From: an uncultured Bacteroidales bacterium
Lineage (GTDB): Bacteria; Bacteroidota; Bacteroidia; Bacteroidales; Bacteroidaceae
DNA length: 60,790 nt
Reading direction: 5' to 3'
Assembly (NCBI GenBank): GCA_902799655.1
Contig: CADCBH010000008.1
Location: 1 to 60,790 of the forward strand
Below, in pieces: positions 1 to 60,790 of this stretch. The notes below the pieces were generated by a model that saw nothing but the letters and a program-made list of their open reading frames with translations, was not told where the DNA came from and did not search any database. The stretch's first letter is position 1, and every line of letters begins with the position of its first letter. A program made the position numbers and the translations under genes.

Positions 1-96
1 AGCTGCGCAGCAGATAGCGAGGATAATCCATGCTTCCTTAACACCTCCGAAGCCCGACTTTTTGGCCTGGGCTGTAGCCTTTGTTGTTGTTGCCAT
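1..96 (-). CDS. MotA/TolQ/ExbB-like proton channel protein, N-terminal fragment
   Basis: Only the first 32 codons are in the window; the rest lies to the left. The start is MATTTKATAQAKKSGFGG followed by a hydrophobic stretch (EAWIILAICCAA). From memory this matches Bacteroidetes ExbB/TolQ proteins, which have a short basic, Ala/Thr-rich cytoplasmic head before the first membrane helix. Such proteins use the proton motive force with ExbD and TonB to energise outer-membrane transporters. A TAnnTTTG -7 element at 163-170 reads toward it. The assignment is family recognition from a short stretch, so moderately sure. Confidence 0.5.
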   Translation of the reverse strand, partial: MATTTKATAQAKKSGFGGVKEAWIILAICCAA

Positions 97-156
97 AAAT
101 TTTGTAATTTTTTAGTTATTAAATGAATTAAGTTGTAGATGTTCTATAGTGATATC

Positions 157-198
157 ATTCGGCAAAGATAGTAATTTCACATGTACTATCTGCCGAAT
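157..198. repeat. Imperfect palindrome over the exbB-like promoter
   Basis: The arms are 157-173 and 184-198: ATTCGGCA pairs with TGCCGAAT, and GATAGTA pairs with TACTATC, with a 2-nt bulge and a 10-nt loop. The left arm contains the minus-strand -7 element. There is no T-run, so an operator fits better than an intrinsic terminator of aspC. Confidence 0.6.
163..170 (-). promoter_or_regulatory. Candidate -7 element of the ExbB-like gene
   Basis: The minus strand reads TATCTTTG, matching the Bacteroidetes -7 consensus TAnnTTTG, 66 nt upstream of the ATG at 96. No clear -33 TTTG is seen. It lies in the left arm of the palindrome 157-198. Confidence 0.5.
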
Positions 199-229
199 TA
201 AGAACTTTTAACTCAATAAAAGCTCAAAA

Positions 230-1426
230 TTATCTCAAATCACCCAAAGATTCCTTTATACGACGCATTGCTTCGACGATATTTTCGTCGCTCGTAGCAT
301 AACTCATGCGGAAACAATCGGGGTCGCCAAAGGCATCGCCACCTACTGTTGCTACATGTCCATGCTCAAGCAGATACATTGCCAAGTCAGTGCTATTGCT
401 GATGACATTGCCCTCTGGAGTGGTCTTGCCATAGAAATTGCTGCACTTGGGGAACAGGTAGAAAGCACCCTCTGGGACATTGACCTCCAAACCCGGAATC
501 TCCTTAGCGAGCTTGACGATGAGGTCGCGACGGCGCTCAAAGGCTTGACGCATGTCTTCGACGCACTGCTGACTCTGGGTATAGGCAAACTCTGCCGCCT
601 TCTGGCTGACGGAACATGGGCCACTGGTGTATTGGCCTTGCAACTTATTGCAACCTTTGACAATCCATTCGGGAGCAGCAATGTAGCCAATACGCCAACC
701 TGTCATGGCATAGGCTTTGCTGACACCATTGACAATGATGGCGCGCTCCTTCATGCCTTCAAACTGGGCAATCGACTCGTGTTTGCCGATATAGTTGATG
801 TGTTCGTAGATCTCGTCAGCCAACACAAAAAGATCATCGTGACGCAGAATCACCTCAGCCAAAGCTTTCAGTTCCTCACGGCTGTAGACGCTACCCGTAG
901 GATTACTGGGTGAGCAGAGAATCAGCATGCGGGTCTTGGGCGTGATGGCAGCCTCCAACTGAGCGGCAGTCATCTTGAAGTTCTGGTCGAATCCTGCCTC
1001 GACAAAGACGGGCGTTCCACCAGCAAGCTTCACCATCTGTGGATAGCTGACCCAATAGGGTGTAGGGATGATGACCTCCTCACCATCATTGACGAGAGCC
1101 ATCACGGTGTTGCATACACTCTGCTTAGCACCATTGGATACCAGAATCTCTGAAGGCTGGTAGTGTAGGTGGTTCTCACGTTCCAGTTTGCGGGCTATGG
1201 CCTGACGCAGGTCGGGATATCCAGGAACAGGTGAGTAGCGAGAGTAGTTCTCGTCAATAGCCATCTTGGCTGCCTGTTTAATGTGATCGGGCGTGTTGAA
1301 GTCGGGTTCGCCGACACTCATGTTAATCACGTCGATGCCCTGGGCTTTCATCTCGGAACTTTTCTGTGACATCGCCAGAGTTGCCGACGGTGCCAGACGT
1401 TGCAAACGGTCAGATAGTTGTGCCAT
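230..1426 (-). CDS. aspC: PLP-dependent class I aminotransferase (aspartate aminotransferase type)
   Basis: 398 residues, normal for fold-type I subgroup I-gamma aminotransferases. Visible motifs: NPTG at 175-178, the PLP-contacting Asp/Tyr in DEIYEH near 204, the Schiff-base lysine K237 in NGVSKAYAMTGWRIGY, and an arginine (R245) in the same motif. The family transfers the amino group of aspartate to 2-oxoglutarate in the cytoplasm; some members also use prephenate, which cannot be separated here by eye. The start is the first Met, 29 nt below a good -7 element (1456-1463). It is followed by the ExbB-like gene on the same strand, with its own candidate promoter between them. Confidence 0.9.
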   Translation of the reverse strand: MAQLSDRLQRLAPSATLAMSQKSSEMKAQGIDVINMSVGEPDFNTPDHIKQAAKMAIDENYSRYSPVPGYPDLRQAIARKLERENHLHYQPSEILVSNGAKQSVCNTVMALVNDGEEVIIPTPYWVSYPQMVKLAGGTPVFVEAGFDQNFKMTAAQLEAAITPKTRMLILCSPSNPTGSVYSREELKALAEVILRHDDLFVLADEIYEHINYIGKHESIAQFEGMKERAIIVNGVSKAYAMTGWRIGYIAAPEWIVKGCNKLQGQYTSGPCSVSQKAAEFAYTQSQQCVEDMRQAFERRRDLIVKLAKEIPGLEVNVPEGAFYLFPKCSNFYGKTTPEGNVISNSTDLAMYLLEHGHVATVGGDAFGDPDCFRMSYATSDENIVEAMRRIKESLGDLR

Positions 1427-1455
1427 ATTCTTACTTTTTGTGTATAATCAGCGTG

Positions 1456-1463
1456 CAAAAGTA
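1456..1463 (-). promoter_or_regulatory. aspC promoter, -7 element
   Basis: The minus strand reads TACTTTTG (TAnnTTTG), with TTCG 20 nt further upstream in the -33 position. It lies between the ribBA stop (1550) and the aspC start (1426). Confidence 0.6.
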
Positions 1464-1549
1464 CTCATTTTATTTATTTTAAACGAATGTTTGCATCACT
1501 AAATCATACGGTCATTGCTATTTTTATTCTTTTTTAATCCTAATAGATG

Positions 1550-2761
1550 CTATTTCAAGTGCAATGTATGACCCATGCGGTCCTGTTTCGTCTTCAAGTA
1601 GCGTAAGTTGTAGGGATTGGGCGTGGTCTCAATGGGTATGTTTTCCACGATTTCCAAGCCATAAGCTTCCAGACCGACACGTTTAACAGGATTGTTGGTC
1701 ATGAGACGCATCTTCTGCACGCCTAACATACGTAGAATCTGTGCACCGCAACCATAGTCGCGCTCGTCGGGCTTGAATCCCAGATGCACGTTGGCATCGA
1801 CAGTATCGAGCCCCTGCTCCTGCAATTTATAGGCGGCGATCTTGTTCATCAGACCTATACCACGACCTTCCTGTTGCATGTAGACGATGACGCCACGGCC
1901 TTCCTTTTCAATCATCTGCATGGCCTTGTGGAGCTGCTCACCGCAGTCACACCGCTTAGAGCCGAGGATGTCGCCAGTCATGCAACTGGAATGAACGCGT
2001 ACAAGAATAGGCTCGTCTTTCTGCCATTCGCCTTTGATGAGTGCCAGATGCTCCTGGCCATTTGACTTCTGACGGAATGGTATCAGGCGGAAATGGCCGT
2101 AGTCGGTGGGCATATCTACTTCTTCACCTTTCTCGACAATGCTTTCCTTCTGCAAACGGTATGCAATAAGGTCCTTGATAGTGATGATTTTTAGGCTGTG
2201 CTCCTTAGCAAACTCCATGAGTTGAGGCATCCGCGCCATGGTGCCGTCTTCGTTCATAATCTCGATAAGGGCACCAGCTGGGTAGAGACCACAGAGTTTG
2301 CAGAGGTCAACAGCAGCCTCAGTATGGCCTGAGCGGCGCAACACGCCATTGTCTTGGGCATAAAGCGGATTGATATGGCCTGGGCGGGCAAAAGTCGTAG
2401 CTTTTGAGTCGGGGTCGGCCAGTGCACGGATTGTAGCTGCACGGTCGTGAGCAGAGACTCCCGTTGTGCAGCCTTCAATCTTGTCTACCGTAACGGTGAA
2501 TGGTGTACCTAGCAGTGAGGTATTGTCTTGTACTTGATGGGGTAGGTCGAGCTCCTCGGCACGACTGATGCTTAGTGGAGCGCACAAGACGCCACGCGCT
2601 TTCTTCAGCATAAAGTTAACCATCTCTGGCGTAATCTTTTCCGCGGCACAGATGAGGTCGCCCTCATTCTCGCGGTCTTCGTCATCGACTACAATAACAA
2701 AGCGTCCCGCCTTAAAATCGACGAGGGCCTCTTCGATGGTGTTCAGTTTCAGTAGTTCCAT
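1550..2761 (-). CDS. ribBA: Bifunctional riboflavin enzyme RibBA (DHBP synthase / GTP cyclohydrolase II)
   Basis: 403 residues from the chosen start ([13 protein letters not shown]). An earlier in-frame Met would overlap the upstream gene and add a non-conserved tail. The N-terminal half is RibB, with the acidic motif [11 protein letters not shown] that binds Mg and ribulose 5-phosphate. The C-terminal half is RibA, with the zinc cysteines in [15 protein letters not shown] near residue 260. The two halves catalyse the first committed steps of riboflavin synthesis, from ribulose 5-phosphate and GTP. It follows the lptF-like gene by 22 nt with no promoter motif between, so the two are probably cotranscribed. 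Confidence 0.95.
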
Positions 2762-2783
2762 ATATTTTGTATCCTTAATATAC

Positions 2784-4694
2784 TTATTTATTATTATTGA
2801 GAAGCTCATGAATTCGCTTCACCAAACGATCATTGGTGCGCAGGATGTGCTGCAGATCCTTATATAGCCTAAAGCGGAAGCGTAGCATGCGGAAATAGAA
2901 GAACACACCCGTGGGTATGAACACACCCGTCAGTACGTTGAGCCACTTGCGTTGGAAAGGACGTGTGTGGGCATGCGTTGCTATAATGGGATATTGGTTC
3001 AACAGCATCAGGATGTACTTGTTGCGAGCATATGACAAGTCCTCAATGGTTTCTTCCAAGCGGTCGTTGATTTGGGCGATGTCGTGATCGTCTCCAGGGC
3101 GGAAGAATACCTTGACAGGACTTGGCCAGCGTAACAGTTTATGTTCCTCCATATAGCGGTTGATAGCAATGTTAATCTCCTGCAGATGCTCTATGTCTGC
3201 TTCGTATTTAGGATCTTCAATGATTACCTCCTTGCGCGTGATGCTGCGCTTGGTTCGTAGGCCAAGGATGCGCATAAAGATGCTCTTATAAAGATCCATA
3301 TTGAAGACTGTAGAGTCTTTGTTGGCCTTGTAGGTAAAGAACATGGCAATAGGTGATAGCACAGCAGTTCCGAGGAACTTGCCAAACCATACAGTCCACT
3401 CGTCAATACGTGCCATACGATAGCCAGTGTTGTCAAGGATGTAGAACACGATGAACACGATAACCGATATGATGACAGGTACACCTAGTCCACCTTTGCG
3501 AATGATGGCACCCAATGGCGCTCCGATGAAAAAGAAGATGATGCACGACAGTGATAGCGTAAACTTATTGATGGCTTCCATCTGGTGCATGCGCTCTTCG
3601 CGGTTGAGCCATTCAGAGTATTCGGCTTTAAACTCTAGATTGCCAGCAGCCATCTGTACATCGTTTGCCGCTACAGATACCACACGCTGTTTCTGTTCTG
3701 TACTCATGTGTTGAAACAGTGAGTCTATCAAATGGCTTCGTCCTGCCGTCTCTTTTTCCGCCCTTGTCGAATCAGACGGCATCAGCGATGGTCGCATGTA
3801 TACAATTTGTTTGCCTTCTTGATAATATTGATGGCCTACCGAATCGTTGAACTCGCGAATAGAATCCAAATCGTGGACAATACGGCTCAGTCCCTTAGAA
3901 CGGGCATCGGCAGAGATGCCTCCCAATTCGGCCATATTGAAACCACCATCAAAGTCAAGCAGGATTTTCTTGGTAGAGAAAGTTTCGCGGCGATAGGGAA
4001 TGTTAGCTGATACATTCATACCCGACTGACGCATGTTTTCAAACCACTCGCCGCTATATAGCGTCAGCAACAGGTGCTTCTTCTCAGCAGTAGACTGAAT
4101 GCGACCCGAGTCTGCAAGGATAACGGCGGCATCTTCATATCCTCCGTTCATGCGGTATATCATGATGCCATATAGTACTCCTCGCTCCATATCCTTCTTC
4201 TGTACATAGAGGTTGGAGTTGGGAATGCCGTCGTAAAAAATACCCTCAGGAATTTCCACCTCAGGATTCTTCTGTTTCATGGAAATCAACAACTGCTGGA
4301 ATGAGATGAAGGCTCTCGGACCAATCACTTCCTGAAAATAGAAAGACATACAGGCTATAGCGATGGTGATGACAATCAGCGAGCGCATGGCTTGCATTAA
4401 CGAAATGCCAGCAGCTTTGATGGCTGTGAGTTCAGAACTCTCACCTAAATTACCGAAAGAAATCAGGGAAGACAGCAGAATCGCCAAAGGAAAAGCTTGT
4501 GGCATCAGCATCAATCCCATATACCAAAAGAACTGTGCCAGAATTTCCATTGACAATCCTTTGCCAATCAGCTCATCTACATAACGCCACAAGAACTGCA
4601 TCATCAGCACAAATTGGCAGATGAAGAAAGTGGCCATAAACAGCAAGCCGAACTGTTTGGCAACAAATATGTCTAATTTCTTAACACGAAACAT
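2784..4694 (-). CDS. LptF/LptG (YjgP/YjgQ) family LPS export permease
   Basis: 636 residues. Membrane helices lie near residues 13-35, 55-77 and 100-120, followed by a large periplasmic domain. A second helix cluster follows near 380-460, and then a long charged C-terminal tail with another hydrophobic segment near the end. This is the YjgP/YjgQ layout: the permease works with the LptB ATPase to pull lipopolysaccharide out of the inner membrane. E. coli LptF and LptG are about 360 residues; the extra 200-residue C-terminal region is, from memory, common in Bacteroidetes members. A -7 element lies at 4706-4713. I cannot tell LptF from LptG. Confidence 0.85.
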
Positions 4695-4705
4695 GTTTCA
4701 GCCTG

Positions 4706-4713
4706 CAAAATTA
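4706..4713 (-). promoter_or_regulatory. Candidate -7 element of the LptF/G-like gene
   Basis: The minus strand reads TAATTTTG, ending 11 nt before the ATG at 4694, so the transcript leader would be only a few nucleotides. Confidence 0.5.
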
Positions 4714-4720
4714 TAAAAAA

Positions 4721-4832
4721 ACTACGAATTACACGAATTTTACGAATGATTATTTATGAATTGGTTCAAAACGTGAGGTGCAGAGGCAAATGGCCATGCC
4801 ACTGTGATTCGTAGAATTTGTGATATTCGTAG
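4721..4832. repeat. Long interrupted inverted repeat of TACGAAT-type units
   Basis: Arms of about 28 nt at 4721-4748 and 4805-4832 are roughly 80% complementary. Each arm is built from repeats of ACGAATT/TACGAAT. A small palindrome (ATGGCCAT) sits in the roughly 56-nt centre. It fills the gap between the START-like gene stop and the lptF-like promoter. It could be a REP/MITE-like element or a processing or terminator structure. Confidence 0.6.
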
Positions 4833-4841
4833 CTCTGGAGA

Positions 4842-5246
4842 CTACAACCCGCTGACACGATGGAGACGCTCCAGATTGTCATCCCAAATGCCGCGAAGGT
4901 CGGCAGCTTCGTCATCGTCATCAGCATAGTCGGTGATGAGCAGACTCAAATGCCCGGTTTCGTTACTCTTGGCGATGCGTAACTCCCAGTAGGCTTCTGG
5001 TGTATCCTCGTGGTAGTCCCACATCAGTCGGATGTGGTCAAACTTCTCCACGTGAAGAATGCGTGACTGTTTCGTGTCGCGTTCTGTCCACGGCTGTCCC
5101 CATGTGAAGGTCATTGTCTCATTGTCAGCTTCTTCTACCACTTTGTCTGCCAGCCACTTTTGCATGCCTGCAGCATTACTAATCATGTCCCACACAATTT
5201 TAGGAGAATTGGTAGCGAGAGGGTATTCGATGGTCAGTTTTTGCAT
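4842..5246 (-). CDS. START-like domain (SRPBCC/AHSA1 superfamily) protein
   Basis: 134 residues. The pattern is that of the helix-grip fold: an N-terminal strand (QKLTIEYPLAT), a segment like AHSA1 proteins (VWDMISNAAGMQKWLAD), and central Trp/Tyr-rich strands (ITFTWGQPW-like, ending in WELRIAKS). A very acidic DYADDDDEAAD stretch precedes the long C-terminal helix that closes the ligand cavity in this fold. The ligand and function are unknown. It stands alone, with its own -7 element at 5291-5298 and the tRNA gene divergent to it. Confidence 0.8.
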   Translation of the reverse strand: MQKLTIEYPLATNSPKIVWDMISNAAGMQKWLADKVVEEADNETMTFTWGQPWTERDTKQSRILHVEKFDHIRLMWDYHEDTPEAYWELRIAKSNETGHLSLLITDYADDDDEAADLRGIWDDNLERLHRVSGL

Positions 5247-5290
5247 AATATTGTCATTTTTTGGGTATTCGAACTTAGAGTTTTACTCTG

Positions 5291-5298
5291 CAAAAATA
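5291..5298 (-). promoter_or_regulatory. Candidate -7 element of the START-like gene
   Basis: The minus strand reads TATTTTTG, 44 nt upstream of the ATG at 5246. It is divergent to the tRNA promoter at 5339-5369. Confidence 0.45.
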
Positions 5299-5338
5299 CA
5301 AAAAAAAATGGAAACAGAGCGTTTTTTTGAGAAAAAGT

Positions 5339-5369
5339 TTTGGTAATTCGAAATAAATGTCTACCTTTG
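5339..5369 (+). promoter_or_regulatory. tRNA promoter (TTTG-N19-TACCTTTG)
   Basis: A -33 TTTG at 5339-5342 and -7 TACCTTTG at 5362-5369 with a 19-nt spacer, a full Bacteroidetes promoter 21 nt upstream of the mature tRNA. Confidence 0.75.
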
Positions 5370-5390
5370 CACCCGCTTTAAAGCAATGAT

Positions 5391-5464
5391 GGCGGGGTAG
5401 CTCAGCTGGTTAGAGCGTCGGATTCATAATCCGGAGGTCGAGGGTTCGGGTCCCCCTCCCGCTA
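5391..5464 (+). tRNA. tRNA with CAU anticodon, probably elongator tRNA-Met
   Basis: 74 nt. It folds as a cloverleaf: acceptor GGCGGGG with TCCCGCT (G-U at both ends), a D-arm with AGCTGGTTAGAG, anticodon stem TCGGA/TCCGG around TTCATAA, a T-loop TTCGGGT, and discriminator A. The encoded CCA is absent. It lacks the initiator hallmarks (unpaired 1:72, three G-C pairs in the anticodon stem), so it is not fMet. A lysidine-modified Ile tRNA shares the CAU anticodon and cannot be fully excluded. Confidence 0.9.
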
Positions 5465-5474
5465 CTTAGAATAG

Positions 5475-5503
5475 GAAAAAGGAGGGTTAGCCCCTCCTTT
5501 TTT
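5475..5503. terminator. Bidirectional intrinsic terminator (tRNA / GH3 gene)
   Basis: The hairpin AAAAGGAGGG / CCCTCCTTTT has a 5-nt loop, with T6 on the plus strand and an A-run on the other side. It serves the tRNA on the plus strand and, 5 nt below its stop, the glycosidase gene on the minus strand. Confidence 0.85.
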
Positions 5504-5507
5504 CATA

Positions 5508-7862
5508 TTATCTCTTCAATAAGTTTAGCGGCTGCTGCGGTGCCAGTGCATTGCTAACTTTTTCAGTATATTCAGTCAGTTTTAGAGGAGTGGTGAACTT
5601 GATGTCACGGCTGGAGGAGCCAATGCGGAAGGTGTAGGTACCACTTTCGGCGAACCACTGAGAGTTGGCTTCGTCGAAACTTGTAAGGTCACGTCTCTCC
5701 ACTGTCATTGTCAGTGTCTGACTTTCACCGGGCTGAAGTTCACGGGTTTTGGCAAAAGCTTTCAACTCTTGAACGGGCTTTTCAAGACGTCCTTCAGGGG
5801 CTGTCACATAGACTTGGGCTACTTCCTTGCCACTCATCTTGCCTGTATTCTTAATAGTGATGCTGATATCGACATTGTTGCCACGATTCTTGACAACCGG
5901 TTTTGAGAATTCGAAACAGGTGTAGGAAAGACCAAAGCCGAAGGGGTAGGCAACGTCGCGATTAAATGTATCGAAATAGCGGTAACCTACATAAATATCT
6001 TCATCATGGTTGGTATATGCATGGCCAGGGATAGGGGTGCTGCTACCAACCATCATTTTGAAGCTGTAATCGTCGATATTGCCCGGAAAACTCTTAGTAG
6101 AAGCATGGTCAGATGCTGCGATAGGCCAGGTCATTGGAAGTTTGCCAGAAGGATTGACCTTACCCATGAGGAGGTCAGCAATAGAGTTGCCGCCTTCCAT
6201 ACCAGGTTGCCAAGCGCAGAGAATGGCGTCAGGATAACCACTCCATGAGGCTGTTTCGATGACGGAACCGGAGTTGATGATGACGATGACGGGTTTACCG
6301 GCAGCATGGAATGCGTTGCAAACATCGGTGATGAGCGCGCGCTCTTCAGGGATGAGGTTGAACTCGGTATTGAGGTCGCGGTCGACACCCTCACCAGCCT
6401 GACGACCTATGGTGATAATGGCAGCATCCGCAGTCTTCACCTCGTTGTTGATGGCAATAGGTGAAATGGAAATCTCAGGATACTTTTGTTGTCCGAACAT
6501 CTCCATTTGGTACCATTTGGCAGGATGACGCTCAGCTTGGAATTTCACCTTGGCATATTCAATATATTTGCGATAGATATTGGTGAGGGTTGGTGAAGAG
6601 GCGATGCCGACATTCTTCAGACCACCCAGCATATCGACAATGTAGGGTGGATGAACACAACCAGAACCCGTACCGCCAGAGAAAAAGTCGTAGGAGTTCT
6701 CGCCAAAGAGTGCAACAGTCTTGATGGCCCCAGCTTTCCAAGGCAGTGACCCATTGTTCTTCAGCATGACAATACCCTCAGCAGCACTTTGACGGGTGAT
6801 GGCTGCATGTGCTTTGAAATCGGGATCGTTGGATGCTGGATACTTATGGAAGCTAGGTGTTTTGACGATATATTCCAGCATACGACGTACGTTTCGGTTG
6901 ACATCAGCTATATCGAGTTTTCCACTCTTAACCCCCTCAACAATCTCTTGCACCTGAGCTGGTTGACCGGGTTCCATGAGGTCGTTACCGGCATGTACTT
7001 CACTGATGGTGGTCAATCCTTGACGGATGCCAATCCAGTCGGTCATGACAATACCTTGGTATCCCCAGTCATCACGCAAGATCTTGGTGAGCAGATCGTG
7101 GTTGCCCATCGAATACTGCCCATTAATCTTGTTATAGGAGGCCATGATGGTCCATGGGTTACTTTCTCGAACAGCAATCTCAAAGCCCTTCAGATAGAGC
7201 TCGCGGGCAGCACGCTGGCTGACACGTTCGTCAACGCTGGTACGGTCGGTCTCTTGTGAGTTGACAGCAAAATGTTTAGCAGAGACACCGACACCCTGGC
7301 TCTGTACGCCATTGATGTATGCAGCAGCGATTTTACCCGTCAGTAGAGGGTCTTCAGAGTAGTACTCGAAATTGCGTCCGCAGAGGGGATTGCGATGCAG
7401 ATTCATTCCCGGACCGAGAATAACATCGCAACGATACTCCTTGGTTTCGTTGCCGATAGCTTCTCCGACTTTACCTACTAACTCTGTATTCCATGTAGAT
7501 GCCAGACAGGAACCGATAGGGAAAGCAGTTGCGTAATAGGTCTTGGTAGTTCCTTCTCGGGTTGGGTCGATGCGAACACCAGCAGGACCGTCAGTCAGTA
7601 CTGTAGCAGGAATGCCGAGACGTGCAATCTGTGGAGATGTACCAGCTGCACCAGCCACCAGATCTGCTTCTCCTCCTACCACTGCTCCTGTACCGAAGAA
7701 GTTGTTGGCACCGCCAACCAGTAGCTTTGCTTTTTCTTCCAATGTCATTGCCTGCAATATTTCGTCGATATTGTCGGCACGTAACTTAAGATTTTGTGCA
7801 TTCATTGTTGTTGTCGTTAGTAAGGCCATGAGGCCAAAGAGAAATAGTCGCTTGGTTTTCAT
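5508..7862 (-). CDS. bglX: Glycoside hydrolase family 3 (beta-glucosidase BglX type)
   Basis: 784 residues from the start chosen at MKTKRLFLFG, which begins a signal peptide (hydrophobic core, then NAQ); an upstream Met adds a non-signal tail. Domain order is typical GH3: an N-terminal barrel with the nucleophile Asp in VMTDW (near residue 274) and the KHF motif, then a flexoglucosidase-like alpha/beta sandwich, then a C-terminal Fn3-like domain. The enzyme would act in the periplasm, cutting single sugars from the non-reducing end of beta-glucosides or xylosides; the exact sugar is not readable. It is a single gene with a well-formed promoter (7894-7925) and terminator (5475-5503). Confidence 0.92.
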   Translation of the reverse strand: MKTKRLFLFGLMALLTTTTMNAQNLKLRADNIDEILQAMTLEEKAKLLVGGANNFFGTGAVVGGEADLVAGAAGTSPQIARLGIPATVLTDGPAGVRIDPTREGTTKTYYATAFPIGSCLASTWNTELVGKVGEAIGNETKEYRCDVILGPGMNLHRNPLCGRNFEYYSEDPLLTGKIAAAYINGVQSQGVGVSAKHFAVNSQETDRTSVDERVSQRAARELYLKGFEIAVRESNPWTIMASYNKINGQYSMGNHDLLTKILRDDWGYQGIVMTDWIGIRQGLTTISEVHAGNDLMEPGQPAQVQEIVEGVKSGKLDIADVNRNVRRMLEYIVKTPSFHKYPASNDPDFKAHAAITRQSAAEGIVMLKNNGSLPWKAGAIKTVALFGENSYDFFSGGTGSGCVHPPYIVDMLGGLKNVGIASSPTLTNIYRKYIEYAKVKFQAERHPAKWYQMEMFGQQKYPEISISPIAINNEVKTADAAIITIGRQAGEGVDRDLNTEFNLIPEERALITDVCNAFHAAGKPVIVIINSGSVIETASWSGYPDAILCAWQPGMEGGNSIADLLMGKVNPSGKLPMTWPIAASDHASTKSFPGNIDDYSFKMMVGSSTPIPGHAYTNHDEDIYVGYRYFDTFNRDVAYPFGFGLSYTCFEFSKPVVKNRGNNVDISITIKNTGKMSGKEVAQVYVTAPEGRLEKPVQELKAFAKTRELQPGESQTLTMTVERRDLTSFDEANSQWFAESGTYTFRIGSSSRDIKFTTPLKLTEYTEKVSNALAPQQPLNLLKR

Positions 7863-7893
7863 AATGAAAAGTATAGTATGGGTTGTTGGTTTA

Positions 7894-7925
7894 CAAAAGT
7901 ACATTTTTTTCTTGGAAATAACAAA
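7894..7925 (-). promoter_or_regulatory. GH3 gene promoter (TTTG-N20-TACTTTTG)
   Basis: Read on the minus strand: -33 TTTG (7922-7925), a 20-nt spacer, then -7 TACTTTTG (7894-7901), 31 nt before the chosen ATG. Confidence 0.75.
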
Positions 7926-7964
7926 TTTCTATCTATGTTTTCATGTTTTTTACAATAATTATTG

Positions 7965-7972
7965 TATCTTTG
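7965..7972 (+). promoter_or_regulatory. Candidate -7 element of the SpoIIE-domain gene
   Basis: TATCTTTG matches TAnnTTTG, 8 nt before the ATG at 7981, so the leader would be very short. No clear -33 TTTG is seen. Confidence 0.5.
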
Positions 7973-7980
7973 CAGCGTTA

Positions 7981-10083
7981 ATGAATAATGGAATACACAA
8001 AGGACTGCGGTTGCTGACCGTTGTCGTGGTTGTTGTCGCAGCAGCCATGACACTTTTTTCATGTGGCGAAGCCAAGCGCAGGGAACTGAGAGCGAGCCAT
8101 GCCGACAGTGTTATCTTTGCTGAAGGAGCAGTCATGCACTATGGTCGTATGTTGGCACTGACTGATAGTTTTGAAACCACTGGCGACATTTCACCGCTTA
8201 ATGCTAATCGCTGGCGTGGCGTTGTGTATTACCATCAGAATCAGTATCGCATGGCTGAGCATTTTTACCGTAAGGTTTTACAAGCTGAAGTCAAGAATGA
8301 TGAAGACCAGTTAAGCTATAACAAAGCTGCGCGTCGTCTCTCGGAACTGTTGTTGGCTAAAGGTGACTATGAAGGTTCGTTGCAGATAGCAGTACCAGCT
8401 GTAGCAAAAATGGAAAATTCTGGCATTGGTTCAGATATCGACTATGCCATTCTGCATAACAATATAGGCTGTTGTCAATTGAATCTAGGACAAGACAAGG
8501 AAGCTCAAGAGAGTTTTTCTAAAGCAAGGGTGCATTATGCCAACCGTTTCCAAACAGATTCGACGAGTCGTGGTTTCCAGGAAGCGATAGTCGGCACGGT
8601 ATATACCAGTATGGCATATATCAATACGCGTCGTTATGAGGAATCAATCTATTGGATTGACCGCTGCGAGATGCTGCTTGATAAATATCGCCAGATGCCA
8701 GATGCCCGCACAGGCTATTTTGATGAATATCAAGGACGTATTGATATTATGCGTGCTGTTGCTTTGCAGGGGTTGAAAAAGCCACAAGCGGCTCAGCAGG
8801 CCTATAACGAGTTTCTCAAGACCGCTTATTCTAAAAAAAGCGCAGGACGTATCAATGCCAACGATTATTTAGTTGCTGCACAGCGCTATCGTGAAGCTGC
8901 AGATAATTATCGCTATCTGGATCATGCACTTACGGAGTGGCGTATGGAGCCAACGTTGGATAATATTCAGTTATATCTGTTGCCAAAGTATCATGCCAAC
9001 GCACAAGCAGGTAGACTTGACTCAGCCCGTGCGGCAGGATTACGCATCCTTAACCTTTTAGATTCAGCCATTACGGCTCAGAAGAAAAGCTCAACGGCAG
9101 AGTTGGCTACCATTTATCAAACAAATGAGAAAGAGGCCCAACTGAACCGACAGAAGGAAAAAATGGCGAAACAACAGTTTATCAGTGGTATCATCGCATT
9201 GGCCTTAATTGTTGTTTTCCTATTGGTCTATATGTTACATAAACGCAAGACCCAACATCGTTTGGCGATGGCTCACGGCAAGTTGGCAGAGGCTCACAAG
9301 CAATTAAAGACGGCATATGACCAATTAGAATCAACTACCAAAGCAAAGGAGCGCATTGAGAGTGAACTACGTATCGCTCGTAATATCCAAAAGTCGATGG
9401 TTCCTAATATTTTCCCAGATCGTGAGGGCTTGGATATTTATGCTTCGATGACTCCTGCCCGTGAGGTGGGTGGTGATTTGTATGGCTATTTATTGCTGAG
9501 TCATGAGCTTTATTTCTGTGTGGGAGATGTTAGTGGAAAGGGTGTTCCGGCCAGTCTATTCATGGCTCAGGCTACCCGATTGTTCCGCATTTTGGCCGCT
9601 CAGCAGATGAAACCAGCAGAAATCGTTACGCGCATGAATACCGTGTTGACTGAGAGCAACGAGCAGGGGATGTTTGTGACAATGTTTGTAGGACTGGTAA
9701 ACCTCGATAATGGTAGATTAGACTTCTGTAATGCTGGTCATAATCCACCAATTTTGGGTGTTGATGGGAATGACAATTTCATGGAAATGGAAACAAATGC
9801 GCCAATAGGTTTATGGCCGGAATTGGAATATGTTGGCGAATTTGTGGAAGATATCCGCGGACAATTGTTACTGGTTTATACCGATGGACTGAATGAAGCA
9901 GAGAATACTCAGCAGCAACAATTTGGTGATGATCATTTGCTGGACATTCTAAACCATCGCCACTTCAACAGTTCAAAAGAGTTGATTGACTATCTGGATG
10001 AGGAGGTTATCAAGCATCGAAATGGTGCTGAGCCTAACGATGATTTAACAATGCTTTGTCTGATGGTTGATAAGACGAATTAA
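7981..10083 (+). CDS. Membrane-bound SpoIIE/RsbU-type serine phosphatase with TPR sensor
   Basis: 700 residues from ATG 7981; the frame is open further upstream, but that part crosses the divergent promoters and lacks coding character. The protein starts with a hydrophobic signal ending in LFSC, a weak lipobox. A TPR-rich extracytoplasmic region follows (about 60-390), then one membrane helix near 400-423, a coiled-coil linker, and a C-terminal PP2C/SpoIIE domain (about 470-695) with REVGGDLYG, GDVSGKGVPASL and the final acidic DDLTML. RsbU-type phosphatases activate anti-anti-sigma factors, but no such partner is encoded here. The signal sensed by the TPRs is unknown. Confidence 0.85.
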   Translation: MNNGIHKGLRLLTVVVVVVAAAMTLFSCGEAKRRELRASHADSVIFAEGAVMHYGRMLALTDSFETTGDISPLNANRWRGVVYYHQNQYRMAEHFYRKVLQAEVKNDEDQLSYNKAARRLSELLLAKGDYEGSLQIAVPAVAKMENSGIGSDIDYAILHNNIGCCQLNLGQDKEAQESFSKARVHYANRFQTDSTSRGFQEAIVGTVYTSMAYINTRRYEESIYWIDRCEMLLDKYRQMPDARTGYFDEYQGRIDIMRAVALQGLKKPQAAQQAYNEFLKTAYSKKSAGRINANDYLVAAQRYREAADNYRYLDHALTEWRMEPTLDNIQLYLLPKYHANAQAGRLDSARAAGLRILNLLDSAITAQKKSSTAELATIYQTNEKEAQLNRQKEKMAKQQFISGIIALALIVVFLLVYMLHKRKTQHRLAMAHGKLAEAHKQLKTAYDQLESTTKAKERIESELRIARNIQKSMVPNIFPDREGLDIYASMTPAREVGGDLYGYLLLSHELYFCVGDVSGKGVPASLFMAQATRLFRILAAQQMKPAEIVTRMNTVLTESNEQGMFVTMFVGLVNLDNGRLDFCNAGHNPPILGVDGNDNFMEMETNAPIGLWPELEYVGEFVEDIRGQLLLVYTDGLNEAENTQQQQFGDDHLLDILNHRHFNSSKELIDYLDEEVIKHRNGAEPNDDLTMLCLMVDKTN

Positions 10084-10125
10084 GAAATAGTTTTTATATT
10101 AAATTTAAATAGTTAGTAGTATCTT

Positions 10126-11646
10126 ATGGCTAAGAAAGCGTTATTGATGATTCTCGATGGATGGGGAATCGGAAAGCAGGGAAAAGGTGATGTTATTTTC
10201 AATACACCAACACCGTATTTGGATTATTTGACAGCAGTATCAGCTCACTCACAGCTCCAGGCTTCTGGCGAGGACGTTGGTTTGCCTGATGGACAGATGG
10301 GTAATTCGGAGGTCGGACACCTTAACATTGGTGCAGGACGTATCGTATATCAGGACCTGGTCAAAATTAATCGTGCTTGTAAGGATGGTTCGATTGTTGA
10401 AAACGCACAGGTAAAAGCAGCTTATACTTATGCTAAGGAAAATAATAAAAAGCTCCATCTAATGGGCCTTTGCTCTGATGGCGGCGTACACTCTTCACTT
10501 GAGCATCTTTTCAAACTTATTGAGGTGGGCAAGCGCTACGGCTTGAAGAACCAGACATTTGTTCACTGTTTTATGGATGGTCGCGATACCGATCCCAAAA
10601 GCGGTAAGGGATTCATCGAGCAGGTTACGAAAGTGTGTGCTGACAATGATGCAGCTATTGCCAGTATTGTAGGTCGTTTCTATGCAATGGATCGCGACAA
10701 GCGATGGGAGCGTGTCAAAGAAGGTTACGACCTTCTTGTAAACGGTACTGGCAAACAGGCAGCTGATATGGTTGTTGCCATGCAGGAGAGCTATGATGAG
10801 GGTGTGACAGATGAGTTTATCAAGCCTATTCACAACAGTACAGTTAGTGGCTGTATCGAGGAGGGAGACGTTGTGATATTCATTAACTTCCGCAATGACC
10901 GAGCCAAGGAGTTGACCATCGTTCTGACTCAGCAGGATATGCCGGACCAGGGAATGAAGACCATTAAGGGATTGCAGTATTACTGTATGACACCATATGA
11001 TGCTTCATTCCAAGGGGTTCACATTCTCTTCCCTAAGGAGAACGTAGAGAATACTTTGGGAGAATACCTGTCCCAGCAGGGTAAGAAACAGTTGCATACT
11101 GCCGAGACGGAGAAATACGCACACGTTACTTTCTTCTTCAATGGTGGCCGTGAAGCTCCTTATGATGGAGAGGATCGTATATTGGTTCCCTCACCAAAGG
11201 TAGCTACTTACGATTTGAAGCCTGAGATGAGTGCTTATGAGGTGAAGGACAAACTCGTTGACGCTATCAATGAGAATAAGTATGATTTTATCGTTGTTAA
11301 TTTTGCTAATGGCGATATGGTTGGTCATACGGGTGTATATAACGCTATAGCTAAAGCAGTATGGGCTGTAGACCACTGTGTAGAGGCTGTTATCGAGGCT
11401 GCCAAAGCTAACGATTATGAGGCTATTATCATCGCTGACCACGGTAATGCAGACAATGCAATCAATCCCGATGGTACCCCCAATACGGCGCACTCGCTGA
11501 ACCCTGTACCTTTCATCTATGTAACTAATAACAATAGTGCTACGGTGAAAGATGGGCGTTTGGCTGATGTGGCTCCTTCCATCCTGCATATTATGGGCTT
11601 GGAGCAGCCTGCTGACATGACGGGTGAGAACCTGATTCAGGATTAA
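10126..11646 (+). CDS. gpmI: 2,3-bisphosphoglycerate-independent phosphoglycerate mutase
   Basis: 506 residues, the usual length. It starts with [10 protein letters not shown] (metal-binding Asp of the alkaline-phosphatase fold). The catalytic serine is in [17 protein letters not shown], and the C-terminal metal ligands are in [10 protein letters not shown] and [11 protein letters not shown]. It interconverts 3- and 2-phosphoglycerate in glycolysis with Mn. It lies 42 nt below the phosphatase gene, and I see no good promoter between them. A strong terminator follows. Confidence 0.97.
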
Positions 11647-11667
11647 TGTGAAGTGAGTACTCTTTGA

Positions 11668-11716
11668 TAAACATGGGAGGGAGATGGAAAAGACATCCAT
11701 TCTCCCTCCCATGTTT
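11668..11716. terminator. Strong hairpin terminator between gpmI and the AGCS gene
   Basis: The arm AACATGGGAGGGAGA pairs with TCTCCCTCCCATGTT (15 bp), with a roughly 18-nt internal region and a T-run on the plus side. It lies between two converging genes and can serve both. Confidence 0.85.
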
Positions 11717-11739
11717 TCTGACTATGAAAAACATGGTAC

Positions 11740-13095
11740 CTATTCCTCCATCTCCTCGTCTAAACGGTTGCTCCAAAGATACTTCCTTGTCTCTTTGGCA
11801 GCAATAGTACTTAGCAGCAATAAGGCAACGAGGTTAGGAATCGTCATCAACGCATTCATACAATCGGCAATATTCCAAATGATATCGAGATTGATGATAC
11901 TGCCAAAGAAAAGGACTACGATATACAGAATGCGATAGAAGCGGTTTGACTTCTGACGTTCAATATAGTTGACAGCACTCTCGCCATAGTAACTCCATCC
12001 CAAGATTGTACTGAACGCAAAGGTTAGGATGCCAAATGTAAGTAGAGGGGCACCAACGTAAGGAATCTTAGAGAAGGCCACTTTGGTAAGGGCAGCTCCG
12101 TCATCATAGGTGATGTCTGGATAGGCAATAATACTGCTTACCAAAACAACACCCGTCAAAGCGCAGATGACAACCGTATCCCAGAAAGTACCTGTACTGC
12201 TGACCAATGCCTGGCGAACAGGATTACGTGTCTGTGCTGCTGCCGCTACAATGGGTGCAGAACCCATACCACTCTCGTTTGAGAATAAGCCGCGGGCAAT
12301 ACCATATCGTGCTGCCATCATTACCGTTGCCCCCACAAAGCCTCCACCTGCAGCTTCTGGATTAAAGGCAGCATGAACAATAAGTTTGATGGCTGGCCAG
12401 ACGTAGTCGCTATTCATGCAGAGAATAACGATGCATCCCACAACATATAATAGAGCCATAAAAGGAACAAAGAGTGTACATACCCGGGCAATGGCTTTAA
12501 CACCTCCTAATATGACGCAACCTGCTAAGACACAAACGAAGATTCCCACAATCCATGTTGGCAACCCAAAGGTTTCGCTTGCCAATAGAGCAATGGAATT
12601 TGCCTGTACAGTACAGCCAATACCAAAAGAGGCCAATGCTGTAAAGGTAGCAAACAGAATGGCTAGCCATTTCATTCCCAAACCACGTTCCAGGGCATAC
12701 ATAGGGCCGCCATAGGTATGTCCATGCTTGTCTCGAACACGGTATTTGACTGCCAACAGAGCTTCCGCATACTTCGTAGCCATACCAAAAATACCCGTCA
12801 GCCAGCACCATAGTACTGCACCAGGTCCACCGAGAGCCACAGCAGTTGCGACTCCAACGATATTACCTGTGCCTATGGTTGCTGCTAGTGCAGTAGCTAA
12901 TGCTCCAAACTGGCTGACATCACCCTCAGAACCTGAGTCTTTCTTCACTGACAGGCGAATACCTGTCAACAGTTTGCGCTGTGGGAAACGCAGGCGGATA
13001 GTCAGAAATACATGGGTTCCCAACAGCAGGATAATCATTGGCCACCCCCATAACAGACTGCTCAGTAGAGAGAAAAACTCATTGATGGAGTCCAT
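11740..13095 (-). CDS. Alanine/glycine:cation symporter (AGCS) family protein
   Basis: 451 residues with about 10-11 hydrophobic helices. AGCS hallmarks are visible: GTGNIVGVATA, GGPGAVLWCWLTGIFGM and GLFSNESGMGSAPI. Members import alanine or glycine with Na+ or H+. The ATG follows the ftsZ stop with no gap (TAA then ATG), so translation is probably coupled and the gene is the last of the dcw operon. A transporter for a peptidoglycan precursor amino acid in this position would make sense, but that is inference. Confidence 0.9.
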   Translation of the reverse strand: MDSINEFFSLLSSLLWGWPMIILLLGTHVFLTIRLRFPQRKLLTGIRLSVKKDSGSEGDVSQFGALATALAATIGTGNIVGVATAVALGGPGAVLWCWLTGIFGMATKYAEALLAVKYRVRDKHGHTYGGPMYALERGLGMKWLAILFATFTALASFGIGCTVQANSIALLASETFGLPTWIVGIFVCVLAGCVILGGVKAIARVCTLFVPFMALLYVVGCIVILCMNSDYVWPAIKLIVHAAFNPEAAGGGFVGATVMMAARYGIARGLFSNESGMGSAPIVAAAAQTRNPVRQALVSSTGTFWDTVVICALTGVVLVSSIIAYPDITYDDGAALTKVAFSKIPYVGAPLLTFGILTFAFSTILGWSYYGESAVNYIERQKSNRFYRILYIVVLFFGSIINLDIIWNIADCMNALMTIPNLVALLLLSTIAAKETRKYLWSNRLDEEMEE

Positions 13096-14418
13096 TTATG
13101 AGAATTTTATCGTCCCTTGTATCGCCTCGGGTTGTGAGTCGCCTTTCTGCTGAGGCTCCTCACCAGTTGCCTGCTGGTAGATGCTGTCAAGAATTTCACG
13201 GGTACGTTTGTAAGTCGGCATCTGCTCAACGGCTGAGATGACATCGTCGTTATCGAGGTCGTCAGAACGGAAGAGATAGATGTGTGGTCTCCGCTTGTAA
13301 CGGCGGGTTTGTCCGTCACCTCCATAATAGCGGTTACGGCGATCCATACGCTTGGCCTCCTCCTCTTGTTGGGCAGCGATACGTGTTGCTTCCTCTTGAG
13401 TGTTGTGACGCTGGCGGTGGCTCGTCATTCCATCAACATTGTCAATGCCGAATCCTGTTGCAAGGATAGTCACCTTCACCTTCTTACCTAATTCAGGATC
13501 CACAGCTAGGCCCCACTTGATTTCGAAGTCGCCAAACTTGGCCATGAAGTCATTGACATCATTCATTTCTTCCATCATCAGTGAACCACTGCCGTCCTTA
13601 GCTCCTGCAAAAGAAATGCTCAGCAGAATTTTTTTGGAGTTGAATACATCATTATCGTTAAGCAACGGAGAGTTCAGAGCATCATCAATAGCTTTCTTGA
13701 CACGTCCCTCGCCTTCGCCATAACCGGTTGACATAATTGCTACACCACCATCTTTTAATACGGTCTTGACATCATTGAAGTCAAGGTTGATCAGTCCATG
13801 AACCGTAATAATCTCTGCAATACTCTTGGCTGCAATCGACAAGGTATCATCTGCCTTTCCAAAGGCATCGAGCACTGTCAACTCAGGATATATTTCACGG
13901 AGACGCTCATTATTGATGACCAACAACGCGTCAACATGCTCAGCCATCTTCTCTACACCATCAAGCGCTTGGTCTATCTTACGGTCACCCTCAAAACGGA
14001 AAGGTATAGTGACAATACCAACGGTGAGAATGCCCATCTCCTTTGATACCTTAGCAATGACAGGAGCAGCACCAGTGCCTGTACCACCACCCATTCCGGC
14101 AGTGATAAAAGCCATACGAGTACCGTCGTTAAGCATGCTCTTGATATCCTCAAGGCTCTCCTCAGCAGCAGCACGTGCTTTCTCTGGTTTGTTTCCTGCA
14201 CCCAAACCTTCTTTACCCAGTTGAAGGTGAACAGGAACTGGTGAGTCATTAAGTGCCTGATTATCCGTATTACATAGTACGAAAGTGACATCATGGATAC
14301 CTTCGCGATACATGTGGTTAACGGCATTACCACCGCCACCGCCTACACCAATCACTTTGATGATGCTATTCTCCTTTTCGGGCTCACCGAAATCGAGCAA
14401 TATATTATTGTCTGCCAT
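13096..14418 (-). CDS. ftsZ: Cell division GTPase FtsZ
   Basis: 440 residues. Visible: the N-terminal IKVIGVGGGGGNAVNHM nucleotide loop, the tubulin signature GGGTGTGAAPVIAK, and the T7 loop NLDFNDVKTVL. The polymerising domain ends near residue 320. A variable linker rich in Arg/Gln follows, then a conserved acidic segment (DNDDVISAVEQMPTYKR) and a further 40-residue tail. FtsZ forms the cytokinetic ring. It is preceded by ftsA (19-nt gap). Confidence 0.97.
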   Translation of the reverse strand: MADNNILLDFGEPEKENSIIKVIGVGGGGGNAVNHMYREGIHDVTFVLCNTDNQALNDSPVPVHLQLGKEGLGAGNKPEKARAAAEESLEDIKSMLNDGTRMAFITAGMGGGTGTGAAPVIAKVSKEMGILTVGIVTIPFRFEGDRKIDQALDGVEKMAEHVDALLVINNERLREIYPELTVLDAFGKADDTLSIAAKSIAEIITVHGLINLDFNDVKTVLKDGGVAIMSTGYGEGEGRVKKAIDDALNSPLLNDNDVFNSKKILLSISFAGAKDGSGSLMMEEMNDVNDFMAKFGDFEIKWGLAVDPELGKKVKVTILATGFGIDNVDGMTSHRQRHNTQEEATRIAAQQEEEAKRMDRRNRYYGGDGQTRRYKRRPHIYLFRSDDLDNDDVISAVEQMPTYKRTREILDSIYQQATGEEPQQKGDSQPEAIQGTIKFS

Positions 14419-14437
14419 ACTATTACAATTTGTTAGG

Positions 14438-15886
14438 TTATTCCTCTTCTTTGACTATCTCGGTGGCTGCTTTCTTTAGCCAGCGGCCCAGCTTGTTCCA
14501 GGTGCTATTCTCTTTACGGATGCGCTCTTGTTCGCGTGCCTCTTCTTCGGCCCGTTCACGTGCGATACGCTCCTCTTCTTCACGTTTCCTTTGTGCTTCT
14601 TCCTCAGCACGACGAATTTCCTCAGCAGTGCGTACTACACCAGCAGGCGTCTCTGTTGCCTGACGGGCGCGACGCTGTTCAGGAGTATCGATAGTAGACT
14701 GCTTTTGGCTTGCAAACAAATCTCCATTGGGGTCTACATCAGAACCAGCACAGTTGATGTCACCTTTTGCCAATAGTCCCAATACTGTATTCATCTTTCC
14801 ATCGCGAGCTGTGATATCGGGGATATTGGAAGTAATGGCCTGTGTCACAAACTTGGCGATACGAATCTTTTCTATATGTGTGTAGTTTTGGAAAGCCTTT
14901 TCAATGTCTTTCATGTTAGAACCACCACCTGTCAGGATAATACCACCCAAGAGTTTGTCACAGTAGTCTTCGGGTACTTGGCACCATACGTTTGCAATAA
15001 TTTCCTCAAGACGACCCTCTACAATCTCGATAAACTTACGAGCCTCTATCTGGCGGTCAGCGTCGATAGAGTATTTCATATTGTTATCGATATCATTGTT
15101 TTCTGTAAATGCACAACTGTATTTCAACATCATGCGCTCTGCCACACTTTCTTCCATTTGCAGTGAGGCAATATCTTTAATTATATTGTTGAAGCCAAGA
15201 GGAATCACTGCAAGGTGACGGAGAATATTTTTTGAGTAGACACTTACTGTGGTAGTATCGGCACCCAAATCAACCAGGGCGCAGCCCGAACGCCGTTCTG
15301 CCTCAGTAAGTATGCTATCAGCAAGTGCCAATGGGGCAAGATACATCTCTGCTACATTGATTCCTGCATTCTCAAAACACTTATTCAGGTTTTTATAGAA
15401 AGCTTTACGCTGAAGAATATTCAAGAAATTGCCATCAATGTGTGTACATTGAATACCAACAGGATCTAACTGGTATTGGGAATCAACTTTGTACTCTTGT
15501 ACAGCAGCATCGAGGATTTCCTGATCTGGATAGTTTACGTTGCGGTTCGCATCCATCAGTTCAATCACCATATCCTGAGTGACAACGGTCTCACTTGGCA
15601 AGTCTCTTGAAATGACGTTGTGAATAGAACGAATAGACTGACCGCCAACACCAACATATACCTGAGTGATGGCAGTCTTGAGCTGTTTCTCCAGACGGCT
15701 GACAATGTTTGTCAGACACTGGGCAGTTTTATCGATGTTGTAAACAACACCCTTGCGGATGAACGATGATGAGTCCTCCTTTACACAAGCTAGCACTTGG
15801 ATGCTGCCGTCAAGATTCTTCTTACCCGCGATACCAGTCATCTTGGATGACCCTAACTCGATAGCTACAATAAATTCCTTTGGCAT
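14438..15886 (-). CDS. ftsA: Cell division protein FtsA
   Basis: 482 residues, with an actin-like fold: IVAIELGSSKMTGIAGK (phosphate 1), CALVDLGADTTTVSVY (phosphate 2), ILTGGGSNMKDI (adenosine motif). FtsA tethers FtsZ to the membrane. The C-terminus ends in an amphipathic helix (NKLGRWLKKAATEIVKEEE), the membrane-targeting sequence. Between the actin domain and this helix lies a long linker of nearly pure Arg/Glu/Ala, likely one long charged helix, which lengthens the protein beyond the roughly 420 residues of E. coli FtsA. Confidence 0.95.
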   Translation of the reverse strand: MPKEFIVAIELGSSKMTGIAGKKNLDGSIQVLACVKEDSSSFIRKGVVYNIDKTAQCLTNIVSRLEKQLKTAITQVYVGVGGQSIRSIHNVISRDLPSETVVTQDMVIELMDANRNVNYPDQEILDAAVQEYKVDSQYQLDPVGIQCTHIDGNFLNILQRKAFYKNLNKCFENAGINVAEMYLAPLALADSILTEAERRSGCALVDLGADTTTVSVYSKNILRHLAVIPLGFNNIIKDIASLQMEESVAERMMLKYSCAFTENNDIDNNMKYSIDADRQIEARKFIEIVEGRLEEIIANVWCQVPEDYCDKLLGGIILTGGGSNMKDIEKAFQNYTHIEKIRIAKFVTQAITSNIPDITARDGKMNTVLGLLAKGDINCAGSDVDPNGDLFASQKQSTIDTPEQRRARQATETPAGVVRTAEEIRRAEEEAQRKREEEERIARERAEEEAREQERIRKENSTWNKLGRWLKKAATEIVKEEE

Positions 15887-15907
15887 CTTCTTTCTATGTT
15901 TTATTCT

Positions 15908-16651
15908 TTATCTTTTTTTACAAATTATCTGGTTGTCAAATTCGACACTAATGTATGAGTATTTATTCCAACCAGCTTTAGAGAGACCGTACCGATAGAA
16001 CTTTTCCAGCCGCGCTAGCTTGTTCTCAAAGTTTGTCGGACTGCCGAGGAAAACGATGTGGTCACCAACGCGTGGAACCATCTCTATAGAACCGTCTTCC
16101 AGAATGTTTAATTGTTCCACTTGGTTGCCCCAAAGTGGTGTGTTAAGCAAGTAACAACCAATCTCTCTCAGCACACGCTGAGCATATTTCTGCTGAATGT
16201 GTCCTGTCGCAATAACCATATTACTGGCAAAATGCGTGTTAGGCATAATATTACCTTGTTCATCAACATAATAGTCATCACCATTGACAGCCTTAACGCG
16301 AATAACTGGTAGACGTTGGTCGATAATAATGTTTACACGTCCCGTCTGGGTCTTGTAGCATTGGGCGCTTTTGACAAACGGATTCTTCTGAAGTTGTTCT
16401 TCTATTTTACGGACATCAACCATACGCATTTGGTCACCAACAGGGTATAGTCGTGAACGCTGCAGTTGAAGTTTGATTTCTTCTTTGTCTAGGAAACCAT
16501 TGACAGAGCCGTCTTCCACACGGATATTAACCTCATTGCAAACGTCACCTGACTCGTCAGGGCTGTTGAAAGCCGTGATGGCCAAGATCAGATAGACTGT
16601 CAGCAGGCAGTCTGCCATGACTAATGCGGTATTTTTCCAGTCGATATTCAC
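15908..16651 (-). CDS. ftsQ: Cell division protein FtsQ
   Basis: 247 residues. One membrane helix lies near residues 9-28 (ALVMADCLLTVYLILAITAF), followed by a POTRA-like segment (DKEEIKLQLQRSRLYPVG, then KIEEQLQKNPFVKSAQ) and a beta-rich FtsQ domain with RLPVIRVKAVNGDDYYVDEQG. It links the early FtsA/FtsZ and late synthase parts of the divisome. Sequence similarity in this family is low; the call rests on topology, the POTRA motif and the place between murC and ftsA. Confidence 0.88.
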   Translation of the reverse strand: MNIDWKNTALVMADCLLTVYLILAITAFNSPDESGDVCNEVNIRVEDGSVNGFLDKEEIKLQLQRSRLYPVGDQMRMVDVRKIEEQLQKNPFVKSAQCYKTQTGRVNIIIDQRLPVIRVKAVNGDDYYVDEQGNIMPNTHFASNMVIATGHIQQKYAQRVLREIGCYLLNTPLWGNQVEQLNILEDGSIEMVPRVGDHIVFLGSPTNFENKLARLEKFYRYGLSKAGWNKYSYISVEFDNQIICKKR

Positions 16652-16654
16652 TAC

Positions 16655-18034
16655 TTATTTGATTTTCTCTTTTAGAATTCTTGCCATCTCGGGAACTTGA
16701 TTGTCCAAGTCACCAGCACCTAACACTATCAGTACATCGAAATTCTGCTCTTTCACCATCTGCAAGACCTCGTCCTTGTGAATCATTCTCTTTTCAATGC
16801 CTGCGCGAAGGTTGTCGTAGATAAGGGCTGATGTCACACCCTCAATTGGTGCCTCTCTTGCAGGATAGATTTCTGTTAGAATGACCTCATCCAGCAAACT
16901 TAGGGCATCAGCAAAATCTTTGTAGAAATCACGTGTGCGGGTGTATAAATGAGGCTGGAAGATAGCCGAGATCTTGCGGTCTTTGTATAGTTCTCGAATG
17001 CTCTTTGCACTCTGGAGAATTTCCTTCGGGTGATGGGCATAGTCGCTAAGGAATACTAACTTGTCAGTCTTAATCTTGAAATCGAAGCGGCGCTCTACGC
17101 CCATATACGTCATCATGCCGATACGCAACTCTTCAGATGAACAGCCTGCCAACTGAGCCATTGCCATGGCCGCGATACCGTTTTCGATATTGATGGGTAC
17201 AGGCTGTCCTAACTCAACATTCTTCACGTTTTCGATTGGAGAGATAAAGTCGAATGTTATCTCACCGTTGTCAATACGAATATTATCTGCATGAAAATCA
17301 CCTTCAGTTAGTGCATAGTCAAAGCGTCGTACACCTGAAGGAATATTCTCTTTCATCTCTAGGTCGCGATGGATAATCAGCGCGCCTTCTGGCTGAATCA
17401 ACTCAGTATAGTGGCGGAAACTCTCCAGATAGGCTTCTTTTGTTCCATAAATGTCCAAGTGGTCAGGGTCTGTCGAGGTGATAACCGTCATATAAGGGCT
17501 AAGCCAATGGAATGAGCGGTCAAACTCATCAGCTTCAATGACAACATAGTCGCTATCAGAAAGAATATAGTTCGTTCCATAGTTTTTTGATATACCGCCG
17601 AGAAAAGCATTACAATTGAGGTGGCTCTGGTGCATGATGTGTGCGCACATGGTAGATGTTGTGGTCTTTCCATGGGTTCCTGCTACACATAACCCTTTGT
17701 GCTGACGGGTCAGTGTACCCAATACCTGGGCACGCTTCTGTATCTCAAAACCATTCTCTCTGAAATATACCAGTTCTTTATGATCGGCAGGGATTGCCGG
17801 AGTGTAAATAACTAGACAAGACTCAGGCTTCCTACATGTATGAGGTATCTCATCAATATTTTCCTCATAATGAATCAGCATACCCTCCTTCTCCAGCTGA
17901 TGAGTCAACGCACTAGGTGTCTTATCATAGCCAGCTACGACCAAACCTTGGTGGATAAAGTAGCGGGCGATGGCGCTCATACCAATGCCTCCTGCTCCTA
18001 CAAAATATACAGCTTTAATATCTTGAAGTATCAT
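16655..18034 (-). CDS. murC: UDP-N-acetylmuramate--L-alanine ligase MurC
   Basis: 459 residues from MILQDIKAVYFVGAGG. A Met 23 codons earlier would overlap murG and adds no family sequence. Motifs: the GAGGIGMSAIA nucleotide fold, the P-loop AGTHGKTTT, EADEFDRSFHWLSP, and DYAHHPKEI in the C-terminal domain. It adds L-alanine to UDP-MurNAc, the first step of the stem peptide. There are 13 nt after the murG stop. Confidence 0.96.
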   Translation of the reverse strand: MILQDIKAVYFVGAGGIGMSAIARYFIHQGLVVAGYDKTPSALTHQLEKEGMLIHYEENIDEIPHTCRKPESCLVIYTPAIPADHKELVYFRENGFEIQKRAQVLGTLTRQHKGLCVAGTHGKTTTSTMCAHIMHQSHLNCNAFLGGISKNYGTNYILSDSDYVVIEADEFDRSFHWLSPYMTVITSTDPDHLDIYGTKEAYLESFRHYTELIQPEGALIIHRDLEMKENIPSGVRRFDYALTEGDFHADNIRIDNGEITFDFISPIENVKNVELGQPVPINIENGIAAMAMAQLAGCSSEELRIGMMTYMGVERRFDFKIKTDKLVFLSDYAHHPKEILQSAKSIRELYKDRKISAIFQPHLYTRTRDFYKDFADALSLLDEVILTEIYPAREAPIEGVTSALIYDNLRAGIEKRMIHKDEVLQMVKEQNFDVLIVLGAGDLDNQVPEMARILKEKIK

Positions 18035-18047
18035 AATTTTTGATGGA

Positions 18048-19166
18048 TTAGTGGGTTTGTTCTGCCAAGCTAATGACTTCTTTGGCGATAATCTCTGCAG
18101 CATCAGGGAGAGCCATCTTCAAGATGTTCTCACGCAGACTTTCCAATTTAGCGGCATCCTTTACAGTATCGATAGCTAATGGAAGCAATAATACTGAAGC
18201 TTCTTTGTCTTTAACGTAGAGGGCTGCTTGCTTATTGACCAATGCCATGGCATTCTTCGTCTGATGATCCTCTGCGACATTGGGCGAAGGAACTAGGATG
18301 ACTGGCATTCCCAACAGACAGAATTCACTGATACTACCAGCGCCAGCTCGACTTATCACCAAATCTGCAGCTTTATATGCAGCTCCCATATCGCTAATGA
18401 AGTCAGTGACAATCAGGTTTGGCAACTCATGGCCTTTCATACGCTCACTGATTTCGGCACTATAATATTTACCCGTTTGCCAGATAAATTGGATGTTGTC
18501 ATTCTTCTCGATGAGGTCAAGATGTTGAAGCACACTCTCGTTGATGGTACGTGCGCCAAGGCTACCTCCAACCAATAAAATAGTTTTCTTTTGAGGATCA
18601 AGGCCAAAAGAACGAACTGCGTCCTCGCGTGTTGTTGTGGCTTCGAGTAACTGCTGGCGGACAGGATTACCTGTCAGCATGATTTTCTCGGCAGGGAAGA
18701 AACGCTCCATGCCTTCATAGGCAACACATATTTTGGCAGCATGTCGGGCTAACGTTTTATTGGCCAAACCTGCATAGCTGTTCTGCTCTTGCAAGAGTGT
18801 GGGAATCCCCAGACTATTTGCAGCACCCAGAGCGGCACTGCTGGCATAACCTCCCACTCCAACAGCGACCTGAGGCTGGAACTGACGAAGCAACTTTTTA
18901 GCCATATGCTTGCTACGAAGATAGTCAATGGCTACACTAATATTGCCGAGCTTCCAAAGTGGACGTAGAAAGCCTCGGATAGGTAGGCCTTCTATGTTAT
19001 ATCCAGCAGCTGGCACACGTTGCATTTCCATACGTCCCTGAGCTCCTACGAAAAGAATTTTTGCATCAGGGCGTAGAGCCTTGATGGCATTGGCTATAGA
19101 GACGGCAGGAAAGATGTGTCCTCCCGTTCCGCCACCGCTGATGATTACTCTTAATTCGTTATTCAT
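18048..19166 (-). CDS. murG: UDP-GlcNAc:lipid I N-acetylglucosaminyltransferase MurG
   Basis: 372 residues, GT28 fold. It starts with VIISGGGTGGHIFPAVSIA. A second glycine-rich loop (GVGGYASSAALGAA) and the UDP-GlcNAc binding segment (SRAGAGSISEFCLLGMPVILVP) follow. It makes lipid II on the inner face of the membrane. A possible internal promoter (19180-19187) lies in the 36-nt gap after ftsW. Confidence 0.96.
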   Translation of the reverse strand: MNNELRVIISGGGTGGHIFPAVSIANAIKALRPDAKILFVGAQGRMEMQRVPAAGYNIEGLPIRGFLRPLWKLGNISVAIDYLRSKHMAKKLLRQFQPQVAVGVGGYASSAALGAANSLGIPTLLQEQNSYAGLANKTLARHAAKICVAYEGMERFFPAEKIMLTGNPVRQQLLEATTTREDAVRSFGLDPQKKTILLVGGSLGARTINESVLQHLDLIEKNDNIQFIWQTGKYYSAEISERMKGHELPNLIVTDFISDMGAAYKAADLVISRAGAGSISEFCLLGMPVILVPSPNVAEDHQTKNAMALVNKQAALYVKDKEASVLLLPLAIDTVKDAAKLESLRENILKMALPDAAEIIAKEVISLAEQTH

Positions 19167-19179
19167 ATATAATTCCTTG

Positions 19180-19187
19180 CAAAATTA
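19180..19187 (-). promoter_or_regulatory. Possible internal dcw promoter before murG
   Basis: The minus strand reads TAATTTTG (TAnnTTTG), 13 nt before the murG ATG, in one of the few gaps of the operon. No convincing -33 element. Confidence 0.35.
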
Positions 19188-19202
19188 CAAATTTTCTATC
19201 AA

Positions 19203-20450
19203 TTAAACGATTTTTTCTTCATTTTCTTTTTCTGCTTTCATTTTTGCTGATCTGCTGACACTAAGGATCGCTCCTATATAGGCACAGTTGATGATGGTTG
19301 ATGTGCCTCCTTTCGAAATGAGAGGCAGTGGTTGACCAGTTACTGGAGCTAATCCCACAGCAACCATCATGTTAAAGGTAGCTTGTATGACTAAAAGGAG
19401 TCCTAAGCCCATGGCGAGGAAGGCAGGAAAGTTGTTCTCACAACGCGAGGCGATGCGTGCACAACGATAGAGTAAGATGATATATAAGAACATCACTGAA
19501 AAGGCTCCGACTATGCCCAATTCTTCAATGACGATAGCATAGATGAAGTCAGAGAATGCCTGTGAGAGGAAATCTCGCTCTGTACTTTTGCCCGGTCCCT
19601 TTCCGATGATATTACTTGATACAATAGCAATGTTTGCATGTGCCACTTGGGCATCTTTGTCCAAATCGTATTCCTGTGGCGATGGTGCTGGTCTGCGGAA
19701 CTTCATAATACGACTCTTCCAGGTATCAGCACGATGGAACATCTTTCCAACGAAACTCTTCTCTTTGGGTTGCTCTACTTGTTCGGTTTTCGCCAGTTGT
19801 TTTTCTTCGTCACTGATATCATGTCCAACAAGCATTATCAGTGATATCGCTAAGATGCCTAATGCAGCTATTATTGCAGCGAGTTTCCCCAATTGCTTCA
19901 GTGGTACTAATCCGATAAACATCATTAAAAATACTACGGCAAATAGCATAGCAGCTGTTGATAGGTTCTCCAATCCGATAAACAGACAGGCTGGAAGAGT
20001 AATCCAAAGAATCCATTTAAAGGCGTTCTTGTCGGCTCCATTTTCCCGTTGCATAGCGGCAAGAATCTGTGCAACAGCCAATACAATGGTTCCCTTGGCA
20101 ATCTCAGATGGTTGGAAAGTGAAGCCGAATAGATTGATCCATCGACCAGCATCTCCCACCTTTGTACCAGCCAAAAGTACCCATAGTAGTGTCAGGAGGG
20201 ATATTAGCATTAAGAATGGTGTCATTAGCTTAAAATAGCGGCATGGAATATTCAGTGTGATGATTGCAACTATGACTCCAACCACAATTGTAGTAGTATG
20301 ATAAGCTATCGGGCCAACGTAGTTCTGACTCTTGTATGTCAGTCCGCTGGAAGCCGAGAAGACCTCCACAATGCTAATCATACAGAGGAAGAAGAACACC
20401 ATCCATATGACCTTGTCACCTTTAAAAATGTTGCCGATTTTTTTATTCAT
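19203..20450 (-). CDS. ftsW: Lipid II polymerase FtsW (SEDS family)
   Basis: 415 residues with about ten membrane helices. SEDS features: GRWINLFGFTFQPSEIAKG, and near the C-terminus PVTGQPLPLISKGGTS. A charged insertion of about 50 residues (roughly 210-260) in the middle of the membrane domain is longer than in E. coli FtsW. Its ATG overlaps the murD stop by 4 nt (ATGA). With the class B PBP encoded upstream it makes septal glycan strands. Confidence 0.95.
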   Translation of the reverse strand: MNKKIGNIFKGDKVIWMVFFFLCMISIVEVFSASSGLTYKSQNYVGPIAYHTTTIVVGVIVAIITLNIPCRYFKLMTPFLMLISLLTLLWVLLAGTKVGDAGRWINLFGFTFQPSEIAKGTIVLAVAQILAAMQRENGADKNAFKWILWITLPACLFIGLENLSTAAMLFAVVFLMMFIGLVPLKQLGKLAAIIAALGILAISLIMLVGHDISDEEKQLAKTEQVEQPKEKSFVGKMFHRADTWKSRIMKFRRPAPSPQEYDLDKDAQVAHANIAIVSSNIIGKGPGKSTERDFLSQAFSDFIYAIVIEELGIVGAFSVMFLYIILLYRCARIASRCENNFPAFLAMGLGLLLVIQATFNMMVAVGLAPVTGQPLPLISKGGTSTIINCAYIGAILSVSRSAKMKAEKENEEKIV

Positions 20451-21778
20451 AGATTTCTTGCCAATTCCTTAAACTGCTCGCCACGGTCTTCCATGTTCTT
20501 GAAGAGATCAAAAGAGGCACAGCAAGGTGATAGTAACACTGTCATACCCGGTTCTGCCATCTCATAACATGCCTGGATACATTCTTTCATTGAATGGGTG
20601 TCGCGAACAGGAATGCCTAATCCGTCGAAATTGTCATGTAACTTCTGGTTATCTGCACCAAGATACACCAGTCCTGCACATTTCTGCTTTACTAAATCCT
20701 TGATGGGTTCATAGTCATTCCCTTTATCCTTACCTCCAATGATCAGGATCGTCTTGGTTTTCATGGACTCAAGTGCATACCAGCATGCATCTACATTCGT
20801 AGCCTTGGAGTCGTTGATATACTGAACGCCACGAACAGTGCATACCTTTTCCAAACGATGCTCCACACCAGGGAAATCGCTCAATGACTTACGAATATCC
20901 TCTTTCTTGATACCTGCAACATCCGAGGCAATACCAGCGGCTAGCGAGTTGTAGATATTATGTTTACCTGTCAGACTCAGCGATTCCTGCTCCATATTGA
21001 AGGGCTCGGGTTTCTCAATTTTATACTGCCCTTCCTCAATATAACCGATACTGCCGTTCTCCTTCAGTTCGGAGAATGGATATTGGATAGCCTTGATGTC
21101 ATACTTCTCTAACTCCCTTTTAATGATTGGGTCATCATTCCAATAGATGAAGGCATCCTGCGGCGTCTGGTTCTGGATGATACGCATCTTGGCATCCACA
21201 TAGTTCTGCATCTTGAAATCATAACGGTCTAGATGGTCTGGTGTAATATTCAGCAGGATGGCAATGTCCGCACGGAAGTCGTACATATTGTCCAGCTGAA
21301 AGGAGCTCAGTTCAATCACGTAATAATCATGTGGGTCTTCTGCTACCTGCAAGGCCAGTGAATTGCCTATATTTCCGGCAAGACCGACGTCGTATCCTGC
21401 TTCTTTGAAAATATGATAGATGAGACTCGTTGTCGTCGTTTTACCGTTAGAACCAGTAATGCAGATCATCTTCGATGTCGTATATCGACCGGCAAACTCA
21501 ATCTCACTGATGATGCCAATCCCACGCTCCTTGATTTTTACAATCATGGGGGCGGTGTCAGGAATACCTGGACTCTTGATGATTTCGTCAGCATCTAAGA
21601 TTTTAGCCTCAGTATGTTGCCCTTCTTCCCAGTCTATCTGGTGATCGTCAAGTAGTTCCTTGTATTTTTCGTTAATCTTCGACATATCACTAACAAACAC
21701 GTCGAACCCTTTTTTCTTGGCTAGAACGGCTGCTCCTGCACCGCTCTCTCCTGCTCCTAATATGGCAATTTTACTCAT
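20447..21778 (-). CDS. murD: UDP-MurNAc-L-Ala--D-glutamate ligase MurD
   Basis: 443 residues. It starts with IAILGAGESGAGAAVLA. Visible: the P-loop ITGSNGKTTTTSLIYH, NITPDHLDRY, NDSKATNVDA, and the C-terminal LLSPCCASFDLFKNMEDRG. It adds D-glutamate to the stem peptide. The ATG overlaps the mraY stop by 4 nt, and its stop overlaps ftsW by 4 nt. Confidence 0.96.
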   Translation of the reverse strand: MSKIAILGAGESGAGAAVLAKKKGFDVFVSDMSKINEKYKELLDDHQIDWEEGQHTEAKILDADEIIKSPGIPDTAPMIVKIKERGIGIISEIEFAGRYTTSKMICITGSNGKTTTTSLIYHIFKEAGYDVGLAGNIGNSLALQVAEDPHDYYVIELSSFQLDNMYDFRADIAILLNITPDHLDRYDFKMQNYVDAKMRIIQNQTPQDAFIYWNDDPIIKRELEKYDIKAIQYPFSELKENGSIGYIEEGQYKIEKPEPFNMEQESLSLTGKHNIYNSLAAGIASDVAGIKKEDIRKSLSDFPGVEHRLEKVCTVRGVQYINDSKATNVDACWYALESMKTKTILIIGGKDKGNDYEPIKDLVKQKCAGLVYLGADNQKLHDNFDGLGIPVRDTHSMKECIQACYEMAEPGMTVLLSPCCASFDLFKNMEDRGEQFKELARNL

Positions 21779-23046
21779 CTTATTTTCAGTGTTATAATCG
21801 TTAATGCAGCTAATATAATGGAAGTAATCCAGAAACGGATGGTAATCTTTGATTCATGGAAGGGTCGGTGTGGCCAACTCTTTAGGATATATTTGCTAGT
21901 TTGATCGAGTTGTGTATCCAGCTTCCGGAAAGTGTCGTGAATGGGTGTTGCTCGGAATACACGTACACGCTTGCCTTTACGCTTTTGTATCTTGAACCAC
22001 TGTGTCTGAATTATGACACTGAGGCTTTCAATAAAGAAAATACCACAAAGAATGGGCAGCATCAGCTCTTTATGAATGATGATGGCACAGACGCCGATGA
22101 TACCACCAATGGTCAGAGATCCTGTATCTCCCATAAATACTTGGGCGGGATATGCATTATACCAAAGAAAACCAATCATCGCACCTATAAAGGCAGAGAG
22201 AAATACTACCAGTTCCTGCGACCCAGGAATATACATGATATCGAAATAGGCAGCATAGACGATGTGGGACGAAACGTAGGAGAATATAAGCAAGGCTACA
22301 CCTATGATTGCTGAGTTCCCTGCACACATACCGTCCATTCCATCGTTGAGATTAGCACCATTTGAAACCGCTGTTACCACAAATATAGTCATGAGAACAA
22401 ATAGTATCCAGCCCGCTGCGACCTTGTATTTACCACAGAAAGATAATACGTTGGAATAATTCAGATTGTGGTTTTTAATAAAGGGAATAGTGGTTTGCAG
22501 CGACTTTACGGCCTCTGGCTGGTGTTTGATGACTACTTCTTGATTCTGTTGAGGTACAGAGATATTCTCTCGAACGACAGCATCTGGGCTAAGCCAAAGC
22601 GTAAGGCCTACGATGAAACCGATTGATACCTGACCTATAATCTTATATCTACCCTTCAAACCTTCCTTGTTCTTACGAAAGATTTTGATATAGTCATCCA
22701 TGAAACCTAAAAAACCTAACCATACAGTGGTGACAATCATCAGCAATAAGTATATATTGCGCATGCGACCCAATAGCAACACTGGGACTAGGATAGCAAC
22801 GATAATGATAATTCCACCCATAGTCGGAACACCCTTTTTCTCAACACCAAACGGGTCTATGCTAGGGTCACGAGCGGTTTCAGAGATATTTCGACGTTTC
22901 ATCCATTTGATGAAGTATTCTCCAAACCAAGCGGAGATAATCAGTGATAGAATGAGCGCCATCAGTGAACGGAATGAGATATATGACCAGATGTGGCTAC
23001 CTGGTATGTTGAATTGTTCTAGGAAACGGAAGACGTAGTATAACAT
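21775..23046 (-). CDS. mraY: Phospho-MurNAc-pentapeptide transferase MraY
   Basis: 423 residues, a ten-helix membrane enzyme. Motifs: GVPTMGGIIII, FMDDYIKIF (catalytic Asp pair), NGANLNDGMDGMCAGNSA and FMGDTGSLTIGG. It forms lipid I from UDP-MurNAc-pentapeptide and undecaprenyl phosphate. An extra hydrophilic loop of about 55 residues (after WLSPDAVV) makes it longer than E. coli MraY (360). Confidence 0.96.
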   Translation of the reverse strand: MLYYVFRFLEQFNIPGSHIWSYISFRSLMALILSLIISAWFGEYFIKWMKRRNISETARDPSIDPFGVEKKGVPTMGGIIIIVAILVPVLLLGRMRNIYLLLMIVTTVWLGFLGFMDDYIKIFRKNKEGLKGRYKIIGQVSIGFIVGLTLWLSPDAVVRENISVPQQNQEVVIKHQPEAVKSLQTTIPFIKNHNLNYSNVLSFCGKYKVAAGWILFVLMTIFVVTAVSNGANLNDGMDGMCAGNSAIIGVALLIFSYVSSHIVYAAYFDIMYIPGSQELVVFLSAFIGAMIGFLWYNAYPAQVFMGDTGSLTIGGIIGVCAIIIHKELMLPILCGIFFIESLSVIIQTQWFKIQKRKGKRVRVFRATPIHDTFRKLDTQLDQTSKYILKSWPHRPFHESKITIRFWITSIILAALTIITLKIR

Positions 23047-23057
23047 AGCTTAATTTG

Positions 23058-24518
23058 TTATTTATCAATACCAAAGATTTCACGTACGATTTCGCGGTCA
23101 TCAAAATGGTGCTTTACACCCTTTACTTCCTGATAGTCTTCATGTCCCTTGCCGGCAATGAGAATCACATCTCCTTTTTGAGCCATCATACATGCTGTAC
23201 GGATGGCTTCTTTACGATCCACAATTGACACGACCTTTTTCATTTGTTGGCTGTTCAGGCCTGCTAACATGTCATTAATAATATCTTGTGGTTCCTCAAA
23301 ACGGGGATTGTCAGATGTGATGATGACACAATCACTCTGTCTGACAGCTTCTTGAGCCATTAACGGACGTTTCCCCTTGTCGCGATTGCCACCAGCTCCA
23401 CATACGGTAAGTACTTTGCCTTGCTTACCTTCAAGCACCTCATGTATGGCATTAAGAACATTTTCTAATGCATCGGGCGTATGAGCATAATCAACGATAG
23501 CAGTAACTCCCTCTGCCGAGCGAATGGGCTCCAATCGTCCAGCAACACTCTTTAGCGTGCTGAGTACTAATAGAATGTCTTCTGGCTTCTTGCCAAGCAT
23601 CACTGCAGCCCCATAAACCGCTAATAGATTTGAAACGTTGAATTTTCCGATAAACTGTACACCAACTTCTCGGCCATTAATGTCAAGATACATACCTTCA
23701 AAATGACATTCGATGATGCGTGCCCGGAAATCGGCCATTTGGCGTATAGAATAGGTTTTAACCTTTCCTTTACAGTTTTGCACCATCACGCTGCCATTTT
23801 TGTCATCCGCATTTGTGATGGCGAAGGCATCTTTGTCCAAACTGTCAAAGAAAGCTTTCTTGGCATCTCGGTAGTTTTCAAATGTTTTATGGTAGTCCAA
23901 GTGGTCACGTGTCAGGTTTGTAAAGAGACCACCTGCAAATTTTAATCCTCCAATGCGTTGTTGGGCAATGGCATGGCTTGAACACTCCATAAAAGCATAT
24001 TCACAGCCTGCTTCTACCATCTGATGTAATAATTTGTTTAACTCAATAGGGTCTGGAGTTGTGTGATCGGCAGCTATGGCTTCGCCTTCAATATAATTGC
24101 ATACTGTTGAGAGCAAACCACAGCGATGGCCGAACTTGCGGAACATATTATATAATAAGGTGGCGATAGTTGTCTTACCATTAGTGCCTGTAACACCAAC
24201 TAAGCGCAATTTCCGTGAGGGATCACCATAGAACATGGTCGCAACTGGCCCTACAGCACATTCTGTGGACTCCACCTGTACATAAGTGACTCCCGTCTGA
24301 CGCTCAGAAGGAATATCTTCACAAAGAATAGCGACAGCTCCCAGCTCTAATGCCTTTGGAATAAATCGATGGCCATCTGTCTGTGTCCCTTTGATAGCGA
24401 CAAAAAGATGTCCTTGTTCTATCTTGCGTGAATCAATATTCACACCTGTGATTTCTGCCTCAATATTTCCTATTACGGCAGTGGGCTTGACGTGTTTAAG
24501 CAGCTCGCTAAGTTTCAT
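23058..24518 (-). CDS. murE: UDP-MurNAc-tripeptide synthetase MurE (meso-DAP adding)
   Basis: 486 residues. Mur-ligase P-loop [16 protein letters not shown], carbamylated-lysine region [18 protein letters not shown], and the amino-acid selecting motif DNPR (near residue 404, in [10 protein letters not shown]), which marks meso-diaminopimelate rather than lysine as the substrate. It adds the third residue of the stem peptide. It is 22 nt downstream of the PBP gene. Confidence 0.96.
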
Positions 24519-24540
24519 ATTCGTTAGTATTTATCTGTTT

Positions 24541-26712
24541 TTAATCTAACACTAGTACACATTCACTATCTTTTATTACAGGTTTTCCTGCAGAACAACT
24601 TTGTGATTTAACCTTTCCACGCCCTTGTACTTTAACACGTAGCCCGTAGGTTTCCAGAAGGTAGACAGCATCTTTGGCACCCATCCCTACGACGTTGGGA
24701 ACGAGGTTGTCGTTCATAGTTGTCTTAGTGAGTGATACATCGTTGGTACGGCGTTCAGCATTACCCCATACGGGATTGCCGACAGCGTAGCTTCCATTCC
24801 AGTGGCTGTTTGTTTTGATACCCAGTTCTGCAAGAACCTGGCTAGCAGCAGCAATGTTGCCATTTTTTACATCAGGGATAATGATGGAACGATCGTCAAA
24901 GGCATCGTCAACACTCACTTTTAGGTTACGAGCCATAACTCCTTCTGCAATGTGGTGAAAGACAACACCGCTCATTCCACCGCCAGATGCAGGCAGTCCT
25001 GTCTTTTTTAGACAGACGATACATGTATATCTTGGATTATCTGCAGGGAAATAACCACAGAAAGACAGCCAATAGCGCGTTACCCCTGAATGATAGCTAC
25101 CGTGCTGGTCGGCCACCTGTGCTGTACCCGTCTTTCCTGCGACTTTAAATAGTGGAGAACCTGCTTTGCGACCAAGCCCCTGACTGACCACGTGCTCAAG
25201 AACGGTCTGCATCGTTTTGATAGTTTGTGGTTTAGCAATCCTGTCTTTAATGACTTGGGGCTCGAATTCCGTGATTGTTTCGCCGTTCTTTACGATTTTC
25301 TTTACAAATCGAGGACGCATCATTTTACCGTTGTTGGCTATAGCATTGTAGAAGGTAACGGTATTAATAGGTGCAATTTGGGTTTCATAACCAATTGACA
25401 TCCAAGGCAGAGCAGTCTTACTCCAATTTTCGTATTGTCCATGCTTGTTTTTGCGTGGCATGCGGATGCGTGGGGGCAGATAACCAACCAAAGGGAGTTT
25501 CAGATCTTCATGTATGCCCACACGGTATAGTCCTTTCACATAGCGCTCTGGCTCTTTGCCATAGAACTTGTCAATAACATGACTAACACCGATGTTCGAA
25601 CTAACCTCTAAGGTGCGTGCCACATTGATGTCTTGATATCCACCGCGCCGCCAGTTATGGTCTTTCATCCATCGGCCGTGCATTTCTCTAACGCCACTAC
25701 CTGTACTTATCACATAGCTAGTGTCCACAACCCCGTCGTCTAAAGCCACGAGGAAAGAAGCAACCTTGAATACAGAACCTGGTTCACAACGATAGCTAAT
25801 AGCACTGTTAACAGCCTCGGCATACTGCCCGTCACCGACTTTCATCATATTGACAATGGCTTTTACGTCGCCAGTCTTAACTTCCATAAGAATGGCCACA
25901 CCCATCTCTCCGTTAATAAGATTCAACTCGTCAAGTAGTGCGCGCTCTGCCAAGTCTTGCATGTTGACATCAATCGTTGTGACAATATCAGCACCGTCTA
26001 TAGGTAACATTACTGGAATATTCATGTACTTGTTGAGTACTTTGCGCCTGCCGGTAATGCCGGGGGTTCCTCGAAGGATAGAGTCGAATGACATCTCCAA
26101 ACCATAGTATGCAGAATCCTTGGCACCAAACATTCCGCCAATGGTACGTTTCGCTAATGATCCGAATGGACGTCTGCGAGAATTGAATGTTTCTTCGTGA
26201 AAACCACTTTTATATCTAGGCAAGTTAAAGAAGGGTAAATTCTTGACTCCTACATAAGTATTATAGTCAATACGGCGTGGCCAGATTGGCCAGTGACGAG
26301 CACCGATACTGCCGTTCCCATTAATCTTTTTTCGTCCAGCCTCCAAATCCCTTTTGAACTCTTCAGCACTCTTAGTTGGGAATATCTTTGCCAGACCTTC
26401 ACATACAGAATCAACTTTGTCTTGCCATAGTGAGTCGTCTTTCTCAAAGGCTGCGGCCTGATAGTCCATAAAAATCCTGTATTCAGGTATTGAGCTTGCC
26501 ATTAACTGCCCATCATTACTAAGGATGTTGCCGCGGTTGGGTGGAATGCTTACGCTGTCTCGCTTTAAACGGCCTGCCACTTCTGTCCAATATGGTTTCT
26601 TCGCAGTCATAATATAGAAGGCTTTACCGATAACGGCAAAACCGATGAGCGTCAGCACCACGGCAATAGCCATGTAGCGAGGCATTACTTTATCATTGTC
26701 AAACTTGCTCAT
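24541..26712 (-). CDS. ftsI: Septal class B penicillin-binding protein with PASTA domain (FtsI type)
   Basis: 723 residues. One N-terminal membrane helix, a dimerisation domain (from LKRDSVSIPPNRGNILS), then the transpeptidase domain with SxxK in EPGSVFKVAS, SxN in EVSSNIGVS and KTG in AGKTGTAQV. The C-terminus carries PASTA-like sequence (VPNVVGMGAKDAVYLLE), absent from E. coli FtsI but usual in Bacteroidetes and Gram-positive homologues. It cross-links septal peptidoglycan together with FtsW. Its ATG overlaps the ftsL-like stop by 4 nt. Confidence 0.94.
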   Translation of the reverse strand: MSKFDNDKVMPRYMAIAVVLTLIGFAVIGKAFYIMTAKKPYWTEVAGRLKRDSVSIPPNRGNILSNDGQLMASSIPEYRIFMDYQAAAFEKDDSLWQDKVDSVCEGLAKIFPTKSAEEFKRDLEAGRKKINGNGSIGARHWPIWPRRIDYNTYVGVKNLPFFNLPRYKSGFHEETFNSRRRPFGSLAKRTIGGMFGAKDSAYYGLEMSFDSILRGTPGITGRRKVLNKYMNIPVMLPIDGADIVTTIDVNMQDLAERALLDELNLINGEMGVAILMEVKTGDVKAIVNMMKVGDGQYAEAVNSAISYRCEPGSVFKVASFLVALDDGVVDTSYVISTGSGVREMHGRWMKDHNWRRGGYQDINVARTLEVSSNIGVSHVIDKFYGKEPERYVKGLYRVGIHEDLKLPLVGYLPPRIRMPRKNKHGQYENWSKTALPWMSIGYETQIAPINTVTFYNAIANNGKMMRPRFVKKIVKNGETITEFEPQVIKDRIAKPQTIKTMQTVLEHVVSQGLGRKAGSPLFKVAGKTGTAQVADQHGSYHSGVTRYWLSFCGYFPADNPRYTCIVCLKKTGLPASGGGMSGVVFHHIAEGVMARNLKVSVDDAFDDRSIIIPDVKNGNIAAASQVLAELGIKTNSHWNGSYAVGNPVWGNAERRTNDVSLTKTTMNDNLVPNVVGMGAKDAVYLLETYGLRVKVQGRGKVKSQSCSAGKPVIKDSECVLVLD

Positions 26713-27170
26713 TCGGGTACTTCTATAATATAAGGCGGCTGGTCTGCTTGGTGGAGCAGCGAGTCTTTGTTTTGTTTTAATATTTCAAGCACATGGCTTT
26801 CGCGGCATTTTTCAGTAAGGGTACTTGATGAACTCAACGCTTTAAATTTGGCATCCTTCAACTGATTCTCCATTCGATCAATCATCAACATGTCTTGTTG
26901 ACATTGATATCGGAAAGCTACATAAATAGTAGAGAAAGCTACAATTAAGACAATTAGCCAAATTTGTGACCTTACTAAATCTGTCGATAGTAGATCACCA
27001 CCAAGAATCGTGCGTAGGTTCAGCTGTGAAGAGGGTTTAGGGTCCTCCTCGCGAGCGGTATCCTTAATCTTCTGTATGGTCTCCTTGAGTTCTTCCTCGA
27101 CCAGTTCTGTTTCTTTGGTCGAGGATTGTTGCTCTTGGATAGGCTTGTCTTGTATCTTTTCTTCTGTCAT
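26709..27170 (-). CDS. FtsL-like small divisome protein
   Basis: 153 residues from MTEEKIQDKP. A Met 13 codons upstream would overlap rsmH by 32 nt; I prefer the shorter start, 7 nt after the rsmH stop. An acidic, Gln/Glu-rich cytoplasmic head of about 75 residues is followed by one membrane helix (IWLIVLIVAFSTIYVAF) and a short coiled coil (MLMIDRMENQLKDAKFKAL). This topology, plus its place between rsmH and the PBP gene, is what FtsL looks like; sequence similarity alone would not decide it. Confidence 0.75.
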   Translation of the reverse strand: MTEEKIQDKPIQEQQSSTKETELVEEELKETIQKIKDTAREEDPKPSSQLNLRTILGGDLLSTDLVRSQIWLIVLIVAFSTIYVAFRYQCQQDMLMIDRMENQLKDAKFKALSSSSTLTEKCRESHVLEILKQNKDSLLHQADQPPYIIEVPE

Positions 27171-27177
27171 GTCTGTG

Positions 27178-28089
27178 TTAGATTTTTTCGGCAATTCTGA
27201 GTTTTGCACTTCGACTGCGTGGATTTATCATTTGCTCTTCATCACTTGGTACGATAACCTTGTTGTTGACGAGTTTAAATGGGCTTTTAGTATTTCCGAA
27301 GAAATCTTTCTCCATTTTCCCATCTAGGTTACCTGTTTTCATGATGTTCTTAACGATACGGTCTTCTAGCGAATGGTATGTGATAATGCTGAGGCGACCA
27401 CCAACCTTCAATAGACGAGTTGCCGCGTTTAGCATTTCACGAAGAGCATCCATCTCATGATTAACCTCTATACGTAGAGCTTGAAAAACCTTCGCCATAT
27501 CTTTTTTTTCATGCTCTGCTCGTAGAATTCCTTCTATAATTGTGCAGAGTTGACCTGTGGTTTCAATGCGGTGTTGCTGACGGGCATTGATGATGGCTTT
27601 GGCAAGTCGGCGAGAATCTTTTAGTTCGCCGTAGAGGTAAAATATATCAGACAATTGCTCTTCTGCATAGTCGTTTAAAATGTCAGCAGCAGTCTTTCCT
27701 GCACGATTGTTCATGCGCATATCTAGCGGTGCATCATAACGGAATGAGAAACCACGAGTTTCATCGTCAAAGTGGTGGCTTGATACACCAAGATCTGCCA
27801 ATAATCCGTCAATATGCTCTACACCATAATATCGCATCCAATTCTCGAGGTACCTAAAGTTGCTTCGGATAAAGGTGAACCGATTATTTGCAATTATATT
27901 GCGTTCGGCATCAGCATCTTGGTCAAAGCTATACAAATGACTATTATCATCCAGACGTGAGAGAATCTCTTTAGAGTGGCCGCCACCGCCAAAGGTGACG
28001 TCAATATAGATGCCGCCTGAATGGATGTTTAGGCCGTCAATGCTCTCTTTTAAGAGAACGGGAACGTGATATGTCTCTGCCGTTGTCAT
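27178..28089 (-). CDS. rsmH: 16S rRNA (cytosine1402-N4)-methyltransferase RsmH
   Basis: 303 residues. YHVPVLLKESIDGLNI start, SAM-binding loop DVTFGGGGHSKEIL, DGLLADLGVSSHHFDD, and GFSFRYDAPLDMRMN. It methylates C1402 of 16S rRNA in the P site. The ATG shares one base with the mraZ stop (TAATG), so translation is coupled. Confidence 0.96.
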   Translation of the reverse strand: MTTAETYHVPVLLKESIDGLNIHSGGIYIDVTFGGGGHSKEILSRLDDNSHLYSFDQDADAERNIIANNRFTFIRSNFRYLENWMRYYGVEHIDGLLADLGVSSHHFDDETRGFSFRYDAPLDMRMNNRAGKTAADILNDYAEEQLSDIFYLYGELKDSRRLAKAIINARQQHRIETTGQLCTIIEGILRAEHEKKDMAKVFQALRIEVNHEMDALREMLNAATRLLKVGGRLSIITYHSLEDRIVKNIMKTGNLDGKMEKDFFGNTKSPFKLVNNKVIVPSDEEQMINPRSRSAKLRIAEKI

Positions 28090-28550
28090 TATTCCTTTTC
28101 TGCTTCTTCGGTTTCCATGAGCTCTTCAAGGGCATTGCTGAATGCCTCTGCACTTAATTGGTGCTGATCTACCTTGGTGTTGCTCCATATTTCAATGGTG
28201 TCGCCCATGCCGATAAATTTGATGTCCAGTTCAATCTCTGCCATGCGTAGATAGCGCTTGGGCAACAAAAAACGACCATTCCCGTCGAGTGTCAAGACTT
28301 CAACTTCGCTTACAAATTGGCGGAATACCTGTTGGTGCTGTTTGTTCCAACGGTTCAACCTGAGACGTAAAGCATCCATCTGCTCATTCCATACACTTTC
28401 AGGATAGAGAACGAGGCAAGGCTGGAAAACATCTTTGCGCAACACCAGTCGTTCCTCGCTACTCGCTTGCAGTATTTTACGGAATACTGCGGGTAGGAAG
28501 GCACGTCCTTTTGTGTCCATTTTTGCCTCTATATTACCTAAAAAACGCAT
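28089..28550 (-). CDS. mraZ: Transcriptional regulator MraZ
   Basis: 153 residues with two SpoVT/AbrB-like halves: MRFLGNIEAKMDTKGRAFLP at the start and VLTLDGNGRFLLPKRYLRMA in the second half, the latter being the MraZ signature. In other bacteria MraZ is a ring-shaped repressor or activator of the dcw operon, binding tandem TGGG-type repeats in its own promoter. Matching repeats are at 28599-28628. Confidence 0.95.
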   Translation of the reverse strand: MRFLGNIEAKMDTKGRAFLPAVFRKILQASSEERLVLRKDVFQPCLVLYPESVWNEQMDALRLRLNRWNKQHQQVFRQFVSEVEVLTLDGNGRFLLPKRYLRMAEIELDIKFIGMGDTIEIWSNTKVDQHQLSAEAFSNALEELMETEEAEKE

Positions 28551-28582
28551 GCGTACTTCTTATATAAAATATAATTCGGTTG

Positions 28583-28590
28583 CAAAGGTA
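28583..28590 (-). promoter_or_regulatory. dcw operon promoter, -7 element
   Basis: The minus strand reads TACCTTTG (TAnnTTTG), 32 nt before the mraZ ATG. The -33 region is occupied by the repeats at 28599-28628. Confidence 0.65.
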
Positions 28591-28598
28591 TAAAATTT

Positions 28599-28628
28599 CC
28601 TCCACAATCCCCCACAATTCCCCACAAA
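28599..28628 (-). promoter_or_regulatory. Candidate MraZ operator: three 10-bp repeats
   Basis: Minus-strand units TTTGTGGGGA, ATTGTGGGGG and ATTGTGGAGG lie head to tail with exact 10-bp period, 8 nt upstream of the -7 element. Known MraZ boxes (TGGGN in E. coli, GTGG-containing in Mycoplasma) have the same period and position. No other tandem G-rich block is seen in the intergenic regions of the window. Confidence 0.75.
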
Positions 28629-28706
28629 ATTTCAGTGAAAAGATGCAAAAGAATGCTTATTTGCGCAAAATTTCTTAAAAAGTGTAGTTTTTAGAACTAT
28701 TTTCCG

Positions 28707-28714
28707 TATATTTG
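28707..28714 (+). promoter_or_regulatory. -7 element of the acyltransferase/RiPP-like operon
   Basis: TATATTTG (TAnnTTTG), 27 nt before the chosen ATG at 28742. A perfect 10-bp palindrome (TTTGCGCAAA, 28660-28669) lies 37 nt upstream and could be an operator. Confidence 0.55.
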
Positions 28715-28741
28715 CATGCTGTTAGTGGTTTTGAGAGAGAA

Positions 28742-29566
28742 ATGGGACAGATTACCGAGAAGACTATCGACATTGATGGTATTTTAAAGACAAAGATGGG
28801 GAATAAGGCGAAATGGCTACCTCGTCCATTGGTGTCGTGGCTTAAGAGAATTGCCCATCAAGACCAAGTTAATGCTTTTCTTTGGGAGTCACGCGATAAG
28901 ATTGGAACACCTTGGTTGGAGGCTTGTGTCGAATACTTGAAGATGACATTAGTGATAGAAGGAGAAGAAAACCTTCCTGATCCTAATGACGGAAAGTTGT
29001 ATACGTTTGTCTCTAATCATCCGCTGGGTGGTGAGGATGGAGTAGCTCTAGGTGCACTCATAGGTCGTCACTACAATTCTCGTTTCCGCTATCTGGTCAA
29101 CGATTTGTTGATGTATTTGCCAGGCTTGGCTCCTCTTTGTATTCCTATCAACAAGACAGGCAAGGCCAGTCGTAACTTTCCTGCAATGGTTGAGGCCGGT
29201 TTTCAGAGTGATAATCATATGCTGATGTTTCCAGCCGGATTGTGCTCACGTCGTCATAATGGCGTTATCCGTGATATCCCGTGGAAGAAGACATTTGTAG
29301 CTAAAAGCGTAGAATATCAGAGAGATGTAGTACCCATTCATTTTAGTGGTGAAAACTCTAATTTCTTCTATCGCTTGGCCTCCTTCTCTGACCGCTTTTT
29401 GCCTTTCAACTTGGCCATGCTGTTTTTGGTTGATGAAATGTACAAAAATGTCGGGAAGTCTTTTAGGGTATCCATTGGTAAACCCATCCCTTGGCAAACA
29501 TTTGATAAGAGTAAAAGCCCGATGGAATGGGCACAGTATGTTCAAGAAATCATCTATAACCTATAA
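28742..29566 (+). CDS. glsA: PlsC-like acyltransferase, probable glycine-lipid O-acyltransferase GlsA
   Basis: 274 residues from ATG 28742; the open frame before it would run through the promoter. It has an acyltransferase core with FVSNHPLGGEDGVALG (the NHPxGG form of the His/Asp catalytic motif) and MLMFPAGLCSRRHNG, an acceptor-site motif like FPEG. In Bacteroides thetaiotaomicron a similar enzyme, GlsA, adds the second fatty acid to N-acyl glycine to make glycine lipids, and its gene neighbours glsB as here. A general lysophosphatidate acyltransferase is the alternative, but the pairing with the next gene favours GlsA. Confidence 0.75.
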   Translation: MGQITEKTIDIDGILKTKMGNKAKWLPRPLVSWLKRIAHQDQVNAFLWESRDKIGTPWLEACVEYLKMTLVIEGEENLPDPNDGKLYTFVSNHPLGGEDGVALGALIGRHYNSRFRYLVNDLLMYLPGLAPLCIPINKTGKASRNFPAMVEAGFQSDNHMLMFPAGLCSRRHNGVIRDIPWKKTFVAKSVEYQRDVVPIHFSGENSNFFYRLASFSDRFLPFNLAMLFLVDEMYKNVGKSFRVSIGKPIPWQTFDKSKSPMEWAQYVQEIIYNL

Positions 29567-29579
29567 CAATATCAGACAA

Positions 29580-30581
29580 ATGGAACAACCGATTATCCAG
29601 CCGATTCCCAAGGAGGTTCTTAAGCGCGAACTCACTCCTGACAAACAGTTACGCTTGACCAACAAGAGTAATAACGAAATCTACATCATTACGGCTCACA
29701 ATTCGCCTAATGTTATGCAGGAAATAGGTCGTTTGCGTGAGATCGCTTTCCGTGAGGCTGGCGGAGGCACAGGTAAGGAGACTGATATTGACGAATTCGA
29801 TATTTGTGAGAACTGTTATAAGCAGCTGATCGTATGGAACCCGGAAGAGGGAGAAATTATCGGTGGTTATCGTTATTTGTTGGGTACTGATTGGGAATAT
29901 GATACAAATGGACAGCCTAAATTGGCTACGAGCCACATGTTCCACTTCTCGCAGAAATTCCTGGAAGAGTATGCCCCATATACAGTTGAATTGGGACGTT
30001 CTTTTGTGACTTTGCCTTATCAATCTTCTCGTATGGGTGCTAAAAGTCTCTTTGCCCTTGATAATCTTTGGGACGGTTTAGGTGCTTTGACAGTCATTCG
30101 CCCTGACATCAAATATTATTTTGGTAAGATGACGATGTATCCCAGTTACATTCGAAAAGGACGAGATATGATTCTTTATTTTCTGAAAAAGCATTTTGAT
30201 GATAAAGACAATCTGATTATCCCGATGAAACCGTTACAATTGGAAACGGATCCTGCTGAACTGGAGGCACTTTTCTGTGGAAAAGACTTTAAGGAAGACT
30301 ATAAAATATTAAATGGCGAAATTCGTAAGCTAGGATATAACATTCCACCATTGGTCAACGCATATATGGGCCTTTCGCCAACGATGAAGCTTTTCGGAAC
30401 AGCCATTAACTACGGCTTTGGTGACGTTGAGGAAACAGGCATATTAATCGCTGTTGATGAGATTCTGGAAGAAAAGCGTAAGCGCCATATCGATTCTTTC
30501 ATAAAGGAGCACCATGATGAACTTGAGATTACTTCTGGTGCTAATAAAATCATTTATAGAGATAAGGGTTCGAAACCATGA
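29580..30581 (+). CDS. glsB: GNAT-like N-acyltransferase, probable glycine-lipid synthase GlsB
   Basis: 333 residues from MEQPIIQPIPKEVL, 13 nt after the glsA stop; an upstream extension of the frame only shadows glsA. It matches the OlsB/hemolysin-like acyl-ACP N-acyltransferase family: REIAFREAGGGTGKE, IIGGYRYLLGTDW, VELGRSFVTLPYQ and MTMYPSYIR. The family puts a 3-hydroxy fatty acid on the amino group of an amino acid (ornithine for OlsB, glycine for GlsB). Its stop overlaps the start of the kinase-like gene (ATGA), tying lipid synthesis to the next four genes. Confidence 0.8.
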   Translation: MEQPIIQPIPKEVLKRELTPDKQLRLTNKSNNEIYIITAHNSPNVMQEIGRLREIAFREAGGGTGKETDIDEFDICENCYKQLIVWNPEEGEIIGGYRYLLGTDWEYDTNGQPKLATSHMFHFSQKFLEEYAPYTVELGRSFVTLPYQSSRMGAKSLFALDNLWDGLGALTVIRPDIKYYFGKMTMYPSYIRKGRDMILYFLKKHFDDKDNLIIPMKPLQLETDPAELEALFCGKDFKEDYKILNGEIRKLGYNIPPLVNAYMGLSPTMKLFGTAINYGFGDVEETGILIAVDEILEEKRKRHIDSFIKEHHDELEITSGANKIIYRDKGSKP

Positions 30582-31441
30582 AGTTGTATTATCAAGTTGC
30601 CTGTCATGTTTTTTCTGTAGAGCTGCCTGTAGGAGCTTCTGTTCTCGATGAAATGGGACAATATGCGCCTTTTTCCGTTGCTCAGACAGACGATGTGGTG
30701 TTCTCCTTAAAGGTCGTGAGTGCAGAAGATTTTCCCTCTATAAATGAAATGACTGTTGAGATGAACCAGGATGATGATGGTTCGCAAATTCTAGCCGGTC
30801 ATGTTAATGGACAGCCATATTTTGAATTCCAACTGAGGGGACGTTGTGCTGCTCGTATGTTGACGGATAGAGATTATCGAAAGGCTAAGGTACTCCTAGT
30901 GGATGAGCATCTGTTTGGTATCAATAACGCCTTGATGGTCATGTACGCTTTGGCCACCTCCCGCCTGCAGACTGCTCTCTTTCATTCCTCAGTGGTGAGT
31001 TGTGGTGAACATGCCTATATGTTCTTGGGTAAGAGCGGTACGGGTAAGAGTACGCATTCAAGCCTTTGGCTGAAATATATTAATGGCACGCAATTGGTCA
31101 ATGATGATAATCCTGTAGTCCGTCGTTTACCCGATGGATTCTATGTTTTTGGGTCCCCATGGAGTGGTAAAACACCTTGCTACCGAAATGTTCGCTATCC
31201 TTTGGGTGGTGTAGTACAACTCAGCCAGGCACCTTATAATAAGATTCATCGTCTTAACCCCTTGGCTGCCTATGCTGCATTGGTGCCTTCTATCTCTGGT
31301 AAGCGTTGGGATCAATTGGTAGCTGAAGGTCTCCATGAAACTGAGAATATGATGGCTGGAGAAATCCGTGTATGGCATTTGGAATGTCTGCCAAATGAGG
31401 CTGCAGCTCGTTTGTGTTCTGAAACAATCCGAACGGTATGA
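30578..31441 (+). CDS. HPr-kinase-like P-loop kinase of a putative peptide-maturation cluster
   Basis: 287 residues. The C-terminal half has an HprK/PEP-carboxykinase-like fold: FHSSVV before the P-loop GKSGTGKST (151-159), the acidic NDDN pair near 175-178, and GSPWSGK at 192-198. The N-terminal 110 residues are not the HPr kinase regulatory domain and are unrecognised. HprK-like proteins beside a PqqD protein occur in RiPP clusters, some phosphorylating the peptide. No HPr is encoded here. Overlaps both neighbours by 4 nt. The kinase fold is confident; the substrate is unknown. Confidence 0.75.
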   Translation: MKLYYQVACHVFSVELPVGASVLDEMGQYAPFSVAQTDDVVFSLKVVSAEDFPSINEMTVEMNQDDDGSQILAGHVNGQPYFEFQLRGRCAARMLTDRDYRKAKVLLVDEHLFGINNALMVMYALATSRLQTALFHSSVVSCGEHAYMFLGKSGTGKSTHSSLWLKYINGTQLVNDDNPVVRRLPDGFYVFGSPWSGKTPCYRNVRYPLGGVVQLSQAPYNKIHRLNPLAAYAALVPSISGKRWDQLVAEGLHETENMMAGEIRVWHLECLPNEAAARLCSETIRTV

Positions 31442-31890
31442 CAAATGCAATATCCGATCATGAGATCATCCAAAATGCCATATCATTGGTTCGGGAAGGT
31501 TTGCGTGTTACTTTTCCTGTCAAGGGAAATAGTATGTTGCCTTTTATCATAGGGGGTAAGGAAAGTGTTGATTTGGTTAAACCCGCAGATTTGCAGGTTG
31601 GACACGTCGTTCTAGCGTGGGTTGAGGGATGTCGTTATGTCGTTCATCGTGTCATTCGTATCGAGGGTGAACAGGTTACACTGATGGGTGATGGTAATAT
31701 TGTTGGTGTCGAACACTGTACCTTGTCTGATGTCGCAGCGCTAGCTGTCAATGTGGTTTCAAGACAAGGCAAACACCACAACCTTTATGCGCCTTGGCGT
31801 GTGAAAGCCAGCAGGCTGTGGTTTAGGTTGCTGCCTATTCGTCGTTGGATATTAGCTGTCTATCGTAGAGTCTATTTAAATTTTATATAA
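31438..31890 (+). CDS. S24/S26-type signal-peptidase-like protease (Ser/His form)
   Basis: 150 residues. The serine motif is GNSMLP (Ser32) in VKGNSMLPFI, then VGHVVLAW, then VVHRVIRI with His70 where classical bacterial enzymes have lysine, then LMGDGN (83-87). This Ser/His arrangement is that of archaeal/eukaryotic/SipW-type signal peptidases. There is no N-terminal anchor; the C-terminus is a basic, aromatic helix (RLWFRLLPIRRWILAVYRR) that may lie on the membrane. Between a kinase and a PqqD protein, leader-peptide removal is a plausible job, but this is inference. Confidence 0.75.
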   Translation: MTNAISDHEIIQNAISLVREGLRVTFPVKGNSMLPFIIGGKESVDLVKPADLQVGHVVLAWVEGCRYVVHRVIRIEGEQVTLMGDGNIVGVEHCTLSDVAALAVNVVSRQGKHHNLYAPWRVKASRLWFRLLPIRRWILAVYRRVYLNFI

Positions 31891-31893
31891 ATA

Positions 31894-32163
31894 ATGAAAC
31901 AAAAAGAAGGGTTCGTATTGCGTACTGTTTGTGGTGAGCATGTCATTGTTGGCGAAGGCCTTGGAACTATTGACTTCGGCAAGCTGATTAGCCTTAATGA
32001 GACTGCAGCGTGGCTGTGGAAAAAGGCCGTTGAAATGGGCGATTTTGATGTAGAGCAGTTGACAAATGCTCTCTGTGAAGAGTACGAGGTCGATGCAGAA
32101 CAAGCTCGTCAGGATGTAATTAAGATGGTTGGTCAATGGCAGGAATTGGGAATCGTTGAATGA
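31894..32163 (+). CDS. PqqD-like (RiPP recognition element) protein
   Basis: 89 residues. It has the PqqD pattern: a beta-rich N-terminus (EGFVLRTVCGEHVIVGEG), the hallmark ISLNETAAWLWKKA, then helices DVEQLTNALCEEYEV and AEQARQDVIKMVGQWQELGIVE. PqqD domains bind leader peptides and present them to modifying enzymes. It starts 3 nt after the peptidase gene and overlaps the ABC gene by 4 nt. The role here depends on a precursor peptide that is not seen nearby. Confidence 0.85.
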   Translation: MKQKEGFVLRTVCGEHVIVGEGLGTIDFGKLISLNETAAWLWKKAVEMGDFDVEQLTNALCEEYEVDAEQARQDVIKMVGQWQELGIVE

Positions 32164-33785
32164 ATTATCTCTGCTGGATTGTACGTAATATGGTGGGAAT
32201 CAGGTGGAACACTCTGATTCGCATTATAGTCGGCATTACTCAAGTAGTGCTCGGCCTGACTATGATATGGTTCAGTAAACAATTCATTGATGTCACAATC
32301 CGGACGGGTAGCGACAGGGACGTTGTTTTCATGGTGTGTCTTTTGGTGTTTTTAGTTGTCTCTTCCATCTTATTACGCCAACTATATTATTATATGACCA
32401 CCAAGGCCAATACCCATCAGTCTAATCATATACGTCTTCGAGTGTTTAGCACTTTGTTCCGGCGACAGTTGTATGAGGACCAATTGCATTCAGGCGATGT
32501 GTCCTCGCGCCTTTCTAAAGACATTGATACTGTGGCTGATGTCACGACTTCGCTATTGCCACAGTTTGTGGTGACGGGTGTTCAATTGTGTGGCGCCTTC
32601 CTCTTGCTGTATTCTATGGATAGTCGGTTGGCTCTAGCGCTTTTGTTGATTACTCCGCTAATTGTTGCTTTTGGTAAACTATTCGCCCATAAGCTGCGCC
32701 ATATGACATTAGATATCCGTCAGCAAGAAAGTACTATTCAGATGCAGGTGCAAGAGGGAATGGAGCATAATGCAGTTCTTCGTTCGCTTGGAAGCGAGCA
32801 GTGGGTGACGGGTCGTCTCAATGATATGCAAGATCAGTTGATGGGTAGGGTATTGCGCCGTACGCGTTTTACAGTGGTAACGCGCCTTCTTCTTGCTTTC
32901 ACTTTCAGTTTGGGCTACCTTTTTGCTTTTGTGTGGGGTGGTCTGCAATTGCGTGCTGGTGCAATAACATTTGGAGTAATGACCTCGTTCCTGCAATTGG
33001 TTGGACAGATACAACATCCGATACTCAGTCTGCTCAACATGATGCCCCAATTTTTCTATGCGACAGCAAGCATTGACCGTTTGGAAGAGCTCTCCAGTCA
33101 GGCTACTTCAGTTGATGCCGTATTGACAGAATCTGAATTGCGTCCTACATTGGGTATCAATATCAAAGACGTGACTTTTGGCTATGCCTCAGGTGATAGT
33201 CTAGTGCTCAACCAATTCTCTCATATTTTCTCTCCAGGCAGCAAGACTGCCATCATGGGAGAGACGGGCATCGGTAAGACAACACTTTTCCGGTTGATGC
33301 TCGCCTTTGTGCGTCCTGATAGCGGTGAAATGGAACTCTTTGATGCCGAGGGTCATAAAAGTGTTATATGCGAAAACACTCGAGCCAACTTTGTCTTTGT
33401 ACCACAAGGTAATACATTGATGAGTGGAACGGTGCGTTATAATCTCCAATTAGCTCGACCTGAGGTTACTGATGATGAACTGCGACAAGTGCTTCATGTG
33501 GCTATGGCCGACTTCGTCTATCAACTGCCCCAGGGTATTGATACACCATTGGGTGAACGTGGTATCGGACTCAGTGAGGGACAGGCTCAGCGCATTGCTA
33601 TCGCCCGAGGACTATTGCGTCCAGGTAGTGTTCTCCTTCTTGATGAAATTAGCTCTTCTCTCGACGAAGAGACGGAACGAGAACTATTTAGTCGTCTTTT
33701 TGACTTCTGTAAGAATAAAACAATGATTTTCATTACCCATCGCCCAGCTGTCAGCCAGTTGTGTAACGATGTTATACGTCTGTGA
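32160..33785 (+). CDS. ABC exporter, fused membrane and ATPase domains
   Basis: 541 residues. A six-helix type I exporter membrane domain (about 15-310) is followed by a nucleotide-binding domain: Walker A GETGIGKTT (near 366), Q-loop FVPQGNTLMSG, signature LSEGQAQRIAIARG, Walker B SVLLLDEISSSLD (near 490) and switch His in FITHRP. It lacks the C39 peptidase domain of bacteriocin exporters, so any leader would have to be removed by a separate protease, such as the one encoded two genes upstream. Last gene of the operon; the stop is 2 nt from the convergent dgt stop. Confidence 0.9.
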   Translation: MNYLCWIVRNMVGIRWNTLIRIIVGITQVVLGLTMIWFSKQFIDVTIRTGSDRDVVFMVCLLVFLVVSSILLRQLYYYMTTKANTHQSNHIRLRVFSTLFRRQLYEDQLHSGDVSSRLSKDIDTVADVTTSLLPQFVVTGVQLCGAFLLLYSMDSRLALALLLITPLIVAFGKLFAHKLRHMTLDIRQQESTIQMQVQEGMEHNAVLRSLGSEQWVTGRLNDMQDQLMGRVLRRTRFTVVTRLLLAFTFSLGYLFAFVWGGLQLRAGAITFGVMTSFLQLVGQIQHPILSLLNMMPQFFYATASIDRLEELSSQATSVDAVLTESELRPTLGINIKDVTFGYASGDSLVLNQFSHIFSPGSKTAIMGETGIGKTTLFRLMLAFVRPDSGEMELFDAEGHKSVICENTRANFVFVPQGNTLMSGTVRYNLQLARPEVTDDELRQVLHVAMADFVYQLPQGIDTPLGERGIGLSEGQAQRIAIARGLLRPGSVLLLDEISSSLDEETERELFSRLFDFCKNKTMIFITHRPAVSQLCNDVIRL

Positions 33786-33787
33786 TG

Positions 33788-35128
33788 TTAGATGATGGGC
33801 AGCGATATGCCGTTAATCTTTTGGTAAACATCAAGGGCATAGACATCAGTCATTCCGCTGATATAGTCGATGACAGCCATCAGACGTGTCTCCAGATTGG
33901 GATCGTCAATGTGATATTGACTTGACACGCGTCCAATGAGCTGCTGCGAGTAATAGCGATCAGGGTGCATGACGGCTTCTACCATCTGTTGCATGAGCGT
34001 TTCCATAATCTTATAACCTGCTAATTCTACATCGAGTACGGGACGGCTGCGGTATATGCGTTGCACAGAGACTTCCGCACATCTGCGGTAGGCTTCACGC
34101 TGCAATGGCGAGATATGGTCAATAAGACTCCCAACGAAAGAACCAGCCAGGATTTCGTCCTCATGTTCTATGAAGGTGTTAACGCATTCGTTCTCCAATT
34201 TTCCAATGACACAGGCGCGTAGATAAACGATCTGCTCATTCTTGTCAGTGAGTTGTTCCTTCTCGATGCGTTCTAAGATGCGCTGCTGATTATCGGGGTC
34301 GAAGAAGTCAAGCATCAGTTGTGAGGCTTGCTCAAAGGTGATAATCTTTAATTTGTGGGCATCTTCCAAATCCATAATTTCGTAGCAGATATCGTCAGCA
34401 GCCTCTACAAGATAGACTAATGGATGGCGCGCGTAACGTAGCGGCTCACCCTCGTTAGAGAGTCGAATAATCCCCATTTCATCGGCAATTTTCTGATAAG
34501 TGTCTTGCTCGCTTTGGAAGAATCCGAACTTGCCCTTCTTGCTGGCAGCTGAGGACGCATATGGATATTTGACGATGCTGGCGATGGTGGAATAGGTCAT
34601 AACGAATCCACCAGGTCTGCGTCCTTTGAATTGGTGAGTAAGCAGTCGGAAAGCATTGGCATTACCTTCGAAATGGGTGATATCATCCCAGAACTCTGGT
34701 GATACCTGTTGGCGCAAATCGCGACCAGGTCCTTCGGTAAAGAATGTCTGGATGGCTTTTTCGCCACTGTGTCCAAAAGGCGGATTGCCTAAGTCGTGAG
34801 CCAGACAGGCTGTAGAGACGATTTGTCCAATCTGTTCAAACAAGGTGTCTTTCAACTCCGGTCGTTTCGAGCTGATAATGCGATGAGCAACGTCGTTACC
34901 CAACGACAAACCAACGCTGGCAACCTCTAACGAGTGGGTTAAGCGGTTGTGTACAAAGACACTGCCAGGTAGTGGGAATACCTGTGTCTTGTTCTGTAGC
35001 CTACGAAACGGTGCAGAAAAAATGAGCCGATCGTAGTCGCGCTTGAATTCAGAACGGTCATCATGACGCTCTGTGTGGCGCTGTTCCTGACCGAGTCGTT
35101 TGTTTGAAATGAGTCGTTTCCAATCCAT
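33788..35128 (-). CDS. dgt: Deoxyguanosinetriphosphate triphosphohydrolase (dGTPase)
   Basis: 446 residues from MDWKRLISNKRLG; a Met 14 codons earlier lies upstream of the promoter. HD-domain motifs: NRLTHSLEVASVG, TACLAHDLGNPPFGHSGE and VEAADDICYEIMDLEDA. It splits dGTP to deoxyguanosine and triphosphate, adjusting the dNTP pool; the divergent dut has a matching role. The promoter at 35137-35144 implies a nearly leaderless mRNA. The 3' end abuts the ABC transporter gene, leaving no room for a terminator. Confidence 0.93.
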   Translation of the reverse strand: MDWKRLISNKRLGQEQRHTERHDDRSEFKRDYDRLIFSAPFRRLQNKTQVFPLPGSVFVHNRLTHSLEVASVGLSLGNDVAHRIISSKRPELKDTLFEQIGQIVSTACLAHDLGNPPFGHSGEKAIQTFFTEGPGRDLRQQVSPEFWDDITHFEGNANAFRLLTHQFKGRRPGGFVMTYSTIASIVKYPYASSAASKKGKFGFFQSEQDTYQKIADEMGIIRLSNEGEPLRYARHPLVYLVEAADDICYEIMDLEDAHKLKIITFEQASQLMLDFFDPDNQQRILERIEKEQLTDKNEQIVYLRACVIGKLENECVNTFIEHEDEILAGSFVGSLIDHISPLQREAYRRCAEVSVQRIYRSRPVLDVELAGYKIMETLMQQMVEAVMHPDRYYSQQLIGRVSSQYHIDDPNLETRLMAVIDYISGMTDVYALDVYQKINGISLPII

Positions 35129-35136
35129 AGTGAGTG

Positions 35137-35144
35137 CAAAGGTA
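35137..35144 (-). promoter_or_regulatory. dgt promoter, -7 element
   Basis: The minus strand reads TACCTTTG, with only 8 nt between it and the ATG at 35128. Confidence 0.6.
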
Positions 35145-35153
35145 CAAAAAAAA

Positions 35154-35182
35154 CATAATTCATAAATCATAAATTCATAATT
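35154..35182. repeat. Short tandem AT-rich units between dgt and dut
   Basis: Four adjoining 7-8 nt units CATAATT, CATAAAT, CATAAATT, CATAATT lie between the divergent promoters. Similar in style to the block at 60474-60590. Possibly slippage-prone DNA or a binding array. Confidence 0.5.
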
Positions 35183-35204
35183 AAAGATTAAATATTAAAA
35201 ATAA

Positions 35205-35236
35205 TTTGTATGTTTGAGTAGAAATGACTACTTTTG
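35205..35236 (+). promoter_or_regulatory. dut operon promoter (TTTG-N20-TACTTTTG)
   Basis: TTTG at 35205-35208 and TACTTTTG at 35229-35236 with a 20-nt spacer, 29 nt before the dut ATG. Confidence 0.75.
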
Positions 35237-35265
35237 CACATTATTTAATAGAAACGAGTCAGATA

Positions 35266-35703
35266 ATGGTTACAATTCAAGTCATAAATCGCGGGCATCA
35301 ACAACTGCCTGCCTATGCTACGCCCCAGAGCGCAGGCATGGATTTACGTGCCAATCTCGATGCACCGATTACCCTTCATCCTTTGGAGAGAAAACTGATA
35401 CCTACAGGTCTGCATATTGCGCTGCCAGAAGGCTATGAAGCCCAGGTACGTCCACGTAGTGGGTTGGCTCTGAAGCATGGTCTTACAGTACTCAATACTC
35501 CAGGAACCATCGATGCTGACTATCGTGGCGAGGTGGGTGTTGTGCTGATCAACCTGTCACAAGAGGACTTTGTCATCAATGACGGAGAGCGTATTGCCCA
35601 GATGGTCATTGCCCGTTGTGAACAGGGTGAATTGGTCTTGGTAGAAACGCTGGACGAGACTGAACGTGGTGAAGGTGGTTACGGACATACTGGAGTGAAG
35701 TGA
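35266..35703 (+). CDS. dut: dUTP diphosphatase
   Basis: 145 residues from [10 protein letters not shown]; the frame upstream runs into the promoter. All trimeric dUTPase motifs are present: [10 protein letters not shown] (1), [12 protein letters not shown] (2), [17 protein letters not shown] (3), GERIAQMVI (4) and the Gly-rich end [11 protein letters not shown] (5). It removes dUTP and makes dUMP for dTMP synthesis. First gene of an operon with the three genes that follow; its stop overlaps the TPR gene by 4 nt. Confidence 0.96.
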
Positions 35704-37418
35704 CGTATTTGAGATACATATGGATGCTGGTTGCAGCACTCGCCGTTTTGCCTACAAAGGCTGACGATGCTGATAAAAACCGTCGTTATGATGCATTCTT
35801 TCTTGAGGCTGTTTGTCAACGGGAGAAAGGCAATAACGATGCAGCTTTCGATTTGTTCCGTCATTGCGTTGATATCGACTCCACCCGTTCTGAGGCTTAT
35901 TATTATTTGGCGCAGTACTATTTGGCACTTAAACAGAAAGACGTAGCGCTCAACTATTCCAAGAAAGCCACTGAACTGGAACCCAATAATACGACCTATG
36001 TGGAAACCTTGGCCAATGCTTATCTGAATCAACGCAAGTATAAGGAGGCCATTGGCGCTTTGGAACGTCTGTGCGAACTAAGAAGAGATCGTGACGATGT
36101 GTTGGGCATTTTGGTTCAGCTTTACGAACAACAAGGAGATTATGACAATGCCATTCGCACGTTGACACGTTTGGAAACCATCGAGGGCAAGAGTGAACGC
36201 CTCTCTTACGCCAAGAGTAACCTTTTTACCCAAAAAGGTGATAAAAAGGCCGCCATTGCCGAGATGAAGATGCTGGCTGACCAATATCCTAATGACAATA
36301 ACTACCGCTGTCTGTATGCTAACACGTTGTATGTCAACGGACAAAAGAAGAAGGCAGTGACCATCTATGATAAGGTCCTGAAAGAAGAACCCTCCAACCG
36401 CAATGCCCAGATGGCGCTGCTGGCCTATTACAATGACCAGAAGGACTCGGCAAAAGTGCATCGGATGACGGAGCGTGTGCTGTTCAATAAAAATGCCACG
36501 TCGGAAGACCGTGTTGTACTGATGCGGCAGATTATTGGCGAGAGCGAGCAGGCGGGTGGTGATTCTACGCGTGTTCTGCAACTGTTCCATCGACTGCTTG
36601 ACTTGCCTCAGGCTGATAGTGACATTACGCTGCTATGTGCATCATATATGAATTTGAAGAAGATGCCTAACGATAGTATCCGCATTGTTTTGGAGAAATT
36701 GCTCGAGATGAGTCCAGATCATGCTGCAGCACGCCTTCAGTTGGTGAGTTACGCTTGGCAGGCCCAAGATCGCGACCGCGTCATTGAATTGTGTCGTGCA
36801 GCTCGTCAATATAACCCCGATGAAATGGCCTTCTATTACTATCAGGGTATTGCCTATTATCAGAATAATCAATTGGATGAAGCACTAAATGCTTTCCAAA
36901 ATGGTATTGGTGTCATCACCCAGGATAGTGACCCTGCGATAGTCAGTGACTTCTATGCCGTGATGGGAGATATCTTGCATCAGAAGGGAATGGAAAAGGA
37001 AGCCTTTGCTGCTTACGACTCTTGTCTGGTATGGAAAGATGATAATATCGGCTGTTTGAACAACTATGCTTATTACCTTAGTGAGAGGGGTATCCGTTTG
37101 GATGATGCAGAGCGGATGTCATACCGCACTATTAAGGCTGAGCCTACGAATGCCACTTATCTCGACACGTATGCATGGATTCTGTTTATGCAAAAACGAT
37201 ATAACGAGGCAAAGACATATATTGATCAGACGTTAGAGTACGACAAGGACTCTTCGTCTGTACTCTTTGAGCATGCTGGCGATATCTACTATCATACTGG
37301 TGACGTAGAGCAAGCTGTTAATTACTGGCGCGAGGCATACGATTGCACGGTTGATGATGATGCGCGCAAGCAACTGTTGGAAAGAAAGATAAAACATAAA
37401 AAATACGTGAAAGAATGA
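35700..37418 (+). CDS. TPR-repeat exported protein
   Basis: 572 residues. An N-terminal signal-like segment ([13 protein letters not shown], then TKAD) is followed by tetratricopeptide repeats along nearly the whole length, for example [40 protein letters not shown] and [23 protein letters not shown] proteins bind other proteins; no specific partner can be read. The order dut-TPR-DUF4292-EnvC is, from memory, kept in many Bacteroidales, suggesting an envelope role. Confidence 0.85.
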
Positions 37419-38299
37419 AATCACTACGTTATTTGAAGATGACCGCATGGGTGACAGCAGCCATTTTGGTAGCATCATGTGGAAGTAGTCGAGGTCTTGA
37501 CAAAAAGTCAGAGTTAATTGTTGACGAGTCGACTTCGAGCGTAACAAACGTGTCAGATACGTTGCAGAAGCATGCCTATCTGCAGAAGGTGAGCGACAAT
37601 GCGCAATATGTCCGCTTTATCACATCGAAGGTTAAGTTCTCTGTTGAGGTGGGCAATCGTCAGATGACGCTGACGGGCAATCTGAAGATGAAACGCGACG
37701 ATGTCATCCGCTTGCAGTTGATGGCTTTTGGTTTTGTAGAGGCGGGTCGTTTGGAGTTCACTCAGGACTATGTGCTTATTGTTGATCGCATTAACAAGCA
37801 ATACCTCAAAGTTCCCTATGCCCAACTCGAGTTCTTCCGTCGTAGCGGTGTTAATTTCTATATGCTACAGGCGTTGTTCTGGAACGAGTTGTTCCAACCT
37901 GGCGAGGCCCGTTTGACGGATAAGAAACTGAAGAAGTTCTCGACAAAAGCCGGAGTGGATAATGAGATCATTGTCTCTATGGATGACGAAAATCTGTCAT
38001 ACCGCTGGCTGACAGAGCAGTCTACTGCCCGTATCAATATGGCTAACGTCCGCTATGCTGACCATCTTCGTGGTAACTATCAGTTGAATTGGGACTATAG
38101 CGATTTCAAACAGACCAACCGCAAGATGTTCCCCATGCACCATAAGGTGTCAGTCACTACGCCAGACAAGGAGGTGAAGCTTGATATGATACTCAATTAT
38201 GTTGGTAATGATGAAGACTGGGAGCCACGCACAGTGCTCTCGGGTAAGTACCGTCAGATGCCTGTCGACGAAATACTGCGTCGCTTTATGTCACTCTAA
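37415..38299 (+). CDS. DUF4292 lipoprotein
   Basis: 294 residues. Lipoprotein signal [14 protein letters not shown]... ending in the lipobox VASC, so outer-membrane or periplasmic lipoprotein. The body matches the Bacteroidetes DUF4292 family (SKVKFSVEVGNRQMTLTGNL, LQLMAFGFVEAGRLEFT, VPYAQLEFF), beta-rich and resembling LolA/LolB folds, though lipid binding is inference. The ATG overlaps the TPR gene stop by 4 nt and it is 9 nt before the EnvC-like gene. Confidence 0.85.
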   Translation: MKSLRYLKMTAWVTAAILVASCGSSRGLDKKSELIVDESTSSVTNVSDTLQKHAYLQKVSDNAQYVRFITSKVKFSVEVGNRQMTLTGNLKMKRDDVIRLQLMAFGFVEAGRLEFTQDYVLIVDRINKQYLKVPYAQLEFFRRSGVNFYMLQALFWNELFQPGEARLTDKKLKKFSTKAGVDNEIIVSMDDENLSYRWLTEQSTARINMANVRYADHLRGNYQLNWDYSDFKQTNRKMFPMHHKVSVTTPDKEVKLDMILNYVGNDEDWEPRTVLSGKYRQMPVDEILRRFMSL

Positions 38300-38308
38300 A
38301 CAGATTCA

Positions 38309-39784
38309 ATGAAGCGATTAAGTATATTTCTTTTTCTATTAATGGGTCTCGCCCTGACTCCGTATGCCCAGCAGCGTCGTACGGTGAATAAGGCTAAGAC
38401 TACCCAGACTAAACGTACGAAGCAAACCAAGAAGACTGTCAAGGGGAAGAGAACCACCAAGTCGGCTACGACCAGTCAGCCCACTACTGTGCAGTCTTTG
38501 GAAAAACAGCGCAAGCAGATTCAACAGCAGATTAAGGAGCAGGAGCGTCGTCTGGCTTCTTCCCAGCAAGATGTGAAGAAACGCCTGCAGAACCTGATGA
38601 TGCTCAATACCGAGATTGCCGGTAAGCGTCGCACGATCGATACCATTCGTCATGACATTACCGAGCTCGATGTGGAGATTGAGCAGTTGGGCGTCCAGCT
38701 CGAGCAGTTGCAGAAGCAGCTCGCAACCTGCAAACAGCGCTATGTGAAGTCGTTGCGTTATATGCACCGCAACCGATCGTCGCAAAGCCAGATGATGTTT
38801 ATCTTCAGTGCCGACAACCTGACGCAGATGTTCCGTCGTATGCGTTTTATGCGTGAATATGCTGCTTATCAGCATGTGCAGGGTGATGAGGTGAAGCTCC
38901 AGCAGGAAGAGGTGAACGACAAGCTGCAGGAGATCAGTGCTGCAAAGAACCAGAAGTCGAGGCTCCTGGCCAAGGGTGAGCAAGAGCGTATTGCCCTTGA
39001 AGGTAAGCAGACAGAACAGCAGAATGTGGTGAAGACGTTGCAGAAGGAACAGAAGACCATCCAGAGCATTATCGCCCAACAGAAGAAGAAGGATGCTGCC
39101 CTTAATGCCCAGATTGACCGACTCATTGCCGAAGAGGTGGCTCGTCAGAAAGCACGTGCTGAAGCTGAGGCCCGTCGTCGTGCTGAGGCTGCTGCCCGTG
39201 AACGAGAGCTTGCTGAAGCGAAGGCTCGTGAGGAGAAAGCGCGTGCTGATGCTATGGCCGCCAAGGATAAGAAAGCCCGTGAGGAGGCTGAGCGTCGTGT
39301 TCGCGAGGCAGAGGAGAAGCGCGTTGCTGCCCAGCGTAAGGCTGAGAGCATGCCTTTGCATGCTCCATCAGAGGATATTCGAATCAGTGGTAATTTCGAG
39401 AGCAACCGCGGTCGTCTGCCGATGCCGATTACAGGTCCGTATCGCATTGTCAGCCATTTCGGCCAGTACAATGTAGAAGGACTGCATAATGTGACGCTCG
39501 ACAACAAGGGTATCAACATCCGAGGCGAGAATGGTGCCAGTGCACGTAGCATCTTTGATGGCGAGGTCAGTGGCGTGTTCAGCTTTGGCGGAACCATGGT
39601 GGTGATGGTGCGCCATGGCAGCTACATCTCCGTCTACTGTAATCTGGCCAGTGTCAATGTCCATCGCGGTCAGCGTGTCACTACTCGCCAGTCACTGGGA
39701 CGTGTGGGCAATGACAATATCCTCCAGTTCCAGTTGCGTAAGGAGACAGCCAAGCTTAATCCTGAGTCGTGGTTGGGCAGATAA
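38309..39784 (+). CDS. EnvC-like murein hydrolase activator with degenerate LytM domain
   Basis: 491 residues: signal peptide (to YAQ), a Lys/Thr-rich basic stretch (25-60), a long coiled coil (about 65-350, much of it Arg/Glu/Ala), and a C-terminal LytM/M23 fold (about 365-491). The catalytic residues of active M23 peptidases are lost: the HxxxD position reads NKGINI and the final HxH reads LQFQL. It is therefore probably an activator of cell-wall amidases at the septum, as EnvC is in E. coli, not an enzyme. Its last 29 nt overlap the 3' end of the convergent M20 gene. Confidence 0.9.
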   Translation: MKRLSIFLFLLMGLALTPYAQQRRTVNKAKTTQTKRTKQTKKTVKGKRTTKSATTSQPTTVQSLEKQRKQIQQQIKEQERRLASSQQDVKKRLQNLMMLNTEIAGKRRTIDTIRHDITELDVEIEQLGVQLEQLQKQLATCKQRYVKSLRYMHRNRSSQSQMMFIFSADNLTQMFRRMRFMREYAAYQHVQGDEVKLQQEEVNDKLQEISAAKNQKSRLLAKGEQERIALEGKQTEQQNVVKTLQKEQKTIQSIIAQQKKKDAALNAQIDRLIAEEVARQKARAEAEARRRAEAAARERELAEAKAREEKARADAMAAKDKKAREEAERRVREAEEKRVAAQRKAESMPLHAPSEDIRISGNFESNRGRLPMPITGPYRIVSHFGQYNVEGLHNVTLDNKGINIRGENGASARSIFDGEVSGVFSFGGTMVVMVRHGSYISVYCNLASVNVHRGQRVTTRQSLGRVGNDNILQFQLRKETAKLNPESWLGR

Positions 39785-40823
39785 TATCTACGTAGGTTTC
39801 TATTGCTTTCTCTATCTCGCTGATACCGATGAATTCATTGGCACTGTGGCTGCGGCTCGACTCTCCAGGGCCGAGTTTCAGCGATGGGAAAGGCATGAGT
39901 GCCTGGTCGCTGAGCGTAGGTGATCCGAAAGGCGTCATACCCAGTTCGCGACAGCGCTTTATCAGGGGATGCTTCTCGTCGATATGCGAGGATGACAGGC
40001 GGAAGGAACGTGCTGTCAGCTCGCATTTCTTCATGTGTTTCTGCAAGAAAGCAAACAAGTATTCATTCTGATAGTATTCGTTGGGGCGCACATCAATCAC
40101 AAAGCGGCACTCGTCAGGTACCACATTATGCTGCGTCCCACTGTTTAATACCGTTACCGTCATCTTGGTATTCCCCAATAGTGGGCTCTCTTTCTTGAAG
40201 CGATAATCGCGCAGCCATACCAGGTCGTCGAGTGCTTCATAGATGGCGTTGACGCCCTCTTCACGGGCGGCATGACCGCTTTTACCTCTTGCAACACCGT
40301 CAATGACCATCAGTCCCTTCTCTGCTATGGCTGGCTGCATGCCAGTAGGTTCACCTACGATGGCGACATCTATCTTAGGCAGATGGGGTAGAGCCAGTGA
40401 GAAACCGTTCTGTCCGCTCACCTCTTCCTCGCATGAAGCAAGATATACCAGGTTGTAGCGTAATGGCTTGTCTTGCAGGATACGATACACCTGCAACAGA
40501 CTAACCAGGCCACCACCACAGTCGTTGCTGCCTAAGCCATAGAGGCGATCTCCCTCAATGGTGGGGGTGAATGGGTCACGCGTCCATGAGCTGACAGGCT
40601 TTACAGTGTCGATATGGGCGTTGAGCAACAATGTCGGTTTTCTCTTTCTGATTTTTCCTTGCACCAACAGGTTATTACCAATGCGCTGACAAGGCAGTCC
40701 GCATTTCCCGATGAAATCGGCCAAAATGTCTGCTGCCCCCGTCTCATAGCGGCTGACGGATGGCGTGCTGATGAGTTTGCTGAGCAGCTCGACGGCTTCC
40801 TGAGTATAATTGTCGTACTTCAT
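39756..40823 (-). CDS. M20 family deacylase (ArgE / succinyl-citrulline deacylase type)
   Basis: 355 residues from MKYDNYTQEAVELL; an upstream Met lies before the promoter. Metal-site motifs: NAHIDTVKP (His, Asp), GLGSNDCGGGLVSLL, the catalytic Glu pair ASCEEEVSG, and IVGEPTG. The C-terminal His is in GPGESSRSHSANE. The family removes acyl groups from amino acids. In Bacteroidetes arginine synthesis goes through succinylated intermediates, so desuccinylation of N-succinylcitrulline is as likely as deacetylation of acetylornithine. No other arg gene is next to it. Confidence 0.82.
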   Translation of the reverse strand: MKYDNYTQEAVELLSKLISTPSVSRYETGAADILADFIGKCGLPCQRIGNNLLVQGKIRKRKPTLLLNAHIDTVKPVSSWTRDPFTPTIEGDRLYGLGSNDCGGGLVSLLQVYRILQDKPLRYNLVYLASCEEEVSGQNGFSLALPHLPKIDVAIVGEPTGMQPAIAEKGLMVIDGVARGKSGHAAREEGVNAIYEALDDLVWLRDYRFKKESPLLGNTKMTVTVLNSGTQHNVVPDECRFVIDVRPNEYYQNEYLFAFLQKHMKKCELTARSFRLSSSHIDEKHPLIKRCRELGMTPFGSPTLSDQALMPFPSLKLGPGESSRSHSANEFIGISEIEKAIETYVDIICPTTTQD

Positions 40824-40831
40824 AACTGCCG

Positions 40832-40839
40832 CAAAGATA
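40832..40839 (-). promoter_or_regulatory. M20 gene promoter, -7 element
   Basis: The minus strand reads TATCTTTG, 8 nt before the ATG at 40823, the same tight spacing as dgt. Confidence 0.55.
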
Positions 40840-40903
40840 CGAAATAATTTCTCATCCACCATGCTGTCACACGTTTTTTCTTGCATAAAAAATGTTTTTT
40901 TGT

Positions 40904-40934
40904 TTTGTATTGTGCCCGTTTATTCGTACCTTTG
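40904..40934 (+). promoter_or_regulatory. Acyl-CoA synthetase promoter (TTTG-N19-TACCTTTG)
   Basis: TTTG at 40904-40907, a 19-nt spacer, TACCTTTG at 40927-40934, 22 nt before the ATG. Divergent to the M20 gene promoter. Confidence 0.75.
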
Positions 40935-40956
40935 CACCTAATTATTAAATAGGAGA

Positions 40957-42771
40957 ATGAATATGCAGACGAATTGTCATTTGTCAGTGCTCATCCATGA
41001 GCAAGCAAAGAAGTATGGCGACCGCGAGATGCTGATTTATCAGGACTTTGGCGGAAAGGAGTGGAAGTCGTTGTCATGGAAGGCTGTTTCTGAAACAGTC
41101 AAGCAGGTCAGCAACGCCCTGCTGAATCTGGGTGTGAAGCCTCAGGAGAACATCGGTATCTTCTCTCAGAACTCGGTACAATATATCGAGTGTGACTTTG
41201 GCGCTTGGGGTATCCGAGCTGTCACCATCCCGTTCTATGCCACCAGTTCTGAACAGCAGATCCAGTTTATGGTCAATGATGCCAAGGTTCGCTTCCTGTT
41301 CGTTGGCGAGCAGGATCAGTACGACAAGGCGCTGCGTGTCTTCTCACTCTGTCCTAGCTTGGAGCGTATTATTGTCTTCGACCCGCTGGTGAAGATTTCC
41401 GAACACGACCCCAATGCCATTTATTTCTCCGATTTCCTGAAGTTGGGCGAGAACCTGCCACGACAGACGGAGGTGGAGAAGTTGCAGCGAGAGGCCACCT
41501 ATGATGACATCGCCAATATTCTCTATACCAGTGGTACTACTGGCGATTCCAAGGGTGTCATCCTGACCCACGGACAGTTCCATGCCGCTGTGATTGCTAA
41601 CGATAAGTGTGTGCCTGTTGGCGAGAATGATCGCGTGATGAACTTCCTGCCCTATACCCATATCTTTGAGCGTGGTTGGGCCATCCTCTGTCTGACTGAG
41701 GGTGCTAAGCTCATTGTCAATACCCATCCTCAGGAGGTGCAGCAGTCGATGCGTGAGACCCATCCCACCTGTATGTCTGCCGTACCCCGTTTTTGGGAGA
41801 AGGTGTATATGGGTGTGATGGATAAGATTGATCATTCCAGTGCCATGCAGCGCAAACTCTTCAGACACGCCTTGGCAGTAGGTCGCAAGCATAACATCGA
41901 GTACCTCAGCTTGGGTAAGAAGCCACCAGTGGCCTTGCATCTGGAGTATGAGATGCTCAATCGCACCGTCTTCTCGCTGGTTCGCAAGGAACTGGGCCTT
42001 GAAAATGCCCATTTCTTCCCCACAGCAGGTGCTGCTGTGTCGGCTCATGTTGAAGAATTTGTCCATTCCATCGGCATTAATATGATTGTGGGCTATGGTC
42101 TTACTGAGTCTTTGGCCACCGTATCTTGTAATCATCTGGGCAAACCCTATACCGTAGGAGGTGTTGGTGTCCCCATTGAGGGCATTGATATCAAAGTGAG
42201 CGAGGAAGGCGAAATACTGCTTAAAGGTCCAACGATTACCCGTGGCTATTATAACCGTGAAGACCTCACCAAGCAAGCCTTTACTGAAGACGGTTATTTC
42301 CGTACTGGCGATGCAGGGTACATGAGAAATGGTGAATTGTTCCTGACAGAGCGTATCAAGGACCTCTTCAAAACCTCTAACGGCAAGTATATTGCACCGC
42401 AGATGATTGAGTCGAAGCTGTTGGTTGACAAGTATATCGACCAGATATGCATTGTTGCTGATCAGCGTAAGTTTGTCTCTGCCCTTATTGTTCCTGTCTA
42501 TTCGCTTCTTGAGGAGTATGCCCGTGCCCATCAGATTGTTATTGATAGCCGTGAGCAACTTTGCTCGGACCCGCGCATTATAGAAATGATGAAGGAACGT
42601 ATAGACACCCTCCAACAGCAGTTGGCACACTATGAGCAAGTGAAACGCTTCACGCTCCTGCCTCATCATCTGTCTATGGAGAAAGGCGAGCTCACCAATA
42701 CGCTTAAGATCAGACGCCGTGTTCTCAACGAGAACTACAAGGCAGAAATAGAAAAGATGTACGAAGAATAA
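40957..42771 (+). CDS. Long-chain fatty acid--CoA ligase (AMP-binding)
   Basis: 604 residues. Adenylate-forming motifs: ILYTSGTTGDSKGVILTHGQ (P-loop), GYGLTESLATVSCN, YFRTGDAGYMRNGELFLTER and the lysine-containing LKIRRR near the end. It activates fatty acids with ATP and CoA at the membrane. An AGGAG lies 3 nt before the first ATG and 9 nt before the ATG two codons later (40963), so the second may be the real start. prfB follows 2 nt after its stop. Confidence 0.92.
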   Translation: MNMQTNCHLSVLIHEQAKKYGDREMLIYQDFGGKEWKSLSWKAVSETVKQVSNALLNLGVKPQENIGIFSQNSVQYIECDFGAWGIRAVTIPFYATSSEQQIQFMVNDAKVRFLFVGEQDQYDKALRVFSLCPSLERIIVFDPLVKISEHDPNAIYFSDFLKLGENLPRQTEVEKLQREATYDDIANILYTSGTTGDSKGVILTHGQFHAAVIANDKCVPVGENDRVMNFLPYTHIFERGWAILCLTEGAKLIVNTHPQEVQQSMRETHPTCMSAVPRFWEKVYMGVMDKIDHSSAMQRKLFRHALAVGRKHNIEYLSLGKKPPVALHLEYEMLNRTVFSLVRKELGLENAHFFPTAGAAVSAHVEEFVHSIGINMIVGYGLTESLATVSCNHLGKPYTVGGVGVPIEGIDIKVSEEGEILLKGPTITRGYYNREDLTKQAFTEDGYFRTGDAGYMRNGELFLTERIKDLFKTSNGKYIAPQMIESKLLVDKYIDQICIVADQRKFVSALIVPVYSLLEEYARAHQIVIDSREQLCSDPRIIEMMKERIDTLQQQLAHYEQVKRFTLLPHHLSMEKGELTNTLKIRRRVLNENYKAEIEKMYEE

Positions 42772-42773
42772 CT

Positions 42774-43895
42774 ATGATAACGCAAGATCAGTTAAAAGAC
42801 GTATTAGACAGGGCAGACAAGCTGTTTCATTACCTGAAGATAGACGAGAAGAAGATAGAGTTCGAAGAGGAAGACCTTCGCACTCAGGCTCCTGACTTTT
42901 GGGAAGACCAAAAGCGTGCTGAGGAGCAGATGAAAAAAGTGAAGAGCATCAAGAAATGGCTTGATGGCTATCAGGAGGTACGTACTGCAGCAGATGAACT
43001 CCAGTTGGCTTTTGATTTCTATAAGGAAGAAATGGTTACCGAGCAGGAGGTTGACGCCAATTACCAGCATGCTATTGCGGCTATCGAGGCCCTCGAGTTG
43101 AAAAACATGCTGCGCCAGAAGGAAGATCCGATGGAGTGCGTGCTCAAGATCAATTCAGGTGCTGGTGGCACTGAGGCGCAAGACTGGGCGGAGATGCTGA
43201 TGCGTATGTATCAGCGCTGGGCTGAGGCTCATGGATATAAAGTCAGCATAGCCAATCTGCAAGATGGTGATGAGGCTGGCATCAAGAGTGTCACCATGCA
43301 AATCGAGGGTGGTGAATATGCTTACGGTTACCTGAAGAGTGAGAATGGTGTACATCGTCTGGTGCGTGTCAGCCCCTATAATGCTCAAGGCAAGCGCATG
43401 ACCAGTTTTGCCTCTGTCTTTGTTACCCCGCTTGTCGATGATACCATTGAGGTGTATGTTGACCCCGCCAAGCTGTCGTGGGACACTTTCCGTTCCAGTG
43501 GTGCAGGCGGTCAGAACGTGAACAAGGTGGAATCGGGTGTCCGACTGCGCTATTGGTACACCGACCCTGATACTGGTGAGGAAGAAGAGATCCTTATCGA
43601 GAATACCGAGACCCGCGACCAGCCCAAGAACAAGGAGCGTGCTATGGCCTTGCTGCGCTCACAGCTCTACGACCGAGCTATGCAGAAGCGCCTTGAGGCA
43701 CAGGCTAAGATTGAGGCAGGCAAGAAAAAGATTGAGTGGGGCAGTCAGATACGCTCCTATGTCTTCGACGATCGTCGTGTCAAAGACCACCGTACGAACT
43801 ATCAAACCTCTGATGTCGATGGCGTGATGGATGGCAAAATCGACGATTTCATCAAGGCATATCTGATGGAATTCCCTTCCTCTGACGAGGAGTAA
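42774..43895 (+). CDS. prfB: Peptide chain release factor 2
   Basis: 373 residues. The GGQ motif is in SSGAGGQNVNKVES. The stop-codon recognition tripeptide, SPF in E. coli RF2, reads SPY here (VSPYNAQGKRMTSF). The frame is open from ATG to stop: there is no in-frame TGA near codon 25 and no CTT-TGA slippery site, so this copy does not use the programmed frameshift of many prfB genes. RF2 ends translation at UAA and UGA. Start 2 nt after the acyl-CoA synthetase stop. Confidence 0.96.
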   Translation: MITQDQLKDVLDRADKLFHYLKIDEKKIEFEEEDLRTQAPDFWEDQKRAEEQMKKVKSIKKWLDGYQEVRTAADELQLAFDFYKEEMVTEQEVDANYQHAIAAIEALELKNMLRQKEDPMECVLKINSGAGGTEAQDWAEMLMRMYQRWAEAHGYKVSIANLQDGDEAGIKSVTMQIEGGEYAYGYLKSENGVHRLVRVSPYNAQGKRMTSFASVFVTPLVDDTIEVYVDPAKLSWDTFRSSGAGGQNVNKVESGVRLRYWYTDPDTGEEEEILIENTETRDQPKNKERAMALLRSQLYDRAMQKRLEAQAKIEAGKKKIEWGSQIRSYVFDDRRVKDHRTNYQTSDVDGVMDGKIDDFIKAYLMEFPSSDEE

Positions 43896-43937
43896 GAGAT
43901 ACAGCCAACTATAAGCAATTAAATCATATCAAGTATT

Positions 43938-44084
43938 ATGTCAAACAAGAAAGCAAACGCAAAGCGTGAGGCTTATGCCAAGAAACAGGAAGAAAAGGGT
44001 AAGCAAATCGTAGGATGGATTTTTGGCGCACTGATTGTTCTCGCCATTATCTACCTGTTTTGGACCTTCTCAATGATGGCTTAA
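43938..44084 (+). CDS. Small single-helix membrane protein (48 aa)
   Basis: 48 residues, starting MSNKKANAKREAYAKKQEEK, a highly basic and charged head, then one hydrophobic helix (IVGWIFGALIVLAIIYLFW). It begins 42 nt after prfB and stops 4 nt before the CYTH gene, so it fits an operon. Coding character is good and the frame is bounded by clear signals. No family is recognised. Predicted topology: cytoplasmic head, single membrane anchor. Confidence 0.7.
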   Translation: MSNKKANAKREAYAKKQEEKGKQIVGWIFGALIVLAIIYLFWTFSMMA

Positions 44085-44088
44085 GCCT

Positions 44089-44571
44089 ATGGCTCAGGAA
44101 ATTGAGCGCAAGTTCCTCGTGCTTGACGACTCGTACAAGCACGAGGCTTTTTCCAACAGTCACATCCAGCAGGGCTATATCTGTAGTGATCGTGGCCGTA
44201 CGGTGCGTGTCCGTATTCGTGACGCGCGCGCGTACATTACTATTAAAGGTCCATCGCTTGACGGAGGCCTGTCGCGTTACGAGTTTGAACAGGAAATACC
44301 CCTCGACGATGCCCGTCAGCTGCTGACGCTCTGCGAACCAGGCATCATCGACAAGACCCGTTGGCTTGTCAAATCGGGCGACCATACTTTCGAGGTGGAC
44401 GAGTTTTTTGGCGACAATGAGGGGTTGGTGATGGCCGAAGTTGAGCTCCAATCACCCTCTGATGAGCCAAAAATCCCCCATTTCATCGGGAAAGAGGTCA
44501 CTGGCGACCGTCGATATTACAATAGCCAGCTACGTCGCAATCCATACAAGAACTGGCGCGAGGATACTTAA
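44089..44571 (+). CDS. CYTH domain (triphosphate tunnel) phosphatase
   Basis: 160 residues. It starts with the defining ExExK motif (EIERKFLV), followed by the tunnel strands: TVRVRIRD, AYITIKGP, RYEFEQEIP, DKTRWLV, FEVDEFFG, and MAEVELQS. Bacterial single-domain members mostly hydrolyse tripolyphosphate; adenylate cyclase and thiamine triphosphatase activity are known in relatives and cannot be excluded. Confidence 0.93.
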   Translation: MAQEIERKFLVLDDSYKHEAFSNSHIQQGYICSDRGRTVRVRIRDARAYITIKGPSLDGGLSRYEFEQEIPLDDARQLLTLCEPGIIDKTRWLVKSGDHTFEVDEFFGDNEGLVMAEVELQSPSDEPKIPHFIGKEVTGDRRYYNSQLRRNPYKNWREDT

Positions 44572-44602
44572 TCTTTAGAACAAAATATCAAACAAACTAC
44601 AA

Positions 44603-46687
44603 ATGCGAAAACTAATCCTACTACTGACACTCATGAGCACTGCTTTAATGCAAGCTCAGATGATATCGTGGACTGCTGACAATGGTAACGGCACCTACAC
44701 CAATCCTTTATTCTATGACGAGTTCTCCGATCCAGACATTCTTCGAGTGGGAGATGACTATTATCTAGCAGGTACTACGATGCACTCTGTTCCTGGTCTG
44801 GTCATTCTCCATTCCCGTGACCTCGTCAACTGGGAGAATGTCAGCTATTGTTTCGATCGCTTTGACTTCGATGATGATGCTTTCTCGCTCAGGAACCATC
44901 AGGAAATCTATGGTCAGGGCATTTGGGCCCCTTGTATCCGCTATGCTAACGATCAGTTCTATATCTTCTCTAACATCAATGGTAAGGGGCTTCAGTGCTA
45001 TACCAGCAAGGATATCCATGGCCCTTGGAAACACCATAACATGCAGGGCGACATTTACGACCTGAGTGTACTCTTTGATGATGATGGTAAGATATATGCC
45101 ATCCATAAGTATGGCGAGGTGCACTGTACCGAGTTGAAACCCGATATGAGTGGACCCGTTGAGGGTAGCGATCGTGTCATCATCCCCGAAGGCAATGGCA
45201 TCGGAGAAGGTCATCATATGTATAAGATCAAGGGTATGTACTACCTGATCTCTACTGACTATTCACCCAATGGTCGTACGTTGTGCTCGCGTTCCAAGAG
45301 TATCTGGGGACCCTATGAGACCATTACCATCACCGCTGACGAAACTTTTGGCTACCATGCTGCCCCTATTACCGTTGTACCCCGTAGCGAGCAGTACCGC
45401 ATTGGCAGCGACGGAACTCCATTTGGCATTCCACAAACGAATGTCGATGCCACTGCCTGTACCAATATTCATCAGGGTGGGATTGTAGAGACACAGAATG
45501 GCGATTGGTATGCCTTGCTGATGATGGATTTTCACTCGATAGGCCGCACTGTCACACTGGCGCCTATCACGTGGAAGGACGGTTGGCCAATGATTGGTCT
45601 TGAAGGCAATCTGGGACGTGCTCCACGTACCTGGCTCAAACCTAATATCCCAGGAGCGACAACTATCAAGCCACATGCTCCCTATGACAGAAATGATGAT
45701 TTCAACGGGAAGTCACTGAACCGTGTATGGCAGTGGAACCACAATCCAGATGATCGCATGTGGAACCTGAAGAATGGCCGACTGCGTTTGCATAGCCAAC
45801 CCGCGGAACAGCTTATGTGGGCACGAAATAGCCTGACACAGCGTGTTATCGGCCCCCAGTCTGTTACCACTGTTGAGCTCTATGCCAAAGGCATGAAGGA
45901 TGGTGACGTTGCTGGTCTTGGCAACATCAATGTGCCTTGTTCGTGGATTGGTCTTGTCAAGCAAGGCAAGCTGCTAACCCTTCGCAGTTTCGAACAGACC
46001 ACTAACGACACCATTGATATTCCCCTCGATGCTTTCAGTGGAAAGCTTTGGCTCCGCTGCATAGGCGACTATGACAACGACCAGATGCAGTATGCCTACT
46101 CTCTCGATGGCGAACATTTCCAGACGTTGGGTCGTATGATGCCCCTCAGTTATCAGCTGATTACCTTCCAAGGCTCACGCCATGCCCTTTTCGCCTTTAA
46201 TGTGAAAGGACAGCAAGGCGGTTATGCCGAGTTTGACAACTTTACCGTCTATGAGCCTAAAGCCGACCGCAGTCAGAATATCCCCTTGGACAAGCCAGTT
46301 CGCATTCGAAATGTTGCCACAGGACGACCCATGATAGCGCTGCCTCATGGTCTGCTTTATGATACTGACGAGTCTAACCACTCTCCACAGACACGCTTCC
46401 GTGTCATTGATCGCGGACAAGGTCAAGTCATCCTGCAGTGTGAGGATGGTCGCTATGTCTTTGTCTCTGGCTATGGCATTCCTGGCGACGTGCGCCTTAC
46501 TACTGACGCCTCCAAAGCAGAAGTCTTCATGTGGCAGGATTACCTTGACCACCAGTTCATGCTGATGTCTATGCGTAATCACCGCTATATCGGAAAAAGC
46601 CCAACCACGGGCAGTCCCTATTCTATGGATTTCTCCGGCTCTGATCCTGCCCGTCGGAATGGTGCTGTCTTCTTTTGGGAGGAATAG
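44603..46687 (+). CDS. GH43 glycosidase with C-terminal sandwich and trefoil-like domains
   Basis: 694 residues. Signal peptide (to MQAQ), then a five-blade GH43 domain (about 25-335): general base Asp in FSDPDILRVGDDYYLAGTT, pKa Asp in DIYDLSVLFDDDG and the acid Glu in GIGEGHHMYKIKG. A concanavalin-like beta-sandwich follows (about 350-555, from NDDFNGKSLNRVWQWN to YAEFDNFTVYEP), and a last roughly 130-residue domain with trefoil-like repeats (PVRIRNVATGRPM, DGRYVFVSGYG, NHRYIGKS). The pattern suggests an exo-acting arabinofuranosidase or xylosidase. It stands 76 nt upstream of the regulator gene of the arabinan locus. Confidence 0.88.
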   Translation: MRKLILLLTLMSTALMQAQMISWTADNGNGTYTNPLFYDEFSDPDILRVGDDYYLAGTTMHSVPGLVILHSRDLVNWENVSYCFDRFDFDDDAFSLRNHQEIYGQGIWAPCIRYANDQFYIFSNINGKGLQCYTSKDIHGPWKHHNMQGDIYDLSVLFDDDGKIYAIHKYGEVHCTELKPDMSGPVEGSDRVIIPEGNGIGEGHHMYKIKGMYYLISTDYSPNGRTLCSRSKSIWGPYETITITADETFGYHAAPITVVPRSEQYRIGSDGTPFGIPQTNVDATACTNIHQGGIVETQNGDWYALLMMDFHSIGRTVTLAPITWKDGWPMIGLEGNLGRAPRTWLKPNIPGATTIKPHAPYDRNDDFNGKSLNRVWQWNHNPDDRMWNLKNGRLRLHSQPAEQLMWARNSLTQRVIGPQSVTTVELYAKGMKDGDVAGLGNINVPCSWIGLVKQGKLLTLRSFEQTTNDTIDIPLDAFSGKLWLRCIGDYDNDQMQYAYSLDGEHFQTLGRMMPLSYQLITFQGSRHALFAFNVKGQQGGYAEFDNFTVYEPKADRSQNIPLDKPVRIRNVATGRPMIALPHGLLYDTDESNHSPQTRFRVIDRGQGQVILQCEDGRYVFVSGYGIPGDVRLTTDASKAEVFMWQDYLDHQFMLMSMRNHRYIGKSPTTGSPYSMDFSGSDPARRNGAVFFWEE

Positions 46688-46723
46688 ATAATAGTGTCAT
46701 TTTGCGAAAAAGTTCTGAAAACG

Positions 46724-46755
46724 TTTGGTGCTTTAGCGATGAATTCGTATCTTTG
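46724..46755 (+). promoter_or_regulatory. Promoter of the propeller-AraC regulator (TTTG-N20-TATCTTTG)
   Basis: TTTG at 46724-46727 and TATCTTTG at 46748-46755 with a 20-nt spacer. The downstream ATG is 8 nt away. TCATTTTG, the first half of the operator repeat found before susC, occurs at 46697-46704. Confidence 0.7.
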
Positions 46756-46763
46756 CGCTATCA

Positions 46764-49700
46764 ATGACGCCTAAGTTACTACATATGATTCAACGCTGCT
46801 GCCACACGATGCGTCGTACATTCCTGTTAGGAGTGCTAGTTCTCGTTACCCTTAGCATTGGTGCCCAGGGCATGCTCAACAGGCAGTACAATATCCATTT
46901 CCTCGACTTGACTTCAGGGCTTCCGCAAAACTTTGTCAACCAGATTTTTGTTGACAGTTATGGATTCATCTGGATATCGACCTATGGAGGAGGCGCTGTA
47001 CGTTATGATGGCTACTCCTTTGTATCTCCTGTGCTGAGTGGTCGCAACGGCGTCTATAGCCACTCTTGTAAAGGTTTTGCTGAAGATGGTCATCAGCGTC
47101 TGTGGATTGCTTTTGATGAATGTGCTGCCGTTCTCGATATGCATACGATGCAGCGTGTGATTCCACAGACTGCTCATGGTGATATCAGTCGATTGCTGAA
47201 GAAGTCGTCTTTCAAGATTTATTGTGACTCTAAGGGGTGCATCTGGCAGGTGACCAATGACAGCATCTTCCACTACACCTTCGACAGAGAAGGGTGTGTA
47301 ACCCAAATTGCCAGTTGTCACTATCAAGGTAATACCCCAGAAATCAGCATTCACGACATTGAGCGCAATGGTACTGTGTGGTGTTGCATTGACGGAGGCC
47401 TTTATCGTCTCACTAAATCCGGCAACCAGTTGACCAAGAAGGAAATCAGTCCTTCTATGGCACCTCTACGTGGACTTTTCGTCACTGACATGCTGAAGCG
47501 CGACAATACGGTTTGGATTTCTACCAATCAGGGGTTGTTTGCCTATGATCTTTATACGAGTGAACTGCGCCATTTCATGCATACTGCCGAGCCTCAGTCT
47601 CTGTCGCATAACCATGCCACTGCCTTAGCTATAGCTCCTGATGGACGACTTCTGGTAGGTACGTTGAGGGGTCTGGACATCATGAATAATGACAACGGCA
47701 CCTTCGAACATTGGAACAGTACCAGTGACGAACGTCCCTTGCCCAGCGACTTTGTGCATTGCTTGCTGACCATTAACGGACAGGTATGGATTGGTACTGA
47801 GACGGCAGGTATCGTGAAACTGGTACCCCGTTCGTTGATGATGCGCAACTATGTCCATCATCCATCTCGTCCAGAGTCCCTGTCACCCCATCCTGTCAAC
47901 GCTATGTGCATTGACCAGCATGGAACCCTGTGGGCTGGTACAGTTGAGGGTGGCCTCAATCGTAAGAATGGCACAGACAGCTTTGACCACTGGACAACTC
48001 AGAACTCCGCCCTTTCCCACAACTCTGTTTCCGTATTGGAACCCGATGATCAGGGACGTCTCTGGATAGGAACCTGGGGAGGTGGTCTGAATATGATTAC
48101 CACAGATGATCGTCCCGTCTTGCGACATATCGATATGGCACCTGAGTGGATTGCCCGTACCAACTATGTTGGTGCATTGGCTTATGACAAATCTAATGAA
48201 GCCCTTTGGATTGGTTCTAATGATGGTATCTTCCTTTACAACTTAAAGAGTGGACAGGTGGAAATACCCTTCCGTGAAAGTGGACTTATCAGAGGTTGTG
48301 TAGGTTCCCATATCGATAAGGAAGGACAACTATGGATAGGTTGCCTATCAGGTGTATGTATTATTGACCTCCGCAAGGGTCGTGATGCCAATGGGTCGTT
48401 CGGCTATCGTCGTCTGCAGAATAAGTTAGACCATCCAGAGTCTTCTGTTATCGATAAAATCAGTTGTTTTTGCGAAAGTCACGATGGCACATTGTGGTTG
48501 GGTTCTAACGGTTATGGCCTCTACCATCGTGAAGTCAACAAGAAGACGGGCAAAGAGACTTTCCGAGTGCTGACCACTGCCGATGGTCTTGCCAATAATG
48601 CTGTCAAAGGTATTGTGGAAGACCTTCAGGGACGACTGTGGGTGACGACCAACAACGGACTCTCCGTGTATGATCCTCATACGCGTACCTTTATTAATTA
48701 TGGAGAGTACGATGGCTTAGCCAGCCAGCGTTTCTATTGGAACTCTGCTATTAAAGGTCCCGATGAAACCATCTATTTGGGCAGTGTCAGTGGTATTACT
48801 CAGATTAAGGGAGAGAATATCGAATCCATTATCAAACCCCATTTGGCCTTTACACGCCTGCTTGTCAACAACCAACTTGTGACAGCCAGCAACAGTAATA
48901 TTCTCGATGCTGACATCTCGCGAGCCACCCGTATCCGTCTCCATGAATCCGACAAGTCGTTTGCCATTGATTTCTCCTCGCTTACCTATGCTGGAGAGCC
49001 ACAAGGCTATTATTGTTACCGTCTGAAAGGTTTTGAAGACGAATGGACACCCCTGCATCCCAGTGAGCACTCTGTGCGTTATACCAGTCTGAAGCCAGGC
49101 CATTATACCTTTGAGGTGCGTTTTGTGGAGAACGATCTTGAAGATGATACACATACGATTGCTGTTGCTATTGATGTCGCACCTTATTTCTGGAAGAGCT
49201 GGTGGTTTGTGCTGTTCATGGCCGTTCTCGCTATCGCGCTGTTCTATTGGCTCTATCAGGGGCGTTTGGAGGCTTGGCGTCGCCAGGAAGCCGAGAAACT
49301 GCTTATTCCTATTAAAAAAGTTCTCGATGAGTCCGACAATCCTGAGCAGATGCAGGTACGCATTCAGAATATCCTCGATAATCAGGAACGTATCCAGAAA
49401 AGTCGCCATCGCAGTCTTGAGGTGGACAAACAACAAGTCCAGCAAAACCGTTCGTTCATGGAGCGCGCCACAGAAATCCTCGAGCATAACTATCGTAATT
49501 CCGAGTTTGGTATCACTGAATTCGCTGAGGCTATCGGTATGAGCAAGAGCCTGCTGAGCAAGCGCCTTAATGCTGAGACAGGCCTTAGCACAGGACCGTT
49601 TATCCGTAACTACCGCCTGAGCATCGCCAAGGAGATTATCCTCAAGAATCCTGCCAATCGTAATATTACAGAGATAGCCTATCAAGTCGGATTTAACGAC

Positions 49701-49781
49701 CCCAAATACTTCACGCGCTGTTTCACGCGTGCTTATGGAAGTTCGCCAAGTACCTACAAAGAGGGCGATGAAAAGCTATAA
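46764..49781 (+). CDS. Membrane-tethered AraC regulator with propeller sensor, no kinase (HTCS-derived)
   Basis: 1005 residues from the first ATG; MRRTFLLGVLVLVTLSIGAQ at 46809 is the better signal-peptide start. The periplasmic part looks like a hybrid two-component sensor: propeller repeats of the type GFIWISTYGGGAVRYDGY, GRLWIGTWGGGLNM and GTLWLGSNGYGLY, then a Y_Y_Y domain (YCYRLKGFEDEWTPL) to about 800, then one membrane helix near 812-832. Normally histidine kinase, ATPase and receiver domains follow (total about 1,350 residues). Here only a roughly 70-residue coiled linker leads to the AraC DNA-binding domain (about 905-1000; FAEAIGMSKSLLSKRL, ITEIAYQVGFNDPKYFTRCF). No frameshift remnant is seen. 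It likely controls the adjacent susC operon through 49789-49828. Confidence 0.88.
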   Translation: MTPKLLHMIQRCCHTMRRTFLLGVLVLVTLSIGAQGMLNRQYNIHFLDLTSGLPQNFVNQIFVDSYGFIWISTYGGGAVRYDGYSFVSPVLSGRNGVYSHSCKGFAEDGHQRLWIAFDECAAVLDMHTMQRVIPQTAHGDISRLLKKSSFKIYCDSKGCIWQVTNDSIFHYTFDREGCVTQIASCHYQGNTPEISIHDIERNGTVWCCIDGGLYRLTKSGNQLTKKEISPSMAPLRGLFVTDMLKRDNTVWISTNQGLFAYDLYTSELRHFMHTAEPQSLSHNHATALAIAPDGRLLVGTLRGLDIMNNDNGTFEHWNSTSDERPLPSDFVHCLLTINGQVWIGTETAGIVKLVPRSLMMRNYVHHPSRPESLSPHPVNAMCIDQHGTLWAGTVEGGLNRKNGTDSFDHWTTQNSALSHNSVSVLEPDDQGRLWIGTWGGGLNMITTDDRPVLRHIDMAPEWIARTNYVGALAYDKSNEALWIGSNDGIFLYNLKSGQVEIPFRESGLIRGCVGSHIDKEGQLWIGCLSGVCIIDLRKGRDANGSFGYRRLQNKLDHPESSVIDKISCFCESHDGTLWLGSNGYGLYHREVNKKTGKETFRVLTTADGLANNAVKGIVEDLQGRLWVTTNNGLSVYDPHTRTFINYGEYDGLASQRFYWNSAIKGPDETIYLGSVSGITQIKGENIESIIKPHLAFTRLLVNNQLVTASNSNILDADISRATRIRLHESDKSFAIDFSSLTYAGEPQGYYCYRLKGFEDEWTPLHPSEHSVRYTSLKPGHYTFEVRFVENDLEDDTHTIAVAIDVAPYFWKSWWFVLFMAVLAIALFYWLYQGRLEAWRRQEAEKLLIPIKKVLDESDNPEQMQVRIQNILDNQERIQKSRHRSLEVDKQQVQQNRSFMERATEILEHNYRNSEFGITEFAEAIGMSKSLLSKRLNAETGLSTGPFIRNYRLSIAKEIILKNPANRNITEIAYQVGFNDPKYFTRCFTRAYGSSPSTYKEGDEKL

Positions 49782-49788
49782 AATGAGC

Positions 49789-49828
49789 TAATCTCATTTT
49801 GTCCACCATTAATATCATTTTGTCCACC
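49789..49828 (+). promoter_or_regulatory. Candidate operator: two TAATNTCATTTTGTCCACC repeats
   Basis: Two 19-bp copies at 49789-49807 and 49810-49828 differ only at the N position. The 14-bp core TCATTTTGTCCACC is identical, and the period is exactly 21 bp (two helical turns). The second copy covers the -33 region of the susC promoter, which itself lacks a TTTG -33 box. This is how AraC-type activators usually sit. Confidence 0.8.
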
Positions 49829-49848
49829 CATCCTTTTTGCTTGTTATG

Positions 49849-49856
49849 TAACTTTG
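49849..49856 (+). promoter_or_regulatory. susC operon promoter, -7 element
   Basis: TAACTTTG (TAnnTTTG), 51 nt before the susC ATG and 20 nt after the operator. No -33 TTTG, consistent with activator dependence. Confidence 0.65.
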
Positions 49857-49907
49857 CAGCAACAATTTATTACATAACACAAAATTATAACCTAAAAGAA
49901 TTAACAC

Positions 49908-52900
49908 ATGAGAAAAAAACTAATGTTCTCTGTGATGCTGACGATGGGTGTCGTGGGTGGACTTACATTCAGTCCAGTTCCTGCCATTGCAGCAGTATCA
50001 CAGGCCAAAACCATCAAGGTTAGTGGCCAAGTTGTTGACCAGAGTGGTGAGTCGCTTATTGGCGCTACCGTTAGGGTGAAAGGTACCCAAGGCGGATCTG
50101 TGACCGATATGGACGGTAATTTTACGTTGGATGTTCCTTCGAATGCTACTCTCACAGTGAGCTATGTAGGCTACAAGGATCGTGACATCGCTGTTCGTGG
50201 ACGTGCCGATCTGGGTCAGATTCAACTCGAGTCTGATTCACACATGTTGGAACAAGTCGTTGTCGTCGGTTACGGTACTCAGAAGAAGGCCGACCTGACA
50301 GGTTCCGTATCTATCGTGAATGCTGAAGAACTGAAGCGCGTTTCCAACTCCAACATCTCTACCATGTTGGAAGGTAAGGTCGCTGGTGTACAGATTACCT
50401 CCGATGGTCAGCCTGGTGCTGATCCTTCCGTACGTATCCGTGGTGTGGGCTCGTTTGGTAGCACAGCGCCTTTGTATGTTGTCGATGGTGTGCCCATGGG
50501 TACTACTATTCGCGACTTCTCGCCCAATGATATCGAGACCATCCAGGTGTTGAAGGATGCATCTGCAGGTGCCATCTACGGTTCACGTGCTGCTAACGGT
50601 GTGGTTATCATCACGACCAAGAGCGGTAAGAAGGACCAGCCCCTGAAGGTGGACTATAAGGGTTACTTCGGCGTTGACTGGATTCCCAGCAACACTTATG
50701 ATATTATGAATGCCGACCAGTATAGCAACTATCTTGGTCAGGCAGCTGCCAATTCCAACACACCTCTGCCCAGTGGCTATAGCCTTAATCCAACCACAGG
50801 TAGATACCAGTTTATGGACAACACCGATACCGATTGGTTCAAGGAGGTGTTTAAGACTGGTACCCGTCAGAACCACAATATCAACCTGAGCGGTGGTGGT
50901 GCTAATAATACTTATAACGTAGGTCTCGACTATTTCCAGCAGAAGGGTACGTTGGAAGGTGCTGGTCCCAACTATCAGCGTTTCACAGCTCGTGTGAACA
51001 ACATGATGGAGACCAAGTTCATCCAGTTCAACACCAGTCTTGTTTATTCTCACTCCAATCAGGATGGTATGGGTCTTTCCAATGCCAATGAGTATGTACA
51101 AGGTCTCTATGGCGACGTGACCAACGTGCTGCGTGGTACATTGTTGATGCAACCTACCATTAAGGCTTATGATGAAAGCACATGGTATCTGGACGATGTA
51201 GTGCCTGCTGCCAAGAATTACAAGTACGATGCTTATGGCTATGGTGTTTATTACAATGACATCCATGGTGATATCTCTGCTTCGAACCCCTTGCTGGTCA
51301 ACAACATGCTGACCCGTAACACCATTGTTGATCGTGTTGTCGCTACAGGTTCTGCTGATGTGAACCTCTTGAAGATGATAGGTTTGGATACTAAGAATCA
51401 CAAGTTGAACTACAAGCTCAACCTCTCATATAGCAAGTCCAATGCTCAGGATAAGACATGGGTAGCAGCCTGGATTCAGAGCAACCGTGTCTATCTCGAC
51501 AAGAGCAACGAGCGTCTGACAGAAAACAAGCGTACCTATTCAGACTTCCTGGTTGAGAATACGCTGACATGGGATGGTAACATCGGTTTACACCATATTA
51601 ATCTCTTAGGTGGTATCACCTATGAGGAGGAGAATACCCATCTCTTGAATGCATGGGGTATCAATCTCACAGAGCCCTACTATCTCCATCCACAGAAGGC
51701 CGAGACGCGTGAATCAGAGTCGTATGAGTATAAGCACGCTCTGACCTCTTTCATTGGTCGTCTGAACTATGACTACGATGGCAAATATCTGTTCTCGTTT
51801 GTCATTCGTCGTGATGGTAGCTCACGTCTTACCAAGGATATCCGCTGGGGTACCTTCCCATCAGTATCTGTAGGTTGGCGTTTCGATAAGGAAAAGTTCT
51901 TCCCCATCGACCGCAATATCGTCAACATGTTCAAGATTCGCGCCAGCTATGGTGAGCTTGGTAACGAGAACATCGGTGAGTATGCCTATCAGTCTGTATA
52001 TCGTCCAGGTTATATGAGCTATAGCTTTGGCAATAGCGTTGTCTATGGTTCGTCTATCGAGGACTATGTGAACAATCAGCTTGCCTGGGAGAAGAAGTCA
52101 ACGACCAACGTTGGTATCGACCTGGCTTTGTTCAACAATCGTCTGGAGTTCACTGCCGAGTGGTATAAGAACAAGTCGACCGACCTGTTGTACTCTGTTC
52201 CCGTTCCTGCCAACGCTGGTGTAAGAAACGAGTCAGTGACCATGAATGCTGCTTCTATGGAGAACAGTGGTTTCGAGTTCTCAGCAACCTATCGCAACCG
52301 CGACCACGCTCTGAAGTGGCAGGTATCAGCCAACTTGAGCACGCTGAAGAACAAGGTTACCAAGCTTGGTTTCGGTGAGGAGTCGTATATCACTGGTGAC
52401 TATGCTACCTTCGTAGGTGAGGAGGTTGGTCAGTTCTATGGCTATGTCTATGAGGGAATCGCCCGTACACAGGCCGACCTTGACGACCACGTCAACGATC
52501 TTGGTAATCATGTCACCCAGACGGGTGCTCAGATTGGTGACTGTCTCTATAAAGACGTCAACAACGACGGTATCATCAATGGCTCCGACCGCGTCGTTCT
52601 CGGCAGTGGTCTTCCCAAGGTGAACTTTGGTATCAGTGCTCATCTGGAGTACAAGAACTTTGATCTGAGCATCTCTACCTTTGGTGCTTTGAACTATCAC
52701 GTTTCCGATGGTATCTATAACAGTCTGAATTCTAGCTATGGTTGGGCTAACAAGAGTGTTTCTGTTGGTGATGCCAACCGCTATTCCGAGGACGGCCTGA
52801 CCTATATCTCAGGTGTTCCCCGTACCTATATTGTAGCCAACGGTGAGCCTTGGAACGACTACTTCAGTGATCGTATGATTCAGAATGCTGCCTATTGGAA

Positions 52901-53120
52901 GATTGCCAATATCGAATTGGGCTACAATTTCCCTGACAAGTGGTTCAAGGGTGTTGTCTCTGGCGTTCGTGCATACATTTCTGCCCAGAACCTCCACACC
53001 TTTACTAAATATAAAGGCTATAATGTGGACTATGCTGGTGGTACGTTTACTCCTGGTTTCAACTGGTGCTCTTATCCTAGTGCACGCAGCTTCATGGCTG
53101 GTATTCTTTTCTCATTCTAA
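49908..53120 (+). CDS. SusC/RagA-like TonB-dependent outer-membrane transporter
   Basis: 1070 residues. Signal peptide (to AIAA), a carboxypeptidase-regulatory-like domain (KVSGQVVDQSGESLIGATVR to about 110), a TonB plug (VVVGYGTQKKADLTGSVSIV, VRIRGVGSFG, YGSRAANGVVIITTKSG), then a 22-strand barrel ending in the aromatic terminus MAGILFSF. It imports oligosaccharides captured by the SusD lid, powered by TonB/ExbBD. The enzymes downstream suggest arabino-oligosaccharides. First gene of the operon that runs to 59927. Confidence 0.95.
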   Translation: MRKKLMFSVMLTMGVVGGLTFSPVPAIAAVSQAKTIKVSGQVVDQSGESLIGATVRVKGTQGGSVTDMDGNFTLDVPSNATLTVSYVGYKDRDIAVRGRADLGQIQLESDSHMLEQVVVVGYGTQKKADLTGSVSIVNAEELKRVSNSNISTMLEGKVAGVQITSDGQPGADPSVRIRGVGSFGSTAPLYVVDGVPMGTTIRDFSPNDIETIQVLKDASAGAIYGSRAANGVVIITTKSGKKDQPLKVDYKGYFGVDWIPSNTYDIMNADQYSNYLGQAAANSNTPLPSGYSLNPTTGRYQFMDNTDTDWFKEVFKTGTRQNHNINLSGGGANNTYNVGLDYFQQKGTLEGAGPNYQRFTARVNNMMETKFIQFNTSLVYSHSNQDGMGLSNANEYVQGLYGDVTNVLRGTLLMQPTIKAYDESTWYLDDVVPAAKNYKYDAYGYGVYYNDIHGDISASNPLLVNNMLTRNTIVDRVVATGSADVNLLKMIGLDTKNHKLNYKLNLSYSKSNAQDKTWVAAWIQSNRVYLDKSNERLTENKRTYSDFLVENTLTWDGNIGLHHINLLGGITYEEENTHLLNAWGINLTEPYYLHPQKAETRESESYEYKHALTSFIGRLNYDYDGKYLFSFVIRRDGSSRLTKDIRWGTFPSVSVGWRFDKEKFFPIDRNIVNMFKIRASYGELGNENIGEYAYQSVYRPGYMSYSFGNSVVYGSSIEDYVNNQLAWEKKSTTNVGIDLALFNNRLEFTAEWYKNKSTDLLYSVPVPANAGVRNESVTMNAASMENSGFEFSATYRNRDHALKWQVSANLSTLKNKVTKLGFGEESYITGDYATFVGEEVGQFYGYVYEGIARTQADLDDHVNDLGNHVTQTGAQIGDCLYKDVNNDGIINGSDRVVLGSGLPKVNFGISAHLEYKNFDLSISTFGALNYHVSDGIYNSLNSSYGWANKSVSVGDANRYSEDGLTYISGVPRTYIVANGEPWNDYFSDRMIQNAAYWKIANIELGYNFPDKWFKGVVSGVRAYISAQNLHTFTKYKGYNVDYAGGTFTPGFNWCSYPSARSFMAGILFSF

Positions 53121-53124
53121 TAAT

Positions 53125-53133
53125 AAAGGAGGT
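53125..53133 (+). promoter_or_regulatory. Perfect Shine-Dalgarno sequence before susD
   Basis: AAAGGAGGT ends 7 nt before the ATG at 53141. Such a full match to the 16S rRNA end is rare in Bacteroidetes and is not seen before the neighbouring genes. Confidence 0.75.
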
Positions 53134-53140
53134 AATTATT

Positions 53141-54916
53141 ATGAAACTATATAAAATTTCATTTGCCCTGATGTTGGGCATCGGTATGCTGACTTCGTGC
53201 AACGACAAGTTGGAGCTAACCAACCCCAACGACCCGACTACAGGTACTTTCGGTAATACTACCCAGGACTTGGAAGACGCTGTCATTGCCTGCTATCATC
53301 ATACCCGTATGGAAGGTACCTACGCCCGTGTAGGTTATACTTTGGAGTGCTGTCGTGGTGATGAGGTCTGGAATGTCGCTCAGTCGTGGAACCACCTGTC
53401 AGCAGACAACCTGAATGTTTCTATCGACAATGGTGAGGTCGCATGGATCTGGCGCGACTGGTACTATGTGATTAACATTACAAATTTCGTGATTACCAAG
53501 TGTGGCGAAGATGACAGCGTGCTCTCTGAAAAGATGAAGCGCATCAAGGGACAGGCCCTCTTTATCCGTGGTCTGGCCTACTATAACCTTTCTAATTTCT
53601 ATCAGAATCCTGCCATCATTCTGGATTATAACTCATACTCTTCTCTTGAGGGTCTTTATGCAGCCAATCATGAGGAAGGCGAGACTGATCCTAATGCGCA
53701 ATATGACCGCGTGCTCGACCAGGTCGAGAAGGACTTCTCTGAGGCCATGACGCTGCTGCCTACCCGTGATGCAGGTGGTGAGTGGGCCAAGGGTCGCGCC
53801 ACTAGTGGTGCTGCTGCTGGTTACTATGCCCGTGCGCTGATGCAGCGCCACAAATACAGCCAGGCGCTTACCGTGCTGAAGGATATCATCGCAGGCACCT
53901 ATGGTCACTATGAGCTGATGAAGAACTATGGTGACAACTTCCGCGAGGGTAGTGCCTACGAAAACAATGCTGAGAGCCTGTATGAGGTTCAGTTCCTCGA
54001 CTATGGCACTCAGGGTTCAGATGATGAGTGGACACCAGTGAACATCAGTAAGAATGCTTCTCAGGGAAATGCCTTGGAGGCCAACTTCGCACCTGCAAGT
54101 ACAGGTAGCTGGCAGGACCTGGCAGCTGCCCCCTGGCTCTATTGGCTCTTCAAGGATGGTGATAAGACCAAGGATGGTAAGCTCGATCCTCGTCTGTATT
54201 GGACGCTTGGTACTTATGAAACTGACTGGGAAACCTATGCAGACGGTCTGGGCAATATGTGCTATACAGAAAAGATGTCTGATGAGACCCCCGCTGTTGT
54301 CAACACTGTCAATGGTGGTATTCCCGTTGCCAAGTACACCAACCTCCGCACAGGTCTTTATTCTTCAGTGGTTGTAGGTTTGAAGTGTGGTATCAATATC
54401 CGTCTCATGCGTTATTCTGACGTGCTGTTGCGTGCTGCCGAGTGTGATAACGAGGTCAATGGTCCTACACAGCAGGCTATCGACTGGATCAATCTCGTAC
54501 GTCGTCGTGCTAACCTGAATGATTTGGCGCTTGCTGACTTTGCTACTCCTGATAAGCTGTTCGAGCAGATTGCCAACGTCGAGCGTCCCAAGGAGTTCGG
54601 TTGTGAGGCAGGTCGCTGCTACGACCTGATCCGTTGGGGTTTCTTCCACGATCCCAACCGCCTGCAACAGTTGAAGGAGCATGGCGCCTACAAGCTCGCT
54701 GCTGGTGTGAAGGAAAAGGTGATCTATGGTACTTCTGGTGTTGAGAGCACTTTCGACAAATACCAGGCTGGTCATGAGTATTTCCCCATTTATCAGAACT
54801 ATCTGAATGTGAACTCTAGCCTCGTGGGCAACTCTGCAAATACAGACACAGACAATGCCGTGTACTTTAGCAATAATCATTGGACTGTTCATCCTGTAGT
54901 TGATTTGAGCAAATAA
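53141..54916 (+). CDS. SusD/RagB-like surface glycan-binding lipoprotein
   Basis: 591 residues. Lipoprotein signal with lipobox LTSC, then the SusD fold: MKRIKGQALFIRGLAYYNLSNFYQ in two TPR helices, KGRATSGAAAGYYARALMQ, MRYSDVLLRAAECDNEVNG, VERPKEFGCEAGRCYDLIRW. It forms the lid over the SusC barrel at the cell surface and hands over the oligosaccharide. Confidence 0.95.
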   Translation: MKLYKISFALMLGIGMLTSCNDKLELTNPNDPTTGTFGNTTQDLEDAVIACYHHTRMEGTYARVGYTLECCRGDEVWNVAQSWNHLSADNLNVSIDNGEVAWIWRDWYYVINITNFVITKCGEDDSVLSEKMKRIKGQALFIRGLAYYNLSNFYQNPAIILDYNSYSSLEGLYAANHEEGETDPNAQYDRVLDQVEKDFSEAMTLLPTRDAGGEWAKGRATSGAAAGYYARALMQRHKYSQALTVLKDIIAGTYGHYELMKNYGDNFREGSAYENNAESLYEVQFLDYGTQGSDDEWTPVNISKNASQGNALEANFAPASTGSWQDLAAAPWLYWLFKDGDKTKDGKLDPRLYWTLGTYETDWETYADGLGNMCYTEKMSDETPAVVNTVNGGIPVAKYTNLRTGLYSSVVVGLKCGINIRLMRYSDVLLRAAECDNEVNGPTQQAIDWINLVRRRANLNDLALADFATPDKLFEQIANVERPKEFGCEAGRCYDLIRWGFFHDPNRLQQLKEHGAYKLAAGVKEKVIYGTSGVESTFDKYQAGHEYFPIYQNYLNVNSSLVGNSANTDTDNAVYFSNNHWTVHPVVDLSK

Positions 54917-54943
54917 CAATAAAACCTATAATAGATAAAGATT

Positions 54944-56911
54944 ATGAAATATCTCAATAAATTTGTTTCAGCTCTTTTCGTTGCAACACTTGGCATCATG
55001 ACGTTGGCAAGTTGTGAAGGTGCTGATCTTTATAAGATAAATGCCCCTGACTGGCTCTCAGAGAAGGGCGGCGAAGAGGAAGAAGAAGAGCAGGAAGAGC
55101 TTGTTGGCCAGATGGAAGATGTCTATAACATCGGTAATGAGGATCTCAGCTCTGGCTTCTGGACGCTGGGTAAGACCACCGTTGTTCCTGCTGGCGCGAA
55201 ATGGCAGTCTCAGTTCAAGCTGACTGTCAATCCCGACAACAAGTATTATAAGAACTTCTATCTCGTGCTGAATGCATGTACGAATGCAGAGACAGGCGAA
55301 CTGGGTGATGAGTTTGGTGTCATCCGTTATGATAATGACCCCTCAAAGAACTCTGAGTGGAATACGACAGGTACTGAAATCGACCGTAGTCTTGTTAGCG
55401 GTAACTTCTCAAGTTCATCTGGCGATGATGACATCGATGCCAATGCGCAGAAGATGAACGGAACGGTCACGTTGACTGTTGACCGTACGGATGGTGGCCT
55501 CTTTATCAAGATGACCAATGGTACATTGACAAAGACCTATACTCAGACCACTCCATTCCCGTCAACTGGTGCCGATGCTCCCATTGCTTGCCGTATTGGT
55601 GTTGAGGGAGCCTTGGTAAGCTATATCTCTACCAATATTGAGCCTATCGGTGGCTGTACCTCTGCTAATGATAAGCAGCCTTTGTCAATGGAGTTGACTG
55701 GTATTCCTACTGAGGTGCTTCTTGGCACGACTCTGGAGGAGGCCATGGCTAACGTGTCTGCTGTAGTCACTTTCGAAGAGGGTGTTACTGCTAACGTAAC
55801 TGCTGCTGACCTGCAGTTTGAGGCTATTCCTAATATGACAGAGGTTGGTACGAAGACACTTGTCGTTATCTACAACAAGACCTTCAAGGGGCTCAATGCC
55901 GACAAGCCTATCATTGCTAGCAAGACATTCAATGTCGTGAAGGAGCTCTCTGCATTCACTCAGACAGTGGTTGTTCCGACACCGCTTGTCTTAGGCGCTA
56001 CAGATAATTCTACCGGCTGGTGGGGTGCTCATACCGAGAATATCAAGATTGCTCCAAAGGAGACGAAAGTCACCACCTTTACCAACCATACTTCTGGTAC
56101 AAGCAACTGGAACAACTTCGTTATTGTTCTCTGCAAGGCAAACAATGCCGAGTATGCTGTAGTTCGTTCCGATAACTATGGTTGGGGTGACGGATATGGC
56201 GCTTGTACTGCAACAGGAGGCTTTGGTGTTGACGATGACGCATGGACAGCATGGCGTGCCGACATGGAAGGTGCCAAGGTGACCACCTACGTTACCAATA
56301 ATGGCGATGGTACTGCTGATGTCAAGGCTGTTATGGTTGGCAATAGCGGTAAAGTTTATCAGCAGGAGTATAAGGGCATCAACACGGTTGATCCGGATGA
56401 TATGTATTTCCGCTTCACAGTAGATGGTTGTCACCTTGTCTTCGACAACGAACTGGGTGCTTCTGACTGTTCTACTGGTTGGTGGGGAGCACATTCCACC
56501 AATATCCAGGTGATTGGCCATCAGGTATCTACTGTCAACTTCACCAATTACACTTCTGGTGTTAGCAACTGGAACAACTTTGTTATTGTCCTCTGCAAGG
56601 CAGATAATTCTGAGTATGCTGTACTGCGTGCCGACAACTATGGCTGGGGTAACGGCTATGGCGCTTGTACTGCAACAGGAGGCTTTGGTGATGACGATGA
56701 CGCATGGACAACATGGCGTGGTGCTATGAATGGTGCCAAGTGTACTGCTCAGATTTTCAATCATGGTGATGGTACTGCTGATGTGAAGGTCGTGATGCAC
56801 GGCACCAATGGTGTAGATTATACGCAGGACTACACTGGCATCAACACCATTGATCCAGACAACTTCTACTTCCGCTTCACTGTCGACGGCAGTCATCTGG
56901 TATTTGAGTAA
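54944..56911 (+). CDS. Modular surface glycan-binding lipoprotein (SusE/SusF position)
   Basis: 655 residues. Lipoprotein signal with lipobox LASC; a very acidic spacer (about 42-52, nearly all Glu). A first, diverged module (about 58-245) is followed by an Ig-like region (about 250-335), then two near-copies of a 154-residue module (348-501 and 502-655) sharing STGWWGAH, SNWNNFVIVLCKA, YGACTATGGFG and FRFTVDG. Trp-rich beta modules repeated in tandem suit binding of an extended glycan. No enzyme motif is present. The family is not named with certainty; the role is inferred from position between susD and two arabinanase-like genes. Confidence 0.8.
   Translation: MKYLNKFVSALFVATLGIMTLASCEGADLYKINAPDWLSEKGGEEEEEEQEELVGQMEDVYNIGNEDLSSGFWTLGKTTVVPAGAKWQSQFKLTVNPDNKYYKNFYLVLNACTNAETGELGDEFGVIRYDNDPSKNSEWNTTGTEIDRSLVSGNFSSSSGDDDIDANAQKMNGTVTLTVDRTDGGLFIKMTNGTLTKTYTQTTPFPSTGADAPIACRIGVEGALVSYISTNIEPIGGCTSANDKQPLSMELTGIPTEVLLGTTLEEAMANVSAVVTFEEGVTANVTAADLQFEAIPNMTEVGTKTLVVIYNKTFKGLNADKPIIASKTFNVVKELSAFTQTVVVPTPLVLGATDNSTGWWGAHTENIKIAPKETKVTTFTNHTSGTSNWNNFVIVLCKANNAEYAVVRSDNYGWGDGYGACTATGGFGVDDDAWTAWRADMEGAKVTTYVTNNGDGTADVKAVMVGNSGKVYQQEYKGINTVDPDDMYFRFTVDGCHLVFDNELGASDCSTGWWGAHSTNIQVIGHQVSTVNFTNYTSGVSNWNNFVIVLCKADNSEYAVLRADNYGWGNGYGACTATGGFGDDDDAWTTWRGAMNGAKCTAQIFNHGDGTADVKVVMHGTNGVDYTQDYTGINTIDPDNFYFRFTVDGSHLVFE
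55985..56908 (+). repeat. Tandem duplication of a 462-bp module inside the surface protein gene
   Basis: Copies 55985-56446 and 56447-56908 are in frame with a 462-bp offset. The stretch 56195-56258 versus 56657-56720 is identical at 62 of 64 positions, including synonymous sites, whereas the flanks differ at many third positions. Confidence 0.85.
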
Positions 56912-56932
56912 TCTATAAAAACGAATTGTATT

Positions 56933-58897
56933 ATGAAATATATATCTAAACTATTAGCGCTGTTTGCCATCGGAATGATGGCAACAGCCTGTAGCGACAA
57001 CGTCAACGAGGTCAATTATCCTTTGACGGTAACAACTCCGTCAGTGTCTTCTGTTCAGGCAAACGCTGCCATCGTTACCCTGACGGCATCAGGCTCTCAC
57101 ATCACCCATCGTGGTGTATGCTATTCTACATCGTCTAACCCGACGATTAATGACAATAAGGTCACAGGCGGTAGTAAGAATATGATTCTGACAGTCGGTG
57201 GTCTGGCCAAGAGCACCACATACTATGTTCGTGGCTTTGTACAGACCAGCTACGAAATCATCTATTCAGATGAGGTGTCGTTCACCACATTGAATCAGGA
57301 ATCTCCTGAGGACGATCCTCAGAATGGCAGTCCTGCCGACCTGAAGCGTGTCAGCGTTCACGATCCCAGCATCGTGTTTGATCAGGCCACCAGTACCTAT
57401 TATGTCTTTGGTTCACACCGTGCTGCTGCCAAGTGTACCAACCTCATGTCTTGGGAGGCATTTACTGCACCTTGGGCTACTGAGACCAGCTCAAATGCAG
57501 ACAATGTTGATGCGTTTACCACGCCTCAGGTTACCAAGATGAAGAAGGGTGGCGCAGAAATCGACTTCACCTTCGACGCTTTGGCTTGGTCTAAGCGTGG
57601 CAGTGCCTCATACGACATCGCTGGCAATATGTGGGCTCCTGATGTGATCTACAACAAGAAGATGGGTAAGTATTGTATGTATCTCAGCGTCAATGGTGAC
57701 CATTGGTACTCCAGCATCATTATGCTGACTGCCGACAAGATTGAAGGTCCTTATCGCTATCAGGCTCCTGTCGTGATGAGCGGATTCCGTTCACAGTCTA
57801 GCTATACGGCTACCGATGCTCCAATCGTTCTGGGCGAGACCATGCCTGCACGCTATGCACCTTCTGACAACTATGGCAACCACTGGCCTAACGCTATCGA
57901 CCCCTGCGTGTTCTATGACGAGACAGGCAAGCTGTGGATGTCGTACGGTTCTTGGAGTGGTGGTATCTTCATGCTCGAACTTGACGAGGAGACAGGTCTG
58001 CGCGACTATGACGTGACCTATGAGGTTAGCGCCAGCTCCGATCCTTACTTTGGCAAGAAGATTTCGGGTGGCTACTACAGCTCTGGTGAGGCTTCTTATA
58101 TCGAGTACATTGGTGGCTACTACTTCCTCTTCGTCACCAATGGTGGTCTGGAGGCTGCTGGCGGATACCAGATGCGCGTCTTCCGTTCGCTCAATCCTGA
58201 TGGACCATACGTTGACAGCAAGGGCTCTACAGCACTTTTGGACAAGAATTATTTGAACTTTGGTCCTACAGAGGACGATGGCAATCGTGGTGTCAACATC
58301 TTGGGTGCTTACTCTGATTGGGGAGCTCTGCTGACAGGTGGTGTCAACGAGGCATCTGGTGAGCGTGCTCAGGGTCACAACAGTATCATCGCTGCGCCTG
58401 ACGGACGCACCTATCTGGTCTATCATACCCGCTTCCAGAACTGGGGTGAGGGTCACCAGGTACGTGTACACCAGGTTTACCAGAACGAAGAGGGCTGGCT
58501 GGTAGCTGCTCCATTCGAATATACGGGCGAAGGTATCAGAAGCTCTGGTATTGCTGCTGCACAGAAAGTACCCACCAATGAAATCGCTGGTCACTATAAG
58601 CTGCTGACTCATACCTATGGCCTGAATCATGTATTGAAGGAATATGCTGCTCCTATCGATGTCGATCTGAATGCTAACGGAACGGTTATTGACAGTCAGA
58701 CTGAAAATCAGATTGGTACTTGGACGGCTAAGGCTGGAACGGCATACGTCACCATCACTCTCGGCACATCTGCCTACAAGGGTGTCATGGTTCCGCAGAC
58801 CTTGGAGCCTACCGATACTAAGGTGCCTTGCTTCACGGCTCTTGACAGCGCGACAGGTGTGACTATCTGGGGTTACAAGGCTCCCGTCTCAGAGTAA
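56933..58897 (+). CDS. Surface GH43 endo-arabinanase-like lipoprotein (GH43_4/5 type)
   Basis: 654 residues. Lipoprotein signal with lipobox ATAC, then an Fn3-like domain (about 35-120, ending YVRGFVQTSYEIIYSDEVSF). The GH43 propeller follows: base Asp in VHDPSIVFD (near 143), WAPDVIYN, pKa Asp in NAIDPCVFYD (near 319), and acid Glu in SSGEASYIEYIGGYYFLF (near 385). A C-terminal domain (about 545-654) resembles the GH43_C domain of Bacteroides arabinanases. This is the layout of cell-surface endo-1,5-alpha-arabinanases that cut arabinan for SusC/D import. Confidence 0.88.
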   Translation: MKYISKLLALFAIGMMATACSDNVNEVNYPLTVTTPSVSSVQANAAIVTLTASGSHITHRGVCYSTSSNPTINDNKVTGGSKNMILTVGGLAKSTTYYVRGFVQTSYEIIYSDEVSFTTLNQESPEDDPQNGSPADLKRVSVHDPSIVFDQATSTYYVFGSHRAAAKCTNLMSWEAFTAPWATETSSNADNVDAFTTPQVTKMKKGGAEIDFTFDALAWSKRGSASYDIAGNMWAPDVIYNKKMGKYCMYLSVNGDHWYSSIIMLTADKIEGPYRYQAPVVMSGFRSQSSYTATDAPIVLGETMPARYAPSDNYGNHWPNAIDPCVFYDETGKLWMSYGSWSGGIFMLELDEETGLRDYDVTYEVSASSDPYFGKKISGGYYSSGEASYIEYIGGYYFLFVTNGGLEAAGGYQMRVFRSLNPDGPYVDSKGSTALLDKNYLNFGPTEDDGNRGVNILGAYSDWGALLTGGVNEASGERAQGHNSIIAAPDGRTYLVYHTRFQNWGEGHQVRVHQVYQNEEGWLVAAPFEYTGEGIRSSGIAAAQKVPTNEIAGHYKLLTHTYGLNHVLKEYAAPIDVDLNANGTVIDSQTENQIGTWTAKAGTAYVTITLGTSAYKGVMVPQTLEPTDTKVPCFTALDSATGVTIWGYKAPVSE

Positions 58898-58910
58898 AAA
58901 CAGCTGAACA

Positions 58911-59927
58911 ATGAAACGGATTCTATCTATAGTAGTGGTGCTCACGTTGAGCACCACACTATACTCTCAATCCCATTCCGAAGGGCATGAGCGTAGGATT
59001 CTCCATACCACCACGCCTTTTGTCCACGACCCAGTGATGGCCTTTGAGGACAGTCTCTACCACCTCTACTGCACTGGTATCGGTATCCAGCACATGACGT
59101 CGAAGGATCGTCAGACGTGGACCATCGACCCTCGCCCTGTGATGAGCGTGATGCCCCAGTGGACCCACGACTCGGTACCAGGCTTCGAACACCATGTATG
59201 GGCTCCTGACGTCATCCGCTGGCACAATCGCTGGTGGCTCGCCTACAGCTGTTCCACCTTTGGCAAGAATGGCTCGACCATCGGCCTGCTCACCTCGCCG
59301 TCTCTCTCAGCTCCAGTATGGAATGATGGTGGCTGTATCGTCACCTCGCATGATATGAAAGACCAGTGGAATGCCATTGATCCCTGCTTTGTCATCGACG
59401 ACAACGACATGCCTTGGTTGGCATGGGGCTCCTTTTGGGACGGCATCCAGCTGGCTCCACTCGACACCACCATGCACATCGCCAATAATGTACAGCCGCG
59501 TACCATTGCACGTCGCTATGCACCAGGTGCTCCCAATCAGGCTCCCAATCCCACGTCGAAGTATGCAGGCACTAATGCCATCGAGGCTCCCTTCATCTTC
59601 CGCCATGGAGGCTATTATTACCTCTTTGTAGCGTGGGACTACTGTTGCCGTGGCTCGCTCAGCAACTATCGCGTCGCTGTGGGACGCTCTAAGGCCGTTT
59701 CAGGGCCTTATCTTGATCGAGACGGCAGAGATATGCTGCAGGGTGGGGGAACGCTCTTCTTCGAGGGCGACAAGCAGCAATTCGAGGCTGCTGGCCATTG
59801 TGCCGTTTATACCTTTGGCACTGAAGACGTGTTTATCTGTCATGGTTACAGTATTCCCCATCGTGGTGCCAGCATCCTCGTTCAGCGTACCATTCAATGG
59901 TCGTCTGATGGCTGGCCAACTCTCTGA
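58911..59927 (+). CDS. GH43 endo-1,5-alpha-arabinanase
   Basis: 338 residues. Signal peptide (to LYSQ) without a lipobox, then a bare GH43 propeller: base Asp in FVHDPVMAF (near 38), VWAPDVIRW, pKa Asp in NAIDPCFVIDD (near 154), acid Glu in NAIEAPFIFRHGGYYYLFV (near 223), and the arabinanase-typical AWDYCCRGSLSNYRV. Probably periplasmic or secreted, shortening arabino-oligosaccharides. Last gene of the operon, 13 nt after its neighbour, with a terminator at 59963. Confidence 0.9.
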   Translation: MKRILSIVVVLTLSTTLYSQSHSEGHERRILHTTTPFVHDPVMAFEDSLYHLYCTGIGIQHMTSKDRQTWTIDPRPVMSVMPQWTHDSVPGFEHHVWAPDVIRWHNRWWLAYSCSTFGKNGSTIGLLTSPSLSAPVWNDGGCIVTSHDMKDQWNAIDPCFVIDDNDMPWLAWGSFWDGIQLAPLDTTMHIANNVQPRTIARRYAPGAPNQAPNPTSKYAGTNAIEAPFIFRHGGYYYLFVAWDYCCRGSLSNYRVAVGRSKAVSGPYLDRDGRDMLQGGGTLFFEGDKQQFEAAGHCAVYTFGTEDVFICHGYSIPHRGASILVQRTIQWSSDGWPTL

Positions 59928-59962
59928 CATTTTTTACAAACAGACTACTATATTCGCAGGGG

Positions 59963-59992
59963 CCGCTCAGTGATGAGCGGTCTTTGCCTTTT
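59963..59992 (+). terminator. Intrinsic terminator of the arabinan operon
   Basis: Hairpin CCGCTCA-GTGA-TGAGCGG followed by TCTTTGCCTTTT. Its left arm contains the stop codon of the convergent M15 gene (59967-59969). Confidence 0.7.
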
Positions 59993-60443
59993 CTACGCCA
60001 AGACGAGAAGTCATTCTGATCTTCCGTCTGTTGCCCTCTGGCCTCACAGCGAAGTGGAGCCAGTAGGTGCCGCGGGCATTGCGCTCGATGATGATCTCGT
60101 CGAAGTCCTCGCACCATTGGGTGCTGATGTCGAGTAGGGTAGCGGCATACTGCACCGCCTGGTCGAGACCCGCTACGCGGATATCCACAGCACAGCCCGT
60201 TTGATGGTTACTCGTAGGCACGCCCCCCACAGCCTTGTTCACTGCTGGAGAGCGGTATCCCGAGTTGATGATGATGGGCACGCCCACTCGCTCTCTCAGC
60301 GCCTCCAGCCAACGGCAGAGTCGTTTCAGATTTTCGATATGCACATGACTCGGGATGTTCCCATCCTCCGTCTTCACACTTGTTTTGCAAAGCTCAGCGA
60401 GCGTCATGTGCTCGCTGAGTCTCATCTGTTTGTTAATTGTCAT
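59967..60443 (-). CDS. Peptidase M15-type (D-Ala-D-Ala carboxypeptidase-like) metallohydrolase
   Basis: 158 residues (or 152 from the Met at 60425). Zinc-site residues of the M15_3 family: SGYRSPAVNKAVGG, His80 and Asp87 in SNHQTGCAVDI, Glu120 in DEIIIE, His130 in YWLHFAV. No signal peptide. Such short soluble forms occur in phage lysis modules and in Bacteroidetes mobile-region gene groups, cutting peptidoglycan cross-bridges. The AT-rich repeat block upstream and the small DNA-binding-like gene beyond it suggest a mobile or prophage-remnant context beginning here. Confidence 0.85.
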   Translation of the reverse strand: MTINKQMRLSEHMTLAELCKTSVKTEDGNIPSHVHIENLKRLCRWLEALRERVGVPIIINSGYRSPAVNKAVGGVPTSNHQTGCAVDIRVAGLDQAVQYAATLLDISTQWCEDFDEIIIERNARGTYWLHFAVRPEGNRRKIRMTSRLGVEKAKTAHH

Positions 60444-60473
60444 TCTTAATTCCTAACTCAAAATTCTAAACTC

Positions 60474-60590
60474 TTAATTCATAATCGCGAAGCGATAACT
60501 CTAAATTCTTAACTCTAAACTCTAAACTCTAAATTCATAATCGCGAAGCGATAACTCTAAATTCTTAATTCTAAACTCTAAATTCTCACA
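60474..60590. repeat. 56-bp direct repeat with small hairpins and 7-nt AT-rich units
   Basis: ATAATCGCGAAGCGATAACT followed by CTAAATTCTTAA occurs at 60481 and again at 60537 (period 56). Each copy has the palindrome ATCGC-GAA-GCGAT and is flanked by runs of TAAACTC/TAAATTC heptamers. It lies just upstream of the M15 gene and touches the end of the next gene. Only two copies and no spacers, so it is not a CRISPR array. Confidence 0.75.
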
Positions 60591-60790
60591 CCATTATTTC
60601 CTTCATAATCTTCCTGTACTTCCCTTGCTTCAGTCGCTCTACGAAGCCATGTACTACCCAGCGTCGGCATTGTTGATTTGCAGGATTGCTTTCTATCCCA
60701 AGCACCTCCATGACATCCTTCACACCAAACGTCTCGGGCAGGTCACGATAGGCATCGGCATTCTTCGAGTTCTTACGTCGAGGCACGTAT
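60586..60790 (-). CDS. Small putative DNA-binding protein, 5' end outside the window
   Basis: At least 68 codons are visible; the frame stays open to the window edge (a GTG at 60786 could be a start, but the frame continues upstream of it). The C-terminal half reads like a winged-helix: FGVKDVMEVLGIES, QQCRRWVVHGFVERLKQGKY, ending RKIMKEIMV. The head is basic (RRKNSKNA). No family is recognised. It runs in the same direction as the M15 gene. Confidence 0.6.
   Translation of the reverse strand, partial: YVPRRKNSKNADAYRDLPETFGVKDVMEVLGIESNPANQQCRRWVVHGFVERLKQGKYRKIMKEIMV

What the first reader, a model, noticed from the sequence alone, without database searches (positions are those of the whole stretch)
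28742..33785. Glycine-lipid acyltransferases fused in one operon with a kinase-peptidase-PqqD-ABC set lacking a precursor peptide
Seen: six plus-strand genes with 4-nt overlaps or gaps of 13 nt or less. GlsA/GlsB-like enzymes are followed by an HPrK-like kinase (GKSGTGKST), a Ser/His S24/S26 peptidase, a PqqD-like protein and an ABC exporter without C39 domain. Known: discrete PqqD domains recognise leader peptides; HprK-like kinases occur in RiPP clusters. Inference: a peptide-maturation and export machine, perhaps making a lipidated or phosphorylated product, coupled to amino-acid lipid synthesis. There is no room for a precursor gene inside the operon, so the substrate is encoded elsewhere or is not a ribosomal peptide.
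Basis: partly seen in the sequence, partly recalled or inferred. Interest (0 to 1): 0.85.

Follow-up and report, generated by a model that had tools for sequence, protein, structure and literature searches.

The report
Phosphopeptide maturation machine with dispersed precursors
Next to two glycine-lipid genes, this gut-type Bacteroidota genome carries a small machine that looks built to tag, trim and export little peptides; the peptides appear to be encoded by about 18 tiny genes scattered round the genome, mostly beside genes for secreted-looking proteins.

Summary
In detail: glsA-glsB-kinase-peptidase-PqqD-ABC in one tight plus-strand run. The gls link is real but local: it marks one kinase clade (20 of 70 named loci), in which the four-gene set follows glsB; in the window it lies between glsB and dgt, usual neighbours elsewhere. 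The set matches four of the five core enzymes of 'linear polyphosphorylated peptide' (LPP) RiPPs, published in 2026 as restricted to Bacillota: HprK/PEPCK-fold kinase, SipW-like Ser/His/Asp peptidase, discrete lasso-type RRE, MsbA-like exporter; the NTP-transferase is absent here. The 'missing' precursor was found in trans: a leader profile (YxKPxMEVVExxxQxxLLAGS, acidic variable core) finds 17 small ORFs in this genome, none in the window; one more was found by hand. The reversed profile finds none in 151 genomes. Leaders go with the kinase (80 of 122 versus 2 of 29 family genomes; 7 of 15 versus 1 of 231 across the order), but more weakly within the genus (100 of 128 versus 12 of 22). The genome has one PqqD protein, this one. 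13 of the 18 ORFs lie directly behind a gene for a protein with one shared C-terminal tail. So: an LPP-like machine acting in trans on a fleet of precursors. Phosphorylation, cleavage and role are inferred.

The parts
28742..29566 (+). glsA, lyso-glycine-lipid O-acyltransferase; host operon, not seen as part of the peptide machine
   Evidence: NF053697 396 bits, cut-off 260
29580..30581 (+). glsB, glycine N-acyltransferase; overlaps the kinase gene by 4 nt
   Evidence: NF053696 533 bits, cut-off 300
30578..31441 (+). K: HprK/PEPCK-fold kinase (LppK-like)
   Evidence: AF2 model pLDDT 93.9; Foldseek PEPCK 3.5e-7, HprK 1e-4; P-loop and NDD invariant in 38 aligned sequences
31028..31054 (+). P-loop of K (GKSGTGKST, residues 151-159)
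   Evidence: residues 151 and 153-159 invariant in the 38 aligned sequences
31438..31890 (+). P: SipW/archaeal-type signal-peptidase-like leader peptidase (LppS-like)
   Evidence: TIGR02228 5e-5, below cut-off; profile hits signal peptidase IB 2e-4, SEC11A 0.008; Ser32/His70/Asp85 invariant in the 34 aligned sequences
31894..32163 (+). D: PqqD-like discrete RRE (LppB / lasso-B1-like); the only PF05402 match in this genome
   Evidence: PF05402 9.3e-18; profile best PDB hit lasso RRE TfuB1 1.4e-6; single match in genome
32160..33785 (+). ABC: MsbA-like exporter without C39 domain (LppD-like)
   Evidence: PF00664, PF00005; best NCBIfam match TIGR02203 MsbA, 230 bits, below its cut-off of 602
33788..35170 (-). 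dgt, frequent neighbour of glsB in other genomes; marks the likely insertion point
   Evidence: dgt seen beside glsB in 18 of 29 gls loci from other genomes, 1.5 kb flanks
28089..28550 (-). mraZ, frequent neighbour of glsA in other genomes
   Evidence: mraZ or mraW seen beside glsA in 15 of the same 29 loci

Best explanation
The K-P-D-ABC genes encode an LPP-like RiPP maturation and export machine of Bacteroidota. D binds the YxxP leader of small precursors, K phosphorylates a serine at the leader/core junction (most likely the conserved Ser of LLAGS), P cuts off the leader, and ABC exports the acidic core peptide. The precursors are not in the operon: about 18 are scattered round the genome, mostly directly downstream of genes for large secreted-looking proteins with a common C-terminal tail, a few directly upstream of genes with a lipoprotein-like start. 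The four genes follow glsAB because the set was inserted between glsB and dgt in an ancestor of this clade and probably uses that transcript. Shown by computation: the parts, the kinase fold, the motifs, the leader family, its association with K and with secreted-protein genes. Inferred: binding, phosphorylation, cleavage site, export, biological role, and the insertion history.
For: Same parts as LPP (Popov 2026, PMC13381572). Peptidase triad invariant; D closest to lasso RREs; K fold. Leader profile: 17 matches in G000 at E<=1e-3; Y and P invariant in its 21 rows (the 7 seed rows were chosen by a YxxP pattern); Ser at Y+20 in 39 of 47 collected peptides (LPP motif has it at Y+18). Reversed profile: 0 of 151 genomes. 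Co-occurrence: 80 of 122 K+ versus 2 of 29 K- family genomes, p=5e-9, genus-stratified p=0.0015; order sample 7 of 15 versus 1 of 231, p=5e-9. D is the only PqqD protein of the genome. 13 of 18 leader ORFs in G000 lie directly behind one of 49 tail-protein genes; 19 of 31 leaders in loci L269-L298 likewise. Two of ten scanned precursors have a weak hit to the paeninodin lasso precursor model, residues 1-11 (E 0.09, below cut-off).
Against: No biochemical data. The NTP-transferase, part of the LPP core, is absent from this set. 42 of 122 K+ family genomes have no leader hit at E<=1e-3. Within the genus the association is weaker: 100 of 128 K+ versus 12 of 22 K-, p=0.03; good-quality genomes 44 of 61 versus 2 of 8, p=0.014, the two exceptions being G425 and G523. 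D is also missing in 14 of 15 leader-bearing K- genomes that were searched, so these carry leaders without a detected machine. With the looser K threshold (E<=1e-5) the order result is 7 of 49 versus 1 of 197, p=6e-5; the 1e-30 threshold was set after seeing the table. The commonest K-P-D context in the family (rpoD-c5) has no ABC gene beside it. The leader profile was seeded from ORFs near K, so nearness of those seeds to K is not independent evidence.
Confidence: 0.7

Rival explanations
1. A gls-coupled system: the six genes act together to make a lipidated amino acid or peptide, or to export glycine lipids through the MsbA-like ABC protein.
For: Tight six-gene run with 4-nt overlaps; gls-K linkage kept in 20 of 70 named loci; the exporter's best NCBIfam match is MsbA.
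Against: K in 122 of 151 family genomes with only G000 beside glsB; the set lies in many unrelated contexts; gls occurs without the set, often between mraZ/mraW and dgt; gls-linked K is confined to one clade.
Confidence: 0.1
2. K-P-D acts on an adjacent non-RiPP protein, such as c5, the secreted-looking protein that precedes K in the rpoD-c5-K-P-D arrangement, and the YxxP leader family is served by something else.
For: c5 lies beside K in 48 of the 150 surveyed loci; the one member scanned matches no Pfam or NCBIfam family.
Against: No c5 beside the window set; c5 begins with what looks like a Sec signal peptide (by eye); the leaders carry the YxxP motif read by RREs, and the genome has no other PqqD protein. 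Whether G000 has c5 elsewhere was not searched.
Confidence: 0.13
3. A remnant of a lasso-peptide cluster: K, D and ABC are what is left of a paeninodin-like lasso system.
For: D is closest to lasso RREs; kinase and exporter are shared with paeninodin clusters (PMC13381572).
Against: The four genes are open in the window and found together in many named loci; catalytic residues of P and the P-loop of K are invariant; no macrolactam synthetase or B2 peptidase in the operon (rest of the genome not searched for them).
Confidence: 0.05

Closest known systems
Linear polyphosphorylated peptides (LPP), lpp cluster of Paenibacillus alginolyticus (Popov et al. 2026, PMC13381572; abstract, passages and sections 6, 9, 11, 12 read)
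   Same: Discrete RRE, HprK-like kinase, archaeal-type SpI leader peptidase with Ser/His/Asp, MsbA-like exporter, no cyclase in the set, YxxP leader with a Ser 18 (LPP) or mostly 20 (here) residues after the Tyr, variable cores.
   Different: Bacteroidota, whereas the authors call LPP restricted to the Bacillota; no NTP-transferase in this set; no precursor in the operon; about 18 dispersed precursors, mostly beside secreted-looking protein genes; leader consensus YxKPxMEVVExxxQxxLLAGS rather than YxxPxVLxHQxIxFETxxS; sits behind glsAB.
Paeninodin-type phosphorylated lasso peptides
   Same: HprK-like kinase, discrete RRE, ABC exporter, [YW]xxP leader (from PMC13381572).
   Different: Lasso clusters have B2 cysteine peptidase and macrolactam synthetase, not seen in this operon; the peptidase here is SpI-like.
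glsA/glsB glycine-lipid synthesis
   Same: The two upstream genes are equivalogs.
   Different: Neighbours of the set in one clade only; no evidence that the peptide machine takes part.
NCBIfam HPr-rel-A system (TIGR04352 kinase, TIGR04353 PqqD)
   Same: Kinase plus PqqD pair; D matches TIGR04353 at 6e-4, K matches TIGR04352 at 0.033.
   Different: Both below the curated cut-offs.

Membership tests
LPP RiPP system | Archaeal-type SpI leader peptidase with Ser/His/Asp triad | tested here: met
   Ser32, His70, Asp85 invariant in 34 aligned sequences; signal peptidase hits, NCBIfam one below cut-off
LPP RiPP system | Discrete RRE (PqqD fold) | tested here: met
   PF05402 9.3e-18; lasso RRE TfuB1 1.4e-6
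LPP RiPP system | HprK-like kinase | tested here: met
   PEPCK/HprK fold, best TM-score 0.53; P-loop and NDD invariant
LPP RiPP system | MsbA-like exporter | tested here: met
   best NCBIfam match MsbA, below its cut-off
LPP RiPP system | NTP-transferase in the core set | tested here: not met
   absent from the operon; a nucleotidyltransferase-like gene (name recalled, not tested in a library) is near K in 12 of 150 surveyed loci
LPP RiPP system | Precursor gene inside the cluster | tested here: not met
   none in the window; 17 matches elsewhere in the genome
LPP RiPP system | Leader motif YxxPxVLxHQxIxFETxxS | tested here: inconclusive
   YxxP and a spaced Ser are shared, the rest differs
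LPP RiPP system | RRE inside the LPP clade of the RRE tree | not tested
   no tree of D with LPP RREs was built
LPP RiPP system | Polyphosphorylated Ser in the product | not testable with these tools
   needs mass spectrometry
Lasso peptide (paeninodin type) | Macrolactam synthetase and B2 leader peptidase | tested here: inconclusive
   not in the operon; the rest of the genome was not searched for them
Glycine-lipid synthesis glsA/glsB | NCBIfam equivalog scores | tested here: met
   NF053697 and NF053696 over cut-off

The most novel reading that the evidence does not exclude
One central kinase-peptidase-RRE-exporter matures a whole fleet of different phosphopeptides, each a dedicated partner of the secreted protein encoded beside it. 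The machine would be a widespread house-keeping device of surface biology in these gut bacteria rather than a toxin cluster.
Probability: 0.35. Interest if true: 0.88.

Novelty: new variant of a known kind. Interest (0 to 1): 0.75.

Why it matters
If true, phosphopeptide RiPPs are not a Bacillota speciality: the kinase is in 122 of 151 sampled genomes of this family, and its substrates would have gone unseen because they are tiny, variable and unlinked. It supplies a testable substrate family for a PqqD-kinase-peptidase set that has none in its operon, ties it to secreted proteins of gut Bacteroidota, and shows that cluster-based RiPP mining can miss systems whose precursors sit in trans.

Tried and rejected
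Coupling to gls: rejected on distribution. A leader-bearing small ORF inside the window: none by profile; a loose pattern scan gave 11 window ORFs, none with the leader. c5, the protein before K in many relatives, as the substrate here: not beside the window set; the rest of G000 was not searched for it. T9SS name for the shared tail: the resemblance is recalled; the Pfam scan (20 neighbour proteins) and NCBIfam scan (10) gave no T9SS family. Pairing of an [AS]R[ED] motif in cores (12 of 47) with AR motifs before partner tails: short motif, tail profile seeded from adjacent genes, so not claimed. A fold of the peptidase was not obtained; a second structural aligner was not available.
Full report
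What is there. GlsA and GlsB are equivalogs. D is a PqqD protein and ABC has the membrane and ATPase domains with no C39 match. K passes no family cut-off by sequence, but its AlphaFold2 model (mean pLDDT 93.9) matches PEPCK at 3.5e-7 and HprK at 1e-4; the best TM-score is 0.53, so this is a superfamily match. P matches archaeal-type signal peptidase below cut-off and signal peptidase IB and SEC11A by profile; its Ser, His and Asp are invariant in the 34 aligned sequences, which were 33 of 61 available relatives and the window.

The gls neighbourhood. In 29 gls loci from other genomes, with about 1.5 kb flanks, mraZ or mraW was seen beside glsA in 15 and dgt beside glsB in 18. In the window both flanks are present, with K-P-D-ABC between glsB and dgt. 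Of 70 named loci found with K, 20 have glsA-glsB directly upstream. On a tree of 47 K proteins (window plus L082-L127; the other 24 named loci were left out) the gls-linked ones fall in one starred clade of 23 rows, 21 gls and 2 others. Of those two, L099 begins at a contig end and L101 shows no gls in its 8.4 kb upstream. In the 151-genome family sample K is found in 122 genomes and glsB in 146; on reading the two place lists only G000 has them together (the glsB list is cut at its end). One insertion into the gls operon explains this, with L101 unexplained.

Other contexts of K. In 150 surveyed loci, c5 lies beside K in 48, usually as (rpoD)-c5-(clostripain-like)-K-P-D without ABC; K-P-D-ABC lies in varied places; a nucleotidyltransferase-like gene is near K in 12; Alistipes-type loci have ABC-K-P without D. 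The loci are those brought in by the searches, and at least one contig is counted twice (L062 and L111).

Known relatives. Popov et al. 2026 (PMC13381572; abstract, passages and sections 6, 9, 11 and 12 read) describe LPPs: SpI-like peptidase, discrete RRE, HprK-like kinase, NTP-transferase, MsbA-like exporter, and precursors with a YxxP leader. They call LPP and paeninodins restricted to the Bacillota. The window set has four of these five enzymes. In the listings that I saw (searches; some listings capped) no paper was plainly about such a system in Bacteroidota; of PMC10352776, on Bacteroidales RiPPs, I saw passages only.

The precursors. Small ORFs near sets in other genomes share a leader. 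A profile of seven of them gave 17 places in G000 at E<=10: 16 leader ORFs, one of them with a stop inside, and one match in a 415-aa frame that looks like chance. A 21-row profile gave 17 in G000 at E<=1e-3, none in the window; one more was found by hand behind a tail gene, so about 18. Apart from the interrupted one they encode 41-63 residues. In 47 collected peptides (17 of the 18 in G000, the interrupted one left out, and 30 from L269-L298; seeds from other genera left out) the leader is basic and the core acidic, mean net charge -5.3, and Ser stands at Y+20 in 39. Of ten precursors scanned none passes a Pfam or NCBIfam cut-off. The reversed profile found nothing in the same 151 genomes.

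Association. Family sample: 82 of 151 genomes have leaders, 80 of 122 with K and 2 of 29 without (p=5e-9; 9e-9 without four known seed genomes; genus-stratified p=0.0015). Good-quality genomes: 61 of 86 versus 1 of 21. Order sample of 247: leaving out G000, 15 have strong K (E<1e-30, a threshold set after seeing the table) and 7 of these have leaders, versus 1 of the other 231; with K at E<=1e-5 it is 7 of 49 versus 1 of 197. Genus sample of 150: 100 of 128 versus 12 of 22, p=0.03; good quality 44 of 61 versus 2 of 8, p=0.014. So the association is strong between genera and families and weaker inside the genus, with exceptions; 10 of the 12 genus exceptions are below 90% completeness. Of 41 K- genomes chosen for a D search (22 of 29 of the family sample, 18 of 22 of the genus sample, and G387), 39 also lack D, so K and D mostly come and go together. 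G000 has one PqqD protein and one K. Fourteen listed leaders in ten other genomes lie within 15 kb of a K, at least four of them profile seeds.

Where the precursors lie. In G000, 49 places share a C-terminal tail; 13 of the 18 leader ORFs follow such a gene within about 150 nt, against roughly 0.25% per random place. The tail profile was seeded from seven such neighbours, one of the 13 was found only by looking there, and of the 38 tail genes without a known leader at that point 20 were looked at. Four others precede a gene with a lipoprotein-like start, by eye. In loci L269-L298, one of them from G000, 19 of 31 leaders follow a tail gene. In G149, nine of ten leaders lie within about 30 kb of one of its K genes, eight of them directly upstream of a large gene with a lipoprotein-like start. 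Of 20 neighbouring proteins scanned, some carry LamG, Big_2, InlB-type, LRR or beta-helix domains, six have no Pfam match, and a few are ordinary enzymes.

Mechanism. By analogy with LPP, D would bind Y and P of the leader, K phosphorylate the Ser at Y+20, P cut close before it, and ABC export the core. Only the parts and associations are shown here. The role of the product is open; the neighbourhood points to surface biology.

Verdict. A new variant of a known kind, in another phylum, with trans-encoded precursors. The gls link is a matter of position. After checking the calls I lowered the main confidence from 0.72 to 0.70, because leader-bearing genomes without K mostly lack D as well.

Noticed in passing
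L076-L081, L152-L202: In 48 of 150 surveyed loci c5, a secreted-looking protein of about 140-200 aa, lies beside K-P-D, often after rpoD and sometimes with a clostripain-like peptidase between; the one c5 scanned matches no Pfam or NCBIfam family.
   Followed up: partly
L128-L148: Thirteen loci, mostly Alistipes or Rikenellaceae, have a recB-like helicase, ABC, K and P in a row without an adjacent D.
   Followed up: no
L243-L245 (G149, C1:1797300-1848230): Nine leader ORFs, eight of them directly upstream of a large gene with a lipoprotein-like start, surround a K set of one genome.
   Followed up: partly
L229-L241, L249, L255: Peptide cores often carry AR[ED] or SR[ED] and many partner proteins have a similar AR motif just before the shared tail; possibly meaningful, possibly chance.
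   Followed up: partly
G000 C30:39230 (L217, L242): One leader ORF is interrupted by a stop at the leader/core junction.
   Followed up: no
G409, G473, G480: Kinase relatives with one stop codon inside.
   Followed up: no
L132 1-5613: A K end is followed by a gene with a P-loop-like motif (by eye) and then dgt, dut and the TPR gene: another arrangement at the same dgt locus.
   Followed up: no
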